From NCBI GenBank assembly GCA_951813395.1, contig OX638356.1:2087340-2151339 (forward strand): 64,000 nt of DNA. Reading direction: 5' to 3'. Origin of the DNA: Longimicrobiales bacterium. GTDB lineage: Bacteria; Gemmatimonadota; Gemmatimonadetes; Longimicrobiales; Gaopeijiaceae. The notes beneath the pieces were generated by a model that saw nothing but the letters and a program-made list of their open reading frames with translations, did no database searches and was not told the origin of the DNA. The translations under genes were made by a program, and so were the position numbers. Below are positions 1 through 64,000 of this stretch, piece by piece. Position 1 is the first letter of the stretch, and each line of letters starts with the position of its first letter.

Positions 1-1
1 G

Positions 2-1528
2 CGCGTGATCTTCGACGAGGCGCATCACATGGAGGACGCGGCGACCGCGCGTCTCGGCGTCGAGGCCACGCGAACGGGCATGTATCGGGCCCTGTCCCGG
101 CTGGAGCGGCGGGGCAAGGGGATCCTGGCTTCAATCGTGGCGGCTCTGGGGGCGTCCGCCTCGATTCCCGCGCGGCACCTCGCCGCGCGCATCCGCGAGC
201 GCACGAGCCCCCGGGTGCGCGCCGCGCGCGCCGCCCTCAACGCCTTCTTCCGTGTTGTCGAGCCCTGGGCAGCGGCGCGGACGGACAGGGGGAGCTTCCG
301 CCTGGGACGGCCCGGCCGGGCGGGCGAGGCCGCGGGACCCGAACCCACGGCGGACCCGGAGATCGCCGAGGCGCTCGAAAGGACCCTGATCGAGCTGGGC
401 GACCTGGACCGCGAGCTCGACCTCCTGGTCGGCCACCTGGATGGACACGATGAACTGCGGGACGTGCTGGAAGGCCGCATTCTCGACCTGCGTGGGTCCC
501 GGACCCGCCTCGGCAACATCGACCGCGCGTTGCGGCTGTGCCTCCTGCCTGGCGCCGACGGCGGCAACATGGTCCGATGGCTCGAAATGCGCCGCTCCGG
601 GATGCGGGGCATCCGGAACATCTGTTTTTCGACGGCGCCGGTCGAACTGGGTCCGCTGCTCGCCGAACACCTGTTCGACAGGGCGGAGACGGCGGTGCTC
701 ACCTCGGCGACCATGGCGACGGCCGGCGACTTCGGCTACCTGAAGCAGCGGCTCGGCCTGGCCGGCCCCGCGACGCAGGCCCTCTCGGACGCCCGGCCGG
801 CCGATACGGGCGTCGCCGAGGGGGTTTTTGCGTCCCCTTTCGACCATGCCGCGCAGAGCCTGCTCGCCATTCCCTCCGATCTTCCTGGCCGCGGGAGCCG
901 CGGTGGCGGCAGAGGCCGCGGGGGCCGCGACGGAGCGGCGGCCCATCACGAGGCCACGTCGGACGTGGTGCGTGATGTTGCGACGATCACGGGGGGCGGC
1001 CTCTTCGTCCTCTTCACCTCGTACGCCGCGTTGCGGGCGGTGGCCGAGCATCTGCGTGCAAGCGGCGCGGAGGGGAGCTGGCCGCTACTGGTGCAGGGCG
1101 AAACGGACCGCACGGCGATGCTCCGGAGGTTTGCCCGGTCGGGCGAAGCCATCCTCCTCGGAACCGCATCGTTCTGGGAAGGGGTGGATGTGCCGGGATG
1201 GCCGCTGCGGGGCCTGGTGATTCACAAGCTGCCTTTCCGCGTTCCCAACGAGCCCATGACCGAGGCGCGGATCGAAGCCATGGAGGAGCGCGGCGAGAAC
1301 TCGTTCTGGAACTTCATGGTTCCCGACGCGGCAATGCGATTGAAGCAGGGTGTGGGACGGCTGATTCGGACGCGCACCGACCGGGGGGCCGTACTGATAC
1401 TCGACGATCGCCTGCTGACCCGGCGCTATGGACGTTTGCTGCTGGAAGCCCTTCCGCCGATGCCGCTTGTCAAGGGACCGTGGGAAGAAGTGAGGGAGCG
1501 CGTGGCGGACTTCTACGCTCCCCGGTAG
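2..1528 (+). CDS. DinG-family ATP-dependent DNA helicase (5' partial)
   Basis: The gene begins before the window; the frame is open from base 2. The first visible residues are the DEAH box (FDEAHH). Further on come an LTSATM motif near base 700, an FVLFTSY segment near base 1010, GTASFWEGVDVPG (motif V, near 1160) and QGVGRLIRT (motif VI, near 1350). This order is that of the XPD/DinG superfamily-2 5'-3' helicases, which unwind DNA or R-loops in repair. The Walker A motif and any iron-sulphur cysteines would lie upstream of the window, so DinG cannot be separated from YoaA. A Gly/Arg-rich insert lies at about bases 885-945 between the helicase lobes. Family call is firm; exact orthology is not. 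Confidence 0.88.
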   Translation, partial: RVIFDEAHHMEDAATARLGVEATRTGMYRALSRLERRGKGILASIVAALGASASIPARHLAARIRERTSPRVRAARAALNAFFRVVEPWAAARTDRGSFRLGRPGRAGEAAGPEPTADPEIAEALERTLIELGDLDRELDLLVGHLDGHDELRDVLEGRILDLRGSRTRLGNIDRALRLCLLPGADGGNMVRWLEMRRSGMRGIRNICFSTAPVELGPLLAEHLFDRAETAVLTSATMATAGDFGYLKQRLGLAGPATQALSDARPADTGVAEGVFASPFDHAAQSLLAIPSDLPGRGSRGGGRGRGGRDGAAAHHEATSDVVRDVATITGGGLFVLFTSYAALRAVAEHLRASGAEGSWPLLVQGETDRTAMLRRFARSGEAILLGTASFWEGVDVPGWPLRGLVIHKLPFRVPNEPMTEARIEAMEERGENSFWNFMVPDAAMRLKQGVGRLIRTRTDRGAVLILDDRLLTRRYGRLLLEALPPMPLVKGPWEEVRERVADFYAPR

Positions 1529-1610
1529 ATTCAAGTGAGGCGGGGCGGTTCCGCTTGGGGCTCCGCGCGCCCGGAAGTGACAGGATTCCCCAACCCTGGT
1601 GCATTTGCAA

Positions 1611-1808
1611 ATGAAGAAGGTGCTTGGATTCCTTGCCGGACTATTCCTCCTGACCCTCGCCGCCGGTGCGGCCCGTACCGCGTCGATCGGGTGGGGAGGC
1701 GGCGATTCCGACGTCGGTTTCTGGTGGACGGTGATCGCCGGTTTCCTCACGATCGCCGCGCTCGGAGCGCTTGTGGGGACGGCCATCCACTCCCGCCGGG
1801 CCGACTAG
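1611..1808 (+). CDS. small two-helix membrane protein
   Basis: A 65-residue protein that I do not recognise. The start MKKVLGFLAGLF is chosen because it gives a positively charged N-terminus ahead of a hydrophobic helix; a GTG four codons upstream (1599) is an alternative. Two hydrophobic stretches (about residues 4-20 and 32-52) flank a Gly/Asp-rich loop (GWGGGDSDVGFWW). It probably sits in the inner membrane. It lies 82 bases after the helicase gene and 19 bases before the FAH-family gene, so it is likely to be cotranscribed with at least the latter. No function is claimed. Confidence 0.55.
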   Translation: MKKVLGFLAGLFLLTLAAGAARTASIGWGGGDSDVGFWWTVIAGFLTIAALGALVGTAIHSRRAD

Positions 1809-1827
1809 CGGCACGGGCCCGGAGATC

Positions 1828-2484
1828 GTGACCGTGAAGCCCGGCAAGATCGTGTGCGTGGGGCGCAACTATGCCGACCACGCCGCCGAATTGGGAAGTG
1901 CCGTGCCCGCCGAGCCCCTCATTTTCCTCAAGCCGCCATCGGCCGTGATTGCCGACGGCGACCCGGTCCACGTGCCGCCGGACGTGGGGCGGGTGGACTA
2001 CGAGGGCGAGATCGGGCTCATCGTGGGCCGCCGCTGCCGGCGCGTCCCGGAGGCATCTGCATGGGACTGCGTGAGCGGCGTGGTCGCGGTCAACGACGTG
2101 ACCGCCAGGACGCTGCAGCGGAGCGACAGCCAGTGGACCCGCGCCAAGGGGCTGGACACGTTCTGTCCGCTGGGCGACGTGGTCGCGACCGGATCCTTCG
2201 ATCGCGCGAACATCGCGGTCACCACGCGGGTAAACGGAGAGGTCCGCCAGCACGGGACAACCGCAGACATGGTGTTCTCCATCCCACGGTTGGTGAGCTA
2301 CATTTCGCACGTCATGACCCTGGAGCCCGGCGACCTGATCGCGACCGGCACGCCGGAAGGGGTCGGACCGCTCTCGCCCGGCGACGTCGTCGAGGTTGCG
2401 CTGTCGTGCGGCGCCTCGGTGCGCAACCCCGTCGTCGGGGGTGCGCCGCTGGCGCCCGAAACCGTTCACGAGGGACCGGATTAG
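1828..2484 (+). CDS. fumarylacetoacetate hydrolase (FAH) family protein
   Basis: A 218-residue FAH-fold protein. The family includes 2-hydroxyhepta-2,4-diene-1,7-dioate isomerases, acylpyruvate hydrolases and oxaloacetate decarboxylases, all of which act on 2-oxo acids through a divalent metal. Visible landmarks are VGRNYADHA near the N-terminus, FLKPPSA, the metal-binding acidic patch DYEGEIGLIVGR, and the C-terminal PGDLIATGTPEGVGPL segment that closes the active site. A GTG start at 1828 gives the usual short form; GTG at 1834 is equally possible. The substrate cannot be assigned from sequence, and no aromatic catabolic genes sit nearby. Confidence 0.9.
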   Translation: MTVKPGKIVCVGRNYADHAAELGSAVPAEPLIFLKPPSAVIADGDPVHVPPDVGRVDYEGEIGLIVGRRCRRVPEASAWDCVSGVVAVNDVTARTLQRSDSQWTRAKGLDTFCPLGDVVATGSFDRANIAVTTRVNGEVRQHGTTADMVFSIPRLVSYISHVMTLEPGDLIATGTPEGVGPLSPGDVVEVALSCGASVRNPVVGGAPLAPETVHEGPD

Positions 2485-2491
2485 AGGGCAA

Positions 2492-3340
2492 ATGACCAGA
2501 AAGGCCGGAGACCAGGGGGCCCTGCCGTCGCGCGCCGCGCTGCGACGCCGGGCGGGCCGCCGTCCGCTCCTGGCCAGCCTGTTGCTCTCCGCTCTTGCGC
2601 ACGCTGTCTTGATCGTCCTCTATCCCTTCTTTTCGGCGATTCAGCCCGAACCCGGGGTGTTCCCGCTGCTTCCCGACCCGCCGCGGGCCCCCGGGATGCG
2701 AGTGCTGGACATCGTCGAACTCGCTGCGCCGGAGGTCGGTGATCCGAGCGATCCGACCGAGATCGAAGATCCCTCCGAGCCCGAGGTCACGCCGGAGGCG
2801 CCGAGCTTCGAAGATCGGAGCATCCGGCTGCCGGAGCGCTACCGCAGCGCGGCCGAGCGGCTGCGCGTGGGCGAGGGGGATCCCAGGCTGTGGGCCCCGC
2901 TGGACCGCTCGCTTGTCGAGCCGACCCCGCAACAGTTGCTCGCGCTTCGCATCCTGGCGGCGGTCGAATCGTCGAACGACTCCGCCGCCGCGGAGGCCGA
3001 GCGGTTGGCCGAGGCCATGGACTGGACCTATACCGACGCCGACGGGAAGCGGTGGGGTGTCTCCCCGGGCCGGGTTCACCTCGGCGACGTCGAGATACCC
3101 CTGGGCAACTTCGGCTTCGGTCCGCCTCCCGACTACAACGGCGACCAGGCCGAGTGGGCGTTTCGCATGGCCGACATCGAACGGGCGTTCGGCAGTCTTG
3201 CGGCACGGCAGAGTTGGCGCGAGCGAGTGGAAGTGATGCGTCGCCGGCGCGAGGAGCAGCGGGCGCGCCAGGAAGAGGAAAAGGCGAACGCGGCGGTCGT
3301 CAGACCCGACACCACATCCGGCGCCACGAGGCGGCGATAG
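2492..3340 (+). CDS. membrane-anchored protein of unknown function
   Basis: A 282-residue protein that I cannot assign. It has a basic cytoplasmic N-terminus, one transmembrane helix (about residues 27-46, LLLSALAHAVLIVLYPFF), then a Pro/Glu/Asp-rich stretch (ILDIVELAAPEVGDPSDP region) and a soluble part with a Trp/Tyr-containing segment (MDWTYTDADGKRWGV). The C-terminus is a basic/acidic coiled-coil-like helix rich in Arg and Glu. A helix followed by a proline-rich spacer recalls TonB-type energy transducers, but no TonB C-terminal domain is seen. It starts 7 bases after the FAH gene and ends one base before valS, so it is probably in an operon with both. Confidence 0.65.
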   Translation: MTRKAGDQGALPSRAALRRRAGRRPLLASLLLSALAHAVLIVLYPFFSAIQPEPGVFPLLPDPPRAPGMRVLDIVELAAPEVGDPSDPTEIEDPSEPEVTPEAPSFEDRSIRLPERYRSAAERLRVGEGDPRLWAPLDRSLVEPTPQQLLALRILAAVESSNDSAAAEAERLAEAMDWTYTDADGKRWGVSPGRVHLGDVEIPLGNFGFGPPPDYNGDQAEWAFRMADIERAFGSLAARQSWRERVEVMRRRREEQRARQEEEKANAAVVRPDTTSGATRRR

Positions 3341-3341
3341 G

Positions 3342-6089
3342 TTGAAGGCCCCCGTGCTTGCCAAGACCTTCGACCCGCGCGCGGTCGAAGCCCGAATCCT
3401 GCGCACGTGGGAGGAGGGCGGCCATTTCCGCGCGGCGGCGAACGCCGTCGAAGAGGGCGGCGACCCCTACGTGATCGTGATCCCGCCTCCCAACGTCACC
3501 GCGGTGCTCCACATGGGGCACGGTCTCAACAACACGATCCAGGACGTCCTCATCCGCTGGCGCAGGATGCAGGGACGCGCCGCCCTGTGGGTGCCGGGCA
3601 CGGACCATGCCGGGATCGCCACCCAGAACGTCGTCGAGCGGCGCCTGGCCGCCGAGGGCAAGACCCGGCACGATCTCGGCCGCGAGGCGTTCGTGCGAAG
3701 GGTGTGGGAGCACGTCGACGTGACCGGAGACCGCATTCTCGGCCAGCTCAAGGCCATCGGATGCAGCTGTGACTGGACACGGGCCCGCTTCACGCTCGAC
3801 GAGGGCCTGTCACGGGCGGTCAGGGAGATCTTCGTACGGCTCTACGAAGATGATCTCCTTTACCGCGGCGAGTACATCATCAACTGGTGCCCGCGTTGCC
3901 TGACGGCGCTTTCGAACGAGGAAGCCGAGGGCTCCGAGGCGCGGGGATCCCTGTGGCACCTTCGCTACCCGCTGGCGGCGGGGCATGCGGATGCCGCCGC
4001 CGAGGCGCGGGCGGGAGGTGCCGATGCGCTCGGGCAACTGTCCGACGGGCGCTGGTACCTGACCGTCTCCACCACCCGGCCCGAGACGATGCTCGGCGAT
4101 ACGGGCGTGGCCGTCAGTCCCGGCGATCCCCGCTACCGGTCACTCGTGGGGGCGGCCGTGGAGCTGCCGCTGACCGGCCGCACCATCCCGGTCGTCGCCG
4201 ACGCGCACGTCGCCGCGGAATTCGGAACGGGCATGGTCAAGGTCACGCCCGCCCACGACCCCAACGACTTCCTGATCGCGGAGCGGACCGGCCTCGAGGT
4301 CCTCGACGTCATGACCGAGCGCGCGGCGATGAACGAGAACGCGCCCGAGGCCTTCCGCGGACTCGACCGCTTCGATGCGCGCAAGGCGGTGGTCGCGGCG
4401 CTGGAGAAACAGGGACTCCTTGCGGGGCGCGACGGCCACGACCACGCCGTCCCGCGCTGCTACCGCTGCGACACCGTGGTCGAACCCCGGCTCAGCGAGC
4501 AGTGGTTCGTGCGCATGAAGCCGCTCGCCGAACCCGCGCTGGCGGCGTCGCGGAGCGGTGCCGTCACCTTCGCTCCCGGGCGCTGGACGCGAGTCTACGA
4601 GCAGTGGATGGAGAACATCCGCGACTGGTGCATTTCGCGCCAGCTGTGGTGGGGCCATCGGATCCCGGTCTGGTACTGCGACGACTGCGGAAGTGTGATC
4701 TGTGCGCGTGAGGATCCGACGGAGTGCGGCGACTGCGGCGGCGCCTCGCTCGAGCAGGACCCCGATGTGCTCGACACTTGGTTCTCGTCCTGGTTGTGGC
4801 CGTTCTCGGTCTTCGGATGGCCCGAGGACACGCGCGACCTCAGGGCGTTCTACCCCGGCCACACCCTCTCCACCGCGCCCGAGATCCTCTTCTTCTGGGT
4901 TGCGCGCATGATCATGTCGGGGTATCAGGCCATGGGGGAGGCGCCGTTCCGGCGGGTCTACCTGCACGGCACCGTGCGCGACATCCAGGGCCGCAAGATG
5001 TCGAAGTCACTCGGCAACGGGGTGGATCCGCTCGAGGTCGTGCAGCTGTACGGAGCCGACGCGTTGCGGTTCACCGTGCTTGCGAGCGCGGGCGTCGGCG
5101 CCGACATCCGCCTCGACCACGAGAACCTCGAGTCGGCCTTCGCGCCCGGGCGCAACTTCGTCAACAAGCTGTGGAACGTGGGCCGTTTCGCGCTCATGAG
5201 CCTGGGCGACGACCCGATCCCGCCCCTTGCCGAGGTACGGGACGATCTCGCCCTGGAGGACCGCTGGATCCTGTCGCGGCGGCAGGAGGCCGTGCGGCGC
5301 ATGGACGAGGAGCTGGAGGCGTTCCGGATGCAGGGCGCCGCCGAGACGATGCGCGACTTCCTCCGCGGCGAGTTCGCGGACTGGTATCTGGAGGCCGTCA
5401 AGCATCGGTTGCCCGCGGACGGTGCGGGCCGCGACGCCGCGCGCGCGGTGCTGGCCCACGTCCTGGACGGGATCTGCCGGCTGCTGCACCCCCTGGTCCC
5501 GTTCGTGACCGAGGAGTTGTGGGGCCTGCTTCCCGGGTCCGGCGAACGCGGCGGCCCGCTGATCGTCGCGCGCTGGCCCCGGGTCGCTCCGGAATTCGTC
5601 GACGCGCGGGCCGAGCGCGACTTCGACTGGCTGCGCGAGTTCATCGCGCGGGTTCGCGCCATGCGAAAGGAGTACCGCGTCGGCGAGGGGCATGAAGTTG
5701 TGGTGCACGCGGTGGGCGGGGAACACGCGCATCTGCTGGACGGGCGCGCGGAGCTCCTCCGGCGGCTGGCCCGCATCGGGAGCGTGCCGCGTTCGGTCCC
5801 GCCCGAGGGAACGGTGTGCGCGGGCGCCGTGCTGCGCGACGGTACCGAGCTGTTTCTGCCGCTCGCCGGGGTGATCGACCTTGACCGGGAGCGGGCGCGC
5901 GCGCTGGCGCAGGTCGAACGGCTCGCGGGGCAGGTCAAGGGAATCGAGGGCAAGCTGGCCAACCCGAACTTCGTCACGCGTGCGCCGGAGGCCGTGGTCG
6001 AGCGTGAGCGTCAGAAGCGGGAGTCATGTAAACTGCAGTTGACCAAATGGAAAGCAAAGTCGACATCCTTGGGTGGCCCACGGCCATGA
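3342..6089 (+). CDS. valS: valyl-tRNA synthetase
   Basis: A 915-residue class I aminoacyl-tRNA synthetase that charges tRNA-Val with valine. The HIGH-type signature is in PPNVTAVLHMGHGLNNTIQD, and the KMSKS loop is GRKMSKSLGNGVDP near base 4995. The CP1 editing domain is present (STTRPETMLGDTGVAV). Two Cys pairs, NWCPRC near 3890 and WYCDDC with a later CGDCGG near 4680-4740, look like zinc sites. The C-terminus has the anticodon-binding domain and a short valine-type coiled coil (QVKGIEGKLANPNFVTRAP). The start is TTG, one base after the preceding stop. The end overlaps the next gene by an ATGA. Confidence 0.97.
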   Translation: MKAPVLAKTFDPRAVEARILRTWEEGGHFRAAANAVEEGGDPYVIVIPPPNVTAVLHMGHGLNNTIQDVLIRWRRMQGRAALWVPGTDHAGIATQNVVERRLAAEGKTRHDLGREAFVRRVWEHVDVTGDRILGQLKAIGCSCDWTRARFTLDEGLSRAVREIFVRLYEDDLLYRGEYIINWCPRCLTALSNEEAEGSEARGSLWHLRYPLAAGHADAAAEARAGGADALGQLSDGRWYLTVSTTRPETMLGDTGVAVSPGDPRYRSLVGAAVELPLTGRTIPVVADAHVAAEFGTGMVKVTPAHDPNDFLIAERTGLEVLDVMTERAAMNENAPEAFRGLDRFDARKAVVAALEKQGLLAGRDGHDHAVPRCYRCDTVVEPRLSEQWFVRMKPLAEPALAASRSGAVTFAPGRWTRVYEQWMENIRDWCISRQLWWGHRIPVWYCDDCGSVICAREDPTECGDCGGASLEQDPDVLDTWFSSWLWPFSVFGWPEDTRDLRAFYPGHTLSTAPEILFFWVARMIMSGYQAMGEAPFRRVYLHGTVRDIQGRKMSKSLGNGVDPLEVVQLYGADALRFTVLASAGVGADIRLDHENLESAFAPGRNFVNKLWNVGRFALMSLGDDPIPPLAEVRDDLALEDRWILSRRQEAVRRMDEELEAFRMQGAAETMRDFLRGEFADWYLEAVKHRLPADGAGRDAARAVLAHVLDGICRLLHPLVPFVTEELWGLLPGSGERGGPLIVARWPRVAPEFVDARAERDFDWLREFIARVRAMRKEYRVGEGHEVVVHAVGGEHAHLLDGRAELLRRLARIGSVPRSVPPEGTVCAGAVLRDGTELFLPLAGVIDLDRERARALAQVERLAGQVKGIEGKLANPNFVTRAPEAVVERERQKRESCKLQLTKWKAKSTSLGGPRP

Positions 6090-7843
6090 CCCGGGGATTG
6101 TCTGCCCTCGTGCTACTCTCCGTGGCCGCGTGTGCGCGTCCCGAGGCACCTCCAGGAGGCCCGGAGGACCTCTTTCCGCCGTATGTGATCGAGACGACGC
6201 CGGACACCTTCGCGGTCGTGGAGCCCGGCGTCGACGAGGTCCACTTCCGCTTCAGCGAACGCATCAGCGAGCGTCCGGCGACCGGCAACCTGAACGATGC
6301 CGTGGTCGTGTCGCCGTCGACGGGCCTCGTGCGGGTGCGCCACCGGCGGGACGGAATCACCGTGGAGATGCAGGAAGGGTTCGAAGCCGGGAGGCTGTAC
6401 CGGGTAACGGTGCTTCCCGTGATCAGCGACATGTTCCAGAACCGGTTGCGCGACCCCTTCGACCTGGTCGTCTCGACGGGCGACGACTTCGTGCCGAACG
6501 TCCTGGCGGGGATGGTGGAGGATCGGGTGACGGGCGACGCGGCCCCGGACGCGCGCGTCGAGGCGCGCTGGCTGGTGGACGGCGATACGATCACCCACTG
6601 GAACCTCACCGACCGGGACGGCGTCTTCTCCCTCCGCTACGTCCCGGACGGTCCCTTCGAGGTGCGGGCGGGGCTCGACCGCAACCGCGACCGCGAAATC
6701 GGCGACTCGGAGCCGCAAACGGAGTTTGTGGCCGGACAGCTGGACGTGACGCCCGACACGAGCTTCACCGTGCTGTCACTGATCGAGCCGGACACCACCC
6801 CGGCGCGGCTTGCGAGCGTAACGGTGGAGGACTCGGTGACGCTGCGGTTCGAGTTCGACGACTACCTGGATCCGGATATTCCGGGAGCGCTGATCGCAGC
6901 GCGGCTGGTGGTGGCCGAGATCAGCGACAGCACGGAGGTGGAGGCCGGGACGGGGGCGGACTCGCTCGGAGTGGCCGCGCCGGCGGACACGGCCGCGCCG
7001 GTACAGCCGGCCGACACGGTCGCCGCACCCGACGCACCCGCCGTGGCCCAACCGGGCGACGTCGAGGCCGGCGACTCGGCGACTGCATCCGATATCCCCG
7101 TCGATACCCTGCCGCTGCCCGAGCCGGGCGATACCGTGCGGGTCCGGATCCTCACGGAGCGCGAATACGAGACGCTGCTGGCCCAGCGGGCGGACTCGCT
7201 GGCACGGGCCGTCGCGGACTCGCTGGCCGAGGCGGGGGAGCCCGGCGCCGCGGAGGCCGATGTCGCAACCGTCCCGGAGGAGGAGTCCGATGAGGCTGAA
7301 CCGGAGCCCGGGCGGGTTACCCTGTCCGGACTGCCGCTGCCGGATCAGACCCTGGTTGGCGTGCTCTTCGAGCCCCTTCGGGCCGGGATCCCGTACGAGG
7401 CTTCGATATCGCGGGTCATGAACATCGCCGGTACGGGACGGGGGCAGGGGACCACGGTGGTTGTGCTCGAGTTGCCGCCGGAGGAGCCGGAGGAGCTGGA
7501 GGAGTTGGCGGACACCCTGGAGGCCGAGGATCCGGCCGCGGCCGCCGACACCGGTGCAGTGGTGCCCGACTCCGGCCAGGTGGCGGACTCCGTTGCGCCC
7601 GGGGACAGCCTGCAGTTGCCCGATACGCTGCAGCTGCCGGACACCGTGGTAGTTCCGGACACCGTGGTAGTTCCTGATACGGTGGTAGTTCCGGATACCA
7701 TGGTAGTGCCTGACACCATGGTAGTTCCTGACACCATGCCAGCCCGCGGCGCGGCCCGCCCACCCGGTCCGGCCGGTCCCCCCGGTAACCGTTCGGTGCT
7801 TCGCCCGCGCGGCCGTCCGGCGCTTCGGGCCCGCCGCCGCTGA
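6086..7843 (+). CDS. Big_5-type (Ig-like) lipoprotein with PDTVVV repeats
   Basis: A 585-residue lipoprotein. The start ATG overlaps the valS stop (ATGA), giving a signal peptide that ends in LSVAAC, a good lipobox. The next part (PPYVIETTPDTFAVVEPGV onward) matches bacterial Ig-like Big_5 domains, common in outer-membrane or surface lipoproteins of didermic bacteria. A second beta-rich domain follows (ARVEARWLVDGDTITHWNL region). The second half is low complexity: acidic Ala/Asp/Pro-rich segments, then six-residue PDTVVV/PDTMVV repeats at about 7612-7738. Such tails are probably spacers or wall-spanning linkers. Function unknown. Confidence 0.8.
   Translation: MTRGLSALVLLSVAACARPEAPPGGPEDLFPPYVIETTPDTFAVVEPGVDEVHFRFSERISERPATGNLNDAVVVSPSTGLVRVRHRRDGITVEMQEGFEAGRLYRVTVLPVISDMFQNRLRDPFDLVVSTGDDFVPNVLAGMVEDRVTGDAAPDARVEARWLVDGDTITHWNLTDRDGVFSLRYVPDGPFEVRAGLDRNRDREIGDSEPQTEFVAGQLDVTPDTSFTVLSLIEPDTTPARLASVTVEDSVTLRFEFDDYLDPDIPGALIAARLVVAEISDSTEVEAGTGADSLGVAAPADTAAPVQPADTVAAPDAPAVAQPGDVEAGDSATASDIPVDTLPLPEPGDTVRVRILTEREYETLLAQRADSLARAVADSLAEAGEPGAAEADVATVPEEESDEAEPEPGRVTLSGLPLPDQTLVGVLFEPLRAGIPYEASISRVMNIAGTGRGQGTTVVVLELPPEEPEELEELADTLEAEDPAAAADTGAVVPDSGQVADSVAPGDSLQLPDTLQLPDTVVVPDTVVVPDTVVVPDTMVVPDTMVVPDTMPARGAARPPGPAGPPGNRSVLRPRGRPALRARRR
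7637..7738 (+). repeat. 18-bp in-frame tandem repeat (about 5.7 copies)
   Basis: Units start at 7637, 7655, 7673, 7691, 7709 and 7727, each reading roughly CCGGACACCGTGGTAGTT with C/T and G/A drift. Each encodes PDTVVV or PDTMVV. The near-identity of the units suggests recent expansion by slippage or unequal exchange, and the array length may vary between strains. Confidence 0.9.
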
Positions 7844-7850
7844 GCCGCCC

Positions 7851-9259
<1,409 letters not shown>

Positions 9260-9263
<4 letters not shown>

Positions 9264-9910
9264 CGGGACCGGGACACGCCGGGCGGCGAAGGACTGGGCG
9301 CGGATACGCCGCGCGGGAATCCACGCGCAGGCGCCGGGCCGTCTTTGCGGACCGAGACGGCACGATCATCGAAGACCACCAGTATGTGGCGGACCCGGGC
9401 GACGTGTCGCTCCTTCCGGGGGCGGTCGAAGCGTTGCACCGCCTGCGGGCGCTGGACTTCGCCATCGTGACGGTCACCAACCAGTCGGGTATCGGGCGCG
9501 GCTACTACACCCTGGACGACTACCATCGCGTGGCGGCCGAGGTGGACCGGCAGCTCCTCGCCGGCGGCATCGTCATGGACGGAACCTACTTCTGCCCGGA
9601 CGCGCCCGGCGGGAATCCCGAAACGACGTGCCGCAAGCCGAGCACGATCATGCACGAGCGGGCCGCCGACGACCTTGGACTCGCGACGGCGGGTTCCTAT
9701 TTCGTGGGCGACAAACGGAGCGACGTGCTCCCCGCGCGTGCGCTGGGCGGCACCGGGATTCTCGTGCTCACGGGGCACGGGGCGGCGGAGCAGGCGTCGC
9801 TGGACGCGGAGTTTCGGGTCGCCGAGGACCTCCTGTCGGCGGCCGCGCTCGTGGAGCGCCTCGAAGCGCAGACCGGCGACGGCCACGCGGGCCTTCGGCC
9901 GGGTCGTTGA
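9260..9910 (+). CDS. HAD-family phosphatase, GmhB/HisB-N-like
   Basis: A 216-residue HAD hydrolase of the D,D-heptose 1,7-bisphosphate phosphatase / histidinol-phosphatase group. Motif I is VFADRDGTIIEDH, motif II is VTNQSGIGRGY, and CRKPST followed by VGDKRSDVLPARALG gives motifs III and IV. The zinc loop normally reads Cys-x-His...Cys-x-Cys; here it reads CPDAPGGNPETTCRKP, so the His and one Cys are missing. It could supply ADP-heptose precursors for lipopolysaccharide or act on another sugar phosphate. The ATG overlaps the selA stop. The first 25 residues are Arg/Gly-rich and not part of the fold; a later start is possible. Confidence 0.82.
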
Positions 9911-9998
9911 CCCCCTCTTGCACCATTGGGTAGCTTCCGGGGACCGGTGACCCCTGGCGGTGCGAGCGCCCCATGCCGGTGATGTTACCGAGAAGAGT

Positions 9999-10346
9999 AT
10001 GGAGTATGGAATAGTGATGGACCTCAACCTTACGCCGAACGCGGTGAAGATGGTGCGGGGGTTCCTGCAGGAGCACGGCGAAACCGACGAGGCCGGACTC
10101 CGCGTCGCGGTTCTCCCCGGAGGCTGCTCGGGGTTTCAGTACGGCGTCGACATCGACGGCGCCCCCGAAGGAGACGACGAGATCCTCGTTCGGGACGGTA
10201 TCCGGATCTTCGTCGACCCCTTCAGCGCCCAATACCTCGAGGGGATCGAGATCGACTACACCACGTCGCTGATGGGTTCGGGATTCTCGTTCAGGAACCC
10301 GCAGGCCACGGGTGGATGTGGCTGCGGCAGTTCCTTCACGGTGTAG
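9999..10346 (+). CDS. IscA/HesB/ErpA-type iron-sulphur assembly protein
   Basis: A 115-residue A-type carrier that holds or delivers Fe-S clusters or iron to apoproteins. The three family cysteines are present: C43 in LPGGCSGFQYG, and C107 and C109 in GGCGCGSSF at the C-terminus. ATG 9999 is preceded by GAGAAG; a second ATG (10017) six codons later is the alternative start. It stands alone, 88 bases after the phosphatase and 45 before the MBL-fold gene, without iscS or iscU nearby. Whether it is ErpA, IscA or SufA cannot be decided from sequence alone. Confidence 0.93.
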   Translation: MEYGIVMDLNLTPNAVKMVRGFLQEHGETDEAGLRVAVLPGGCSGFQYGVDIDGAPEGDDEILVRDGIRIFVDPFSAQYLEGIEIDYTTSLMGSGFSFRNPQATGGCGCGSSFTV

Positions 10347-10391
10347 TCCGCAGTTGTTCCCGTCGCCGGCGGTCCGCGACGCCCTGGGTCC

Positions 10392-11042
10392 GTGGAAGTC
10401 CTGACCTTCGCCGGCGGGGCCTTCCTGCAGAACACGCTGCTGGTGGTCTGCGAGGACGGCCGGACGGGCCTCCTGGTCGACCCCGGAGCGATGACCGCCG
10501 AGGCGCTCGCCGAGGCGCGCGCCCGGAATCTGCGTATCGAGGCGATCCTGCTGACGCACGCGCACTTCGACCACATCGAGGGCGTCGGGCTCGCCAGGGA
10601 GGAGACGGGAGCGCCCGTCCACCTCCACCCCCTCGACCGGGTCATCTACGACAACATCGCGCAGTACGCGCTGTTCTTCGGTGTCGAGTGCGAACCGCAG
10701 CCGCCTCCCGACGTCGACCTCGTGCCCGGCACGACCCTCAGCTTCGGGGGCTCGGAGTTCGCAGTCGTCTTCACGCCCGGCCACGCGCCCGGTCACGTTA
10801 TGTTCGTAGCCGCGTCGGAGCCCGTGGCGATCGTCGGAGACGTCATCTTCGCGGGATCGATCGGCCGCACCGATCTGCCGATGGGCGACTTCGACACGCT
10901 CATGGATTCCATTCACACGCAGGTGCTCGCCCTGCCGGACGAGACGCGCCTGTTCACGGGACACGGCCCGGACACCACGGTCGGCCGGGAGCGCGGGACG
11001 AATCCCTTCCTCGTGCCCGTCTACGGCGGCGAATTCGCGTGA
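10392..11042 (+). CDS. MBL-fold metallo-hydrolase (glyoxalase II-like)
   Basis: A 216-residue metallo-beta-lactamase-fold hydrolase of the short glyoxalase II-like (YcbL) type. The binuclear metal site is visible: THAHFDHIEG (HxHxDH), the His in TPGHAPGHVMF, the Asp in VGDVIFAGSIGRTDLP, and the terminal His in FTGHGPDTTVGRER. Members hydrolyse thioesters such as S-lactoylglutathione or are of unknown substrate. GTG start at 10392. The glutathione-binding residues of true GloB cannot be judged by eye. Confidence 0.9.
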   Translation: MEVLTFAGGAFLQNTLLVVCEDGRTGLLVDPGAMTAEALAEARARNLRIEAILLTHAHFDHIEGVGLAREETGAPVHLHPLDRVIYDNIAQYALFFGVECEPQPPPDVDLVPGTTLSFGGSEFAVVFTPGHAPGHVMFVAASEPVAIVGDVIFAGSIGRTDLPMGDFDTLMDSIHTQVLALPDETRLFTGHGPDTTVGRERGTNPFLVPVYGGEFA

Positions 11043-11080
11043 GCGCCTACCGCATGCGCACCAGCGCTGCCTGAGGTCGC

Positions 11081-11854
11081 GTGAGCGTTCCCTTCGCGGT
11101 GCTCGCCTCGGGTTCCGGGACGAACATGCAGGCGCTGCTCGATCACGAGGCGCGGGGTGCGGCCTACCGGATCGAACTGCTCATCGTGGACCGCCCGTGC
11201 GAGGCGGAAAAGCGTGCGCACAAGCGCGGCAGGGCGGTGTACAGGGTCGATTTCGATGCGCCGACTCCGAGGGATGGCCAGGGTCCTCCCGGGGAAGACC
11301 CGGGTCATCCCCGCAGGCGTGGCAGTGCCCAAACCGGCGATGCGGGCGACGCGGCCTCCCCCGGGGCCACGGTCCTCGCCCTCCTCAAGAAACACCGTGC
11401 CCGGGCGATTCTCCTCGCGGGCTTTCTAAGGCTCCTCCCGGCGAGCGTGTGCCGCGATTTCGATGGGCGGATCCTGAATATCCATCCCGCCCTGCTGCCT
11501 TCGTTCGGCGGCAGGGGGATGTACGGCGGGCGGGTTCACGACGCCGTCCTGCGGTCCGGGGCGAGTCTGTCGGGACCCACCATTCACTTCGTCAACGAGC
11601 GCTACGACGAAGGCCGGATCCTGGCGCAGTGGCCGGTGCCGGTATTGCCCGGCGACACTGCCGCGAGTCTCTCAGCGCGGGTGCTGGAGGTCGAGCACCT
11701 CCTGTATCCGGCGGCGGCCGACGCGCTTGCCAGGGGGCTGGACACCGGGCGGCCTCCTCGTTTCTCCTGGCCGGGCGAGGGGTCCGGGGCGTCCGGCGCG
11801 GGGCTCGGAGAGTCGATCGAGAGTGCATTTGGAGGTGTCGGTGGCCAGGCGTAG
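11081..11854 (+). CDS. purN: phosphoribosylglycinamide formyltransferase
   Basis: A 257-residue enzyme for the third step of purine synthesis, transfer of formyl from 10-formyl-THF to GAR. The N-terminal LASGSGTNMQALL binds phosphate. The catalytic Asn-x-His is in LNIHPALLPSF, and the conserved Asp in FVNERYDEGRIL. Relative to ordinary PurN (about 190-210 residues) there is a Pro/Gly/Arg-rich insert after residue 60 (APTPRDGQGPPGEDPGHP onward, bases about 11260-11360) and a Gly/Ser-rich C-terminal tail. GTG start. The 3' end overlaps the purH start, so the two are probably translationally coupled. Confidence 0.92.
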   Translation: MSVPFAVLASGSGTNMQALLDHEARGAAYRIELLIVDRPCEAEKRAHKRGRAVYRVDFDAPTPRDGQGPPGEDPGHPRRRGSAQTGDAGDAASPGATVLALLKKHRARAILLAGFLRLLPASVCRDFDGRILNIHPALLPSFGGRGMYGGRVHDAVLRSGASLSGPTIHFVNERYDEGRILAQWPVPVLPGDTAASLSARVLEVEHLLYPAAADALARGLDTGRPPRFSWPGEGSGASGAGLGESIESAFGGVGGQA

Positions 11855-13547
11855 AGCGTTGTTGAGCGTGTCCGACAAGACCGGAATCGTCGCGTTCGCG
11901 AGGGCGTTGGCGGAGCATGGCTGGGAGGTGCTCTCGACCGGCGGCACCGCGCGGACGCTTCGCGGGGCGGGCGTGGACGTGACCGACGTCTCGGCGGTAA
12001 CGGGCCACCCGGAGATGATGGACGGCAGGGTCAAGACGCTGCACCCGGCGATTCATGCGGGGCTGCTGGCGCGGCGGTCGCTGCCCGGCGACATGGCGGC
12101 GCTCGCCGAGCAGGGCTACCGCCCCATCGATCTGGTCGCGGTCAACCTGTACCCGTTCCGCCAGGCGATCGCCGAGCCGGGCGTGACCCTCGCCGACGCG
12201 ATGGAGAACGTCGATATCGGGGGACCCACGCTGATCCGTGCTGCCGCCAAGAATCACGTGGACGTCTGGGTCGTGGTGGATCCCGCCGACTACGCCGCCG
12301 TGCTGAAAGCCGTTGCGGCCACGGATTCGGACGGCTCCGCGGCGTCGGACCCGGCCCCGTCCGCGGCGGCGCCAGCGCTGCGCCGGAGGCTCGCGGCCAA
12401 GGTGTACCGGCATGTCTCGGCCTACGACCAGGCGATTGCGGGGTATCTGGAGGGGTTGGAGGAGAGCGTCCGTCCGGACGCGGGACGGGACGAGCCGATG
12501 GCCGGGCGGTTGACGCTGGAGCTGGAGAGGAGGGAGCTGCTGCGTTACGGCGAAAACCCGGACCAGGGGGCCGCCTTCTACGCGGCGACGACCGGCGCTC
12601 ATGGTATTGCAAAACTTGAGCAAATACACGGCAAGAATCTGTCCTACAACAATATACTAGACCTGGACGGTGCGCTTCTCAGCCTGGCCCCGTTCGCGTC
12701 TTCACTCGATCCCGCGGTGTGCATCGTCAAGCATACGACGCCGTGCGGGCTGGCGGTGAGCTCGACGCTGGCGGACGCGTTCGCACGTGCTCGGCGCACG
12801 GATCCCGTGTCGGCTTTCGGCTCGGTGATCGCGGTCAACCGGAGTGTCGATCGTGACACGGCTGCGGAGATCGGTTCCATGTTCGTGGAGTGCGTGGTGG
12901 CCCCCGGCTTCACTCCCGGGGCGCTGGAGCTGCTCACGGCCAAGAGGAGTATCCGGCTGCTGGCCTTTCCCGGCGGCGCGCCGGCGGGCGTCGGCGGGGA
13001 TGGCGATGCCGGCGCGGACCGGGACGCGAAGTCCCGGTTCCTGGCGCGGGCGGCGGGCCACGAGGGCGCCCGTTCGTTCCGCTCCGTGTACGGGGGCGTC
13101 CTCTTCCAGTCGCTGCCCGATCCCCCCTTCCACGGACGCGAGGACCCGGGCTGGAGGGTCGTGACGGCGCGCCGCCCCACTGCGGCCGAACAGGCGGACC
13201 TCTCGTTCGCGTGGTCGGCGGTTGCGAGCGTCAAGTCCAATGCGATCCTGCTGGCGAAGGACCGTGCCACGGTCGGGATCGGTGCGGGACAGACCAGCCG
13301 CGTCGATTCGTCCAGACTGGCCGTGCGCAAGGCTTGCGAGGCCGGGCTGGGGGCGGAGCTCGACGGCTGCGTCCTCGCCTCCGATGCGTTCTTCCCTTTC
13401 CGCGACGGCGTCGACGCGGCCGCCGACGCGGGGGCGCGGGCGATCATCCAGCCGGGCGGGTCGATCCGCGACGAAGAGGTGGTCGCCGCCGCGGACGAGC
13501 ACGGCATCGCCATGGTGTTCACGGGCCGGAGGCTCTTCCGCCACTAG
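11841..13547 (+). CDS. purH: bifunctional AICAR transformylase/IMP cyclohydrolase
   Basis: A 568-residue protein for the last two steps of IMP synthesis. The N-terminal IMP cyclohydrolase domain opens with ALLSVSDKTGIVAFARAL and contains STGGTARTL and GRVKTLHPAIHAGLL. The transformylase part has LRYGENPDQGAAFY, the conserved Lys-His in IVKHTTPCGLAVS, and SDAFFPFRDGVD with the C-terminal QPGGSIRDEEV. GTG 11841 is preferred because GGAGG at 11831-11835 sits five bases upstream; GTG 11835 and 11823 are alternatives. Two insertions, Ala/Ser/Asp-rich near 12325-12375 and Gly/Asp-rich near 12980-13030, make it longer than the usual 510-540 residues. Confidence 0.96.
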   Translation: MARRRALLSVSDKTGIVAFARALAEHGWEVLSTGGTARTLRGAGVDVTDVSAVTGHPEMMDGRVKTLHPAIHAGLLARRSLPGDMAALAEQGYRPIDLVAVNLYPFRQAIAEPGVTLADAMENVDIGGPTLIRAAAKNHVDVWVVVDPADYAAVLKAVAATDSDGSAASDPAPSAAAPALRRRLAAKVYRHVSAYDQAIAGYLEGLEESVRPDAGRDEPMAGRLTLELERRELLRYGENPDQGAAFYAATTGAHGIAKLEQIHGKNLSYNNILDLDGALLSLAPFASSLDPAVCIVKHTTPCGLAVSSTLADAFARARRTDPVSAFGSVIAVNRSVDRDTAAEIGSMFVECVVAPGFTPGALELLTAKRSIRLLAFPGGAPAGVGGDGDAGADRDAKSRFLARAAGHEGARSFRSVYGGVLFQSLPDPPFHGREDPGWRVVTARRPTAAEQADLSFAWSAVASVKSNAILLAKDRATVGIGAGQTSRVDSSRLAVRKACEAGLGAELDGCVLASDAFFPFRDGVDAAADAGARAIIQPGGSIRDEEVVAAADEHGIAMVFTGRRLFRH

Positions 13548-13631
13548 CCGCGGGCCGGGCCGGGCATCGGGTGAGTGTCGCCGGCCCCACGCTTGAATGC
13601 CCCACCCCGCGAGACCATCTTTCCCGGGCCT

Positions 13632-13715
13632 GGAGGGGTGGCAGAGCGGTTCAATGCACCGGTCTTGAAAACCGGCGTCCGCGAGGACACGTGGGTTCGA
13701 ATCCCACCCCCTCCG
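13632..13715 (+). tRNA. tRNA-Ser (anticodon TGA)
   Basis: Folded by eye. The acceptor stem is GGAGGGG (13632-13638) with CCCCTCC and discriminator G at 13715. The anticodon loop CTTGAAA sits between CCGGT and ACCGG, giving TGA, which reads UCN serine codons. A long variable arm (CGTCCGCGAGGACAC) marks a class II tRNA. The T arm is GTGGG-TTCGAAT-CCCAC. CCA is not encoded. Its 3' end is duplicated in the repeats that follow. Confidence 0.96.
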
Positions 13716-13992
13716 TTGAGCGGTAGCGATTGGAGGGGGTGGGGTTCGAACTTGTCGAGCCGGAGGCGGCCGCGCCGGGAGGCGCGGGCGCCGGAGACGG
13801 CTGAGGAGCGGCGGAGCCGCCCCGGAGGCCCATCCCACCCCCTCCGTTGAGCGGTAGCGATTGGAGGGGGTGGGGTTCGAACTTGTCGAGCCGGAGGCGG
13901 CCGCGCCGGGAGGCGCGGGCGCCGGAGACGGCTGAGGAGCGGCGGAGCCGCCCCGGAGGCCCATCCCACCCCCTCCGTTGAGCGGTAGCGAT
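13716..13992. repeat. two tandem 131-bp repeats derived partly from the tRNA-Ser 3' end
   Basis: Two copies, 13716-13846 and 13847-13977, appear identical by eye and are followed by a 15-base start of a third (13978-13992). Each unit ends with ATCCCACCCCCTCCG, the last 15 bases of the tRNA gene. So a 30-bp direct repeat (tRNA end plus TTGAGCGGTAGCGAT) occurs at 13701-13730, 13832-13861 and 13963-13992. Near its start each unit also carries GGAGGGGGTGGGGTTCGAAC, an inverted copy of the tRNA T-arm/acceptor end with one mismatch. GGAGGGGGTGGG and CCCACCCCCTCC within a unit can pair as a 12-bp stem closing a GC-rich loop. No credible gene lies in the block, and 13993-14095 shows nothing recognisable. 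Confidence 0.9.
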
Positions 13993-14095
13993 ACCGCCGC
14001 CGTTTGACGCGGCCGCGCGTCCGGCCAAAAGATCATTCCCAGCGTACCCGCGCCCCGCCCGCGGGAATCCAGTCCGACAGGGAGGCCGCACTCGG

Positions 14096-15325
14096 ATGAT
14101 CCGCCGCATTCAGGCCCTCAACTACCGTTGTTTTCGGCATCTGGATATCGCGCTGGACCGGTTCCATCTATTGATTGGCCCGAATGGCGGCGGGAAGCGC
14201 ACGCTCATCGATACCGTACAGTTTCTGGGAGACCTGGTCCGCGAGGGTCCGGAAGCGGCCGTCGACGCGCGGGCCGGGGATTTTCGGGACCTTGTCTGGG
14301 GCCGGCCCGAACACGACATGCGGTTCGAAATCGCGGTGGAGTTCGCGGTTCCCGCACGCTGCCTCCCCCTCTTGCCGGTGAACAAGGACTTCGGGACCTA
14401 CCGATATGAGGTCGCCCTGGGATGCGGCGCCGACGGAGTCCGCATCGAAGCCGAGCGGGGCGTCCTCATGCCTGCTCCAGGACCAGCTCCGGCCCAGGAA
14501 ACGCTCTTCCCCTATCCGCTGGAGCTGCCGTCCACGATCCTGTCGAGTGCCCGGCCGGGGTCCAGCACTGTGCTAAGCAAGGCCAGCGGCAACGACTGGT
14601 TCTACGCGGAGACCGCCGGTGGGAAGGGCTGGACAAAGATCGGCATCAACTTTGGCCCTCGCCGTTCCACCCTGGGCAGCCTGCCCGAATCCGTGGACAC
14701 AATGCCCGTGACGACCGGGTTCAAGGACTTTCTCGAGCGCCGGGTCCGGCGATTGTCCCTGGACGGAGATGCGCTCGGCGGCCACTGTGCCGGTAATGCC
14801 CCCGACAGGATGCCCGCTGCCGACGGCTCGAACCTGCCTGCGTTGGTGCGCCGGTTGCGGCACGACCGTCGGGGGCGCTTCGAGGAGTGGATGAAGGAGG
14901 TCCGGACCTTGGTCCCGGGGCTGGCGGACATCCGGGTTTCCGAGCGGGAACCGGATCGCGCCGAATACCTGGTCCTCGTCTACGACAACGGACGGGAATC
15001 CCCGGCCTGGCTCGAGTCCGAGGGTACGTTGAAGCTCGTGGCCCTGACCCTGCTCCCTGCGTTGCCGCCGATGCAGGGACTGTGCTGGGTCGTCGAACCC
15101 GAGCGTAGTCTGCACCCGTCCGCTCTGGGCGCTGTTCATCGCGCGCTGTCCACGGTTCCCGGCACACAGGTGTTGGCGTCGACGCATTCGCGCGCTCTGG
15201 TCGACCAGGTCCAGCCGCAACATGTGCTCTGCCTGGACAGGAACCCGGCCGGGGAAGCGCGAGTCGTGCGGGGGAGCGGGCATCTGGAGGCTGGCGAACC
15301 AGCGGACGCCGGGGGCGCGGTGTAG
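14096..15325 (+). CDS. AAA-family ATPase (AAA_21/RecF-like) with degenerate nucleotide site
   Basis: A 409-residue protein that resembles the ABC/SMC-like AAA_21 ATPases of the RecF/OLD group. The N-terminal strand IRRIQALNYRCFRHLDI and loop GPNGGGKRT (residues 28-36) stand where Walker A is expected, but the Ser/Thr after Lys is Arg. The signature region reads LESEGTLKLVALTLLP, and Walker B reads CWVVEPERSLHP (EPE at 334-336), with Val instead of the usual Asp before Glu. A switch-His segment STHSRALVDQV follows. No nuclease (TOPRIM) domain follows; the protein ends in an Ala/Gly-rich tail. The C-terminal residues after LEAGEPADAGG may reflect a frame change. It lies directly downstream of the tRNA-Ser repeats. 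Function unknown; defence or repair is only a guess. Confidence 0.72.
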   Translation: MIRRIQALNYRCFRHLDIALDRFHLLIGPNGGGKRTLIDTVQFLGDLVREGPEAAVDARAGDFRDLVWGRPEHDMRFEIAVEFAVPARCLPLLPVNKDFGTYRYEVALGCGADGVRIEAERGVLMPAPGPAPAQETLFPYPLELPSTILSSARPGSSTVLSKASGNDWFYAETAGGKGWTKIGINFGPRRSTLGSLPESVDTMPVTTGFKDFLERRVRRLSLDGDALGGHCAGNAPDRMPAADGSNLPALVRRLRHDRRGRFEEWMKEVRTLVPGLADIRVSEREPDRAEYLVLVYDNGRESPAWLESEGTLKLVALTLLPALPPMQGLCWVVEPERSLHPSALGAVHRALSTVPGTQVLASTHSRALVDQVQPQHVLCLDRNPAGEARVVRGSGHLEAGEPADAGGAV

Positions 15326-15363
15326 TCGAAGCCGCAAGGGGGCCCCGAAGGCGCTTCTCGCAG

Positions 15364-16593
15364 TTAGCCCCGCAGCGCCGCCGTCGGCATGTACCGGGCG
15401 CCCCGTCCACGTCCCTCCGGACGCAGGAAGCCCAGTTCCACCAACTGCGCGATCTCCTGTGCGGCATCCCGCACGTTGATGCCGAACAGTGTCCTGTATT
15501 CGCTGCTCCGCAGCCACGGATCCTTGCGAAAGTGCTCCCGCAGCTTGGGCAGGCGGTCCTCCAGGAACCAGCGCGCCTCGTCGAGTTCGGCGGTGAGGTA
15601 GCACCTGGTGACCTCGTCACCGGTGTCGAAGTCGCGACAGACGATGTCCCGTTCCACCAGTTCCTGGACGCGCTTCTTGGCCTCATCCTCGTGTACCGAA
15701 TTCAGCTGCTGGTAGTCGACGTGACTGAAACCGTCGGGGCGGGCAAGGAGGATTCGCTTCTGATCACCGGAGATGGGAAGCCGCCTCACCAGGTAGCTCC
15801 ACCCGGGGCCGGCGGTCTCGAACGTCGGCTCCTTGTACAGCGTGACCGAGAAGAGCGGGCTCACCTCCGCAAGCTTGGGCCGCCGCAGAAAACTGGCCGC
15901 CATGTCTGCGCGCATCCGGACGAACCCGCGCCCCTCTGCCCGCATGTACCCGGCGTCGGCGAACACACGCGTCATCAAGGGGTTGCGGGCGGTGGCCGTG
16001 GCCTCGCCCTCTTCCAGCGCCTCCAACGTGACGGGCTCCGGGAGCTCACCGGGGCTCACCACCTCCATGTGGTCGTCGAAGAACCAGATCTCGGCCTGCC
16101 GGTCCTGTACCTCGTAGTCCCGGTGAGCGATGGCGTTCACCAGCGCTTCCTGCCAGGCCTCGTCCGGGTATTCCGGGAGATCGCGGTAGAAAATGTCGCG
16201 CAGGGCATCGGAGCGGCGGATTTGCGCCCTTGTGATTCGACGGATCTCGTCGATCGCGCGCGCCAGGGGTGGATCGGCCCGGCCGGCCCGGTGCACGTTG
16301 CCCGTCCGTCCCGGCAATCGCCGGGTGCCCGTAACGCGAAAGACCCGGATTCCGGCCCGCGGATGCCAGCGGTCGGCCGGCTCCCGTGCGAAGAGCAGGA
16401 GTGCGGCGTTCGTGACGCGCCAGCCTTCGCTGGACGGCTCGACGAGGCCGTACCGCTCGAGCCCCTCGACCGCGGATCCGGCCTTGCCGTCCGGTGTTCC
16501 CGGCAGGAACGACGCCACCAGGTCGAGGTCGAGGTCGTCGACGGTCGCCTCCGGCCTGATTCGCCGCTCGTAGTTTCGTTTGCCGTCGTGCAT
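15364..16593 (-). CDS. GHKL-type ATP-binding protein lacking the AlbA_2 N-terminal domain
   Basis: A 409-residue protein resembling the C-terminal two-thirds of Schlafen-type AlbA_2/HATPase_c_4 'ATP-binding' regulators. The N box is EALVNAIAHRDYE (residues 149-161). The nucleotide-binding segments continue with DDHMEVVSPGELPEPV and AGYMRAEGRGFVRM. Two winged-helix-like regions follow (SHVDYQQLNSVHEDEAKK; DPWLRSSEYRTLFGINVRDA), the second with a DNA-binding look. Relatives begin with about 120 residues of AlbA_2 nucleic-acid-binding domain. Here the ATG is preceded in frame by a stop four codons upstream and the next gene is only 96 bases away, so that domain is absent. It converges on the AAA ATPase with 38 bases between stops. 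Confidence 0.75.
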   Translation of the reverse strand: MHDGKRNYERRIRPEATVDDLDLDLVASFLPGTPDGKAGSAVEGLERYGLVEPSSEGWRVTNAALLLFAREPADRWHPRAGIRVFRVTGTRRLPGRTGNVHRAGRADPPLARAIDEIRRITRAQIRRSDALRDIFYRDLPEYPDEAWQEALVNAIAHRDYEVQDRQAEIWFFDDHMEVVSPGELPEPVTLEALEEGEATATARNPLMTRVFADAGYMRAEGRGFVRMRADMAASFLRRPKLAEVSPLFSVTLYKEPTFETAGPGWSYLVRRLPISGDQKRILLARPDGFSHVDYQQLNSVHEDEAKKRVQELVERDIVCRDFDTGDEVTRCYLTAELDEARWFLEDRLPKLREHFRKDPWLRSSEYRTLFGINVRDAAQEIAQLVELGFLRPEGRGRGARYMPTAALRG

Positions 16594-16689
16594 TTGCGCA
16601 GGTTATCAGGGCCGCATCATCAAACGATCATCACACGGGGCCACATCGCCGGTCGGCGCTGCGGGGCACGTCCGGCCGCACCGACCTGG

Positions 16690-19518
16690 TCAGCTTATCC
16701 GCCGCTTCTTTCTTGCCAATCCGTCCTTCTGCTCGAGATACGGAAGTCCCTTGGTAATCCAGTCCGGTGCCGGCTCGCCCTTCAGATAGTGGGCAAACCA
16801 CTGCAGGATCCGGTCACGGTAGTCCTTCTGGTTGGCTTCGTTGCGCAGCCCGTGGTTTTCGCCCTCGTACACGAGAAGGACCATGTCCTTGCCGGTCCGG
16901 CGGGCCGCGTTGTAGAACTCGACGCCCTGATTGAACTCGACGGCGCCGTCCTCGGTGCCGAACATCATGAGGAGCGGCGTGTTGAGGTTCTCGATGTGAT
17001 GGATGGGCGAGTTGGCGTGGTACGAGTCCCAGTCCTCCCACCAGGGCACCTGCATGCGCCCCTGGCTGATTTCGAAGATGCGCGCGTCGGTTCCCCCGCT
17101 GTTCCAGTAGAAGGACAGGTACATGCTCATGAGGTTGGTGAGGGGCGCGCCCGCGACGGCGCTGGCGAAGAGATCGTCCTGGGTCACGAAGTAGGTGGTC
17201 TGGTAGCCTCCCCACGAGTGTCCGATCAGCCCGATTCGTTCGGGATCGATCATTCCGGTGGCAACCGCGGCCGCCACGGCCGGCCTGAGGGTTTCGACGT
17301 TCGACTGGCCCGGCCGGCGGTCGCGGTAGACGATGTCGGGCATCAGGACGAAGTACCCCTCCTGGCTCCAGGCCTGGACGTTGTAGTAGTTCGTGGCGTT
17401 GGGAACCACGTACCTGTGGAGGGCCTGCGAAAGCATTTCGTAGTGGTACACGATCATCGGGTACTGCGTCCCGGGCTCGTAGCCGGCGGGGTAGATGAGT
17501 GCCCCCTGCAGCGGACGGCCCCACTCGTTTTCGTAGTCGATGAGCTCCGACCGGCCCCAGGCATAGTCGCCGTGGAAGGGGTTGGTGGAGGTGACCTGGC
17601 GCGCGTCGTCCAGGTCCGCTCCGGCCACGAAGAAGTCCGGCGAATCGTCGAAGCGTTCCCGGCGGAAGGCGTACACGTCCCCGTCCCGGGCCTTCAGAAG
17701 GCCCCCGAAGAAGCCGCCGTAGGCCGCGTCCTCCCAGACGAGCTGCCGCGGGGTGTCGCCCGGTCGGGCGCGCGAGAAGCCCGCCTTCTTCGTCCATTCG
17801 CCGTAGGTCGAGTAGTAGAAGGGCTCGTCCGCATCGTATGCGTCCGCTTCGGGGTCGAGACGAAGCAGGCGATGCCGAACCTGCTCTTCGGCGCCGCGCG
17901 TCAGGCGCCGGCCGCCCGATCCGTCGGCGCGCACCTCCCAGACGTCCCAGCGGTCGTTGATCAGGACGGCCTGGTCATCCTCCGTCCAGCCCGCGACGCC
18001 GAATGGCGGCATCTGCTCGCGGGTGGGCGTGAGATCGAGGTTGACGAACACGCCGTCGAGCCCCTCCGTGATGTTGCGCACCTGCCCGCTCTCCAGATCG
18101 TGGCTCCAGTAGTCATCGTCCTCGAACCACAGGACGTAGCGGCCGCCGGGGCTGCCCCCGAGCGTGATGGTCACGCGCTCGCGGACGAGTGTGCGCTGGG
18201 CGGTTTCGGCTTCGACGGCGTAGAGGTCGTGAAACTGCTGCCGGAACATGGCGTCCACGTCGTAGGGGGTCTCGTCGCGGGTCACGACATGTTGCCCTCC
18301 CGCCACGATCGCGGCCTGGTCCGCGTGGTCGCCGCCGAGCTGAAGGAAGCGGTCGCCGTCCAGGTGCCATGCCCCGATGTGGTTGACCCGCCTGAGCTGC
18401 TGCTCCCTCACGCGCTGTTGCGGCACGGGATCCACGTCCCGTGAATGCCAGATCTCGACGCCAGGGGCGTCTTCCTCCTCGGCCGAGTCCGCGGCTTCGG
18501 TTTCCGTGCCGGCCCCCTCGCCATCGCCGTCGCCTTCACCCTCCTCCACCTCCTCCTCCGCCTCTTCTTCCGGCTCGTCGACCGGCCGGCGGTCCTGAAG
18601 GCCGAGGAACAGCGTGCCTCCGTCATCCGACCACGACGGCGCGCGGTGCTCCACCAGGCGAGTCCCTTCGGGCAGCAGCGGTGCATCGCGCGGGTCCAGC
18701 ACGAACGCCCCGCCTTCGCCCTCGTCCAGGGAACGCCAGGCGAGCGCCACGTGGGCGGTGTCCTCGTGGGCGTCGTCGGTGTAGGTCTTGAGGACGGCCA
18801 GGTCCATGGATTCGTCGCGCCACGAAAGACGCCGGTAGATCGCGTCGCCGGTGTCCAGCGATCGGAGACGGCCGGACTCGGGGTCGTAGACCTTCACGCC
18901 GTTGCCGATCCGGTCGTCGGCGTCGACCGTCATTGCGAGAAGGTGACCCTCGTCGCTCCACGCGAGCTGGGACACGTTGCCGAAGCTGAGGGTCGTGCCC
19001 GAGGACAGATCGCGCACCACCACGTCGACCCCGGCGCTCTCCTTCCCTTCGGACTTGTAGCGGCTGAACGCCACGTAACGCCCATCATCGGACAGCGAGA
19101 AGGATTCGACCTCCTCGATCCGTTCCTGCTCGCCGGTCCCCAGGTTCAGCAAGCCGAGCGCGTTGCGCGGGGGCTCCTGCCGCCCCTCCAGCTCCTCGCG
19201 CTCGGCGGGCGATACGCCGATGGAGTAGACCAGCCAGCGGCTGTCCCGGCTGAACGCGGGCCGGGTGGCGAAGGGGATCGCCACGACCGAGTCGGATTCG
19301 GTGGCGTGCACCCGCAACTCGTCCTCGTCGTCGACGCGTCCGATGGCCACCGCCATCCACCGGCCGTCCGGCGACAGCGTGGCCGACCCGAGCGACTCCC
19401 ACTGCCCGTAGTCGTCGGTGGTGAGGGTGGGCTTCTCCTGCGCCTCCGCGCTCGCGGCCATGGCGGCCGCCAGGAGCAGGGTCACGGTCGGGTGGGGGTG
19501 TGCGAGCGGATTCTTCAT
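16690..19518 (-). CDS. secreted S9-family (prolyl oligopeptidase-like) serine peptidase
   Basis: A 942-residue exported peptidase. ATG 19518 gives the signal peptide MKNPLAHPHPTVTLLLAAAM ending in ASAEA; in-frame starts further upstream lack a signal. The N-terminal half is a beta-propeller with repeated SPDGRW / SWRDE / WSDDG motifs. The C-terminal alpha/beta hydrolase domain carries the nucleophile in GLIGHSWGGYQ (Ser about residue 768), the Asp in FGTEDGAVEF and the His in EGENHGLRNE, the full catalytic triad. A very acidic low-complexity insert sits near bases 18470-18590. It probably degrades peptides in the periplasm. It is divergent from ispG. Confidence 0.93.
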   Translation of the reverse strand: MKNPLAHPHPTVTLLLAAAMAASAEAQEKPTLTTDDYGQWESLGSATLSPDGRWMAVAIGRVDDEDELRVHATESDSVVAIPFATRPAFSRDSRWLVYSIGVSPAEREELEGRQEPPRNALGLLNLGTGEQERIEEVESFSLSDDGRYVAFSRYKSEGKESAGVDVVVRDLSSGTTLSFGNVSQLAWSDEGHLLAMTVDADDRIGNGVKVYDPESGRLRSLDTGDAIYRRLSWRDESMDLAVLKTYTDDAHEDTAHVALAWRSLDEGEGGAFVLDPRDAPLLPEGTRLVEHRAPSWSDDGGTLFLGLQDRRPVDEPEEEAEEEVEEGEGDGDGEGAGTETEAADSAEEEDAPGVEIWHSRDVDPVPQQRVREQQLRRVNHIGAWHLDGDRFLQLGGDHADQAAIVAGGQHVVTRDETPYDVDAMFRQQFHDLYAVEAETAQRTLVRERVTITLGGSPGGRYVLWFEDDDYWSHDLESGQVRNITEGLDGVFVNLDLTPTREQMPPFGVAGWTEDDQAVLINDRWDVWEVRADGSGGRRLTRGAEEQVRHRLLRLDPEADAYDADEPFYYSTYGEWTKKAGFSRARPGDTPRQLVWEDAAYGGFFGGLLKARDGDVYAFRRERFDDSPDFFVAGADLDDARQVTSTNPFHGDYAWGRSELIDYENEWGRPLQGALIYPAGYEPGTQYPMIVYHYEMLSQALHRYVVPNATNYYNVQAWSQEGYFVLMPDIVYRDRRPGQSNVETLRPAVAAAVATGMIDPERIGLIGHSWGGYQTTYFVTQDDLFASAVAGAPLTNLMSMYLSFYWNSGGTDARIFEISQGRMQVPWWEDWDSYHANSPIHHIENLNTPLLMMFGTEDGAVEFNQGVEFYNAARRTGKDMVLLVYEGENHGLRNEANQKDYRDRILQWFAHYLKGEPAPDWITKGLPYLEQKDGLARKKRRIS

Positions 19519-19615
19519 GGGATCTTCGTCCTGACGTTTGATTCCGGTAGGTTTCAGGCACCGCGTCGCGGTGGCGGGCCGCAGGGATGTCGATCCGAAC
19601 GTAAGCGAGGAGACC

Positions 19616-20851
19616 TTGGCCAGAAAGACCAGGCAGGTGGACATCGGCGGGGTCAAGGTGGGCGGTGGCTGTCAGGTTGTCGTGCAATCGATGACGAATA
19701 CGGACACCGCCGATCCGGCCGCGACCGCCGCGCAGGTCAAGGCGCTGGCGGACGCCGGCAGCGAGTTGGTGCGCGTGACCGTGAACAACAAGCACGCCGC
19801 GGCGGCCGTGCCGGAACTGTTCGACCGTCTGGCCGACCTGGGCTGCAACGTGCCGATCGTGGGCGACTTCCATTACAACGGGCACATCCTGCTGCGCGAC
19901 TTCCCGAGCGCGGCCGCGCTCCTGTCCAAGTACAGGATCAACCCGGGCAACGTGGGGACGAGTCGCCGCGACGAGAACTTCCAGTCCATCGTCCGCATCG
20001 CCATTGAGAACGGGAAGGCCATCCGCATCGGCGTCAACTGGGGGTCTCTCGACCAGCGTCTTCTGACGCAGATGATGGACGAGAACGGCCGGCGCGCCAA
20101 TCCGAAGGACGCGGGTGACGTGTTGCGGGATTGCATCGTCGAGAGCGCGACGCGTTCGGCGGACCTGGCGGAGGAGACCGGGTTGGGCGCGGATCGCATC
20201 GTGCTGAGCGCCAAGGTGTCGGGCGTGCGTGACCTGATCCTCGTGTACCGCCAGTTGGCGCCGCTCACGGAGTATCCGCTGCACCTGGGGCTCACCGAGG
20301 CAGGAATGGGTTCCAAGGGCGTCGTGGCCACCGCCGCCGCGCTCTCGCCGCTCCTGATCGACGGGATCGGCGACACGATTCGCGTCTCCCTGACGCCGCG
20401 GCCCGGCGGCGACCGCACCGAGGAGGTGCGGGTGGCGCAGCAGATCCTGCAGTCGCTCGAGATCCGGAGCTTCGAGCCGCAGGTGACCGCGTGCCCGGGT
20501 TGCGGTCGCACGACGAGCACCTTCTTTCAGGAGATGACCGAGGACATCCAGGGCCATATTCGCCAGCGGATGCCCGAGTGGCGGCGGACCTATCCCGGCG
20601 TCGAGGACCTCAAGGTCGCGGTGATGGGGTGCGTGGTGAACGGCCCGGGAGAGTCCAAGCATGCCGACCTGGGGATCTCGCTGCCGGGCACCTTCGAGGA
20701 GCCCAAGGCCCCGGTCTATGTCGACGGAGCGCACTATCGCACGTTGAAGGGGGACGGGATCGTGGAGGAGTTCAAGGAAATCCTGGGAGACTACGTGGCC
20801 CGCAGATACTCGGCCGTCCCGCCCGCCGGGCCGGGATCCGGCCGCCCGTGA
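19616..20851 (+). CDS. ispG: 4-hydroxy-3-methylbut-2-enyl diphosphate synthase
   Basis: A 411-residue MEP-pathway enzyme (also gcpE) that reduces MEcPP to HMBPP with a 4Fe-4S cluster. The start TTG 19616 is preceded by GAGGAG at good distance and gives [17 protein letters not shown]. Characteristic segments are [25 protein letters not shown] and YRINPGNVG. The cluster ligands are CPGCGRTT near 20494 and CVVNGPGE near 20630. It is the short bacterial form without the extra middle domain. The 97 bases between it and the S9 peptidase must hold divergent promoters. Confidence 0.97.
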
Positions 20852-21072
20852 CGGGAGCGCCGCCTCGTCCCCGGATTGCACGGTTGCCGCGTCTCCCGCG
20901 TCAGGAACGATAGAATCCACGCGGTGTGTAATACCTGGGGTGTTGTGGCCGCAACCGGTGTCGGGATGACGGAATCGCGGCAACCTCCTCAGGTCAGGAT
21001 GGTGTCAGAGAGGTATGGTGTCGCAGGGTACCTCCTTCTCCGACCCCACGTCTTCAAACAGAGATGTGAGCG

Positions 21073-22251
21073 ATGGCACAGTCACGGTCCACCCTTGGTG
21101 TACTCTCGGTACTGATCATTCTGGCGCTGCTGGCCGGTGGCGTCTGGTGGCGCCTCCGCCCCGACCCGGAGGAGGAGAGCGATTCGGCCGAACTCTCCGA
21201 GGAGGCGGGCGAGGTGGTCGAGTCGGTTCAGCAGCAGTTCAGCACCGAGCTTCCCCAGCCGGTCTCCGGCGTGGCGGCGGTACAGGACACGCTGTGGATT
21301 TCCGTGACGGCCAAGGGCAGGGCGGAGGCGATCCGCGAGACAAGGATCACCGCGCGCACCTCGGGCATCGTGATGTCCGTCCCGGTACGCGAAAACCAGA
21401 CCGTGAGCTCGGGCCAGCTGATGGTCCGAATCGACACCACCGAGTATGCGCTGGAGGTGGCGGCCCGGTTCGCGGCGCTGCAAAAGGCCAGGGCGGACTA
21501 TCAGACGCGGTTGATCGGCGACGACACCCTCGAGGACGAGGAAGTGAGGGCCCGGCGCGACCGCCTCGCGAGGGCGATCACCGGGCTGGACGAGGCGGAG
21601 GTTGCCCACCGCAGGGCGGTGCTCGACCTGGAGAAGACTTCCATCCGCGCGCCCTTCGGCGCCCGCGTTGCCGACCTGAAGGTCGTACCGGGCCAGTTTG
21701 TTCCCGAAGGGGAAGAGTTGCTCACGGTGGTCGACATCGACCCCATCAAGGTGGCCGTCCAGGTGCTGGGCACCGAGGTCGTCTACCTCGACGAAGGACG
21801 CGCGGCGACGCTGGACTTCACCGCCTTCCCGGACCAGTCATTCCACGGCCGGATCGAGACCATCAACCCGGTGATCGACCCGGAGACGAACACGGCCCGC
21901 GTCACCGTCCACATCGACAACTCGGACGGCAGGATCAAGCCGGGCATGTACGCCGAGGCCGACCTGGAGGCACAGCAGTTCCCGGACCGTATCCTGGTGC
22001 CGCGGACCGCGATCCTGGAGACTGCCGACCGCCGCACCCACCTGTTCGTGCTGGAGGACGGCAGAGCCAAGTGGCGCTACGTGACCCCCGGGCTGGAGAA
22101 CGACCGGCTCGTCGAGCTCATCGAAGGGGACGAGGACTGGGTGGTTCCCGGAGAGATCGTGTTGGTGGACGGTCACTACTACCTGCCGCACGACGCCGCC
22201 GTCGAACTTGTAGCGGATCCGGAGGCGGCGGGCGGGAGGCCGACCCGATGA
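21073..22251 (+). CDS. RND efflux periplasmic adaptor (membrane fusion protein)
   Basis: A 392-residue HlyD/AcrA-type adaptor that links the inner-membrane RND pump to the outer-membrane channel. The N-terminal signal anchor is LGVLSVLIILALLAGGVWW, followed by an acidic stretch. The lipoyl-like halves are TARTSGIVMSVPVRENQTV and KTSIRAPFGARVADLKVVPG, on either side of a helical hairpin (residues about 130-185). Beta-barrel and membrane-proximal parts follow (GRIETINPVIDPETNTARV). There is no lipobox Cys. First gene of a four-gene operon; its stop overlaps the next start (ATGA). The 221 bases upstream show no gene. Confidence 0.93.
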   Translation: MAQSRSTLGVLSVLIILALLAGGVWWRLRPDPEEESDSAELSEEAGEVVESVQQQFSTELPQPVSGVAAVQDTLWISVTAKGRAEAIRETRITARTSGIVMSVPVRENQTVSSGQLMVRIDTTEYALEVAARFAALQKARADYQTRLIGDDTLEDEEVRARRDRLARAITGLDEAEVAHRRAVLDLEKTSIRAPFGARVADLKVVPGQFVPEGEELLTVVDIDPIKVAVQVLGTEVVYLDEGRAATLDFTAFPDQSFHGRIETINPVIDPETNTARVTVHIDNSDGRIKPGMYAEADLEAQQFPDRILVPRTAILETADRRTHLFVLEDGRAKWRYVTPGLENDRLVELIEGDEDWVVPGEIVLVDGHYYLPHDAAVELVADPEAAGGRPTR

Positions 22252-23681
22252 GGGCGCAAGGGATCTGCCCGACACGGGAAGCAGTCGGACGCGGGATGCT
22301 GTTTCTGTTTGCCGCAGGGGTGGTTTTCGCGGGCGGACAGCGGGTCGATGCGCAGGAGGCGGGAAGGGACGGAGAGGTCACGGTCCTGACGCTGCAGGAC
22401 GCGCTTCGCCGCGCGGCGGAGTACAACCCGCAGTACCGGCAGGCGGTCAACCGCATGGACCTGGCGGAACCGCAGCGGCGGGAGGCGCTGGGGAGGTTCC
22501 TGCCGGACCTGTCGGTGTCCTACCGCACCGGACAGAACTTCCGGAGGGAGAGCACGGCGCTGGATTTCTTTGGTCAGCCGCTCGAAAACCCCGAGGTAAG
22601 GACCATCACGTCATCCTCTACGAGTCAGAGCGCATCGTTGGGGGTGCAGCTCTTCAGCGGAGGAAGCCGCTTCCACCAGTTGGGACAGGCCCGGGCGCAG
22701 GCGCACGCCGATCGGCTTTCGGCGAGCAGGGAACTGAATTCGATCCTTGGCGAGGTTCAGCGGCAGTTCCTGATCGCCCAGAGGCAGAAGGCGCGTCTGG
22801 AAGTCGAGTTGGAACTGCTGGCCGCCCGGGAGCGCGATGTCGAGCTGACCACCCGCCTCTTCGAACTGGCGTCCATCGGGCGATCGGACCTGCTGGCGAC
22901 CGAACTGGAACTGGAAACCCAGCGCCTGACCGTCAACACTGCGCGAGCCAACTTCCAGAAGGGTTTGCTGGCCCTGAGGAAGGCCATCGGCGACCCCGCA
23001 CTCACGGCGCTGGATGTCGAGCAACGGCAGCCGGAACCATTCGATCCGGGGGACCTCGACGTCGACGGCCTGGTTGACCTCGCCTTGCGGGAGAGCCCGA
23101 CGATCGGTGCGGCCAACGCCGCCCTCGAAGTCAGCCGGGCTGCCCTCAACGGCCAAAGGTCGGACCGCTGGCCGACGCTGTCGCTGTCCACGAGCATCAG
23201 TCGCGGCTCTTACGGACCCGACGGGACCGAGTTGTTCGCATTTGATCCTGAGGACTTCAACGGCGGCCTGAGCCTCAGCGTGTCCATCCCCGTCTTCAGC
23301 CGCTTCACCACGTCGCGCGCCATCGCGGCGGCCGATGTCGAGCTGAGGAACGCGAACGAGACCCTGCGCCAGACCGAACTTGAACTCGAGGAACAGATCC
23401 GCGCCCGTTACGTGGACCTCGAGGCCGCCTGGGCGAGTCTTCGGGAACGCGCCCGGCGGCTGGAGATCGCCACCGAGCGGTTGGACATCGTCCAGGAGGA
23501 ATACCGCCTTGCGACCAAGTCCATCGAGGACCTGAGAGCGGCCATCCGCGAGGAGGCTTCGGCCCTGCGCGACGCCCTGGACCAGCGTTTCGAGTTTGCC
23601 GGCGCGCTGCTGGGGCTCTACGAAGCCGCCGGCATCGTCGGCCAGGAAGCCGGGATCGACACCTCGATGGACCGGAACTGA
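22248..23681 (+). CDS. TolC-family outer-membrane efflux protein
   Basis: A 477-residue outer-membrane channel. ATG 22248 overlaps the adaptor stop and yields a signal peptide (MLFLFAAGVVFAGGQRVDAQ region). The two internally duplicated OEP halves are visible as LTLQDALRRAAEYNPQYRQA and VDGLVDLALRESPTIGAANA, each followed by long amphipathic helices with regular Glu/Arg/Leu heptads. It should form a trimeric beta-barrel and alpha-tunnel that serves the downstream permeases. Confidence 0.92.
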   Translation: MRAQGICPTREAVGRGMLFLFAAGVVFAGGQRVDAQEAGRDGEVTVLTLQDALRRAAEYNPQYRQAVNRMDLAEPQRREALGRFLPDLSVSYRTGQNFRRESTALDFFGQPLENPEVRTITSSSTSQSASLGVQLFSGGSRFHQLGQARAQAHADRLSASRELNSILGEVQRQFLIAQRQKARLEVELELLAARERDVELTTRLFELASIGRSDLLATELELETQRLTVNTARANFQKGLLALRKAIGDPALTALDVEQRQPEPFDPGDLDVDGLVDLALRESPTIGAANAALEVSRAALNGQRSDRWPTLSLSTSISRGSYGPDGTELFAFDPEDFNGGLSLSVSIPVFSRFTTSRAIAAADVELRNANETLRQTELELEEQIRARYVDLEAAWASLRERARRLEIATERLDIVQEEYRLATKSIEDLRAAIREEASALRDALDQRFEFAGALLGLYEAAGIVGQEAGIDTSMDRN

Positions 23682-23684
23682 CCG

Positions 23685-26600
23685 ATGTCGGTTCCGAGAA
23701 CCTCTACGCGGCGACCCGTCGCCGTGGCGATGCTTGTCATGGCTGTCGTCCTCCTGGGCAGCATATCGTTTTCGCGGCTGCCGATCGACCTGCTCCCCGA
23801 TGTGAGCTTTCCGCGGCTGGTCGTCTACACCGGATACCCCAACGTGGCGCCGGCCGAGGTCGAACGCCTCGTGACGGAGCGGGTCGAGCAGCAGGCGGCC
23901 GCAGTGGCCGGGGTCGAGAAGGTGACCTCGCTCTCGCAGGAGGGCGTGAGCCTCGTGACTCTGCGCTTCTCGTGGGGCACGGACATGGATTTCGCGGCGC
24001 TCAACGTGCGCGAGCGCCTCGACAACATCCGCGATCAGTTTCCCGAAACCGCCGACCGGCCGACCATTCTGCGGGTCGACCCCCAGGCCGAGCCGATCCT
24101 CACGATTTCGCTCACCGGCGGCGGCGATCTGCTGGAGAACAAGGAGGTGGCCGAGGACGTGTTCCGGCGCCGGCTCGAGCAGCTTGAGGGCGTCGCCCAG
24201 GCGTCGGTGACGGGCGGGCTCGACCGCGAGATCCAGGTCGATGTGGATCCCGCGCGGCTCGAGGCGAACAGCATCACGCTCGCCGAAGTGTCGCGGGCCC
24301 TCGACCAGGCCAACTACTCGGCCCGCGGCGGCACGATCCTGCGGGGGCGGTATCGGTATCCGCTGCGCACGCTCGGCGAATTCCAGACGGTCGAGGAGAT
24401 CTCGAATGTCGTTGTGGGGAGGCAGCAGCTGGGCGGTCAGCCGGCATCGGGCGAGCAGGGTGAAGGGGAGGCCGCCTTTCGTCTCGTCCGGCTCGGCGAC
24501 ATCGCGACGGTGGTGGACGGCTTCGCGGAACGGGAGGAGATCGCGCGCTACAACGGGTCGGAGTCGGTGGGGCTCCTGGTCTTCAAGGAGGCGGGCGCCA
24601 ATACGGTGGCGGTGGCCGAGGACGTCCAGGAGACGCTGGACCTGCTGAAAGAGCAGTACGCCGACTTTACGGCCGAGATCGCGTACAACCAGGCGACGTT
24701 CATCGACGAGTCCATCAGCAACGTGGTGCAGGCGCTGATCCTCGGGGGCCTGCTCGCGTTTGTCGTGCTCTTCTTCTTCCTCCGCGACCCGCGCTATCCG
24801 GTGGCCATCGCGCTGGCCATCCCCATCTCGGTGATCGGGACCTTCGCGCTGATGGACGCGTTCGGGGTCTCGCTGAACATCATGAGCCTGGGGGGGCTGG
24901 CGCTCGGAGTCGGGATGCTGGTCGACAATTCGATCATCGTTCTGGAGAACATCTTCAGGCACCGGCAGCAGGGCGTCGGCGCCCTCGAGGCCGCAGCGCG
25001 CGGGGCCGAGGAAGTGCAGGGAGCGATCACGGCTTCGACGCTGACCACGATCTCGGTCTTCGGTCCCATCATCTACGTGCAGGGCGTGGCCGGCGAGCTG
25101 TTCGGAGCCCTCTCGCTGGCGGTCGCCTTTTCGCTGCTTGCCAGCCTCGCCGTCGCCCTGACGCTGCTGCCCTCGATGGCGGCCCATTTCAAGGCCGGCG
25201 GCGCCAAAGAGCGCGAGCAGCCCGAACCTGCGGCACCCGCGCGTCCGCGTCCCTCGACCCTGTTCGGCAGGATCCGCTGGCTGCTGGTCGGGGTCCTCCG
25301 GGTCCTGATATGGCCATTCGTCACTGCGGGGTCCCTGGTCCCTCAGCTGGTGAGGTTCTGGCTGGAACTGGCGGGCCAGGTTCTGTCGACCGTCTTCGGA
25401 CCCTTCTTCCGAGTGTTCGACCGGCTCTTCAGGGCCTTCGCGGCGTGGTATCACGGCGTGCTGGCGCTTTCACTCGACCGTCGCGGGACGGTGCTCACCG
25501 TTGCTGCGGGCGCCCTTGGCGGCTGCCTCCTGCTTGCGGTGGGGCTGGACCGGGATCTACTCCCCAACGTCGATCAGGGTGCCTTCGACGTACGCGTCGA
25601 GCTGGCCGAAGGGACGCAGCTGCAGGCGACGGCCGAATCGGTCGAATCGCTCGAGCAGCGCATGATCGGGGACCCGGAGGTGGCCGCGGTATTCAGCCAC
25701 ATCGGACGGGACGTGCAGGCCAGGGGGGACGAGGGTCAGGCCTCGGGACTTCACACCGCGACGATACAGGTGAGGCTGAACGACGCCGCGCTCACGGAGG
25801 AGGTGGTGGCTCGGGCGCAGGATGTGGCGGACGAGTTTCCGGCGGGGGCGGTTTCCTTCGAGACCGGCCAGGCGACCGCGCTGGGCCAGATCCTTGGGGG
25901 TGGAGAGGCGGACATCGCCGTGCGTGTGCGCGGAGAGAACCTCGTCGACGCGTACCGTTTCTCCCAGAACGTGCGGCAGGGACTCTCGGGGCTGCCCGAG
26001 GTCCGCAACGTGCGGATCGGTTCCGAGCGGGGGCAGCCCCAGTTCCAGGTGTCGATCGATGCCGAAGCGGCGGCCAACTACAACATCGACCCGCGTGTGG
26101 TGGCGGAAACGATCGAATCGGCGATGCGCGGCGACAGGGCCACGGAGTTCGTGGACTTCGACCGCAAGATCGCGGTCATGGTGCGGCTGCCCGATTTCCT
26201 GCGCCACGATGCGTCCACGCTCGACCTGCTCCGGGTCGAAGGCGTGCCACTGCGCGAGCTGGTGACCATTCGCGAAACGGTGGGACCGGCCGAGATCCGC
26301 CGGGAAGACCAGGGGAGGGTGGTGACGGTGTACGCCGACGTCGCGTCGGGCGGACTCGGGGACGCCATCGTCGCTATCGAGGGCACACTCGCCGGCATGC
26401 AGCCGCCACGCGATATCCGCGTGGACGTTGGCGGCGAGAACGAGGAGATGCGGCGGTCGTTCCGCGACCTCGCGTTCGCATTCGGGCTGGCCCTTCTCCT
26501 GGTGTACATGATCCTGGCGGCCCAGTTCGAGTCCTTTGTCCACCCGTTCACGATCCTGATGGCCGTGCCCCTTGCGCTCGTGGGCGCTATCCTTGCACTG

Positions 26601-27023
26601 GTGCTCACGGGTGAGGGCCTCAACACGATGAGCCTGATCGGAATTGTGATCCTCGTTGGAATTGTAGTGAACGACGCAATCGTCAAGGTGGACTTCATCA
26701 ACCAGGGCATCGCCCGCGGCCTGAGTCTGAGGGACGCGATCCTGGAAGCCGGCGAGGTACGGTTGCGACCCATCGTGATGACCACCGTGACCACGGTTCT
26801 GGGGTTGCTGCCCATGGCTCTGGGGATCGGCCGCGGCGCCGATCTCAGGGCTCCGATGGCGATCTCGGTCATCGGCGGCCTCCTGGTCGCCACGGCGCTC
26901 ACGCTGATCGTTGTTCCGGTGGTCTATTCGGTGATCGAGGACGTGCGGCGCGGGTGGAGGAGCCGGAGGGGCAGCGGGTCGCGGCAGGAGGGCCTGGTCG
27001 TGCAGAAGGCGGGGACGCCGTGA
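23685..27023 (+). CDS. RND efflux permease 1 (HAE1-like)
   Basis: A 1112-residue inner-membrane proton-driven transporter. TM1 is VAVAMLVMAVVLLGSISFSR. The porter domain (LPDVSFPRLVVYTGYPN onward) precedes TM2-6; TM4 carries GMLVDNSIIVLENI, with Asp-Asn where AcrB has Asp-Asp. The second half repeats this pattern and has the TM10-type segment MSLIGIVILVGIVVNDAIVK. Between the halves (bases about 25200-25460) is an extra stretch with charged linker and hydrophobic pieces (RIRWLLVGVLRVLIWPF). Substrate class (drugs, lipids or solvents) cannot be read from sequence. Confidence 0.95.
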   Translation: MSVPRTSTRRPVAVAMLVMAVVLLGSISFSRLPIDLLPDVSFPRLVVYTGYPNVAPAEVERLVTERVEQQAAAVAGVEKVTSLSQEGVSLVTLRFSWGTDMDFAALNVRERLDNIRDQFPETADRPTILRVDPQAEPILTISLTGGGDLLENKEVAEDVFRRRLEQLEGVAQASVTGGLDREIQVDVDPARLEANSITLAEVSRALDQANYSARGGTILRGRYRYPLRTLGEFQTVEEISNVVVGRQQLGGQPASGEQGEGEAAFRLVRLGDIATVVDGFAEREEIARYNGSESVGLLVFKEAGANTVAVAEDVQETLDLLKEQYADFTAEIAYNQATFIDESISNVVQALILGGLLAFVVLFFFLRDPRYPVAIALAIPISVIGTFALMDAFGVSLNIMSLGGLALGVGMLVDNSIIVLENIFRHRQQGVGALEAAARGAEEVQGAITASTLTTISVFGPIIYVQGVAGELFGALSLAVAFSLLASLAVALTLLPSMAAHFKAGGAKEREQPEPAAPARPRPSTLFGRIRWLLVGVLRVLIWPFVTAGSLVPQLVRFWLELAGQVLSTVFGPFFRVFDRLFRAFAAWYHGVLALSLDRRGTVLTVAAGALGGCLLLAVGLDRDLLPNVDQGAFDVRVELAEGTQLQATAESVESLEQRMIGDPEVAAVFSHIGRDVQARGDEGQASGLHTATIQVRLNDAALTEEVVARAQDVADEFPAGAVSFETGQATALGQILGGGEADIAVRVRGENLVDAYRFSQNVRQGLSGLPEVRNVRIGSERGQPQFQVSIDAEAAANYNIDPRVVAETIESAMRGDRATEFVDFDRKIAVMVRLPDFLRHDASTLDLLRVEGVPLRELVTIRETVGPAEIRREDQGRVVTVYADVASGGLGDAIVAIEGTLAGMQPPRDIRVDVGGENEEMRRSFRDLAFAFGLALLLVYMILAAQFESFVHPFTILMAVPLALVGAILALVLTGEGLNTMSLIGIVILVGIVVNDAIVKVDFINQGIARGLSLRDAILEAGEVRLRPIVMTTVTTVLGLLPMALGIGRGADLRAPMAISVIGGLLVATALTLIVVPVVYSVIEDVRRGWRSRRGSGSRQEGLVVQKAGTP

Positions 27024-30000
27024 TCAGGCTGAGCATGCGCCGGCCGGTGGCTGTCGCGATGGCATACATCGCGGTGGCCCTTCTCGGCGTGCGGGCGTGG
27101 CAGGACATCCCGATCGAGCTGATGCCCGACACGCAGCTGCCCCGGCTCACGGTCGTGGGCACGTGGCGCGGTGCCTCTCCGGAGACGGTGGAGGCGTTTC
27201 TGACGTCGCCGCTGGAAGCGGCAATCCAGCTGGTGGAAGGCGTCGAAAAGGTCGTCTCGCAATCGTCCGAGGGCGAGGCGCGGATCGACGTCGACTTCTC
27301 TCGCGACATCGATATGGACTTCGCGCGTCTCGATCTCTCCGAAAGGCTTGCGACGCTGGAAGAGAACGACCTCCCCCCCGGGGTCGACCGGGTCATCGTC
27401 TCTCCCTATATCCCCGACGAGTTCAGGGAGGCCCAGGGGCAGCCGCTGTTGCGCTACACCTTCACGGGTGCGCGGACGCTGGAATCGCTTCGGAAACACC
27501 TCGACGACGTCGTGATTCCCGAATTGAGCCGCGTCGAGGGGGTCGCGGTGGTCACCGCGCACGGAGGCCGCGAGCGGCTGATCGAGATCGAGCTGGACCG
27601 CGAACTCATGGCGGCGATGGGTGTGACCTCGTACGAGGTGGACCAGAGGCTGGCCAATCTCGATCTGGTGCGTGAAGCCGGCGCGGTCCGGTCCGGTGAC
27701 CGCCAGTGGACCGTGACCATCCGGAACCGGCCGGTGTCCGCCCAGGACATACGAACCGCAATTGTGAAGTCCGACGGCGGGCGTGTCATCCGGGTCTCCG
27801 ACGTCGCCATCGTGCGCGACACCTACGAGGACATCCGGAACCACTACCGCGTCAACTCGCGGCCGGCGGTGGAAATGCGCGTTACAAAGGAGATCGGCGC
27901 CAATTCCGTGCGGGTCGCCGACGAGGTGAAGGAGCGCCTGGCCGTCGTCGAACTTCGAAACCCGCCCAACACGCGCTTCATCCTGGACTGGGACGAGAGC
28001 AGACAGATCCGGCGACAGATGTCCGACCTGCGCAGCCGGGCGCTGATATCGATCATCGTGATCTTCGGCGTGCTCTTCCTGTTCCTGGGGTCGCTGCGCT
28101 CCGCGGTCGTGGTGTTCGCCACGATCGCGTTCTCGATCCTCATTTCGCTCAACCTGATCTATTTCGCTGGGTTCTCCCTGAACGTCCTGACGCTCATGGG
28201 GCTCGCGATGGCCTTCGGCCTCATCGTGGACAACTCCATCGTGGTGCTGGAGAACATCTACCGACGATGGCAATCCGGACGATCGCGGGACAGCGCCATC
28301 CTGGAGGGGGCTTCACATGTGGTGCTTCCCATCCTGGCGGCTACCGCAACGACGCTGATCGTCTTCGCTCCGTTCGTCTACCTGCAGGACGAGTTGCGGA
28401 TCTACTACCTGCCACTGGCCGTCGTGGTCGTGTTGAGCCTTCTGGCGTCGCTTCTGGTGGCGTTCAGCTTCATCCCGGGGCTCGTGGGGAGGATCCTGCC
28501 GCCGCGCGAGGAGGCTACGGCGTTTGTCACCACCGGCCGCTCGGCAGCGCGCCCGCCGCTGTATCTGCGCTTCTACAGGGGGCTCGTGGGGTATACGCTG
28601 CGCCGGCCGTGGGTCGTGGTCGCCGTCTGTCTGGCGATGCTCGGCGGGTCCGGATACCTGTTCGACCAGTACGTCAACAAGGGCCGGGTCTGGGGCGGAG
28701 GCTGGGGCCAGCAGACGTATATCGACATCTCCATCCGGCTCCCGCGGGGTTCCGACATCGAGCGCACCGACCAGCTGACCCGGTACTTCGAGGAGCGCCT
28801 GCGCCAGATGCCGGAAGTCGAGCGGTTCGTGACGAACGTGTATCCCGAGTCCAGCCGGACCACGGTCACGTTTCCCGATGCACTTGAGCTTACCGATGTG
28901 CCGGTACGTATCAAGGAGCAGCTCTTCGCCTTCTCGCTGGGGTTTTCCCGCGCCGAGGTGCGCGTGTACGGGTACGGACCTTCCTTCTACGGCGGCGGGG
29001 GTTCGCCGCCCAACTACACGATCCAGGTTCTCGGGTACAACTACGAGAAGGTGCGTGACATTGCCGAGGATCTCGGAGGACGGCTCGAGCGGTTCCCACG
29101 CATCCGCGACGTGAACACGAACGCTTCGTTCGGATTCCGCACGCGCGACCGGGCCTCGGAGTTCGCCGTGGACATTCGCCGCGACGTCGTCGCCCGCCAC
29201 GATCTGACGGTCGATTTCCTGGTCGGGCAGATCTCGGATGCCGTGCGCGGCCAGGTGAGCCAGGATCTGCTGAAGATCGGGGGCGACGAAGTCCGCTACG
29301 ACGTGAAGCTGGAGGGGAACCGGGAGGTCGATCTCGTCGAACTGCAACAGACGCTCGTTCTGACTCCGACCGGCAACCCGATCCGGCTGGGAGAGCTCGT
29401 GACCATCCGTCCCCGCGAGGTGCTGGCCACCATCCGGCGCGAAGACCAGCAGTACGAACGCAGCGTGGCGTACGAGTTCCGCGGGCCGTACAAGCTCGGC
29501 GACCTGTATCACAACAGCGTGATCGAGATGACCGAGGTGCCGCCCGGCTACACGGTCAAGAAAGCCGACCGCTGGCGCTGGTCGCTCGAGGAACAGTCAC
29601 AGATGGCACTGGTGCTCGCCGTTTCCATCCTTCTCATCTACATGGTGACGGCCGCGCTCTTCGAGTCGCTGCTGCAGCCCCTGTGCGTCCTCCTTACGGT
29701 GCCCATGGCCCTGATCGGGGTCTTTCTCCTGTTCTTCTACCTGGACGCGCACTTCACTCGCGAAGCGTACATCGGCGTCATCATGATGGGAGGAATCGTG
29801 GTCAACAACGCGATTCTCCTTGTCGACCACATCAACCGCGTGCGGCGGGAGACGCCGCTTGCGCTGGACGCGGCCATCCTGAAGGGCACCCTGGAGCGCG
29901 TCAGACCGATCCTCATGACCACCACGACCACGATGCTCGGACTGACGCCCCTCGTCATCTTCAGCGAGACGGCGAACTCGAACATCTGGAACGCGCTGGC

Positions 30001-30163
30001 CTATGCCCTCATAGGCGGACTGGCGTCGTCGACCTTCCTGGTCCTGACCGCCACGCCGGCGTTATACCTGCTCTTCGAGCGCCGGACAGCGGCCCGGACG
30101 GCGGGTCCGGCAGCGGCGGCGGGTACAGCGCCAGCGCCGGCCACGGGAGCGGGCGCCGGCTGA
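27020..30163 (+). CDS. RND efflux permease 2 (HAE1-like)
   Basis: A 1047-residue second RND permease, different in sequence from its neighbour. The start GTG overlaps the upstream stop (GTGA) and gives VIRLSMRRPVAVAMAYIAVA. TM4 carries AFGLIVDNSIVVLENIYRR. The second porter half begins near YVNKGRVWGGGWGQQTYIDI, and TM10-11 have GVIMMGGIVVNNAILLVDHI. Two dissimilar permeases with one adaptor and one TolC is the arrangement of MdtABC, where the permeases form a mixed trimer; that is inference here. An Ala/Gly-rich tail ends the protein. Confidence 0.95.
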   Translation: MIRLSMRRPVAVAMAYIAVALLGVRAWQDIPIELMPDTQLPRLTVVGTWRGASPETVEAFLTSPLEAAIQLVEGVEKVVSQSSEGEARIDVDFSRDIDMDFARLDLSERLATLEENDLPPGVDRVIVSPYIPDEFREAQGQPLLRYTFTGARTLESLRKHLDDVVIPELSRVEGVAVVTAHGGRERLIEIELDRELMAAMGVTSYEVDQRLANLDLVREAGAVRSGDRQWTVTIRNRPVSAQDIRTAIVKSDGGRVIRVSDVAIVRDTYEDIRNHYRVNSRPAVEMRVTKEIGANSVRVADEVKERLAVVELRNPPNTRFILDWDESRQIRRQMSDLRSRALISIIVIFGVLFLFLGSLRSAVVVFATIAFSILISLNLIYFAGFSLNVLTLMGLAMAFGLIVDNSIVVLENIYRRWQSGRSRDSAILEGASHVVLPILAATATTLIVFAPFVYLQDELRIYYLPLAVVVVLSLLASLLVAFSFIPGLVGRILPPREEATAFVTTGRSAARPPLYLRFYRGLVGYTLRRPWVVVAVCLAMLGGSGYLFDQYVNKGRVWGGGWGQQTYIDISIRLPRGSDIERTDQLTRYFEERLRQMPEVERFVTNVYPESSRTTVTFPDALELTDVPVRIKEQLFAFSLGFSRAEVRVYGYGPSFYGGGGSPPNYTIQVLGYNYEKVRDIAEDLGGRLERFPRIRDVNTNASFGFRTRDRASEFAVDIRRDVVARHDLTVDFLVGQISDAVRGQVSQDLLKIGGDEVRYDVKLEGNREVDLVELQQTLVLTPTGNPIRLGELVTIRPREVLATIRREDQQYERSVAYEFRGPYKLGDLYHNSVIEMTEVPPGYTVKKADRWRWSLEEQSQMALVLAVSILLIYMVTAALFESLLQPLCVLLTVPMALIGVFLLFFYLDAHFTREAYIGVIMMGGIVVNNAILLVDHINRVRRETPLALDAAILKGTLERVRPILMTTTTTMLGLTPLVIFSETANSNIWNALAYALIGGLASSTFLVLTATPALYLLFERRTAARTAGPAAAAGTAPAPATGAGAG

Positions 30164-30170
30164 CTTCGCC

Positions 30171-31625
30171 ATGAGACTTCGCTTCGCCCCATCGCCAACG
30201 GGGTACCTTCACGTGGGGGGAGCCCGTACGGCGCTCTTCAACTGGTTGCTGGCGCGCCGGAGCGGAGGTGCATTCCTGCTGCGGATCGAGGACACCGACC
30301 GGGACCGGAGCCGGCCCGAACACGTGGAAGCCATCCTCAGCGGTCTCCGATGGCTCGGCATCGACTGGGACGAGGAGCCTGTCTTCCAGGCTGACGGGCT
30401 CGAGCGGCACCGTGCCGACGCATTGCTCCTGCTGGAGCGGGGAAGGGCCTATCGGGACTTCACTCCGCAGGAGGAGTTCGAGCGCGCACGGGACGCAGCC
30501 GTAGCTGCCGGAACCGGTGCCGTGACGAGGCTTTCCCGGGAACTGGCCTCTCGGGTGCAGCCGGCCGACGCGGAGATGCGGGCCGCGGCCGGCGAGCCCT
30601 TCGCGGTGCGGTTTCGGGTTCCGGGGGGAAGCACCTCGTGGCGGGACATGGTGCATGGCGACATGCGCTTCGACAATGGGGAGATCGAGGATTTCGTCAT
30701 CCTCAGGGGCGACGGCACGCCCACCTACAATCACGCGGTCGTCTCGGACGACGCCCAAATGGGAATCAGCCACGTAATCCGCGGCGACGATCACATCTCC
30801 AACACGCCGAAACAGATCCTGCTGTATGAAGCGCTGGGGAAGAAGGTCCCCGCCTTCGGACATCTCCCCATGATCCTGGGTCCGGACGGCAAGAGGCTTT
30901 CCAAGCGGCACGGCGCGCAGGCGGTGAACAGCTACGAGGAGGAGGGGGTGCTTCCCGAAGCGATGGTCAACTTCCTCGCGCTGCTGGGCTGGTCGCCCGG
31001 CACCGACGAGGAACTGCTGTCCAGGGACGAACTGGTCGCGCGGTTCACCATGGAGCGGGTCCTCAAGAAGGGCTCGGTCTTCGATTCCGCCAAGCTCTAT
31101 TGGATGAACGGCAAATACATGGCGCGGCTGGACACCCGGGAACTTGCAGCGCGGCTGCAACACACCCTGGCTTCGCGGAACGCTTCCGCCGAAGAGCCGC
31201 ACGAGCTCTCCGACGATGCCTTCCAGCGGATGACCGCGGCGCTGGCTCCCAGGAGCCGCTCCCTGTCCGAAATGGCGACGCTGGCTGCCCCTTATGTGGG
31301 CCCCGTCACGAGCTACGACGCCAAGGCGGCGCGCAGGGCCTGGTACAGGGACCCGGGGGGTGCGTCCGAGATCCTGGCGAGGGTGCGGACGGAAATCGCC
31401 ACGGTGGGGTGGGAGGCGGAGACGGTTGAGCAGTCGCTTCGCGGCCTCGCCGGAGACCTCGGTGTGGGCGCCGGCAAGGTCTTCCAGCCGCTGCGCCTTG
31501 CCCTGACTGGACTTCCGGCCTCGCCCGGCATCTTCGACGTCCTTCTGATCCTGGGCCGGGAGCGGTCTCTCAGGCGAATCGGGCGCGCGATCGACACGAT
31601 CGCTTCACACGCCGGGCAGCGCTAG
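30171..31625 (+). CDS. gltX: glutamyl-tRNA synthetase
   Basis: A 484-residue class I synthetase. The HIGH-type motif is RFAPSPTGYLHVGGARTALFN, and the KMSKS-type motif is GKRLSKRHGAQAV near base 30890. FLLRIEDTDRDRS and the YNHAVVSDDAQMGISHVIRGDDH segment match GluRS. The C-terminal helical anticodon-binding domain is complete. It starts 7 bases after the efflux permease. Whether it is discriminating or also charges tRNA-Gln cannot be decided without gatB or glnS context. Confidence 0.97.
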   Translation: MRLRFAPSPTGYLHVGGARTALFNWLLARRSGGAFLLRIEDTDRDRSRPEHVEAILSGLRWLGIDWDEEPVFQADGLERHRADALLLLERGRAYRDFTPQEEFERARDAAVAAGTGAVTRLSRELASRVQPADAEMRAAAGEPFAVRFRVPGGSTSWRDMVHGDMRFDNGEIEDFVILRGDGTPTYNHAVVSDDAQMGISHVIRGDDHISNTPKQILLYEALGKKVPAFGHLPMILGPDGKRLSKRHGAQAVNSYEEEGVLPEAMVNFLALLGWSPGTDEELLSRDELVARFTMERVLKKGSVFDSAKLYWMNGKYMARLDTRELAARLQHTLASRNASAEEPHELSDDAFQRMTAALAPRSRSLSEMATLAAPYVGPVTSYDAKAARRAWYRDPGGASEILARVRTEIATVGWEAETVEQSLRGLAGDLGVGAGKVFQPLRLALTGLPASPGIFDVLLILGRERSLRRIGRAIDTIASHAGQR

Positions 31626-31653
31626 GAAGGCCCACGTTTCAGCCGCCTGCGGG

Positions 31654-31682
31654 TTGCGAACAGGGCGGCGTGCGCCTAACAT
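31654..31682 (+). promoter_or_regulatory. candidate sigma70-type promoter for the lexA-like gene
   Basis: TTGCGA (31654-31659), a 17-base spacer and TAACAT (31677-31682) lie 42 bases before the first ATG. Both hexamers differ from consensus at two positions. No E. coli (CTGT-N8-ACAG) or Bacillus-type (GAAC-N4-GTTC) LexA operator is seen in the 99-base gap. Confidence 0.4.
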
Positions 31683-31724
31683 TGCGTCCTTCCCGATCAG
31701 CCCTCCCCTCTCACCCGGAAGCGC

Positions 31725-32432
31725 ATGCCACCCGGACAGAAATCCGCCATGTCGTCAGGTCACATATCCGGTGCCGCGGCTGCGCCGGCCCTGAGTGAGA
31801 TCGAGCGGGGCATCCTCGACTTCATCGTTTTCTTCCTTCGGAGCAATACCTACCAGCCATCGATCCGGGAGATCGGAAGTCAGTTCGGAATCAAGAGCAC
31901 CAAGACGGTGTCCGAACATCTCCAGGCATTGGCTGACAAAGGGTTTATCGAGCGGGATCCTTCCCGTTCGAGGGGCGTGCGGATTCTGGGAATCGACCTC
32001 AACGCCGAATCCGTTTCACTGCCGTGCTTCGAGGATCTGCGCGACGCCATGCCGGGTGGGGGCTACCGAAGGGCGGAGGCCCATATCACGCTCGACCGGC
32101 AGCTGGCTGGAGGAAAGGGGGCCTTCATGGTGCGGGCGCCCGGAGATGTGCTGCCCAACGGGTCGGTCACGGAAGGGGACCTGCTCGTGGTCGCTCCCGC
32201 GTTGGCGGAGGAGTTGAGCGACGGTGAAGTGATCGTGGCGCGCGTGAGCGGGATCCCGGACTACTTCCGGGTCCAGCGAAGCAGGTCGCAGATCCTTCTT
32301 CACCCACTGGGGCGGGACGGCGCGCCCGCAAGCATGGACGAGCCCGCCTCGCTGGTGCTGGTCGGCCGGGTAACCGGCCTCTACCGCCGGGTCGGCCCCG
32401 CTTCGTTCGCAAAGCACGTCATCGCGCACTGA
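31725..32432 (+). CDS. LexA-like repressor lacking the autocleavage dyad
   Basis: A 235-residue protein with the LexA layout. The winged helix is at about residues 24-90, with recognition region QPSIREIGSQFGIKSTKTVSEHL. The C-terminal half follows the S24/LexA fold (GDLLVVAPALAEELSDGEVIVARVSG). LexA self-cleaves with a Ser in G-x-S-M and a Lys in TVKRL. Here the Ser position is Val142 (PGDVLPNG), the Lys position is Arg182 (YFRVQR), and no Ala-Gly scissile site in the usual VAAG context is visible. The protein should bind DNA but is not expected to autocleave. ATG 31749 is an alternative start. It lies between gltX and tadA. Confidence 0.85.
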   Translation: MPPGQKSAMSSGHISGAAAAPALSEIERGILDFIVFFLRSNTYQPSIREIGSQFGIKSTKTVSEHLQALADKGFIERDPSRSRGVRILGIDLNAESVSLPCFEDLRDAMPGGGYRRAEAHITLDRQLAGGKGAFMVRAPGDVLPNGSVTEGDLLVVAPALAEELSDGEVIVARVSGIPDYFRVQRSRSQILLHPLGRDGAPASMDEPASLVLVGRVTGLYRRVGPASFAKHVIAH

Positions 32433-32479
32433 GCAGCGTCCCCGGCACCCCACGCGGCCCGGATCTCGACCGTGCCTGG

Positions 32480-32911
32480 ATGGCTCGGGCACTGGAGCTT
32501 GCACGGGCCGGAGCGCTTCGCGGAGAGGTCCCGGTCGGCGCGCTGGTCACCCGCGGTCGCGAAATTGTCGCGGAGTCCCACAATCGGACCGTCGAGAACT
32601 GCGATCCGACTGCCCACGCCGAGACGCTGGCCATTCGGGACGCGGCTCGTCGTCTCGGAGACTGGCGCCTGGAGGGCTGCACCCTGTACACCACCCTGGA
32701 GCCATGCGCCCACTGCGCCGGCGCCGCGGTTCTGGCCCGGGTATCGCGGCTCGTGTTCGGCGCGGCGGACCCCAAGGCCGGCATGGCCGGGAGCCTGGAG
32801 AATCTCGTGCAGGATCCCCGGCTCAACCATCGCGTGGAGCTCGTCGGAGGCGTGCTCGCCGAGGAGTCCGGCGAACTGCTGCGCGGCTTCTTTCGGGCGC
32901 GCCGGAGCTGA
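32480..32911 (+). CDS. tadA: tRNA-specific adenosine deaminase
   Basis: A 143-residue cytidine-deaminase-fold enzyme that makes inosine at the wobble position of tRNA-Arg(ACG). The zinc site is complete: HAE at residues 46-48 (PTAHAETL) and PCAHC at 75-79 (LEPCAHCAG). GEVPVGALV near the N-terminus is typical. The upstream frame reads PDLDRAW before the ATG, which also fits the family, so the true start may be slightly upstream at a rare codon. It starts 47 bases after the LexA-like gene. Confidence 0.92.
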   Translation: MARALELARAGALRGEVPVGALVTRGREIVAESHNRTVENCDPTAHAETLAIRDAARRLGDWRLEGCTLYTTLEPCAHCAGAAVLARVSRLVFGAADPKAGMAGSLENLVQDPRLNHRVELVGGVLAEESGELLRGFFRARRS

Positions 32912-32945
32912 GCGCGGGACACCGAGGGGCCGGGGCTGCAGTGCC

Positions 32946-32974
32946 GACGAGCACTCCCGCTGTGCTCGTCTCTT
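32946..32974 (+). terminator. candidate intrinsic terminator after tadA
   Basis: GACGAGCAC (32946-32954) and GTGCTCGTC (32962-32970) form a perfect 9-bp stem with a 7-base loop, followed by TCTT. The T-run is short. Confidence 0.45.
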
Positions 32975-33002
32975 GCGGAATCTCTCTTGATCGCGATTAT
33001 AT
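32973..33002 (+). promoter_or_regulatory. candidate promoter for the TetR gene
   Basis: TTGCGG (32973-32978) and TTATAT (32997-33002) with an 18-base spacer, in the only AT-rich patch of the tadA-TetR gap. It would leave a leader of nearly 200 bases before the chosen TetR start, so either the leader is long or the protein starts earlier. Confidence 0.3.
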
Positions 33003-33202
33003 CATGCCCAACGGCAAGCGAATGGCCGTATGATCGCATGAATAGGGCGCAGATGATCCGTCCGTCGCGCGTTGTTCCAGCGAGGAGACACCGGGATGCA
33101 AGCGAGAGGACTGGCGCGTGGCTGGCGGGCCGGCGAGACAGCGGCCATCGACGTGGGGCCGTACTTCAAGCCAACGGACCGAGAGCACGGCAGCGAGTTC
33201 AG

Positions 33203-33832
33203 GTGAAGAACCCCCCTCGCGTCAGCGGGCATCAACGCCTGATCGAAGCCACCCTGAGGTCCATAGCGGAACACGGTCACCGGCGAACTACGGTGCGCAC
33301 AATCGCCGAGATCGCCGGAGTGACCCCGGGTCTGGTGACGCACTACTTCGACGGCAAGGACGAGTTGCTGTTCGAGGCGTACCGTCACTTCAAGGATCGC
33401 GCGCTGGCGGTGCACCTGTCGGAGGCTGACAGGGCGGAACCGGATCCGGTCGGGCGGCTCGAGGCCTTTGTCCGCTCCGTCCTGTTCTTCAACGGCGCCA
33501 GGGCGGAGCAGATGAGGATCTGGGCCGGCTTCGTGGACCTCGTGATCACGGATTCGAATGCGGCGGCCGTGCAGACGGCGACCCACGATCGGTTCATCCG
33601 CGAGATCAGCAACTGTGTCATCCGGATCCATCGCCTTCGAGGCGAATCGCTGTCGGCGGATGCGGCGAGCAGGGTAGCGCTGGGCATCAATTCGGTGATC
33701 GACGGAATCTGGTTGGAGCGCAGCCTGAATCCATCGAGGATGACGCCTGAAGAGGCGCTGGACACCGCCCTGGACATGATCGGCGCCAGACTCGGCGTGT
33801 CGTTCCGGGCATGTCTCGCGACAACCGCTTGA
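33203..33832 (+). CDS. TetR/AcrR-family transcriptional regulator (BetI-like)
   Basis: A 209-residue regulator. The HTH is HRRTTVRTIAEIAGVTPGLV with THYFDGKDELLFEAY, which resembles BetI. The C-terminal ligand and dimer domain includes RAEQMRIWAGFVDLV and GINSVIDGIWLER, also BetI-like. GTG 33203 is chosen because homology starts there. The frame stays open upstream to 32987, and ATG 33038 is another possibility. No betaine or choline genes are near, and the gene is convergent with the NhaC-type antiporter, so the target is unknown. Confidence 0.87.
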   Translation: MKNPPRVSGHQRLIEATLRSIAEHGHRRTTVRTIAEIAGVTPGLVTHYFDGKDELLFEAYRHFKDRALAVHLSEADRAEPDPVGRLEAFVRSVLFFNGARAEQMRIWAGFVDLVITDSNAAAVQTATHDRFIREISNCVIRIHRLRGESLSADAASRVALGINSVIDGIWLERSLNPSRMTPEEALDTALDMIGARLGVSFRACLATTA

Positions 33833-33836
33833 CGCC

Positions 33837-33861
33837 GCGGCCCGGCCGGTGCCCCGGCCGC
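33837..33861. terminator. GC-rich inverted repeat between convergent genes
   Basis: GCGGCC at 33837 pairs with GGCCGC ending at 33861, with a bulge and further C-G pairing inside. It lies in the 33-base gap between the TetR gene and the antiporter stop codon and could end transcription from both sides. No T-run. Confidence 0.3.
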
Positions 33862-33865
33862 TAGG

Positions 33866-35893
33866 TCAGGCCGCGTCCTCTACAGCAGCACCGCGGTCAA
33901 TCTCCGGAACCGGCGTGCCGAACACACGCAGGAAGACCGCCAGCACGGCCACGCCGACAGGCAGGGCGATCCAGGTGGGCAGCCCCAGAGCGGTTCCCAC
34001 GCTTCCCAGCGCCAGGCCGACCGCGCCTACGAGCAGAGCGTACGGCAACTGGGTGCGGACATGGTCGACGTGGTCGCACGCGGCCGCGGTCGAGGACAGT
34101 ACGGTGGTGTCGGAGATGGGTGAGCAGTGGTCGCCCCAGATCGCGCCCGCCAGCACCGAACTCGTGGTCCCGAGGAGGATGCCGTAGACGGTGCCGTCGG
34201 CGAAGCCGGTGCCGCCGGCGAGCGATACCGTCAACGGGATCACCAGCGGAATCAGGATCGCCATTGTGGTCCACGATGTCCCGGTCGCGAAGGCCATCGC
34301 GCCGGAGGTCACGAACACGAGCGCCGGGAGGAGGTACAGGGGCAGGTTGCCGCCCAGAAGCTGCGACAGATAACCCGCCGTGCCGATGTCCTGCGTCACC
34401 GCGCCGAGCGACCAGGCCAGGGTCAGGATCACCATTGCGGTGATCATCGCCTTCACACCGCCCGCCCACGCGTCGATGCACTCGTGCACCGTCAGAATCC
34501 GCTGCCCCAGCGTAAGCGCGGCTGCGACCAGGCATCCCGCGAGCGAACCCCAGAGGAGCGTGTTGAACGGGTCGGCCGCCCCGAAGGTGTCCATCAGCGA
34601 CGCACCCTCTCCCGCCGCCGCGCGTCCGGAGACGTACAGGCCGCCCAGGACCACGGCCACGACGGTGAGCACGGGGATGCCCGCATTCCACCAGCGCCTG
34701 GGCGACCCTTCCTTCGCGTCCACGAAGCTCTTCGAGGTGTCGGTGGCCAACATCGCCCCGTCCCGATAGAGTCCCCGGCCCGCCGCCGCCCTTGCCTCCG
34801 CCCTGGCCATCGAGCCGAAATCGCGGTTCATGAACGAGGTCAGGAGTACGAAGGCGAACGCGAGGATGGGGTAGAAGAGATAGGGAATCGTCTGAATGAA
34901 GACCGCGTAGGGACTGAGATTCGCGAGAAAGGCCGCGTCGGCCCCGGTCGTGGTGGTGGCCGCGGACGTCAGGCCACCTCCGATCAGCGAGACCTCGTAG
35001 CCGACCCAGGTGGAAACGGGGACCAGCGCGGCAATCGGGGCAGCCGTCGAATCCACGAGGTAGGCGAGCTTCTCGCGCGACACCTTGAGCCGGTCGGTGA
35101 TGGGGCGCATGGTGTTGCCGACGACGAGCGTGTTGGCGTAGTCGTCGAAGAAGATCGCCAGCCCGGCGAGGGCCGTGGCCACCTTGCCCCGGCGCCGGTT
35201 GCGCGCCAGCGGCGCCACCGCGCGCACCACGCCCCGCGTCCCGCCGTTGCGGCTGACAATGCCGACCATCCCGCCCAGCATGAGACTGAAGACGACGATC
35301 TGGGTGTGGCCGCCGTCCGTGTCGCCGAGCGCCGGCACGACGTACTGGTCGACAAGGCGCCAGGTTGCCTGGACCGGATTGTAGCCGGCTACCGCGAGTG
35401 CTCCCAGCCAGACCCCGGCAAGGAGCGCGGTGATCACCTCCTTGAAGATCAGGGCCAATGCGATCGCGACCAGTGGAGGCAGAATCGAAAACCATCCCGG
35501 AGCGAAGGGCCTGTCGACGGCGTGCGTCGTGTCGCCCACGCGCACGTCCAGTGGCAGCTCGCCACGGGCACGCACGACAATATTCCTGAATTCGCGAACT
35601 TCGCGCGCGCCGACGGTCCCGGACGCGATGAGCGTCCCCTGGGCGCTGCGCACCTCGACCATCGAGGACAGCTCTTCCCCGCCGTGCACCGTGAGCGTGA
35701 AGGGCACCGAGCCGAGCACGACCCTGGGACCCTCGACGACTTCCTGCGCGCTCGCACCAATGGGCGTCGCCAGGAGGAGGAGACTCACGACGCGCCAGGC
35801 GGTCCGGGCCGGACGGGGCCTCGCCGAAGAGTGCCACCGGGATCGGCCCGCCGCGCGAGGCGGAGAGTGGGGACGGTTGATTCGAAGGGACAT
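33866..35893 (-). CDS. NhaC-family Na+/H+ antiporter with periplasmic N-terminal domain
   Basis: A 675-residue transporter. ATG 35893 gives a signal sequence (TAWRVVSLLLLATPIGASAQ). About 110 residues of beta-rich sequence follow (VVEGPRVVLGSVPFTLTVHG; EFRNIVVRARGELPLDVRVG) before the first transmembrane segment SILPPLVAIALALIFKEVIT. The transporter part has the NhaC hallmarks IFFDDYANTLVVGNTMRPITD, STAAPIAALVPVSTWVGYE and GAIWGDHCSPISDTTVLSS. NhaC proteins exchange Na+ for H+ across the inner membrane. The cleavable signal plus extracytoplasmic domain is not in classic NhaC. It is divergent from pyrR. Confidence 0.9.
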   Translation of the reverse strand: MSLRINRPHSPPRAAGRSRWHSSARPRPARTAWRVVSLLLLATPIGASAQEVVEGPRVVLGSVPFTLTVHGGEELSSMVEVRSAQGTLIASGTVGAREVREFRNIVVRARGELPLDVRVGDTTHAVDRPFAPGWFSILPPLVAIALALIFKEVITALLAGVWLGALAVAGYNPVQATWRLVDQYVVPALGDTDGGHTQIVVFSLMLGGMVGIVSRNGGTRGVVRAVAPLARNRRRGKVATALAGLAIFFDDYANTLVVGNTMRPITDRLKVSREKLAYLVDSTAAPIAALVPVSTWVGYEVSLIGGGLTSAATTTTGADAAFLANLSPYAVFIQTIPYLFYPILAFAFVLLTSFMNRDFGSMARAEARAAAGRGLYRDGAMLATDTSKSFVDAKEGSPRRWWNAGIPVLTVVAVVLGGLYVSGRAAAGEGASLMDTFGAADPFNTLLWGSLAGCLVAAALTLGQRILTVHECIDAWAGGVKAMITAMVILTLAWSLGAVTQDIGTAGYLSQLLGGNLPLYLLPALVFVTSGAMAFATGTSWTTMAILIPLVIPLTVSLAGGTGFADGTVYGILLGTTSSVLAGAIWGDHCSPISDTTVLSSTAAACDHVDHVRTQLPYALLVGAVGLALGSVGTALGLPTWIALPVGVAVLAVFLRVFGTPVPEIDRGAAVEDAA

Positions 35894-36054
35894 GAGGGCT
35901 CCGCGTGAGCGGTTGAAACGTGCAGGGCCGAGAGTCGCCGGACCAGCCAACCCCACCATGATGTTGGCCGACGGCTTCCGGTGCAATTACCTTTGGGCCG
36001 GAACGCTGCCCGCCACGCCGATCGCGGCCCTTCGGAGGAGTGCGAAACCGAAAG

Positions 36055-36609
36055 GTGACTCCCACAGACCCCACGGTGCTCATGGACGGCGCGGATGTCC
36101 GGCGTGCCGTCGACCGCATGGCTCACGAGGTTCTGGAGAAGCTGGGAGGCACCCGTCGTCTCGTGCTGATCGGAATCCAGCGGCGCGGAGTCGATCTTGC
36201 CGGCATGATTTCGGCGGCCATCGCCGCCGCCGAGGGAATCGAAATCGCCACCGGCACCCTGGACATCACCTTCTACCGGGACGACCTGATGACCGTCGGA
36301 CCGCGTCCGGTGGTCGGTGAAACGAAGCTCCCGGCGAGTGGCCTGGACGACATGGCGGTCGTTCTGGTCGACGATGTCCTCTACACGGGGCGCACGGCGC
36401 GCGCCGCGCTGAACGAGCTCATGGACTGGGGGCGTCCCGCCCGCATCCTCCTCTGCGTGCTCGTGGACCGGGGCGACCGCGAGCTGCCGATTCAGCCGGA
36501 CATCGTCGGCCGCGCGTTCCAGGTGCTTGCGAATCAGCGGGTGGATGTCCTCGTTCCGGATATCGACGGGGAGCTGGCGGTGGTCCTGAGTGCCGTGGAG
36601 CGCGGATGA
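36055..36609 (+). CDS. pyrR: PyrR-type uracil phosphoribosyltransferase/pyr regulator
   Basis: A 184-residue PRTase-fold protein. The PRPP loop is [20 protein letters not shown], and ILMDADDIRR-like [19 protein letters not shown] opens the domain. In Gram-positive bacteria PyrR binds pyr mRNA; in pseudomonads the homologue is part of a pyrRBC' operon. No PyrR-binding attenuator is visible upstream. GTG 36055 is preferred because GGAGGA lies at 36034-36039; GTG 36040 and ATG 36082 are alternatives. The stop overlaps the pyrB start (ATGA). Confidence 0.9.
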
Positions 36610-37577
36610 CCGGATCGACGGCGGCCCTGGGCAAGGATCTGATCGGGCTGGAGCCCCTTTCGCCGGATCAGATTCGAATTGTCCTCGACACCGCCGAACC
36701 CTTCAAGGAGATCACCGAACGGCGTATCAAGAAGCTCCCGGTGCTGCGCGGCAAGACCATCGTGAACCTCTTCTTCGAGCCGTCCACCCGCACCCGCATC
36801 TCCTTCGAATTCGCCGAAAAGCGGCTGTCTGCCGACACCGTGAACATCGGCGCCGCCGGGTCCTCGGTTTCAAAGGGGGAGACCCTGGTGGACACGGCGC
36901 GCAACCTGGAGGCGATGAGCATCGACATGGTGGTGATCCGCCACTGGTCGGCCGGGGCCGCGTCCTTCCTGGCGGCCCGCATTCCCTCCAACGTGATCAA
37001 CGCGGGCGATGGTGCCCACGAGCATCCCACCCAGGGACTGCTGGACATCCTTACGCTGCGCGACCACTTCGGGAGTCTCGAAGGGCTGCGTGTGTGCATC
37101 GTCGGCGATGTGCTGCACTCGCGCGTTGCGCGGTCCAACATCTACGGTCTGGTCAAGCTGGGTGCGAAGGTCGGTGTTTGCGGACCCCGGACCCTCCTTC
37201 CGGCGAGCATCGAACAGCTCGGCGTGCGGGTCTTCGCCCAGGTCGACGACGCGGTGCGGTGGGCGGATGCGCTGAACGTGCTGCGGTTGCAACTGGAGCG
37301 GATGGAGGACGGCTTCGTTCCGTCGCTCAGGGAGTACAACCGGGTGTTCGGAATCACCAGCCAGCGTCTGGAGCGCGCGCCGAAGGAGCTGCTGATCATG
37401 CACCCCGGACCGATGAATCGCGGTGTCGAGATCGATTCGGATGTGGCGGACGGGCCCCACTCGGTGATCCTGCAGCAGGTCACCAACGGCGTGGCCGTGC
37501 GCATGGCGGTCCTCTACCTGCTGGCGGGTGGCGCGCCGCATCTTGCCGAGGCCGCCAGGGACTGGACGGGCACATGA
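36606..37577 (+). CDS. pyrB: aspartate carbamoyltransferase catalytic chain
   Basis: A 323-residue ATCase that makes carbamoyl-aspartate, the committed pyrimidine step. The carbamoyl-phosphate site is [13 protein letters not shown]; the catalytic-loop Lys is in [38 protein letters not shown] and [14 protein letters not shown] complete the active site. No pyrI regulatory chain is present. It overlaps pyrR upstream and the pyrC-like gene downstream (ATGA both times), as in operons where ATCase assembles with an inactive DHOase partner. Confidence 0.97.
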
Positions 37578-38899
37578 GTCGCGTTCTCATCAGGGGAGGA
37601 CGCGTCATCGATCCGGCAACCGGTCACGACGCGGACGACTGCGACGTACTCGTCGTGGACGGCAGAATCGACGCGGTGGGCCGTGGCCTCGACGCGGGGG
37701 ACGCCGATCCGGTGGACGCGGGGGGCCTGATCGTCGCACCCGGGTTCGTCGATCCGCATGCCCACCTCTGCGAGCCGGGATGGGAACACCGCGAGACGAT
37801 CCGCACGGGAGCGCTCGCGGCCGCAGCCGGCGGGTATACTGCGGTCTGCGCGATGCCCGACACGGATCCGGTCGTGGACGATCCCGCTTCGGTGGGCTTC
37901 ATCGTCGCCGAAGGAAGGCGCGCGCGCGGCGCCAGGGTCTACCCGACAGCGGCACTGTCCGCGGGCTGTCGGGGGGAGCGCCTGACCGAGTTCGGCGAGA
38001 TTGTGGACGCCGGCGCCGTGGCGGTATGTGACGCCGGCAAGGCGGTCGGGTCTTCGAGCCTGATGCGGCTCGCCCTCCAGTACGCCCGGTCGTTCGGCGT
38101 GCCGGTGCTGTCCCAGGGTGAAGACCGCGAGCTGGCCCGCAACGGCGTGATGCACGAAGGCGTGATCTCGACGCGTCTGGGGTTGCGCGGGAAGCCGGCT
38201 GTGGCGGAAGAGATCGGCGTTGCCCGGGATCTGGCTCTTGCCCGCGCGACAGGCGGAAGGCTCCATCTGCAGCGGGTCTCGACGGGCGCGGCGGCCGAAC
38301 TGATCCGCGCCGCCAAGGCCGCTGGCGTGCAGGTCACCGCGGAAGCCACGCCGCACCATCTGTTGTTGTCCCACAACCTGCTCGCGGGCTACGGCACGGA
38401 ATACAAGGTCGATCCACCGCTGCGCACAGCGCGCGACGTGGAGTTGCTGGGCGCTGCGCTGGCCGACGGGACCATCGACTGCATCGCGACCGACCACGCG
38501 CCGCGCCACTACGACGAAAAGGAGCAGGCCTTCGACGACGCGCCGCACGGCGTAGTGGGACTGGAAACCGCTTTCGCGGTTCTCCACACCCGCCTTGTGC
38601 GGGGAAGCCTGCTCCCGCTACAGGATCTGCTGCACCGGATGTCGACGGGTCCGGCGCGGGCCCTCGGTTTGCCGGGAGGAAGCCTGGAACCGGGTCAGCC
38701 GGCCGACATCGTACTCATCGACGCCGAGATGGCTTGGACGGTTGCGGCCGGGGATTTCGTCTCGAAGGGGCGGAGCACGCCCTTCGAAGGTGCCTGCATG
38801 GAAGGGCGAGTCGTCAGGACGCTGGTGGGCGGGACGACCGCCTGGAGTCTGGGCCGGGCTACTCGTGCCCCTGGACCAGGCGGTCCAGTTGAGACTTGA
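37574..38899 (+). CDS. dihydroorotase-like protein, probably inactive (PyrC')
   Basis: A 441-residue class I dihydroorotase homologue. HxH is kept ([12 protein letters not shown]62 and H64), as are Asp153 (VCDAGKAV) and Asp307 (IATDHAP). But HCE is replaced by QGE (Q181 for the zinc His) and HVCHVST by HLQRVST (R234 for the zinc His). The substrate-binding Arg of HLREPG is Cys66 and the Asn of MPNT is Asp96. With these changes catalysis is unlikely. In Pseudomonas pyrRBC' operons an inactive PyrC' is a required scaffold for ATCase, and the order here is the same. The 3' end overlaps rpsT on the other strand by 41 bases. Confidence 0.88.
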
Positions 38900-39113
38900 T
38901 CCGACCGGCCTTGTTGGGGTGAAATACCCGGCGATTCGCGGCTCTGTCGATCAGCGCGACCGCGTCGCGGCGGTGCCGTTCGGCATTCTCGCGGGTGTTG
39001 GCTTCGCGGACCCTGCGAATCGCCGTTCGGATGCGGGAACGGGTTACCCGGTTGCGGCCCCGCGCCTCCCGGCTCAGTTCCATCCGCTTTTTCGCACTCT
39101 TGATATTGGGCAT
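38859..39113 (-). CDS. rpsT: 30S ribosomal protein S20
   Basis: An 84-residue, Arg/Lys-rich helical protein that binds 16S rRNA early in 30S assembly. The start MPNIKSAKKRMELSREARGR is typical, as is [18 protein letters not shown] at the C-terminus. It is the only minus-strand gene in this stretch. Its last 41 bases overlap the 3' end of the pyrC-like gene, so the two transcripts are convergent and antisense there. The 211 bases upstream, toward the M50 gene, hold its promoter but I cannot pick it out. Confidence 0.96.
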   Translation of the reverse strand: MPNIKSAKKRMELSREARGRNRVTRSRIRTAIRRVREANTRENAERHRRDAVALIDRAANRRVFHPNKAGRIKSQLDRLVQGHE

Positions 39114-39324
39114 TTCGCTCTGGTTTCCCCGCAGTGGGTAGTTCGCTCTCCGGTCGCCCCCGCAAACGAAGGCCGGTTCGAAAGGTAGAACCGGGAGCCG
39201 ATACGTTCAACCGCCAATGGGCCTGCCGGCGGGCCGGTTACCGCGCCTGCAGGCCGCCCGCCGGCCGTCCACGTCTCCGCGAGTGGGCTGGCAGCGGTCG
39301 ATTGACCTTTCTACAATTCCGATC

Positions 39325-39975
39325 ATGGAAATCCTGCTGATCATCCCCGTTCTCCTCTTTTCCGTCGTGGTCCACGAGGTGGCACATGCGTGGCAGGCGT
39401 TCAGGGAAGGGGACACCACGGCCCGCGACCTCGGCAGGCTCACGCTGAACCCGATTCCCCACCTTGATCCGATAGGTTCGGTGCTGGTGCCTCTGGTGCT
39501 GTACCTGCTTCCGGGCGACTTCCTGTTCGGATGGGCCAGGCCGGTTCCCGTCAACCCGCGCAATTACCGCAGTTACCCGGCGGGCGACATTCGGGTTTCC
39601 CTGGCCGGCATCGTGTCAAACCTGGGCCTCGTGGTTCTGTGCACGCTGGGCCTGGTCGTCACAGCGCTGCTCCACGGCCTGTCGTTGTTTGGCGGACAGG
39701 TCGGTGCAAGTATAGCACAAATTTTCACTTATGGGATTTTCATAAATCTGATTCTAGCGTATTTCAACCTGATTCCGGTACCGCCGCTCGATGGCTCCCA
39801 CGTGTTGTATCATCTCCTGCCACCGGCTGCCGGCGCCCGCTACCGCGCGCTGGGACGCTACGGAGTGACGCTGTTGTTTCTGACCGTGATGGTGTTCCCC
39901 GGCGCATTCGGTGTGTTGCTCTCTCCGGTCTTTGTCGTGTTCGAGTGGGTTCTCGGGCTGGCGTCCGTGTTATGA
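39325..39975 (+). CDS. M50-family (site-2-protease-like) membrane metalloprotease
   Basis: A 216-residue polytopic membrane protein. The zinc motif is VVVHEVAHAW (H17, E18, H21) inside the first helix; the third ligand motif is NLIPVPPLDGSHVL. This short form without PDZ domain is common as an orphan S2P. ATG 39325 gives MEILLIIPVLLFSVV. A short AT-rich patch (39708-39765) encodes a transmembrane helix. The stop overlaps the scpA start (ATGA), so it heads the scpAB operon. Substrate unknown. Confidence 0.92.
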   Translation: MEILLIIPVLLFSVVVHEVAHAWQAFREGDTTARDLGRLTLNPIPHLDPIGSVLVPLVLYLLPGDFLFGWARPVPVNPRNYRSYPAGDIRVSLAGIVSNLGLVVLCTLGLVVTALLHGLSLFGGQVGASIAQIFTYGIFINLILAYFNLIPVPPLDGSHVLYHLLPPAAGARYRALGRYGVTLLFLTVMVFPGAFGVLLSPVFVVFEWVLGLASVL

Positions 39976-40820
39976 CCGAGGGATTCCTGGTCGTCGAGAC
40001 CGAGCGTTTCAGTGGCCCGCTCGATCTGCTTCTTCACCTGATCCGCGTCCAGGACATCGACATCTTCGACATTCCGATTGCGCCGATCACGCATCAATTC
40101 CTGCAAGCGACCGAGGACCTCGGCGAAACGGGCGTGGACGAAGCGGGCGAATTCCTGGAGATGGCGGCTACGCTGATACGCATCAAGGCTCGAATGCTGC
40201 TGCCCAGCCCCACGGATGAGGAGGAAGACGACCCACGCGCCGAGCTGGTCCGAAGGCTGTTGGAGTACGAACTGGTACGGGAGATCGCGACCCGCATGCG
40301 CGCGGCCGAAAGCGACCGCGGTCGGCGCTTTGCCAAGGGCTATGTGGAGCCGCGGCCCAGGCCGGCCCTGGCCGATGCCCCCCTGAACGCAACCTGGGAC
40401 CAGCTCTACGCCGCGGCGCTGCGTGTGGAACCTCCGATGCACCGCCAGACCGAGCACCGGGTGGCAGTGCGCCCGGTGGCCATGCGGGCAAAAGTCGGGT
40501 TGATCGTGGAAGCGGTGAAGAGAGCGAGCCGCATCGAGTTTTCCAGCCTGGTTGCGCCGTGGAAGGAGCGAATGCACGGTGTCATGACGCTGCTGGCCGG
40601 ACTCGAACTGGGCCGGCGCCGAGTGGTTGCGCTCAGGCAGCGCAAGCCGTTCTCGCCACTCTGGTTCTACAAGGGCCGCAACCTGGACATGGAGCTCGAC
40701 GAAGTGGCCGCCCCGGGACAACAGGCGGACCCACGGGCAGGTGACGCCGGCTCGGGACGGTACCCCCGCACGCCGGTCGCGGAAGCGCGGACGGAGCCCG
40801 CCGCAGAAAGCACGACATGA
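39972..40820 (+). CDS. scpA: segregation and condensation protein A
   Basis: A 282-residue kleisin that bridges the Smc dimer in chromosome compaction. The N-terminal SGPLDLLLHLIRVQDIDIFDIPI and FLEMAATLIRIKARMLLP match ScpA, and the C-terminal winged helix is near FSPLWFYKGRNLDMEL. After that a 40-residue Ala/Pro/Gly tail is added. Start overlaps the protease stop and its own stop overlaps scpB (ATGA twice), implying coupled synthesis of the kleisin and its partner. Confidence 0.95.
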   Translation: MTEGFLVVETERFSGPLDLLLHLIRVQDIDIFDIPIAPITHQFLQATEDLGETGVDEAGEFLEMAATLIRIKARMLLPSPTDEEEDDPRAELVRRLLEYELVREIATRMRAAESDRGRRFAKGYVEPRPRPALADAPLNATWDQLYAAALRVEPPMHRQTEHRVAVRPVAMRAKVGLIVEAVKRASRIEFSSLVAPWKERMHGVMTLLAGLELGRRRVVALRQRKPFSPLWFYKGRNLDMELDEVAAPGQQADPRAGDAGSGRYPRTPVAEARTEPAAESTT

Positions 40821-41476
40821 ACGACGCCAGCATTGTAGAAGCCATCCTCTTTGCGAGCGACGCCCCGCTGTCGCCCGGCGAGATCGCGCGCGCGGACGAG
40901 GTCCTCGATGAGGACCGGGTGGAGGCGGCGCTGGCCACATTGCGTGCGGAATACGACAACTCGGGGCGCGCGTTCGAGCTGCGTGAGGTCGCCGATGGGG
41001 TGCAAATGATGACGCGGCCCGAATTCGCACCGTACCTTGAGCGCTTCGACACGGTGCCGAAGCCGTCGCGGCTGTCCGGTCCCGCACTGGAGGCCCTGGC
41101 CATCGTTGCCTACCGGCAGCCCATCAGCCGACTGGAGGTCGAATACGTCCGCGGCGTCAATTCGACGGGTGTCATACGAACCCTCCTGGACCGCGAACTG
41201 ATCGAAGCGGTGGGTCGTGGGGAGGGGGTCGGGCGGCCAGTGCTTTACGGCACCACAACACGGTTCCTGGAGCACTTCGGTTTCCCCTCGATCGAGCACC
41301 TGCCGAGGCCCGAGGAACTCCCCGTGGTTCTCAGGGACAGGGCGCCGCTCGATGAGCCATCGCCGGATCGGGAGCAGGCGCCGGCCGAGGATGGCGCGGA
41401 TCCGGCTCCGAGCGCGGAGGATGCCGTGGCCGCGGTGCTTGCCCACGCCGACGGTGCGCCGGAATCCGCCGAATGA
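40817..41476 (+). CDS. scpB: segregation and condensation protein B
   Basis: A 219-residue ScpB with two winged helices that bind ScpA. It begins IVEAILFASDAPLSPGEIAR, and has the hallmark LSGPALEALAIVAYRQPISR with EYVRGVNSTGVIRTLLDREL. FLEHFGFPSIEHLPR closes the domain; an acidic Ala/Pro tail follows. It overlaps both neighbours by ATGA. Confidence 0.95.
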   Translation: MNDASIVEAILFASDAPLSPGEIARADEVLDEDRVEAALATLRAEYDNSGRAFELREVADGVQMMTRPEFAPYLERFDTVPKPSRLSGPALEALAIVAYRQPISRLEVEYVRGVNSTGVIRTLLDRELIEAVGRGEGVGRPVLYGTTTRFLEHFGFPSIEHLPRPEELPVVLRDRAPLDEPSPDREQAPAEDGADPAPSAEDAVAAVLAHADGAPESAE

Positions 41477-42264
41477 ACCCTGAGGCGCCCTCGGGCATGC
41501 GTGTGCAGAAGTACATGTCCCAGGCCGGGGCCGCGTCGCGTCGCGAGGCCGAAGTCATGATCAGGGAAGGCCGCGTCACGATCAACGGCGAGCCCGTGTC
41601 CGTGATGGGGGCGCGCGTGATCCCCGGGTCCGACGTGGTTTCCCTGGATGGGCGGATCGTGGAACCCGCGCCGCGCCGCTGGATCGTCCTTCACAAGCCG
41701 GTCGGAGCCCTTTGTACCAGGAGCGACCCTCACGGCGGCAGGACGGTCTACGACCTTCTGCCCTCCTGGGCCGGCGGGCTGCGCTACGTGGGGCGGCTGG
41801 ACCGCGACACTTCCGGATTGCTGCTCATGACAAACGAAGGTGACCTGGCGGCGGCTCTGGCGCACCCGAGCGGCAGGATCGAGCGGGAGTACCGCGCCCG
41901 CATTGCGGCGCGAGTCAACTCCCGGACGCTCAAGCAGCTCAAGCGCGGCGTGGAGCTCGAGGACGGTTTCGCCCGTCCCGCGCGGGTGCGCAGATTCGAA
42001 TGGGGAGAGGACGAGCCGGGTATCCGGATTGTGCTCACCGAGGGCAGAAAGCGCGAGGTTCGCCGACTCCTCAGGGCTGTAGGCCACCCTCCGCGGTCCC
42101 TGACGCGCACCCGGTTTGGCCCGTTTCGGCTCGGGGGGCTGAAGCCCGGAGCCTGGAGACCCGCCTTGTCCGCCGAACTGGCCGAGGCCAGAGCCCTTGT
42201 GGCCCGCCGGGTGCCGAAAGGCCGCAGGCGTGGATTGCGGAGGAAAGGAGACCCGCGTGTCTGA
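41473..42264 (+). CDS. RsuA/RluB-family 23S/16S rRNA pseudouridine synthase
   Basis: A 263-residue enzyme. An S4 RNA-binding domain (RVQKYMSQAGAASRREAEVM) precedes the catalytic domain with the active-site Asp in YVGRLDRDTSGLLLMTN. HKPVGALCT and TEGRKREVRRLLRAVGHP are family motifs. The position just after scpAB is that of rluB in many bacteria, so RluB (23S U2605) is likely but not proven. The C-terminus is Arg-rich. It overlaps scpB and upp. Confidence 0.92.
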   Translation: MNPEAPSGMRVQKYMSQAGAASRREAEVMIREGRVTINGEPVSVMGARVIPGSDVVSLDGRIVEPAPRRWIVLHKPVGALCTRSDPHGGRTVYDLLPSWAGGLRYVGRLDRDTSGLLLMTNEGDLAAALAHPSGRIEREYRARIAARVNSRTLKQLKRGVELEDGFARPARVRRFEWGEDEPGIRIVLTEGRKREVRRLLRAVGHPPRSLTRTRFGPFRLGGLKPGAWRPALSAELAEARALVARRVPKGRRRGLRRKGDPRV

Positions 42265-42892
42265 TTCGACGCTGGAGGTAATCCGTCATCCCCTGATCGA
42301 ACACAAGCTGTCCTTCATGAGAGACAAGCGGACTTCACCCGCGGAGTTCAAGGAGCTCCTGGATCAGATCACGCTGCTCATGACCTGTCATGTGACCAGG
42401 GGACTGGAGGGCGACGAAGTGAGCGTGGAAACCCCGCTCGAGATCACGCGGGCCCGGCGCATCCGCGAGGACCGGATCGTGATCGTGCCGGTACTGCGAG
42501 CGGGACTGGGAATGGCGGATGCCGTCCGGAAGCTGATCCCCGGTGCGAGGGTCGGACACCTGGGGTTCTACAGGAACGAAGAGACCCTCGAGCCCGTCAG
42601 GTATTACGGGAAGCTCCCTCCCCAAAGCGGGCGCGCGACCTTCCTTGTGGTCGACCCGATGTTGGGTACCGGCGGGACGGCGGACGCAGCCGTGGCGGAA
42701 TTGAAGTCGCATGGGGCCACCGACATTCGCATGATGTGTGTGGTCGCGTCTCCCGAGGGAGCGGCCCACTTGTCCGCTCGGCATCCGGATGTCCCCGTCT
42801 ACACTGCCGCTCTGGACCGGCAGCTGAATGCGGTGGGGTATATCGTGCCGGGCCTTGGCGATGCCGGAGACCGGGTATTCGGGACCTCCTGA
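42257..42892 (+). CDS. upp: uracil phosphoribosyltransferase
   Basis: A 211-residue salvage enzyme that makes UMP from uracil and PRPP. The PRPP loop is LVVDPMLGTGGTADAAV; other marks are RHPLIEHKLSFMRDK at the start, IVPVLRAGLGMADAV, and YIVPGLGDAGDRVFGT at the end, where uracil binds. GTG 42257 is chosen for the GGAGG/AAAGGAG run just upstream; it overlaps the previous stop by 8 bases. Confidence 0.96.
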   Translation: MSDSTLEVIRHPLIEHKLSFMRDKRTSPAEFKELLDQITLLMTCHVTRGLEGDEVSVETPLEITRARRIREDRIVIVPVLRAGLGMADAVRKLIPGARVGHLGFYRNEETLEPVRYYGKLPPQSGRATFLVVDPMLGTGGTADAAVAELKSHGATDIRMMCVVASPEGAAHLSARHPDVPVYTAALDRQLNAVGYIVPGLGDAGDRVFGTS

Positions 42893-42933
42893 GGAATGGT
42901 GGCCGGTTTTTGGTGGATTCGTTAGCCTTATCC

Positions 42934-43007
42934 GGGCCCATAGCTCAGGCGGTTAGAGCAGCGGACTCATAATCCGACGGTCGGGGGTTCAAGTCCCTCT
43001 GGGCCCA
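42934..43007 (+). tRNA. tRNA with anticodon CAT (elongator Met or Ile2)
   Basis: The acceptor stem is GGGCCCA (42934-42940) with TGGGCCC and discriminator A at 43007. The D arm is GCTC-AGGCGGTTA-GAGC, the anticodon loop CTCATAA is closed by GCGGA/TCCGA (G-A mismatch at the base), and the T arm is GGGGG-TTCAAGT-CCCTC. CCA is not encoded. The GGGCCCA acceptor and ACTCATAATC context resemble tRNA-Ile2, whose C34 is modified to lysidine, but elongator tRNA-Met cannot be excluded. Confidence 0.9.
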
Positions 43008-43049
43008 TGTATGGTGATACCTTGACGATAGGGTACCCGCGGCCGTCCA

Positions 43050-43454
43050 TTGCACACGGCCAGTGCATCGGGTACCAGCAAGGCGACGACTTTGTTCTCA
43101 CGGCAATCGAGCAGACGCAGGTGGCGACGGTTCGCCGTTTCGTGTGTCGCCGTGCCCCAGATGGCCGTGGCTACGGCGCTGGTTCCGGCGGATGCCATTC
43201 TGGACGTCGATCAATTCGGATCGCCGGACCACGTGGAAACACCGGAGACCACCGACTGCCCGGTTCATCACGGACACCTGTTCTGCCAGGTCGTCCGATC
43301 CCTATGGGCGACTGGAGTTGCGCCCGACATCGCAATCGTGGGTGTGCACCTCCCGCCCATTCGCTTCGAGCATCCGTGCCCGGACGGCTCACTGACGAAC
43401 AGCGCGTCGATCTGGTCCGCGCCGACAATACCAAGGGCTCCGCCACTCGTCTGA
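43050..43454 (+). CDS. putative small secreted His/Cys protein upstream of TonB receptor
   Basis: I do not recognise a named family. The frame reads an Arg-rich start, a hydrophobic stretch (FAVSCVAVPQMAVATALVPA) like a signal peptide, then TTDCPVHHGHLFCQVVRSLW, which has His and Cys in a metal-binding-like pattern, and ends TIPRAPPLV. Small secreted proteins with His/Cys clusters often precede zinc TonB receptors, and here the next gene is one. Start is uncertain: TTG 43050 or TTG 43092; no good ribosome site is seen. It could also be a decayed gene. The rest of 43008-43523 shows nothing else. Confidence 0.42.
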   Translation: MHTASASGTSKATTLFSRQSSRRRWRRFAVSCVAVPQMAVATALVPADAILDVDQFGSPDHVETPETTDCPVHHGHLFCQVVRSLWATGVAPDIAIVGVHLPPIRFEHPCPDGSLTNSASIWSAPTIPRAPPLV

Positions 43455-43523
43455 ATCTCCCACGACCACCCCCACCCGGGTGAACCTCGCGAGGCCGTCC
43501 GGATCGTACCGGGTGGTTTCCCA

Positions 43524-45794
43524 TTGAACGTGGATGCCGAGAACGAGTGCCATCCCTTGAAACCGACGCTATTCCAACCGTACTGCATCGTCACAGCTAC
43601 GCTGCTTTGCGGATTCGCTTTGCCCCGGGCGCCGGCGCATGCGCAGGAGCCGGAGCACGAGGGCGAGATCGAAGGCGTCGTGCGCGATGCCGAGACGGGT
43701 GAACCCCTCGCGGGAGCCTTCGTTTCGGTGGTCGGTACGGGAACGAGCGCGGTGACCCACGGTGACGGAAGCTTCCACCTGACCGGAATCGCGGCGGGAA
43801 GTTACTCGCTGCGGGTCGAACGCCTTGGCTATCGAAGCCACAACGCCGTGGTTGCGGTGGGCGACGAGTCCGCGGTGGTCACAATCGAACTGGCGACATC
43901 TCCGATCGCGCTGCAGGGCATGGTCGTTACCGCCACCCTCAGCGAGCGCGGCGCCGCGGAGGCCCTGCGGCCCGTGAGCGTCATGGCCGGCGATGAGTTG
44001 CAGCGCCGGATGGAAGGAACGGTCGCGGCAACCCTGGCCTCCATGCCGGGGCTGGCCGTCACCAGCATGGGGCCGACCGTCTCGCAACCGGTGATCCGGG
44101 GGTTGACCGGCGACCGCGTGCTCCTGCTGGAAGACGGTTCACAGGTGGGAGATGCGTCCAACTCGGGCTCGGACCACACGACAGGGCTCGACCCGTCGTC
44201 TGCACGGCGGATCGAAGTGGTGCGGGGTCCGGGTGCGCTCCTCTACGGGGGCAACGCGCTGGGTGGCGTCATCAATGTCATCCGCGACGAGATCCCGTCG
44301 GCGGTGCCGCACCACATGACGGGATCGGCCATGCTGCAGAGCCAGACGGTGACAGGTTCAGCGGGCGGCAGTGCGACGACCGTATTCGCGGCATCGGAAC
44401 GCGTGCCGGTGCGTGTGGAGGTTGCGGCCCGCACGGGGGGAGACCTGAAGACGCCCCTGGGCACGCTTCTCAACACCGGCGGCGACCTGTGGAGCGGAGG
44501 GGCGGGGTCGGCCTATGTGGCGGAATGGGGTCACGCAGGGGCGTCTTTCCGCGGCTACCGCAACGACTACGGTATCCCCGGCGGCTTCGTCGGAGGGCAC
44601 GAGGAAGGGGTGCGTATCGAGATGCAGCGCGCCGCTTCGAAACTCCGGGCCGTGGTGGACCGTCCCACAGGCTTCTTCCAGGACGTCCGTTTCGATGCGA
44701 CCCACACCTGGTACGAACACCGGGAGATCGAACCGCCGGACATCCTGGGCACCCTCTACACGCGCCAGACCGCGAGTGGCGAGGTACTGGGGCGGCATGC
44801 CGACTGGGGCCCCTTCTCGGCGGGCGCGGTCGGCGCCCGTGTGTCGTGGGAGGACTTCGGGTACGGTGGGAGCCTGTACACCCCGGACACGCGCCGCGGC
44901 AAGGCGTCGATCTACTTCCTGGAGGAGGTCGCCCTGGGTTCGACCCGGATCGAATGGGGACTGCGCTACGACTGGACCGGCACAGACCCGCTGGAAGGAG
45001 AACGCAATTCCGATATCGGCGAGATCCGTAACCGCGGCTTCCACGCGATTTCGGGATCGCTGGGGGTGCTCTACCGGGCAGGTTCCGGGCTCACGCTCGG
45101 TGCCAATGCCGTCCGTGCGTCCCGGGCGCCCGACATCAACGAACTCTACTCGGAGGGGCCGCACCTCGCGGCGTACTCCTTCGAAGTCGGAAACCCGTCG
45201 CTGGATGGCGAGATCGGAAGGGGGCTGGATGTGTTCCTCCGCTTCGAGTCCAATCGGTTGCGGGGCGAGATCACCGGTTTCCATAACGACATCAAGGACT
45301 ACGTTTACGGGGAGGACACGGGCCGGCTCAGCCGGGTGCTGCTCCCCATATACCAGTTTCGGGGCAACGACGCCGTGTTCAGCGGTTTCGAGGCGACCCT
45401 GGACGTGGACGCGGGGCGCGGTCTGGCCATCGAGGCGGTCGCGTCTTCGGTGAGGGGGCGCCTCAAGGACGGCGGACAGGCCCTCCCTCTCGTTCCTCCG
45501 TTCAAGGGACATTGGGCTCTGAAGTATGAGCGGCCGCTGTGGTTCATTCGCGGAGAGGCCGAAATGGCTGCGAGGCAGGATCGGATCGGCGAATTCGAAA
45601 CGCCGACCGACGGGTACGCGGTCCTGAATTTCTCGGCCGGGGCTCGTCTCACCCTGGGTGGCCGCCTGAACGTCATTACCGTGGGCCTCGACAACGCCAC
45701 GGACACCGCATACCGCAACCATCTCTCCCGGGTCAAGGAGATCATGCCCGAAGCCGGGAGGGGTCTGAGTGTGACATATCGGGTCGTGTTCTAG
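43524..45794 (+). CDS. TonB-dependent outer-membrane receptor (ZnuD-like)
   Basis: A 756-residue receptor. The signal peptide is best from TTG 43557 (KPTLFQPYCIVTATLLCGFA, ending APAHA); TTG 43524 is the longest form. A carboxypeptidase-regulatory-like domain comes first (GVVRDAETGEPLAGAFVSVV), then the plug (PVIRGLTGDRVLLLEDGSQV; RIEVVRGPGALLYGGNALGG), then a barrel ending YRVVF, with a terminal Phe. The plug sequence with SNSGSDHTTG and several His residues resembles ZnuD-type zinc receptors. A metal substrate is therefore likely but unproven. Directly after its stop an IS3 element is inserted. Confidence 0.9.
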   Translation: MNVDAENECHPLKPTLFQPYCIVTATLLCGFALPRAPAHAQEPEHEGEIEGVVRDAETGEPLAGAFVSVVGTGTSAVTHGDGSFHLTGIAAGSYSLRVERLGYRSHNAVVAVGDESAVVTIELATSPIALQGMVVTATLSERGAAEALRPVSVMAGDELQRRMEGTVAATLASMPGLAVTSMGPTVSQPVIRGLTGDRVLLLEDGSQVGDASNSGSDHTTGLDPSSARRIEVVRGPGALLYGGNALGGVINVIRDEIPSAVPHHMTGSAMLQSQTVTGSAGGSATTVFAASERVPVRVEVAARTGGDLKTPLGTLLNTGGDLWSGGAGSAYVAEWGHAGASFRGYRNDYGIPGGFVGGHEEGVRIEMQRAASKLRAVVDRPTGFFQDVRFDATHTWYEHREIEPPDILGTLYTRQTASGEVLGRHADWGPFSAGAVGARVSWEDFGYGGSLYTPDTRRGKASIYFLEEVALGSTRIEWGLRYDWTGTDPLEGERNSDIGEIRNRGFHAISGSLGVLYRAGSGLTLGANAVRASRAPDINELYSEGPHLAAYSFEVGNPSLDGEIGRGLDVFLRFESNRLRGEITGFHNDIKDYVYGEDTGRLSRVLLPIYQFRGNDAVFSGFEATLDVDAGRGLAIEAVASSVRGRLKDGGQALPLVPPFKGHWALKYERPLWFIRGEAEMAARQDRIGEFETPTDGYAVLNFSAGARLTLGGRLNVITVGLDNATDTAYRNHLSRVKEIMPEAGRGLSVTYRVVF

Positions 45795-45898
45795 GGATGT
45801 TTGGGGTGGTCCTACTTCGTTGGACAGTTCGAGGGCAAAGTTAAGGTGGATTCCGGCTGAGTTTGAGAGCCCTCGGGAACCTTTGCTTCGTGAATCGT

Positions 45899-45943
45899 AA
45901 GCCCCGCTCGCCGGGAGGGGAACCCGACCGGCGAGCGGGGCTT
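45899..45943. repeat. perfect 16-bp inverted repeat inside the IS
   Basis: AAGCCCCGCTCGCCGG (45899-45914) and CCGGCGAGCGGGGCTT (45928-45943) with a 13-base loop. No T-run follows on either strand. It could block read-through from the receptor gene into the element or protect an RNA. Confidence 0.85.
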
Positions 45944-45964
45944 GGTAGCGGTCGGGGAGCGCGC

Positions 45965-45991
45965 GCCCAGCGGGCGGACTGCCCGCTGGGC
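45965..45991. repeat. perfect 11-bp inverted repeat inside the IS
   Basis: GCCCAGCGGGC (45965-45975) and GCCCGCTGGGC (45981-45991) with loop GGACT. It is the second strong hairpin in the non-coding left part of the element, 21 bases after the first. Confidence 0.85.
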
Positions 45992-46096
45992 CTCCGGCCC
46001 GCGGCCTCATGGGTGTGCGCTCCGGTGCGCGGACACATGGACGGACGGGAGCCTGCGGGCGCTCGGCACCGGCCGGCTGGACGCGACGCGGCTTGG

Positions 46097-46918
46097 TCAT
46101 GCCGCCCTCGCGCTGTTGCGGTAGGTCTCGCCCGGCGTCCGCCCGCCCAGCGACGAGTGCGGGCGCACCTCGTTGTAGAAGTCGATCCACGAGCCGATGA
46201 TCCGCTCGGCATCCAGCCCGTTGCGGAGTTCATGCAGGTACACCGCCTCGTACTTCAGCGACCGCCACAGCCGTTCGATGAAGATGTTGTCGAGGAACCG
46301 GCCCCGGCCGTCCATCGAGAACGCCACGCCTGCCTCCAGCACCCGGTCGGCGAAGGCCGCGCTGGTGAACTGCGCACCCTGGTCGGTATTCAGGATCTCC
46401 GGAGTCGCCCGGATGAGCGCGTCGTCCAGGGCCCCGGTGCAGAACGACGCGTCCATTGTGTTGGACAATCGCCAGGAGAGGACGTGCCGCGTCGCCCAGT
46501 CCATCACGGCCACGAGGTAGAAAAACCCTTGGCTGACAGGGATATAGGTGATGTCCGCGCACCAGACATGGTCCGACCGGGAGATCTCGAGGTCGCGCAG
46601 CAGGTAGGGGAAGATCCGGTGCTCCGAGTTCGCCACGCTCGTGCGCGGCCGCCGGTAGACCGCCTCCATCCCCATGAGCCGCATGAGCCGCCGGACCCGG
46701 TGCCGGCCGGCCGTGACACCCTCGCGGCGGAGATGCCGCATCATCTGCCGGCTCCCGTAGAACGGATAGTCCATGTGGAGCTCGTCCATCCGCTGCATCA
46801 CCGCCAGGTTCTCCGCGCTCTCCCCCTTCGGCCGGTAGTAGAGCGACGATCGGCTCACACCCAGCAGCACGCTCTGCCTCGACAGGCTCAGCGGTCCGTC
46901 CGGCTCGATCATCCCCAT
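46097..46918 (-). CDS. IS3-family transposase OrfB (DDE catalytic part)
   Basis: A 273-residue integrase-core protein. The N-terminal HTH_21 region (VLLGVSRSSLYYRPKG; YGSRQMMRHLRREGV) precedes the rve core. The catalytic triad is visible as WCADITYIP (first Asp), NTDQGAQFTS (second Asp) and FIERLWRSLKYE (Glu). It ends WIDFYNEVRPHSSLGGRTP, typical of IS3. It is in the -1 frame relative to orfA, and the frame is open back into the orfA end, so an OrfAB fusion can be made by frameshift. Appears intact. Confidence 0.95.
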   Translation of the reverse strand: MGMIEPDGPLSLSRQSVLLGVSRSSLYYRPKGESAENLAVMQRMDELHMDYPFYGSRQMMRHLRREGVTAGRHRVRRLMRLMGMEAVYRRPRTSVANSEHRIFPYLLRDLEISRSDHVWCADITYIPVSQGFFYLVAVMDWATRHVLSWRLSNTMDASFCTGALDDALIRATPEILNTDQGAQFTSAAFADRVLEAGVAFSMDGRGRFLDNIFIERLWRSLKYEAVYLHELRNGLDAERIIGSWIDFYNEVRPHSSLGGRTPGETYRNSARAA

Positions 46919-46932
46919 CCGCTCCGTCCGGC

Positions 46933-47220
46933 TCAGCGCTTCAACCCGCGCCGAAAAAAATCCCGCTCCACCGTCAACTCTCCGATCTTGGCGTGCAGCT
47001 CGTGGATCTTCGCCTCATGCTCCTTGGCGAGCTTCCGACTCCCGCCCTTGGCGAACACCTCCGGCACGGCATCCAGCAGCTGCCGCTTCCAGGCGCTCAC
47101 CTGATTCGGATGAAGCTCATGCCGTGCCGCGATCGCCTGTACGCTGTCGCGCTCCTGGAGCGCCTCCAACGCCACTCGGGCCTTGAACTCCGCCGTGAAT
47201 CTCCGTCTCTTTCTGGCCAT
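46933..47220 (-). CDS. IS3-family transposase OrfA
   Basis: A 95-residue HTH_Tnp_1 protein (RRRFTAEFKARVALEALQE; HPNQVSAWKRQLLDAV) with a C-terminal leucine-zipper-like helix (HEAKIHELHAKIGELTVERD). It ends in a codon run GAT TTT TTT CGG; the seven T residues (T_TTT_TTC) are a slippery site for a -1 shift into the orfB frame, which reads through without a stop. ATG 47220 follows a GAG-rich leader near the right IS end. Confidence 0.93.
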   Translation of the reverse strand: MARKRRRFTAEFKARVALEALQERDSVQAIAARHELHPNQVSAWKRQLLDAVPEVFAKGGSRKLAKEHEAKIHELHAKIGELTVERDFFRRGLKR

Positions 47221-47333
47221 CTCGGTGCCTCCTGTTCCATAATGGAATCCACCTTAACGACCTGTCCAAAAAACCGGGACCACCTCAGTTCTCCCGGCGC
47301 GCGACTCTGCTGAACCAACACAGGAGAAAAAAA

Positions 47334-47801
47334 ATGAATAGACGGAGCTACAAGAACTCACCGCTTTTCCTTCTCGCCGCTTTCGCACTGCTGCTCGGGG
47401 CCTGCAACGAGACCATGACCGAAGTGGAGGACGAACACGCCGAGCCCGAGGGAGTGCACCTGGTCATGGGTGGCAACGTGTTCGCTACCTATGATGGAGA
47501 GACACAGACGTGGACCGGCGAATTGGAGGGCGAAGTCGGAGAGGAGACTCCGCATATCACCGTCCGGTTCGTCGACCATGAAGGAGACCCGATCCCCATC
47601 GACGACGATCTGTACCTGGAGGTCGAGGTGCAGGACGAGTCGATCGCCGAGTTCGAACAGGACACGCCGGGCGAGTTCGGCGGGCACCTGCACGGCGAAA
47701 TGGCGGGGCAGACGGGGGTCACTTTCAGCCTCATGCACGGTGCGGTCGGTGCGGGACACCCCGACTTCGTCACCCAGCCCGCGCCGGCGCACATTCGTTG
47801 A
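47334..47801 (+). CDS. His/acid-rich lipoprotein, probable metal-binding
   Basis: A 155-residue lipoprotein. AGGAGA seven bases before ATG 47334 is a strong ribosome site. The signal ends in LLLGAC (Cys24). The mature part has EDEHAEPEGVHLVMGGN, VRFVDHEGDPIPIDDD and GHLHGEMAGQTGVTFSLMHG, that is, clustered His, Asp and Glu. I recall similar proteins beside zinc-type TonB receptors, but cannot name a family. Without the IS it would start about 54 bases after the receptor gene, so the two probably formed one operon before the insertion. Confidence 0.8.
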   Translation: MNRRSYKNSPLFLLAAFALLLGACNETMTEVEDEHAEPEGVHLVMGGNVFATYDGETQTWTGELEGEVGEETPHITVRFVDHEGDPIPIDDDLYLEVEVQDESIAEFEQDTPGEFGGHLHGEMAGQTGVTFSLMHGAVGAGHPDFVTQPAPAHIR

Positions 47802-47827
47802 CCCTGCTGGTCGTCGGATAGCCGGGC

Positions 47828-47865
47828 CGCCCGCAGTGACGCCCAGGGGATAGTCACTGCGGGCG
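47828..47865 (+). terminator. strong hairpin after the lipoprotein gene
   Basis: CGCCCGCAGTGAC (47828-47840) and GTCACTGCGGGCG (47853-47865) form a perfect 13-bp stem with a 12-base loop, 26 bases after the lipoprotein stop. There is no T-run. Probably ends the metal-locus transcript. Confidence 0.55.
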
Positions 47866-47943
47866 ACCGGTCTTCGCACTATTCTTCCCGTGGCGTGCGG
47901 GCTCCCCGCACGCAGTGTGCGTCCCCATAAGGAGAAGTGCGTA

Positions 47944-50900
47944 ATGCGTTCCCCGGTTCTCTGTTTCGCCTCGGCCGTGTCCCTCGCGGTGTCCGTCGGG
48001 ATCGTCGCCGCGCATCCGCCGCCCGGCGTCGCCCAACAGATCCCGGCCAGCGCCCTCACCGCCATGAAATACCGCCACATCGGTCCGCTCGGGAACCGGA
48101 TCACCTCGGTCGCGGGCGTGCCGGGCGACCGATTCACCTACTACGCGGGCGCGGCCTCCGGGGGCCTGTGGAAGACCGAGGACGGCGGGGTGAACTGGCG
48201 CGCGGTCTTCGATGACCAGCCCGTGCACTCGGTAGGCGAGGTGGAGGTTGCCCCGTCCGACCCCAATACCGTGTGGGCGGGGACCGGGGAGCCGTTCATC
48301 CGCTCCAACGTGTCGATCGGCAACGGGGTGTGGAAGTCGACCGACGCGGGCGACAGCTGGACGCACATGGGGCTGGAGGGCACTGGACGCATAAGCCGCA
48401 TCATCGTGCACCCCGCCAATCCGGACATCGTCTACGCGGCGGCCATCGGGCACGGCTACGCGCCCCAGCCTGAACGGGGCATCTACCGCACCATGGACGG
48501 CGGTGCGACCTGGGAGCACGTTCTCTTCGTCGACGAGGAGACGGGCGCGAGCGACCTGGTCATGGACCCCAACAACCCGCGCATCCTGTTCGCGGGGACC
48601 TGGCAGATCGCGATCCGCACCTGGACGCGCACCTCGGGTGGACCCGGAAGCGCCATCCACGTCTCCCGCGACGGGGGCACCACGTGGACGCGGCTCCGCG
48701 GCAGCGGCCTTCCCACCCGCGAAATCGGGAAGATCGCGCTGTGCACGAGCCGCGCCGACTCGCGCCGCATCTATGCCCTCATCGAGACCGGCGACGGCGT
48801 ACCGTGGGAGGGGGGCGACACCGACGGCGGTGAGCTCTGGCGCTCCGACGACGGCGGCCACAACTGGTCGCTGGTCAGCCATGACCGCGACCTGGCGGGC
48901 CGCACCGCCTACTACACCCGCTGCGAGGTCAATCCGGACGATGCGGACGAGGCGTACTTCCTGGCGGCCGCGTACAGCACCACGCTGGACGGCGGCGTCA
49001 CCTCTTCGGCGGCCCCGTTCCTGCAGGGACCGGTTTGGGACCATCACGACATGTGGATCGACCCGCAGGACGGCGACCGGCAGATCGTGGCCGGCGACGG
49101 AGGGCTCGCGATCTCCGGCAACCGCGGCAGGACCTGGTTCCGCGCACAGCTGCCCATCGCGCAGATGTACCATGTCACCGTCGACAACGCGATCCCCTAC
49201 AACGTCATGGGCAACCGTCAGGACGGGCCCTCGACGCGCGGCCCCAGCAACAGCCGCATGGGGGGTGGCATCTTTGGAGTGGGCATACCGCGGGGGCTGT
49301 GGCGTTCGGTGGGCGGGGGCGAATCCGGCTTCGCCACCCCGGACCCGACCGATCCCGACATCGTGTGGTCGAGCGCGTCCGGTGTCGGGGCCGGAGGCGG
49401 CATCGTATCGCGGTGGGACGCCCGCACCGGCCAATACCGCGAGGTAGAGGTCTGGCCCGAGTCCACAACCGGCCATCCGGCCGACTCGCTGCGCTACCGC
49501 TTCCAGTGGACGTTCCCGCTCCTCATCTCGCCGCACGACAACAACACCATCTACGTGACGAGCCAGCACGTTCACCGCACCACCAACCGCGGGCAGAGCT
49601 GGGAGGTGATCAGTCCCGACCTCAGCACGAACAACCGCAGCCGCATGGGGATCAGCGGAGGCCTGACGCCGGACAACATCGGCGTGGAATACTGCTGCGT
49701 GATCTACGCCTTCGACGAGTCGCCGCTGGAGCCGGGGCTGCTCTGGGCCGGAACCAACGACGGGCTGATGCACGTCAGCCGCGACGGCGGTGCGAACTGG
49801 ACGAACGTCACGGACAACATCCCGGACCTGCCTCCCGACGGCGTGGTGCGGGGGATCGACGCCTCGCGCCACACGCCCGGCAAGGCGTACATGGTGATCG
49901 AGCATCATCAGGTGGGCGACTTCGGGGCGCGTGCGTACCGGACCGACGACCATGGCGAGAGCTGGACGCCCATCTCCGAAGGGATCGACGACGGCGTGCT
50001 CAGCTACACCCGCGCGATCCACGAGGACCCGGTGCGTCCCGGGCTCCTGTACCTGGGCACCGAGGCTTCCGTGTACGTCTCCTTCGACGACGGCGGCTCC
50101 TGGCAGAGGTTCCACACCAACCTGCCGCCTGCACCCATGTACGGGCTGGTGGTCCAGGAGCACTTCAACGACCTGGTCGTGGGGACCTACGGGCGCGGCT
50201 TCTGGGTCCTGGACGACATCACGCCGCTCCAGCAACTCACTCCCGAGGTGGCCGCAAACGCGGCCCACCTCTTCGCCCCGCGGCCCGCGTATCGCTTCCG
50301 GCCCATATCGGCGCCCTTCACGATGTTCGACGACCAGTCCGACGGCGAAAACCCGCCCTACGGCGCGTCGCTCAACTACTGGCTTGCCGAGGCGACCGAC
50401 GACAGCGTGGTCATCGAGATCGCCAACGCGGATGGCGAGGTCGTGCGCACCCTGCAGGGCACCACGGACGCGGGTGTTAACCGGGTCTGGTGGGACCTGA
50501 TGAACGGGCCGATCGAGCAGGTGCGCCTGCGCACGAAGCCGCTCTACGGCGACGACATCTCGCTGGGCGAAGAACGCTGGCGGCCGCTGCCCGGCGGCCC
50601 GTTGGGCGGTCCGGGCGCCGGCACGTTTCTGCAGCCGCCGGGCACCTACACCGTGACGCTCACGGTCGGCGGCGAGAGTCACGTGCAGCAGCTGGAGGTC
50701 CGCAAGGACCCCCACTCCGAGGGCACGATGGCCGACATCGAGCTGCAGATGGCCGCACTGGCCGATATCCGGGCCGACCTGGAGGCCACGGGCGAGCTGA
50801 TCAACCGGGTCGAATGGGTACGCCGGCAGGTGCTGGACGTCCGCGCGGTCCTGGAGGACCAGGGCAACGCCGCGGAGCTGGTGGCCGCGGCCGATTCCCT

Positions 50901-51186
50901 CAACCAGCGTCTGATCGCAGCCGAGGACGGGCTCTTCCAGATGCGCGCCACGGGCACCGGACAGGACGCCATTCGCTATCCGACGCGCCTCATCGAACGG
51001 CTCGGCTATCTCTTCTCCACCGTGTCGGTCGGCGACTTCCGTCCGACGGACCAGCAGGGCGAGGTGCAGGCCATCCTCAAACAACGCCTGCTGCGGATCC
51101 GGGAAGCGGTCGAAGAGGTGCTGGAGGACGATCTCGCCGCCTTCAACCGCCGCATTCAGGCCCTGGGGATGGGCGTGATTTCCTGA
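47944..51186 (+). CDS. secreted VPS10/sortilin-like beta-propeller protein
   Basis: A 1080-residue exported protein often annotated as glycosyl hydrolase or 'WD40/YVTN/BNR-like'. ATG 47944 follows AAGGAG and gives the signal LCFASAVSLAVSVGIVAA. Many BNR/Asp-box-type units are visible: GGLWKTEDGGVNW, GVWKSTDAGDSWTHM, GIYRTMDGGATWEH, LWRSDDGGHNWSLV, THVSRDGGANWT-like repeats, SFDDGGSWQRF. They form one or two propellers over residues about 40-730. A C-terminal part (about 830-1080) is helical and Glu/Arg-rich. True glycosidase activity is not supported by any catalytic motif I can see. Its stop overlaps the next start (TGATG). Confidence 0.88.
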   Translation: MRSPVLCFASAVSLAVSVGIVAAHPPPGVAQQIPASALTAMKYRHIGPLGNRITSVAGVPGDRFTYYAGAASGGLWKTEDGGVNWRAVFDDQPVHSVGEVEVAPSDPNTVWAGTGEPFIRSNVSIGNGVWKSTDAGDSWTHMGLEGTGRISRIIVHPANPDIVYAAAIGHGYAPQPERGIYRTMDGGATWEHVLFVDEETGASDLVMDPNNPRILFAGTWQIAIRTWTRTSGGPGSAIHVSRDGGTTWTRLRGSGLPTREIGKIALCTSRADSRRIYALIETGDGVPWEGGDTDGGELWRSDDGGHNWSLVSHDRDLAGRTAYYTRCEVNPDDADEAYFLAAAYSTTLDGGVTSSAAPFLQGPVWDHHDMWIDPQDGDRQIVAGDGGLAISGNRGRTWFRAQLPIAQMYHVTVDNAIPYNVMGNRQDGPSTRGPSNSRMGGGIFGVGIPRGLWRSVGGGESGFATPDPTDPDIVWSSASGVGAGGGIVSRWDARTGQYREVEVWPESTTGHPADSLRYRFQWTFPLLISPHDNNTIYVTSQHVHRTTNRGQSWEVISPDLSTNNRSRMGISGGLTPDNIGVEYCCVIYAFDESPLEPGLLWAGTNDGLMHVSRDGGANWTNVTDNIPDLPPDGVVRGIDASRHTPGKAYMVIEHHQVGDFGARAYRTDDHGESWTPISEGIDDGVLSYTRAIHEDPVRPGLLYLGTEASVYVSFDDGGSWQRFHTNLPPAPMYGLVVQEHFNDLVVGTYGRGFWVLDDITPLQQLTPEVAANAAHLFAPRPAYRFRPISAPFTMFDDQSDGENPPYGASLNYWLAEATDDSVVIEIANADGEVVRTLQGTTDAGVNRVWWDLMNGPIEQVRLRTKPLYGDDISLGEERWRPLPGGPLGGPGAGTFLQPPGTYTVTLTVGGESHVQQLEVRKDPHSEGTMADIELQMAALADIRADLEATGELINRVEWVRRQVLDVRAVLEDQGNAAELVAAADSLNQRLIAAEDGLFQMRATGTGQDAIRYPTRLIERLGYLFSTVSVGDFRPTDQQGEVQAILKQRLLRIREAVEEVLEDDLAAFNRRIQALGMGVIS

Positions 51187-52451
51187 TGAAGGAGCACGGA
51201 CCGAACCGCGCCGCTCCGTCGGTCGCGCTGTGCGCCGTGGTCGGCCTCGCGGCGGCGCCTGCGGAATGCGGGAGCGGCGGAAGCGGCGAGCCCACGGGGC
51301 CCGACACGACCACGGCCCCGCCGCCCCAGGCGCTGTACAGCGACGTCACCGGCACGCATCTGCCCGGTGGCCTGCTGGCTGGCCTCAGCATGGACGCGGG
51401 CGTCGCCGACTTCGACGCGGACGGTGACCTGGACATTGTGATCGCCAACGAGTTTCGCCCCAACATCCTGCTCCTCAACGACGGGGCGGGGCGCTTCAGC
51501 GACGGCAGTTCCCGGCTCCCCGCCGCCAGCCGCGATTCCGAGGACGTGGGCATCGCCGACTTCGACGGCGACGGCGACTTGGACATCGTGGTCGTCAGCG
51601 AGGACGACCGCACCAACGAGCTGTACTTCAACGACGGGGCCGGCCGCTTCACCGACGAGGGGTCGCGGCTTCCCGTGGAAGGCACCACGAACGGGGTCGT
51701 GGTGGCCGACGTGAACGGAGACGGCCTTCCCGACATCCTGTTTGCCAACAACGGCCAGGACGCGGTCGTCATCAACGACGGCACGGGCAACTTTACCGAC
51801 GAAACCGCGGATCGGCTCCCGCGCTCGGCGGATGTGACCCAGGACCACGAACTCGGCGATGTGGACGGCGACGGGGACCTGGACCTCATTGTGGCCAACG
51901 AGGGCGCCAACGCGCTCTACATCAACGATGGGACGGGGCGCTTCACCGACGAGAGCGAGGCCAGGATCCCCCGGCGCGAAGGAGGCGAAGAAACCCGTGA
52001 GGCCGACTTCGGCGACATCGACGGTGACGGCGACCTCGACCTCCTCTTCGCGAATGTCGCCGCCTTCGTGTCCGGTGCCGACCCGCGCAACCGCCTCCTG
52101 ATCAACGACGGGGACGGCTTCTTCACCGACGAAACCTCTTCGCGGCTGCCGGCTGCGAGCGTGTCGTCCTTCGACGGAGACCTCGTGGACGTCGATGGTG
52201 ACGGCGATCTGGACATCGTCACCGCCAACGCCGACGTCGACCTCAGCGTCGGCCGGATCGCCGACAGCCGGTACCGCGCCTACCTGAACGACGGGGGCGG
52301 CGTCTTCACCGACGCTTCCGACGAGGTGTTTGGAGCGGGCACCCGCGGCACGGGACTCGACCTGGAGTTTGCAGACTTCGACGGCGACGGGCGGGCCGAT
52401 TTCTACCTGGCCAGCCGCGGTACGGCGGACCGGCTCCTGCTGCGGCGCTGA
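51186..52451 (+). CDS. secreted VCBS/FG-GAP repeat protein
   Basis: A 421-residue exported protein. ATG 51186 overlaps the upstream stop. A signal peptide (SVALCAVVGLAAAPAEC) is followed by a Gly/Ser/Thr-Pro linker; the Cys is not in a canonical lipobox. The rest is at least six calcium-type repeats of the pattern DFDGDGDLDIVVVSEDD...LYFNDGAGRFTDE, as in integrin-like propellers. Asp-rich loops imply Ca2+ binding. It probably forms one seven-bladed propeller and mediates binding at the cell surface. Coupling to the VPS10-like gene suggests a shared role. Confidence 0.88.
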   Translation: MKEHGPNRAAPSVALCAVVGLAAAPAECGSGGSGEPTGPDTTTAPPPQALYSDVTGTHLPGGLLAGLSMDAGVADFDADGDLDIVIANEFRPNILLLNDGAGRFSDGSSRLPAASRDSEDVGIADFDGDGDLDIVVVSEDDRTNELYFNDGAGRFTDEGSRLPVEGTTNGVVVADVNGDGLPDILFANNGQDAVVINDGTGNFTDETADRLPRSADVTQDHELGDVDGDGDLDLIVANEGANALYINDGTGRFTDESEARIPRREGGEETREADFGDIDGDGDLDLLFANVAAFVSGADPRNRLLINDGDGFFTDETSSRLPAASVSSFDGDLVDVDGDGDLDIVTANADVDLSVGRIADSRYRAYLNDGGGVFTDASDEVFGAGTRGTGLDLEFADFDGDGRADFYLASRGTADRLLLRR

Positions 52452-52558
52452 CGACTACCAACGGTGTCCGGAGGCTCCTGCGCCGACGCCGCTTCGCTCA
52501 TGGTCGCGAACGCCGCGAGCCAGCCCGCGGACAGCGCGATGGTTGAGGTCCCTTTCAT
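52403..52558 (-). pseudogene. orphan gene start with signal peptide (remnant)
   Basis: On the minus strand GAGGAG precedes ATG 52558 by five to seven bases, then comes MKGTSTIALSAGWLAAFATM and SEAASAQEPPDTV, a convincing signal peptide with an A-x-A site, followed by Arg/Ser-rich nonsense and a stop at 52403. It runs into the 3' end of the VCBS gene. This looks like the 5' end of a secreted-protein gene whose body was deleted. The remainder of 52559-52766 has no gene. Confidence 0.45.
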
Positions 52559-52766
52559 GCCGCGCTCCTCTTTCCGCCGCCGGCCCGGCGGTGCCGAAAA
52601 CGCTTCCCCGTCAACGGTACCCGGGCGTGCGGCGTGGATCAACAGCGCACCCGAGCCAGGAGTCGACAATCCGGACTTCAACGACGCTCGCGGGTCCACT
52701 GTCTTACCTTTGGGCTCCGACACTCCATTCCATCCAACAACAGTCCCGCGGTTGACGCTTTCCGAC

Positions 52767-55061
52767 ATGACGATGACACGATCTTCCTTCCCTTCCAGAG
52801 GATTCCTCTCGCTGGCGTCCGTACTGCTGGCCGCCCTCCCGCTGTGCCCGATCGGCGCGCGTGCCCAGCAGGCCCCGAACAACGCCAACGGCGGGTCGCC
52901 AGGCACCCCGGCGCCCGGGGTTGCCATCGCGGCCCGTACCGATGCGCCGCCCGTCATCGACGGGGTCCCCGACGACGCCGTCTGGAGGACCGCCGCGCCC
53001 CTCGCCGACTTCACCCAGCGTGAGCCGGCCGACGGCCAGCCCGCCTCGGAGCCCACCGAACTCCGCATCCTCTTCGACCGGGACGCCGTCTACGTCGCGG
53101 TGTGGGCCTACGACTCCCAGGCGAGCGCCATCGTCCCCGGCGAGTCCATCCGCGACTACGAGGTCACCGACGCGGACGCCGTGATCATGGTCCTCGACAC
53201 CTACAACGACCAGCAGAACGGCTTCGTCTTCGGCACCACGCCGGCCGGGATCGAGTACGACGGTCAGGTCGCCTCCCAGGGCAGCGGGGGCGGGTTCTTC
53301 CTGGGTGGCGGCATGAACAACCAGCGGCGCTTCCAGCGTGGCGCCGGCGGCGGCTTCAACAAGAACTGGGATGGCAGCTGGACGGTCGCCACGTCCCGCG
53401 ACGCGGAGGGCTGGTACGCCGAGTTCCGCATCCCCTTCAGCACGCTGCGCTACGGATCGGAGACCGACACCTGGGGATTCAACGTCTCGCGCAGGATCCG
53501 CAGGCTCAACGAAGAGGACTTCTGGGCGGCCGTACCCCGCGAGTTCGGCCTGTACCGGCTCGACTTCGCCGGCCAGCTGACGGGGGTCGAGCCGCCGTTC
53601 CGCAGGGCCGCGACCGTCACGCCCTACGTGCTCGGCTCCTCGATCCGCGACTACACCGACGCGTCGCAGACGTCTTTCGGACAGCAGGCCGAGTTCGGAG
53701 GCGAGGCCAAGTTGCAGGTCACCCAGGGCCTCACCCTCGACATGACCGTCAACACCGACTTCGCCCAGGTCGAGGTCGACGACCAGCAGGTCAACCTGAC
53801 CCGCTTCTCTCTGCTGTTCCCCGAAAAGCGCCCCTTCTTCCTCGAGAACGCGGGCTTTTTCACCGTCGGGGCAGGGGGCGCCGATCTCTTCTTCAGCCGC
53901 CGCATCGGCATCTCCGGCGGCCAGCCGGTCCCCATCACGGGCGGCGGCAGGCTATCGGGACGCGTGGCGGGCCTGAACGTGGGCCTGCTGCACATCCAGA
54001 CCGGCGCCAACGAGCTGGCGGATCCGGAAGACGCGTATTCGGTCGCCCGCATCGCCAGGGAACTCCCGAACCGTTCGCGCGTCGGCGGGCTCTTCGTGAA
54101 CCGGGCCGGCAGCGTCGCGGGTGACTACAACCGCACCTACGCCATTGACGGCAGCGTCGGCTTCGGGGATCAGCTGACGCTGACGTCGTTCGTGGCAAGG
54201 ACCGAAACCCCGGATCTGGAGGGGGCCGACGCCGCGTGGAACGTCACGGCCGCCTGGAGCAGCAGCCGCTTCACGGCAAACGCCACCGTGCGCGAGATCG
54301 GCGAGAACTTCAATCCCGAAGTCGGCTTTCTGCCCCGCAACGGCCACCGCTACCTGCAGCTCTTCGGCATGTGGACGCACCGTCCCGCCAGCATGTTCCG
54401 CGAAATCCGCCCGCACGTCTCCTACTTCACCTACCGCACCAGGCGGACAGGCGTGGAACGCGGCTACAACGAATCGGCCCGCTGGCACGTCGACAGCCAC
54501 TGGCAATGGCACTCCGGGATGGAGCTTCACACCGGAGCGAACTACATCACCGAGGGCCTCTATGAGTCGTTCGCGATCCCCGGCACCGAAGTTGTCGTTC
54601 CCACAGGCACCTATGCAGGCTGGGAGTCGCAAGTCGTCTTCTTCACGGACCAGTCCCGGCCGGTGGCCCTGAACACCCGCTTCAACTGGGGCTCCTTCCT
54701 CTCGGGCAGCAAGCGCACCACGACCGCTGACCTGACGCTCCGCCGCGGCGCCCGCACCAGCGCGGGCCTGCGCCTCTCGTACAACGACGTGATGCTGCCA
54801 GAGGGCGAATTCACCGCGACCCTGGCCGGGATCAACCTCGGCTACTTCTTCACGCCGCGGATCTACCTCCAGTCCCTCATCCAGTACTCCGACCAGATCG
54901 ACACCTGGTCCGCCAACGTCCGCTTCGGATGGCTGAACACCGCGGGCACCGGCCTCTTCATCGTCTACAACGAGGTGCAGGGAATCGAAGCGCTGACGGG
55001 GCCGCTCGGCCGCTCGGTTTACCTTAAGTTTACCCGCCAGTTGAACGTGCTGGGAGGGTAG
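52767..55061 (+). CDS. DUF5916 outer-membrane protein with N-terminal CBM9-like domain
   Basis: A 764-residue exported protein. ATG 52767 (or 52773) gives a signal peptide (FLSLASVLLAALPLCPIGAR, then AQQ). The first domain (PPVIDGVPDDAVWRTAAPLA; FDRDAVYVAVWAYDS) is like the CBM9-type sugar-binding sandwich. The DUF5916 region follows, with the hallmark FPEKRPFFLENAGFFTVG, then beta-strand-rich sequence that looks like an outer-membrane barrel, ending VYLKFTRQLNVLGG. A Gly-rich loop sits near base 53290. The family is frequent in Bacteroidota and Gemmatimonadota; function unproven, perhaps sugar-related. Confidence 0.88.
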   Translation: MTMTRSSFPSRGFLSLASVLLAALPLCPIGARAQQAPNNANGGSPGTPAPGVAIAARTDAPPVIDGVPDDAVWRTAAPLADFTQREPADGQPASEPTELRILFDRDAVYVAVWAYDSQASAIVPGESIRDYEVTDADAVIMVLDTYNDQQNGFVFGTTPAGIEYDGQVASQGSGGGFFLGGGMNNQRRFQRGAGGGFNKNWDGSWTVATSRDAEGWYAEFRIPFSTLRYGSETDTWGFNVSRRIRRLNEEDFWAAVPREFGLYRLDFAGQLTGVEPPFRRAATVTPYVLGSSIRDYTDASQTSFGQQAEFGGEAKLQVTQGLTLDMTVNTDFAQVEVDDQQVNLTRFSLLFPEKRPFFLENAGFFTVGAGGADLFFSRRIGISGGQPVPITGGGRLSGRVAGLNVGLLHIQTGANELADPEDAYSVARIARELPNRSRVGGLFVNRAGSVAGDYNRTYAIDGSVGFGDQLTLTSFVARTETPDLEGADAAWNVTAAWSSSRFTANATVREIGENFNPEVGFLPRNGHRYLQLFGMWTHRPASMFREIRPHVSYFTYRTRRTGVERGYNESARWHVDSHWQWHSGMELHTGANYITEGLYESFAIPGTEVVVPTGTYAGWESQVVFFTDQSRPVALNTRFNWGSFLSGSKRTTTADLTLRRGARTSAGLRLSYNDVMLPEGEFTATLAGINLGYFFTPRIYLQSLIQYSDQIDTWSANVRFGWLNTAGTGLFIVYNEVQGIEALTGPLGRSVYLKFTRQLNVLGG

Positions 55062-55063
55062 GG

Positions 55064-55327
55064 GTGTCAAGACATCGACTTCTGGCGGGCCTCACATCCA
55101 GCGTACTCGCTCTTGCCGCCAGCGCCTGCGAATCCGGACCGCAAGCGTCACCCAGGGCGATGGGCTTTGGCCCGAACGGAGAGTTTGTCTGTCACCTGAC
55201 CCCCGGCATGGACGACTACAACATTTGGGAGTTGGGTACCGACTACGTCCTCGGGACACACACGGACGAACTGGGCGTTCAACGGGTCGCGATATACGAC
55301 CTGGAGCGCCCAACCCCGCGCGATTGA
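55064..55327 (+). CDS. small lipoprotein of unknown function
   Basis: An 87-residue protein starting with GTG two bases after the DUF5916 stop. The signal LLAGLTSSVLALAASAC has a good lipobox (Cys22). The mature part is short, with GPNGEFVCHLTPGMDDYNIW and TDYVLGTHTDELGV. Probably cotranscribed with the DUF5916 gene. I cannot assign it. The next 163 bases to recQ show no gene. Confidence 0.6.
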   Translation: MSRHRLLAGLTSSVLALAASACESGPQASPRAMGFGPNGEFVCHLTPGMDDYNIWELGTDYVLGTHTDELGVQRVAIYDLERPTPRD

Positions 55328-55490
55328 GGGCGTCCCCGCCTGCGGGCAGCTGGCCCCGGCGTTGCCCGAGGGAAGGCTCGTGCCGCGCCCGGTCCGCTGA
55401 CGGTACCTTGATCGTGGCCGCTACATTGTCGCTGGCCACCGGCAGGTCCGTTCCTTGTCACCGCTCCGGCGCCCGTCCCGGTTCCCGTAC

Positions 55491-57359
55491 ATGACCAATA
55501 GCGTCCGCCAGGTCCTCCACCGCGTCTTCGGCTACTCCGGATTCCTCGGCCAGCAGGAGGCCGTGATCGAGCACACCGTGGCCGGCGGCGACAGTCTGGT
55601 GCTCATGCCGACCGGCGGCGGCAAGTCGCTCTGCTACCAGATCCCGGCGATCGTCCGCGACGGCGTGGGCATCGTCGTCTCCCCCCTCATCGCCCTCATG
55701 CGCGACCAGGTCGAGGGCCTCCGCCAGACCGGCGTGCGCGCCGCATGCCTCAACTCGACCCTCTCCTACCGCGAGGTGCTGGACGTCGAGGCCGCGGTCG
55801 CAGCGGGCCGGCTCGATCTGCTCTACGTCGCCCCCGAACGCCTGCTCGGCGAGCGCACCCTGGAACTCCTGTCGCGCACCCGGCTGGCCCTCTTCGCGAT
55901 AGACGAAGCCCACTGCGTTTCCCAGTGGGGCCACGACTTCCGCCCCGAGTATCTCCAGCTCTCGGCGCTGTCGGAGTTGTTTCCGGATGTGCCGAGAATC
56001 GCCCTCACCGCGACGGCCGACGACCCCACGCGCCGCGAGATCATCGATCGGCTGAGCCTGCGTGATGCTCCGCTCTTTGTCAGCGGCTTCGATCGCCCGA
56101 ACATCCGCTACCAGGTCGTCCCGAAGAACAACGCGCGGGCCCAGCTGCGCCGCTTCCTGAAGGGTCATCACGGCCACGCCGGCATCGTGTACTGCCTGTC
56201 GCGGCGCAAGGTGGACGAAACCGCGGCATGGCTCCGGGAAGAGGGCGTGGGCGCGCTGCCGTACCACGCCGGTCTCGACGGGGCGACCCGGCAGCGCCAC
56301 CAGGACCGCTTCGTGCGCACGGACGGCGTCGTCATCGTGGCCACCATCGCCTTCGGAATGGGCATCGACAAGCCCGACGTGCGCTTCGTGGCCCACCTGG
56401 ACCTGCCGAAGAGCATCGAAGCGTACTACCAGGAGACGGGCCGCGCGGGACGGGACGGCGATCCCGCCGACGCGTGGATGGTCTACGGACTGCAGGAGGT
56501 CGTCACCCTGCGCAGCATGGTCGAGAACTCCGAAGCGGGCGAGGCGCGCAAGCGGCTCGAAGTGCGCAAGCTCGATGCCATGCTCGGCTACTGTGAACTC
56601 GCGACCTGCCGGCGCCGCACGCTGCTGGCGTACTTCGGCGAGACACGCTCCCGGGACTGCGGCAACTGCGACAACTGCCTGAGCCCGGTGGCGGTCTGGG
56701 ACGCGACGGAGGCGTCGCAGAAGGCCATGTCGTGCGTCCACCGCACCGGACAGCGCTTCGGCGCAGCATACCTGACGGACGTTCTGCGCGGGCGCGACAC
56801 CGAGCGCGTCCGGCGCTTCGGGCACGATCGGCTGCCGACGTTCGGCGTCGGCGCGGATCTCGACGCCTGGCAGTGGCGCTCGGTTCTCCGCCAACTCGTT
56901 GCCCGCGGCCTGCTGAGCGTGGAGATCGAGAAGTACGGGTCCATCCGGCTGACCGATGCGAGCTGGCCGGTCCTGCGCGGCGAGGCCGAGGTGCACATGC
57001 GGAAGGATGGTCGTCCGGCCACGGCGAAGCGGAAGCGCAAGCCGCGGGCAGCGCCGCCGCCCCCCGACCCGGCCACGTGGGACGAAGCGCTATGGGAGGC
57101 TCTGCGCAGCCGCCGCACCGAAATCGCGCAGGCCCAGAGCGTTCCGCCCTACGTGATCTTCCACGACGCGACGCTCAGGGAGATGGTTGAACGGCGCCCG
57201 CGCACCCGGGAGGGTTTCTCCGGCCTCACCGGGGTGGGCGAGACGAAACTGCGCCGCTACGCCGACGACTTCCTGGCGGTGATCACGGCACACCAGAGCG
57301 GCGACAACGCGAACCCGATCGAAACCGAGCCCTCGCGCCTGATCGAGGATTTCGGCTAG
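55491..57359 (+). CDS. recQ: RecQ-family ATP-dependent DNA helicase
   Basis: A 622-residue 3'-5' helicase. The motifs in order are Walker [31 protein letters not shown] (DEVH-type box with the aromatic-rich loop), [36 protein letters not shown] and [10 protein letters not shown]. The zinc-binding RQC part has [17 protein letters not shown] with CGNCDNC. A Lys/Arg/Pro-rich linker (near base 57010) precedes an HRDC domain ([35 protein letters not shown]). ATG 55491 is used; TTG 55455 is a longer option. Confidence 0.96.
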
Positions 57360-57916
57360 CCCGAGCCCTCTTCCTCGGCGTTGGCGGCCGCAAACGCGTC
57401 CGCAAAAACCGTGAGCCTGGCCTGCAGCTCGGCACCGAGCGCATCGGCAACCGCTCCCGCTTCGGCGACGCCGACACCGGTCGTCCACCATGTGACGGCT
57501 TCCGACAGCGTGATCTGGTTGTCGCGGATCATCTGGGTCGCCTGCTGCATGCGGACCGACACCGAGTAGCCCACCACGCCTGCAACGCCGCCCCCGCACT
57601 CCAGCGTGACTCTGAGTTCGGGAATCCCGGGACTCTCGAGCATCTCGCGCTCGGTCAGGAGGGGCACCTCCGCCGCTTCCAGCGCGGCCACCGCGTCCGT
57701 ACGGACCGACTCGGCGGAGAGTCCCGCGCCTTCACACCCCTGATTGGTCTCGGCGCGCACGTAAACGCCGACAAGATCCTCCAGCGTGTACCGGTTCCAC
57801 TCGGTGTCCTGGGCGGCACCCGATACGGGCCAGCACAGCATCGCGGCCGCGGCGGCGACCACCAGGGCCGCGCCGCGCCGCGCCGGCACCGGCCCGTCGA
57901 GCGCTCTCCCCTCCAT
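57356..57916 (-). CDS. small secreted protein of unknown function
   Basis: A 186-residue protein, last gene of the minus-strand operon. ATG 57916 overlaps the ankyrin gene stop (TGATG). A signal peptide ([20 protein letters not shown], then AAQ) is followed by [20 protein letters not shown] and a mixed alpha/beta part with two Cys (NQGCEG and LECGGG) that could form a disulphide. I do not recognise the family. Its 3' end overlaps the end of recQ by four bases on the other strand. Confidence 0.7.
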
Positions 57917-59829
57917 CAGTCGCTCCCCCCGCAGGAGCGGCACTGGTGATTGTTGTGCGAACCGAGTTTCTCGAGCAGCGCGACGGTGGCCGGGTGGGGC
58001 TGCGCCCGCTGCTCCGGGCTGTTGGCCAGATCCGCCGTGGTCTGGCCGCGCCGGCTGATCGCGTCGATGTCCACGCCGCGACTCGCAAGGAAGAGGATGG
58101 TCTCGTTGTCGCCCCGGGCCGCCGCGTGATGGATGGCGTTGTAGCCGTCCTTGTCGCGCAGGTTCGGGTCGACGCCGAGTTCGTCGATCAGGTAGCGTAC
58201 CGCGGGGAGCCAGCCGTTCGGAACGCTCCGGTGCTGTTGCGCTACCCTTGAGGTGCCGAAGCCCACGCCCGAGGCCGCGTGCAGCGCGTGCACGGCAGGC
58301 CCGCCGACGGGAACGGGCGGGAGCCCGGACGGATCTTCGGGAGTGTCTTCGGGACGCGTGTCGGGGAAGTTCGGATCGAAGAAGCGGCGGCGGTCCGGGA
58401 GTTTGGTCGTCCAGATGTCGGGGTCCGCTCCGTACTCGACAAGAAGGCGCATGGCCTCCACGTCCGTGGCGTACGCCGCCCGCCAGAAGGGGGTCGCGCC
58501 GGTGAAGTCGACGCCCATGCGGCCGGCGTTGTAGGCAGCGTACCAGATGTGCGTGGCCGTCCGCTGATTGGGATCCGCGCCCGCGTCGAGCAGGAGCCGC
58601 ATGAACTCGAGGTAGCCGGTCTCCTGCTGGCGAAAGGCCTGGGGCTGGGGATACCAGGTGCGCAACGACCACTCGATGTTGAGGGTGGCGAAGAGCGGTC
58701 CCGCGCCGTCATCGCTGACGAGGTTGGGGTCCGCCCCCCGCTCCAGCAGATCCCGCCCGAGGTCGTAGTTGCCGTTGACGACGGCCACCAGCAGAGGTGT
58801 GGACTGGTCGCCTTCCGTGTGCCGGTTGACGTCCGCGCCGCCGTCGAGGATCAGCGCTGCCGTGGAGCGATGTCCCTCACGCGCCGCGTAGTGCAGCGCG
58901 TTGAAACCGCCCTGCTTCCCGATCTGCTGGGCTGAGGTCAAGGCCTTTACCGGCGGTTCCCCTGGTTCCTCCGGCGGCGTGGCCGGCTCTTCGGGCTCGG
59001 GCTGCCCCGGTGCGGCGGCCGGCGCGGCCGGGTTCGCGGGCTGCCGGGCTTGAGCGCCCTGGGCAGGGGGTTGCTGCGCCCTGGCGGGCACGGGCGATGC
59101 CGACGCTTCGGAGACTTCCTCCTCCTCTTCGGGCTCCTCGGCCGCGGCCCTCACCCGGGCTCGCTGGCGCTGCTCGGCGCGCAGGCTCTCGTTAATGGCC
59201 TCGTAGTCCTTCACGCGGGTCGCCAGGGAGACTTCGGCTCCCGCGTCCAGCAGGGCGCGCACCGCGGCGTCCGCCCCGCGCACGGCAGCGAACATCAGGG
59301 GGGTCCGCTCGGCGAAGCCGTCGCGCGCGCTTACATCGCCGCCGTGTGCGGCCAGCGCCGCGATCACTCCGCCCGCGTCGGCATCGGCCGCGAAGTGCAT
59401 CGCGGTAACACCGGTGGTGGTGTAGGCGTCGGGGTCCGCGCCGGCCTCGAGGATCAACCGCGCAACCTCGGCGTGGCCGCCCCGGCTCGCGAGGTGCAAC
59501 GGCGTGTACGCCCCGAGGCGCGTGGTGGCGCGCACGGTCGCCCCCGCATACAGAAGGGTCTTCGCGATCTCCACATCGTTGTTGCTCGCGGCCCAGTGGA
59601 GCGCGGTCATACCGTCGCTCTGGGCCGTGTTCACGTCCGCGCCCTGCCTGAGCAGAACGCGCACCGCCTCCAGATCGCCGCGTTCGGCCGCATCGGCGAC
59701 GGGCGATTCAACGGGTGCTCCCGCCCCCACGGCGGCCAGGACCGAAGCGAGTGCGAGGAAACGGACAACCCTGCGTTTCGAACGCGACCGCCCGCCCAGG
59801 GACCGCTCGGATCCGCTTGCCGTCATCAT
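57916..59829 (-). CDS. secreted ankyrin-repeat protein
   Basis: A 637-residue protein. The N-terminus is basic and then hydrophobic (RFLALASVLAAVGAGAPVE), likely a signal or anchor. Ankyrin repeats follow in two blocks. The first is residues about 45-205 (DGMTALHWAASNNDVEIAKT; AYTPLHLASRGGHAEVARLI and so on). The second is from about 305 to the end (GGFNALHYAAREGHRSTAAL; DGYNAIHHAAARGDNETIL). They are separated by a Glu/Pro/Ala/Gln-rich linker (EEPEEEEEVSEAS onward). It ends HNNHQCRSCGGSD, a Cys pair. It lies 8 bases after the DUF1552 gene. A binding or scaffold role is likely; the partner may be the DUF1592/DUF1552 products. Confidence 0.88.
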   Translation of the reverse strand: MMTASGSERSLGGRSRSKRRVVRFLALASVLAAVGAGAPVESPVADAAERGDLEAVRVLLRQGADVNTAQSDGMTALHWAASNNDVEIAKTLLYAGATVRATTRLGAYTPLHLASRGGHAEVARLILEAGADPDAYTTTGVTAMHFAADADAGGVIAALAAHGGDVSARDGFAERTPLMFAAVRGADAAVRALLDAGAEVSLATRVKDYEAINESLRAEQRQRARVRAAAEEPEEEEEVSEASASPVPARAQQPPAQGAQARQPANPAAPAAAPGQPEPEEPATPPEEPGEPPVKALTSAQQIGKQGGFNALHYAAREGHRSTAALILDGGADVNRHTEGDQSTPLLVAVVNGNYDLGRDLLERGADPNLVSDDGAGPLFATLNIEWSLRTWYPQPQAFRQQETGYLEFMRLLLDAGADPNQRTATHIWYAAYNAGRMGVDFTGATPFWRAAYATDVEAMRLLVEYGADPDIWTTKLPDRRRFFDPNFPDTRPEDTPEDPSGLPPVPVGGPAVHALHAASGVGFGTSRVAQQHRSVPNGWLPAVRYLIDELGVDPNLRDKDGYNAIHHAAARGDNETILFLASRGVDIDAISRRGQTTADLANSPEQRAQPHPATVALLEKLGSHNNHQCRSCGGSD

Positions 59830-59837
59830 CCCGCCTC

Positions 59838-61226
59838 CTAGATCGCGAAGTGGCCGGTGCTGTTTCCGAACTTCTCGATGTCGTCGGCCCCCAGCTTGTG
59901 CAGGAGGCTAAGCATCACGTTCGCCATCGGCGTGCCGGGCTGCGCCCGAATGTGTTGTTCGCCCTCAAGCATGCCGTTGGCGCCCCCTGCCAGGAAGAGC
60001 GGGCACCGCGTGTGGTTGTGAAGGTTGCTGTCGGCCATCGCCGAACCGTACACGAGGAGCGTCTTGTCGAGGAGCGTGGCGTCGCCCTCGGTAACGGCCT
60101 GCAGCTTCTCCATGAAGTAGGGGACCATCGACACGTGGTACTCGTTGATCCTGCCGAACTGTCGAACCCGGTCCTCGCGGCCGCCGTGATGGGACGACGC
60201 GTGGAAGGGTGCTTCGACACCGGACTCCGGGTAGACCCGGGGCGAGGCGTCACGGCCCAGCTTGAACGAAAACACGCGCGTCGTGTCCGACTGGAAGGCC
60301 AGGACCTGCAGGTCGAACATCAGCTTCACGTGCTCCTCGAAGGAATCCGGGACACCCACCGGGGCTTCCGGAATCGCCCGCTCCTCGCCGCTCGAGTTCT
60401 GGGCCTCGATCCGCTGGATCCGCTGTTCGAGTTCCCGGATGTTGTTCGCGTACTGATCCAGTCGGTGGACATCGGCCGGGTCGAGCTTGCGGCGCATCAT
60501 CGACATCTCGCCCATGACCCAGTCGAGAATGCTGCGGTCGGTGTTCAGGCGCTCCGCGCGTTGTTCGGGCGTCCCCCCGGCCCCGAAAAGCTGTTCGAAG
60601 ACGGCCCGCGGATCGCGGATCATCGGAAGCGGCCGGGATGGAGAAGCCCAGCTGATCGTATCCGTGTACACGCACGCGTAGCCGTACGCGCATCCGCCGG
60701 CCTGGTCGACGTTCTCGATGGACAGCTGCAGGGACGGAATCGGCGTATCCTGGCCGAACCGCTGCACGTACAGCTGGTCGAATGAGGTCCCGACGCGCAC
60801 GTCGGAACCCTCGGTCTGCTTGGGATGGGCCTGCGTGAGGAACACGGCGCTGGTCCGGAAATGGTCCCCGCCGATCTCCGCTGGAGCATAGGCGTCGGCC
60901 ATCCTCGCGTCGGTGTCGCTGACGATGGTCAGGTACTTCCTGAACGGCTCCAGTGGCCGCAGGCTGCTGGGCGTCAGGTCGAAGTCGCGTCCCGTCTCGG
61001 CCGGCGACCACAGATTCTGTGACCTGCCCCAGTCGTTGCAGCCGGCGGCGCCGTGCACCTGCTCGATGCAGACCACCCGGGTCCGGTCGGCCGCCTTTCC
61101 GGCCTCCGTCGCCGCCCACAGACGCCCGGCCGGAACCATGGCATCCAGAAGGGGCAGGCCGACGGCCGCCCCGGCGCCCTTGAGCATTGCCCGTCGCGAA
61201 ATGTGCTTGCCGGTCAGGTATTGCAT
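59838..61226 (-). CDS. DUF1552 protein with Tat-type signal
   Basis: A 462-residue DUF1552 protein. The N-terminus is GKHISRRAMLKGAGAAVGLP, a twin-arginine (SRRxMLK) signal, implying export as a folded, perhaps cofactor-bearing protein. Family landmarks include EQVHGAAGCNDWG, SLQLSIENVDQAGGCAYGYA and HTRCPLFLAGGANG near the C-terminus. The family belongs to a larger sulfatase/alkaline-phosphatase-like-looking group, but its function is not known. In planctomycetes and related bacteria it sits beside DUF1592/PSCyt genes, as here. Confidence 0.9.
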   Translation of the reverse strand: MQYLTGKHISRRAMLKGAGAAVGLPLLDAMVPAGRLWAATEAGKAADRTRVVCIEQVHGAAGCNDWGRSQNLWSPAETGRDFDLTPSSLRPLEPFRKYLTIVSDTDARMADAYAPAEIGGDHFRTSAVFLTQAHPKQTEGSDVRVGTSFDQLYVQRFGQDTPIPSLQLSIENVDQAGGCAYGYACVYTDTISWASPSRPLPMIRDPRAVFEQLFGAGGTPEQRAERLNTDRSILDWVMGEMSMMRRKLDPADVHRLDQYANNIRELEQRIQRIEAQNSSGEERAIPEAPVGVPDSFEEHVKLMFDLQVLAFQSDTTRVFSFKLGRDASPRVYPESGVEAPFHASSHHGGREDRVRQFGRINEYHVSMVPYFMEKLQAVTEGDATLLDKTLLVYGSAMADSNLHNHTRCPLFLAGGANGMLEGEQHIRAQPGTPMANVMLSLLHKLGADDIEKFGNSTGHFAI

Positions 61227-61269
61227 TTGTGTCAGACCTCCCTGGTCGGGGGTGTTCTGCAGGTGTGCG

Positions 61270-63726
61270 TCAGGATTCGGCTTCTTCTTCGGCGATCGTG
61301 CCGACGCTCGCCATCCGGAAGGCGGGGCTGTTCACAACGCCCAGGATGAAGGCGGAAACCCGGAAGTCGTCCTCCGCCGCGGTCCGGATGATTGTCCGGA
61401 TCGTCGGCATGTCATAGTACTCGACCCGCCGGCCCAGGGCGTACGCCATCAGGTTCTCGGCAAAGGTGCTGACCACGACGTCGGAAACACCCAGGAGCGC
61501 GTCTCGCAGGTCGGCGGGTCCCGCCAGCTCGGTGCCGTCGTACATGGTGCCCACGGGATCGACCGGGTTGCCTTCGTCCCGGATCCGCCAGGCGCCGGTC
61601 ACGTCGAAGTTCTCGAGCGCGAGCCCCAGAGGATCGATCACGTTGTGGCAGGAACTGCAGGCCGGGTTCGCCCGGTGTTCCTCCATGCGCTCCCTGACCG
61701 TGAAGAAGCGCCCCGCTTCGGCCGCGGCTGTCTCCTCGAAGGCCGGGATGTCCGGCGGGGGAGGCGGCGGAGGGGCGCCCAGCAGGACCTCGAGCACCCA
61801 CTTGCCGCGTAAAACGGGAGAGGTGCGGTCCGGGTGGGACGTCAGGGTCAGGACGCTGCCGTGGCCCAGGAGGCCGCGGCGATGGTCGGTCGGGTACGAC
61901 ACCCTTCCGAAGTCGGGGCCCACGACGCCCGTGATTCCGTAGTGGCGGGCAAGCCGCTCGTTCACGAAGGTGTAGTCCGCCGTCAGCAGTTCCAGGACGG
62001 GACGGTCCTCCTCGACCAGGTGGGAGAAGAAGAGTTCGGTCTCCTGCACCATCGCGTCGGCCAGCGTCTGGTCGAAGTAGGGGAAGGTGAGCGCATCCGG
62101 GTGGATGTCCTCGATGTCCTGCAGCCTCAGCCACTGCGCGGCAAAACGGGTCGCCAGCGCCCCGGAGCGGGGATCGGCGAGCATGCGGCGCGCATGACCG
62201 TCCAGCTCCGCCGGATCCGAGAGCGAACCGGCCCGGGCCGCCTCGAGAAGATCGTCGTCGGGGGGCGCGCCCCAGAGGAAGAACGAGAGCCGTGAAGCGA
62301 GATCCAGATCGTCGATCGCGTACACTCCGCCGGGCGCGACCTCGGAAGGCCGCCGCTCCATGCGGAAGACGAAGTGGGGGCTTGCCAGGATCGCCTGCAG
62401 CGCGGTGCGGACGCCCTTCTCGAAGCCGCCGTCGGTGGCGCCCTGCTCATAGAAGCTCATGAGGCCGTCGACGTCGCGGGCGAGCGCGGGGCGCCGGTAT
62501 GCCCTGGTCGCGAGACGCTCGAGGATCTGCCGCGCGCACGGCCCTTCCTCGTCGGGTGACGTCGGCCGGCAAGCGAAGACCGCGCGCCGGGCCGGTGTGT
62601 CGGAGACGCCCGTCACCCCGAAGGGTCCGAGGACCGTGACGCGCTGCAGGTGCTGCTGCGTCGTCACGCCCAGCCCGATTCCGATCTGCCCGTCGGCGAG
62701 GGTATGGTCGATGGGCCGGATCAAGTCGTCCACCACGCCCTCGAACTGGCGGATGAACGCGACCGACACGCGCTTCTGGCCCGCCGTGACGTAGATGGAG
62801 TCGGTCCGGATGTTCAGGCCGGTAGGTTCCGATTCGGACATCCACCGGTCGACTGTAAGCAGCGCGACCCGGGCGCCGTCGATGGAGACCTCGAGTTGCT
62901 CGGTCCCGAACGTTCGCCCGAAGACCTCTCCCTCGACCGCGGCGTAGGGCATGATGTGGAACACGTACTTCCCGTCGGCGGGGAAGTTGTGCATGACCGA
63001 AAGCCCGCCCCGGGTACCGATGGGAGCGCCTTCCACGCGCTCCTTCTGGGAGGCCACGCGGGCGATCCGGTAGATGGCCGACGACACCTCCGCTTCAGGG
63101 TCGCCGAGCGCGAGTCTGCTGATCTGTCCGGCGGCGCGCAGGTAGCCCTCCATTACGGTGGCGGACGGCATCTGAACGTCGGCGATATTGTCGAAGTTGG
63201 CGCTCTTGGTGTCGAGCGGCAGGAACGTGCTGACATCGATGTCCACGCCCAGGAGATCCTTGACGGCCGCCGCATACTCGGCACGATTGAGCCGCTGGAA
63301 GGTGCGCCGTCCCGGGTTCGGCTCCCGTGCGGCAAGCTCGTCCATTGCGGTCTCGAGTTCGCTGGCCATGGCAGCGATCACCTCGGGTTCGGGACGCCGC
63401 ACCCCCTGGGGTGGCATCATCCCTGCGCGAAGCTTGCGGATCATCTTCTCGATCGTCGGACCGCGCTGCTCGGCCTCGGCGATGTCGAAGCCCTCGAGCA
63501 CCAGGTCGCCCACCCTCCGGCGCTCGCTGTGACATCGGACGCAGAATTGCTGGACGACCTCGTTGGCGACCTCGATCTCCCCGGCCGCTGCGGCTTCCGG
63601 TGCGGCGGATGCCGAGCCCGGCGCGATCCTCTCGCGAACGTACGACGACGTCCCGGCGGACCCGGCCAGACTCAGGCTCAGAGCGCCCGCCGCCAGCAAA
63701 GCAATGGCGTATTTGCTCATAGCCAT
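61270..63726 (-). CDS. DUF1592-type protein with cytochrome c-like N-terminus
   Basis: An 818-residue exported protein (planctomycete PSCyt/DUF1587-DUF1592-DUF1588-DUF1585 type). ATG 63726 or 63720 gives a signal (YAIALLAAGALSLSLAGSAG). A single heme-type CxxCH is in QQFCVRCHSERR near residue 60. RTFQRLNRAEYAAAVKDLLG is the DUF1587 start; RRPALARDVDGLMSFYEQGA and FVFRMERRPSEVAPGGVYAI are DUF1592; NPACSSCHNVIDPLGLALEN is DUF1588 and has a second CxxCH. It heads the operon with DUF1552, ankyrin and the small secreted gene; a redox function at the cell envelope is inferred. Confidence 0.92.
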   Translation of the reverse strand: MAMSKYAIALLAAGALSLSLAGSAGTSSYVRERIAPGSASAAPEAAAAGEIEVANEVVQQFCVRCHSERRRVGDLVLEGFDIAEAEQRGPTIEKMIRKLRAGMMPPQGVRRPEPEVIAAMASELETAMDELAAREPNPGRRTFQRLNRAEYAAAVKDLLGVDIDVSTFLPLDTKSANFDNIADVQMPSATVMEGYLRAAGQISRLALGDPEAEVSSAIYRIARVASQKERVEGAPIGTRGGLSVMHNFPADGKYVFHIMPYAAVEGEVFGRTFGTEQLEVSIDGARVALLTVDRWMSESEPTGLNIRTDSIYVTAGQKRVSVAFIRQFEGVVDDLIRPIDHTLADGQIGIGLGVTTQQHLQRVTVLGPFGVTGVSDTPARRAVFACRPTSPDEEGPCARQILERLATRAYRRPALARDVDGLMSFYEQGATDGGFEKGVRTALQAILASPHFVFRMERRPSEVAPGGVYAIDDLDLASRLSFFLWGAPPDDDLLEAARAGSLSDPAELDGHARRMLADPRSGALATRFAAQWLRLQDIEDIHPDALTFPYFDQTLADAMVQETELFFSHLVEEDRPVLELLTADYTFVNERLARHYGITGVVGPDFGRVSYPTDHRRGLLGHGSVLTLTSHPDRTSPVLRGKWVLEVLLGAPPPPPPPDIPAFEETAAAEAGRFFTVRERMEEHRANPACSSCHNVIDPLGLALENFDVTGAWRIRDEGNPVDPVGTMYDGTELAGPADLRDALLGVSDVVVSTFAENLMAYALGRRVEYYDMPTIRTIIRTAAEDDFRVSAFILGVVNSPAFRMASVGTIAEEEAES

Positions 63727-63727
63727 A

Positions 63728-63733
63728 ATTATA
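63728..63733 (-). promoter_or_regulatory. consensus -10 (TATAAT) abutting the DUF1592 start
   Basis: On the minus strand TATAAT is followed by one T and then ATG 63726; ATG 63720 lies two codons further. No good -35 hexamer is found 16-18 bases upstream. If it is a real -10, the transcript would start at about the second ATG and be leaderless. Confidence 0.3.
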
Positions 63734-63848
63734 GAGAGGAACGGGGCTTCCTCGCCAGTGCGCACACCAGCGCGCACGCGGGGGTGCGCGCTCCTAATTG
63801 TCCCGTGTCCCGGGCCGGCGGCAGCGTCCGTCCAGCGGAGCGTAACGC

Positions 63849-63876
63849 TTGTCACGAGCGGCGCGAATGGTACTAT
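63849..63876 (+). promoter_or_regulatory. candidate sigma70-type promoter for the last gene
   Basis: TTGTCA (63849-63854), a 16-base spacer and TACTAT (63871-63876). It points to the partial gene that begins at 63912 and lies in the gap divergent from the DUF1592 operon. Confidence 0.5.
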
Positions 63877-63911
63877 ATCCTGTGAAGAGGCTCCAGGCGG
63901 GAGAGTATCCG

Positions 63912-64000
63912 ATGCATTCCACGGCGCCGAAACAACCGCAGTCGGTCGATCTCGTTGCGCCCGTATCCGTGCGAGCGCTCTCCTTCGCCGCCGCGCTGTC
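63912..64000 (+). CDS. start of an unidentified gene (3' partial)
   Basis: Only about 29 codons are visible (HSTAPKQPQSVDLVAPVSVR then ALSFAAAL). ATG 63912 has GGGAGAG at 63899-63905, seven bases ahead, and a promoter-like sequence upstream; GTG 63882 in the same frame is an alternative. The tail of the visible part is turning hydrophobic, so a membrane or exported protein is possible. No function can be given. Confidence 0.45.
   Translation, partial: MHSTAPKQPQSVDLVAPVSVRALSFAAAL

What the first reader, a model, noticed from the sequence alone, without database searches (positions are those of the whole stretch)
13701..13992. Tandem 131-bp repeats that copy the tRNA-Ser 3' end in both orientations
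Two apparently identical 131-bp units and a 15-base start of a third follow tRNA-Ser(TGA). A 30-bp direct repeat containing the last 15 bases of the tRNA is present three times at 131-bp spacing, and each unit also holds an inverted T-arm/acceptor copy. Direct copies of a tRNA 3' end are the signature of site-specific integration. But there is no integrase, and the unit is too short for an element, so this could be a decayed att array, a miniature integrating element, or a self-pairing RNA. The 12-bp terminal pairing makes each unit a foldable hairpin.
Basis: partly seen in the sequence, partly recalled or inferred. Interest (0 to 1): 0.62.

Follow-up and report, generated by a model that had tools for sequence, protein, structure and literature searches.

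The report
RtT-like RNA repeats behind tRNA-Ser
Behind a bacterial serine-tRNA gene sit two tandem copies of a folded, non-coding RNA unit whose ends mirror that tRNA; the same kind of unit is known from E. coli as RtT RNA, and here it turns up in another phylum and behind many other tRNA genes, each time with ends fitted to its own tRNA.

Summary
In detail: two identical 131-bp units plus a third 30-bp repeat follow tRNA-Ser(TGA), and each unit holds an inverted and a direct copy of the tRNA 3' end. It is not unique and not a coding or dispersed element. In this genome (a Gemmatimonadota) single units also follow tRNA-Ser(GCT) and tRNA-Ser(GGA), each fitted to its own tRNA, and nowhere else. 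Units occur in 19 of 23 species of the genus, with variable copy number. Thirty aligned units support a conserved fold: a closing stem of inverted copy x direct copy, plus three hairpins (63 compensatory cells, 19 expected, 0/500 shuffles). Related units follow tRNA-Pro, -Cys, -Arg, -Leu and tmRNA in relatives, and tRNA-Ser in Verrucomicrobiota and Firmicutes. E. coli RtT RNA, the tyrT repeat, has the same anatomy, and a profile built without E. coli picks out exactly the RtT gene. Best reading: a divergent RtT-like array, co-transcribed with the tRNA and released by tRNA processing. The fold and tRNA fitting are shown; transcription and function are inferred. A tRNA-end mobile element is the main rival, since these sites border variable DNA. 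New variant of a known kind.

The parts
13631..13716 (+). tRNA-Ser(TGA); its last 20 bases (13695-13714) are the source sequence of all copies
   Evidence: ARAGORN and Rfam RF00005
13701..13730 (+). 30-bp direct repeat, copy 0: tRNA positions 59-73 plus 15-base linker
   Evidence: exact repeat family D2
13715..13731 (+). linker GTTGAGCGGTAGCGATT: 3' trailer of the tRNA and 5' leader of unit 1; core G-A-G-C-G-N-N-A-G-C-G-A with a covarying inner pair (GC in 22, AT in 7 of 30 units)
   Evidence: alignment A1, helix 1 columns 7/15
13732..13751 (+). inverted copy I1 of the tRNA acceptor/T-arm 3' strand (GGAGGGGGTGGGGTTCGAAC)
   Evidence: 20 nt, 95% complementary to 13695-13714; 12 nt exact complement of 13834-13845
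13732..13845 (+). structured unit 1: closing stem (I1 x D1) enclosing hairpins at about 13743-13761, 13765-13792 and 13799-13830
   Evidence: minimum-energy fold; covariation in relatives; R2 hit 13734-13845, 50.3 bits
13832..13861 (+). 30-bp direct repeat, copy 1 (D1 13832-13845 plus linker)
13863..13882 (+). inverted copy I2
13863..13976 (+). structured unit 2, identical to unit 1
   Evidence: 131-bp exact direct repeat; R2 hit 13865-13976, 50.3 bits
13963..13992 (+). 30-bp direct repeat, copy 2 (D2 13963-13976 plus linker), end of the array

Best explanation
The array is a tandem pair of RtT-like RNA units trailing tRNA-Ser(TGA). Shown by sequence comparison: each unit is a 114-nt structured domain closed by pairing of an inverted copy (I) with a direct copy (D) of the host tRNA's 3' end, with three internal hairpins; I and D are fitted to the tRNA they follow; copy number varies; E. 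coli RtT has the same anatomy and matches the same profile. Inferred: the units are transcribed as part of the tRNA-Ser precursor. Because every unit ends in a genuine tRNA 3' end (with its discriminator base, and with CCA where the host tRNA encodes CCA) and starts with a stem that imitates acceptor plus T-stem, the tRNA-processing enzymes cut between tRNA and units and release each unit as a small stable RNA, as reported for RtT. Within the precursor, I pairs with D rather than with the already folded tRNA (inferred from folding order, not from the energy calculation). The 30-bp direct repeats let copies be gained and lost by recombination. The downstream role is unknown here; for RtT an effect on the stringent response is reported.
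For: Conserved fold: 96.7% of cells paired, 63 cells with double changes against 19.1 in shuffles, 0/500. G-T exceeds A-C in paired columns on the tRNA-sense strand (14 columns against 3), as expected for an RNA of that strand. Ends fitted to the tRNA: units behind Ser-GCT, Ser-GGA and Ser-TGA carry their own acceptor sequence; over 17 units at Ser, Pro, Cys, Arg, Tyr and tmRNA the cognate I-D duplex beats permuted partners (mean -20.7 against -16.3 kcal/mol, 0/2000). RtT class: the Rfam RtT consensus closes with the same I x D stem; model R2, built with no E. coli sequence, finds E. coli RtT 1285-1401 at 32.6 bits, E 2e-6 in that locus, while tRNA-Tyr itself gets 10.5, and finds both window units at 50.3 bits (one window unit type was in its training set). 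RtT family RNAs are released from tRNA transcripts, modulate the stringent response and give Northern signals (PMC4986893); one is expressed and cold-induced in Thioalkalivibrio (PMC8092127). No terminator-like site lies in 13300-14200, consistent with co-transcription.
Against: No expression data for this organism. The Rfam RtT model gives no match to the window region at E<=5 or to the genome at E<=10, and R1 does not find E. coli RtT, so kinship rests on R2 and shared anatomy. The whole-transcript minimum-energy fold prefers I1 paired to the tRNA end, not to D1, and in 8 units whose D has drifted at its tip, I still matches the tRNA. The unit is dispensable: 4 of 23 congeners have no match, and G016 keeps only a 47-bp remnant. 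Sense and antisense consensus folds are about equally stable.
Confidence: 0.6

Rival explanations
1. A non-autonomous mobile or selfish element that inserts at tRNA and tmRNA 3' ends. The direct copies are the target duplicated or carried by the element, the folded unit is the recognition structure, and a recombinase elsewhere moves it; tandem arrays are repeated insertions.
For: Units sit behind many different tRNAs and tmRNA with matching ends. Interiors of units at different tRNA loci of one genome are as alike (mean distance 0.158) as units at the same locus in different species (0.190). Upstream purH is conserved in 16/16 congeners but the downstream flank matches the window in only 4/15. 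In G037 five units with tmRNA ends lie away from ssrA, one 16.4 kb downstream, three followed by copies of the ssrA terminator region. In L080 and L190 a truncated tRNA-Ser carries the structure inside its T-loop. G005 and G008 share an identical unit and downstream flank but differ upstream.
Against: No integrase in the window or near the G037 units. No dispersed copies in the window's own genome. No far-end tRNA copy bounding the variable DNA in the window. The inverted copy also follows the host tRNA, which a fixed-end transposon would not do.
Confidence: 0.27
2. A co-transcribed switch on the tRNA itself: I pairs either with the tRNA 3' end, a 20-nt duplex that would block the tRNA, or with the downstream D, so the array tunes tRNA-Ser yield.
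For: The whole-array minimum-energy fold pairs I1 with the tRNA end. Where D has drifted, I stays complementary to the tRNA in 8 of 8 units.
Against: The drift concerns only the 1-3 outermost bases, and in other units it is I that has drifted. Kinetically the tRNA folds before I is made. Units are absent from several congeners.
Confidence: 0.08
3. A neutral relic: tandem duplications at a tRNA integration hotspot without function.
For: Copy number varies and some loci hold fragments; the array borders variable DNA.
Against: Compensatory changes keep the fold across a genus and across tRNA types; the same anatomy recurs in several phyla.
Confidence: 0.04
4. Assembly artefact: one real copy duplicated in assembly.
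For: The two units are 100% identical; several congener contigs end inside such arrays.
Against: Single-contig genome; congener G008 has two tandem units that differ; arrays of 3-5 similar units in L047, L073 and L090.
Confidence: 0.01

Closest known systems
RtT RNA / tyrT repeats of E. coli (Rfam RF00391)
   Same: Repeats directly behind a tRNA gene; each ends in the last 18-19 bases of that tRNA (AATCCTTCCCCCACCACCA); an inverted copy (GGGGAAGGAT) pairs with it to close the domain; internal hairpins; the GTTCGA motif; variable number (a 175-bp VNTR in Salmonella rtT, PMC2658671). Matched by model R2.
   Different: E. coli: tRNA-Tyr, spacing 178 bp in L151, CCA encoded. Here: tRNA-Ser, 131 bp, CCA not encoded, different and GC-richer interior; the Rfam model does not match.
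RtT-family sRNAs of Pasteurellaceae (Arrc20, Arrc21; PMC4986893)
   Same: RtT-like RNAs near tRNA genes other than tRNA-Tyr (Asn, Lys), with Northern signals.
   Different: Described as lying upstream of tRNA genes and called by the Rfam model; not tRNA-Ser, not this phylum.
tRNA-targeting integrative elements, T-loop crossover type (own knowledge; attL/attR at tRNA 3' ends)
   Same: Direct copies of the tRNA 3' end from the T-loop to the gene end.
   Different: No integrase, no cargo inside the unit, an inverted copy in every unit, a 131-bp period.
REP/BIME and REPIN elements (e.g. PMC3116915)
   Same: Short non-coding structured repeats.
   Different: Those are dispersed in many copies; here only behind tRNA-Ser genes in this genome.

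Membership tests
RtT RNA (RF00391) | Score above the Rfam gathering threshold (45 bits) | tested here: not met
   No RtT match in the window region at E<=5 nor in the whole genome at E<=10
RtT RNA (RF00391) | Lies directly 3' of a tRNA gene and ends in that tRNA's 3' sequence | tested here: met
   also at Ser-GCT and Ser-GGA
RtT RNA (RF00391) | Domain closed by an inverted copy pairing with the direct tRNA-end copy | tested here: met
   same stem in the Rfam consensus
RtT RNA (RF00391) | Shares a sequence-structure profile with E. coli RtT | tested here: met
   R2, without E. coli, hits L151 1285-1401 at 32.6 bits and the window units at 50.3; R1, genus-level only, does not
RtT RNA (RF00391) | Tandem GA motif reported for RtT (PMC7657543) | tested here: inconclusive
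   GAGCG-NN-AGCGA is conserved, but in the linker rather than inside the domain
RtT RNA (RF00391) | Transcribed with the tRNA and released by processing | not testable with these tools
   no expression data; only absence of a terminator-like site
Integrase-borne integrative element at a tRNA | Integrase gene within or next to the element | tested here: not met
   No PF00589 match in the window; nearest about 154 kb away
Integrative element at a tRNA | Second tRNA-end copy at the far end of inserted DNA | tested here: not met
   No copy beyond 13992 in the window; seen in G037 at tmRNA
MITE / REP-like repeat | Many dispersed copies with fixed ends | tested here: not met
   Only the tRNA-Ser copies in the genome; ends follow the host tRNA

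The most novel reading that the evidence does not exclude
RtT-like units are one widespread class of mobile, tRNA-tailed RNA elements. They move between tRNA and tmRNA genes and re-tailor both ends, direct and inverted, to each new host tRNA, perhaps by copying from the tRNA itself, so that tRNA-processing enzymes always recognise them.
Probability: 0.2. Interest if true: 0.85.

Novelty: new variant of a known kind. Interest (0 to 1): 0.6.

Why it matters
RtT has stood for decades as an oddity of one E. coli tRNA operon with an unclear role. The data here show the same anatomy behind Ser, Pro, Cys, Arg and Leu tRNAs and tmRNA in other phyla, with ends that follow the tRNA. That gives a rule (inverted copy, hairpins, direct copy of the local tRNA end) by which the class can be searched and its function tested by comparison. 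If the units are released RNAs, tRNA operons carry a hidden family of small RNAs; if they move, tRNA ends host a mobile RNA-structured element that adapts to its site.

Tried and rejected
Coding repeat: the ORFs crossing the array are antisense or translated-tRNA artefacts ('GGGIRTHVSSRT...'), and the interior changes keep pairing, not a frame. Rfam sX4 (37.6 bits, gathering 70) and mir-3179 hits are the tRNA itself. Integron attC: GTTGAGC looks like a core site in this one genome, but relatives have GTGAGC or GCTGAGC. Phage origin: the one viral-contig hit is two adjacent tRNA-Ser genes. Acidimicrobiia and Marinicaulis sites (L071, L091, L095, L101, L113) have a direct tRNA-end duplicate about 130 bp downstream but no or only a short inverted match: left out of the class. 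Sense versus antisense consensus energy did not separate RNA from DNA. Partner choice (I with tRNA or D) is suggestive only. Single-unit duplex shuffles with the 14-nt D alone were too weak to decide per unit. Searches of open papers found no description of this class outside RtT, though most subscription papers are not held. An early note that called the host genus Palauibacter was wrong: named Palauibacter records carry another unit type or none (L064, L108).

Full report
What is in the sequence. The array at 13701-13992 is real: two exact 131-bp units and a third copy of the 30-bp repeat. Each unit reads: linker GTTGAGCGGTAGCGATT; inverted copy I (GGAGGGGGTGGGGTTCGAAC) of the last 20 bases of tRNA-Ser(TGA); about 80 bases of GC-rich interior; direct copy D (ATCCCACCCCCTCC) of tRNA positions 59-72. 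The 114-nt unit folds at -81 kcal/mol, z = -5.0.

Same genome. A DNA search finds the unit once behind tRNA-Ser(GCT) (81% identity) and once behind tRNA-Ser(GGA) (89%), and nowhere else. Two covariance models agree. tRNA-Ser(CGA) has none. The ends are not those of the TGA unit: the GCT unit has GGAGGGAG and CCCACTCCCTC, the GGA unit has GACGGGG and CCCACCCCGTCC, each fitted to its own tRNA.

Genus and family. The genome is a Gemmatimonadota; the nearest named record of its genus is a 'Longimicrobiales bacterium' chromosome (OX639991.1). Model R1 finds units in 19 of 23 species of the genus and in 47 of 394 genomes of the class, nearly all of one family. Copy number ranges from none to two or more per tRNA. 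At the window's own locus, recognised by the same next gene, G016 keeps only a 47-bp remnant. Several contigs end inside arrays.

Structure. Alignment A1 (30 units) gives a consensus of closing stem P1 (I x D), a second hairpin, a long third hairpin and a fourth hairpin with an invariant CGGC/GCCG stem. With the full structure, 96.7% of cells pair, 11 pairs show double changes, and 63 cells have double changes against 19.1 in shuffles; sliding the partners destroys this. In pairs, G-T outnumbers A-C in 14 columns against 3, which favours an RNA read in the tRNA direction, though consensus energies of the two strands hardly differ.

Other tRNAs and phyla. A pattern scan for tRNA-Ser ends repeated 93-123 bases apart returned 103 stretches; those whose second copy lies in another tRNA gene were set aside, leaving 71 unit-like intervals. 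They lie in Gemmatimonadota, Verrucomicrobiota, Firmicutes (Desulfosporosinus, Dichloromethanomonas), Coriobacteriia and others. In CCA-encoding lineages D is followed by GCCA, and in many the identity to the tRNA stops right there. Units also follow tRNA-Pro, tRNA-Cys, tRNA-Leu and tRNA-Arg, with matching D, and in G037 the tmRNA 3' end is used. Tandem arrays of 3-5 occur in L047, L073 and L090. A test over 17 units at Ser, Pro, Cys, Arg, Tyr and tmRNA ends shows that the 5' part pairs best with its own D (0/2000 permutations as low). In a cross-phylum alignment (A2) the I x D stem and second hairpin have 17 double-change cells against 7.4 in shuffles, 0/500.

E. coli RtT. The tyrT/tyrV locus has tRNA-Tyr, then a 178-bp interval with GCGGGGAAGGATGAGAAGC (inverted copy), hairpins, and AATCCTTCCCCCACCACCA. 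The Rfam RtT consensus pairs exactly these two. The motifs GGATGAGAA and GGTTCGACT recur in Verrucomicrobiota units. Model R2, trained without E. coli, has its best hit in the E. coli locus on the RtT gene at 32.6 bits against 10.5 for tRNA-Tyr. In the Gemmatimonadota scan 32-33 bits correspond to roughly E = 0.003 per genome, so the match is good but not overwhelming. The Rfam model itself does not find the window's units. I therefore call it RtT-like, not a member of RF00391.

How it works. Shown: fold, fitting of the ends to the tRNA, copy-number change, class resemblance. From the literature: RtT RNAs are released from tRNA transcripts, modulate the stringent response, and are detectable (PMC4986893; PMC8092127). 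Inferred: the array is transcribed with tRNA-Ser(TGA) and cut by tRNA-processing enzymes that recognise the imitated acceptor/T-stem and the genuine tRNA 3' end.

The main rival. tRNA-Ser(TGA) marks a border: purH upstream is conserved in all 16 congeners checked, while the downstream flank matches the window in 4 of 15. In G047 ispG follows directly, whereas the window has about 5.5 kb (AAA_21 ATPase, HATPase_c_4 protein, S9 peptidase) in between. Units in one genome resemble each other at least as much as orthologous ones. Dispersed tmRNA-ended units and T-loop insertions in truncated tRNAs suggest that the structure can travel or is displaced by islands. Against plain mobility: no integrase near by, no far-end copy in the window, no dispersed copies in this genome. 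I give this 0.27.

Verdict. A real but under-described feature: a divergent RtT-like array in a new phylum and at a new tRNA, and evidence that the class is widespread and tracks its tRNA. New variant of a known kind; interest 0.6.

Noticed in passing
window 14096-19530: About 5.5 kb (AAA_21 ATPase, HATPase_c_4 protein, S9 peptidase) lies between the array and ispG; in relative G047 ispG follows the array directly, so this is variable DNA at the tRNA-Ser border.
   Followed up: partly
G037 contigs C38, C78, C73 (L182-L185, L187, L215): Five dispersed units end in the tmRNA 3' sequence; three are followed by copies of the ssrA terminator region, one lies 16.4 kb downstream of ssrA. No integrase near by.
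   Followed up: partly
L080 3640-3812; L190: 5'-truncated tRNA-Ser(TGA) with the hairpin domain inserted in the T-loop between positions 58 and 59.
   Followed up: no
L071, L091, L095, L101, L113: Acidimicrobiia and Marinicaulis: direct duplicates of the tRNA-Ser 3' end including GGTTCGA about 130 bp downstream, with no or only a short inverted copy; a different, unexplained arrangement.
   Followed up: partly
L026, L027 (G005, G008): Identical Ser-GGA unit and about 250 bp downstream in two species whose upstream spacer and other units differ: recent exchange with a breakpoint at the tRNA gene.
   Followed up: partly
L192, L193, L199 (G050, G056): Units with the same interior but ends GGGCCTGGGTAGACTCGAG / CCACTACCGACC that match no recognised tRNA near by; the host gene of these ends is unknown.
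   Followed up: no
L081, L085 (MAGs labelled Delta- and Gammaproteobacteria): Units nearly identical to Gemmatimonadota ones in sponge MAGs: either binning error or transfer between phyla.
   Followed up: no
window 51392-51675: 153-bp repeat, 1.9 copies, apparently a coding repeat of the Asp/Gly-rich FG-GAP/VCBS type.
   Followed up: no
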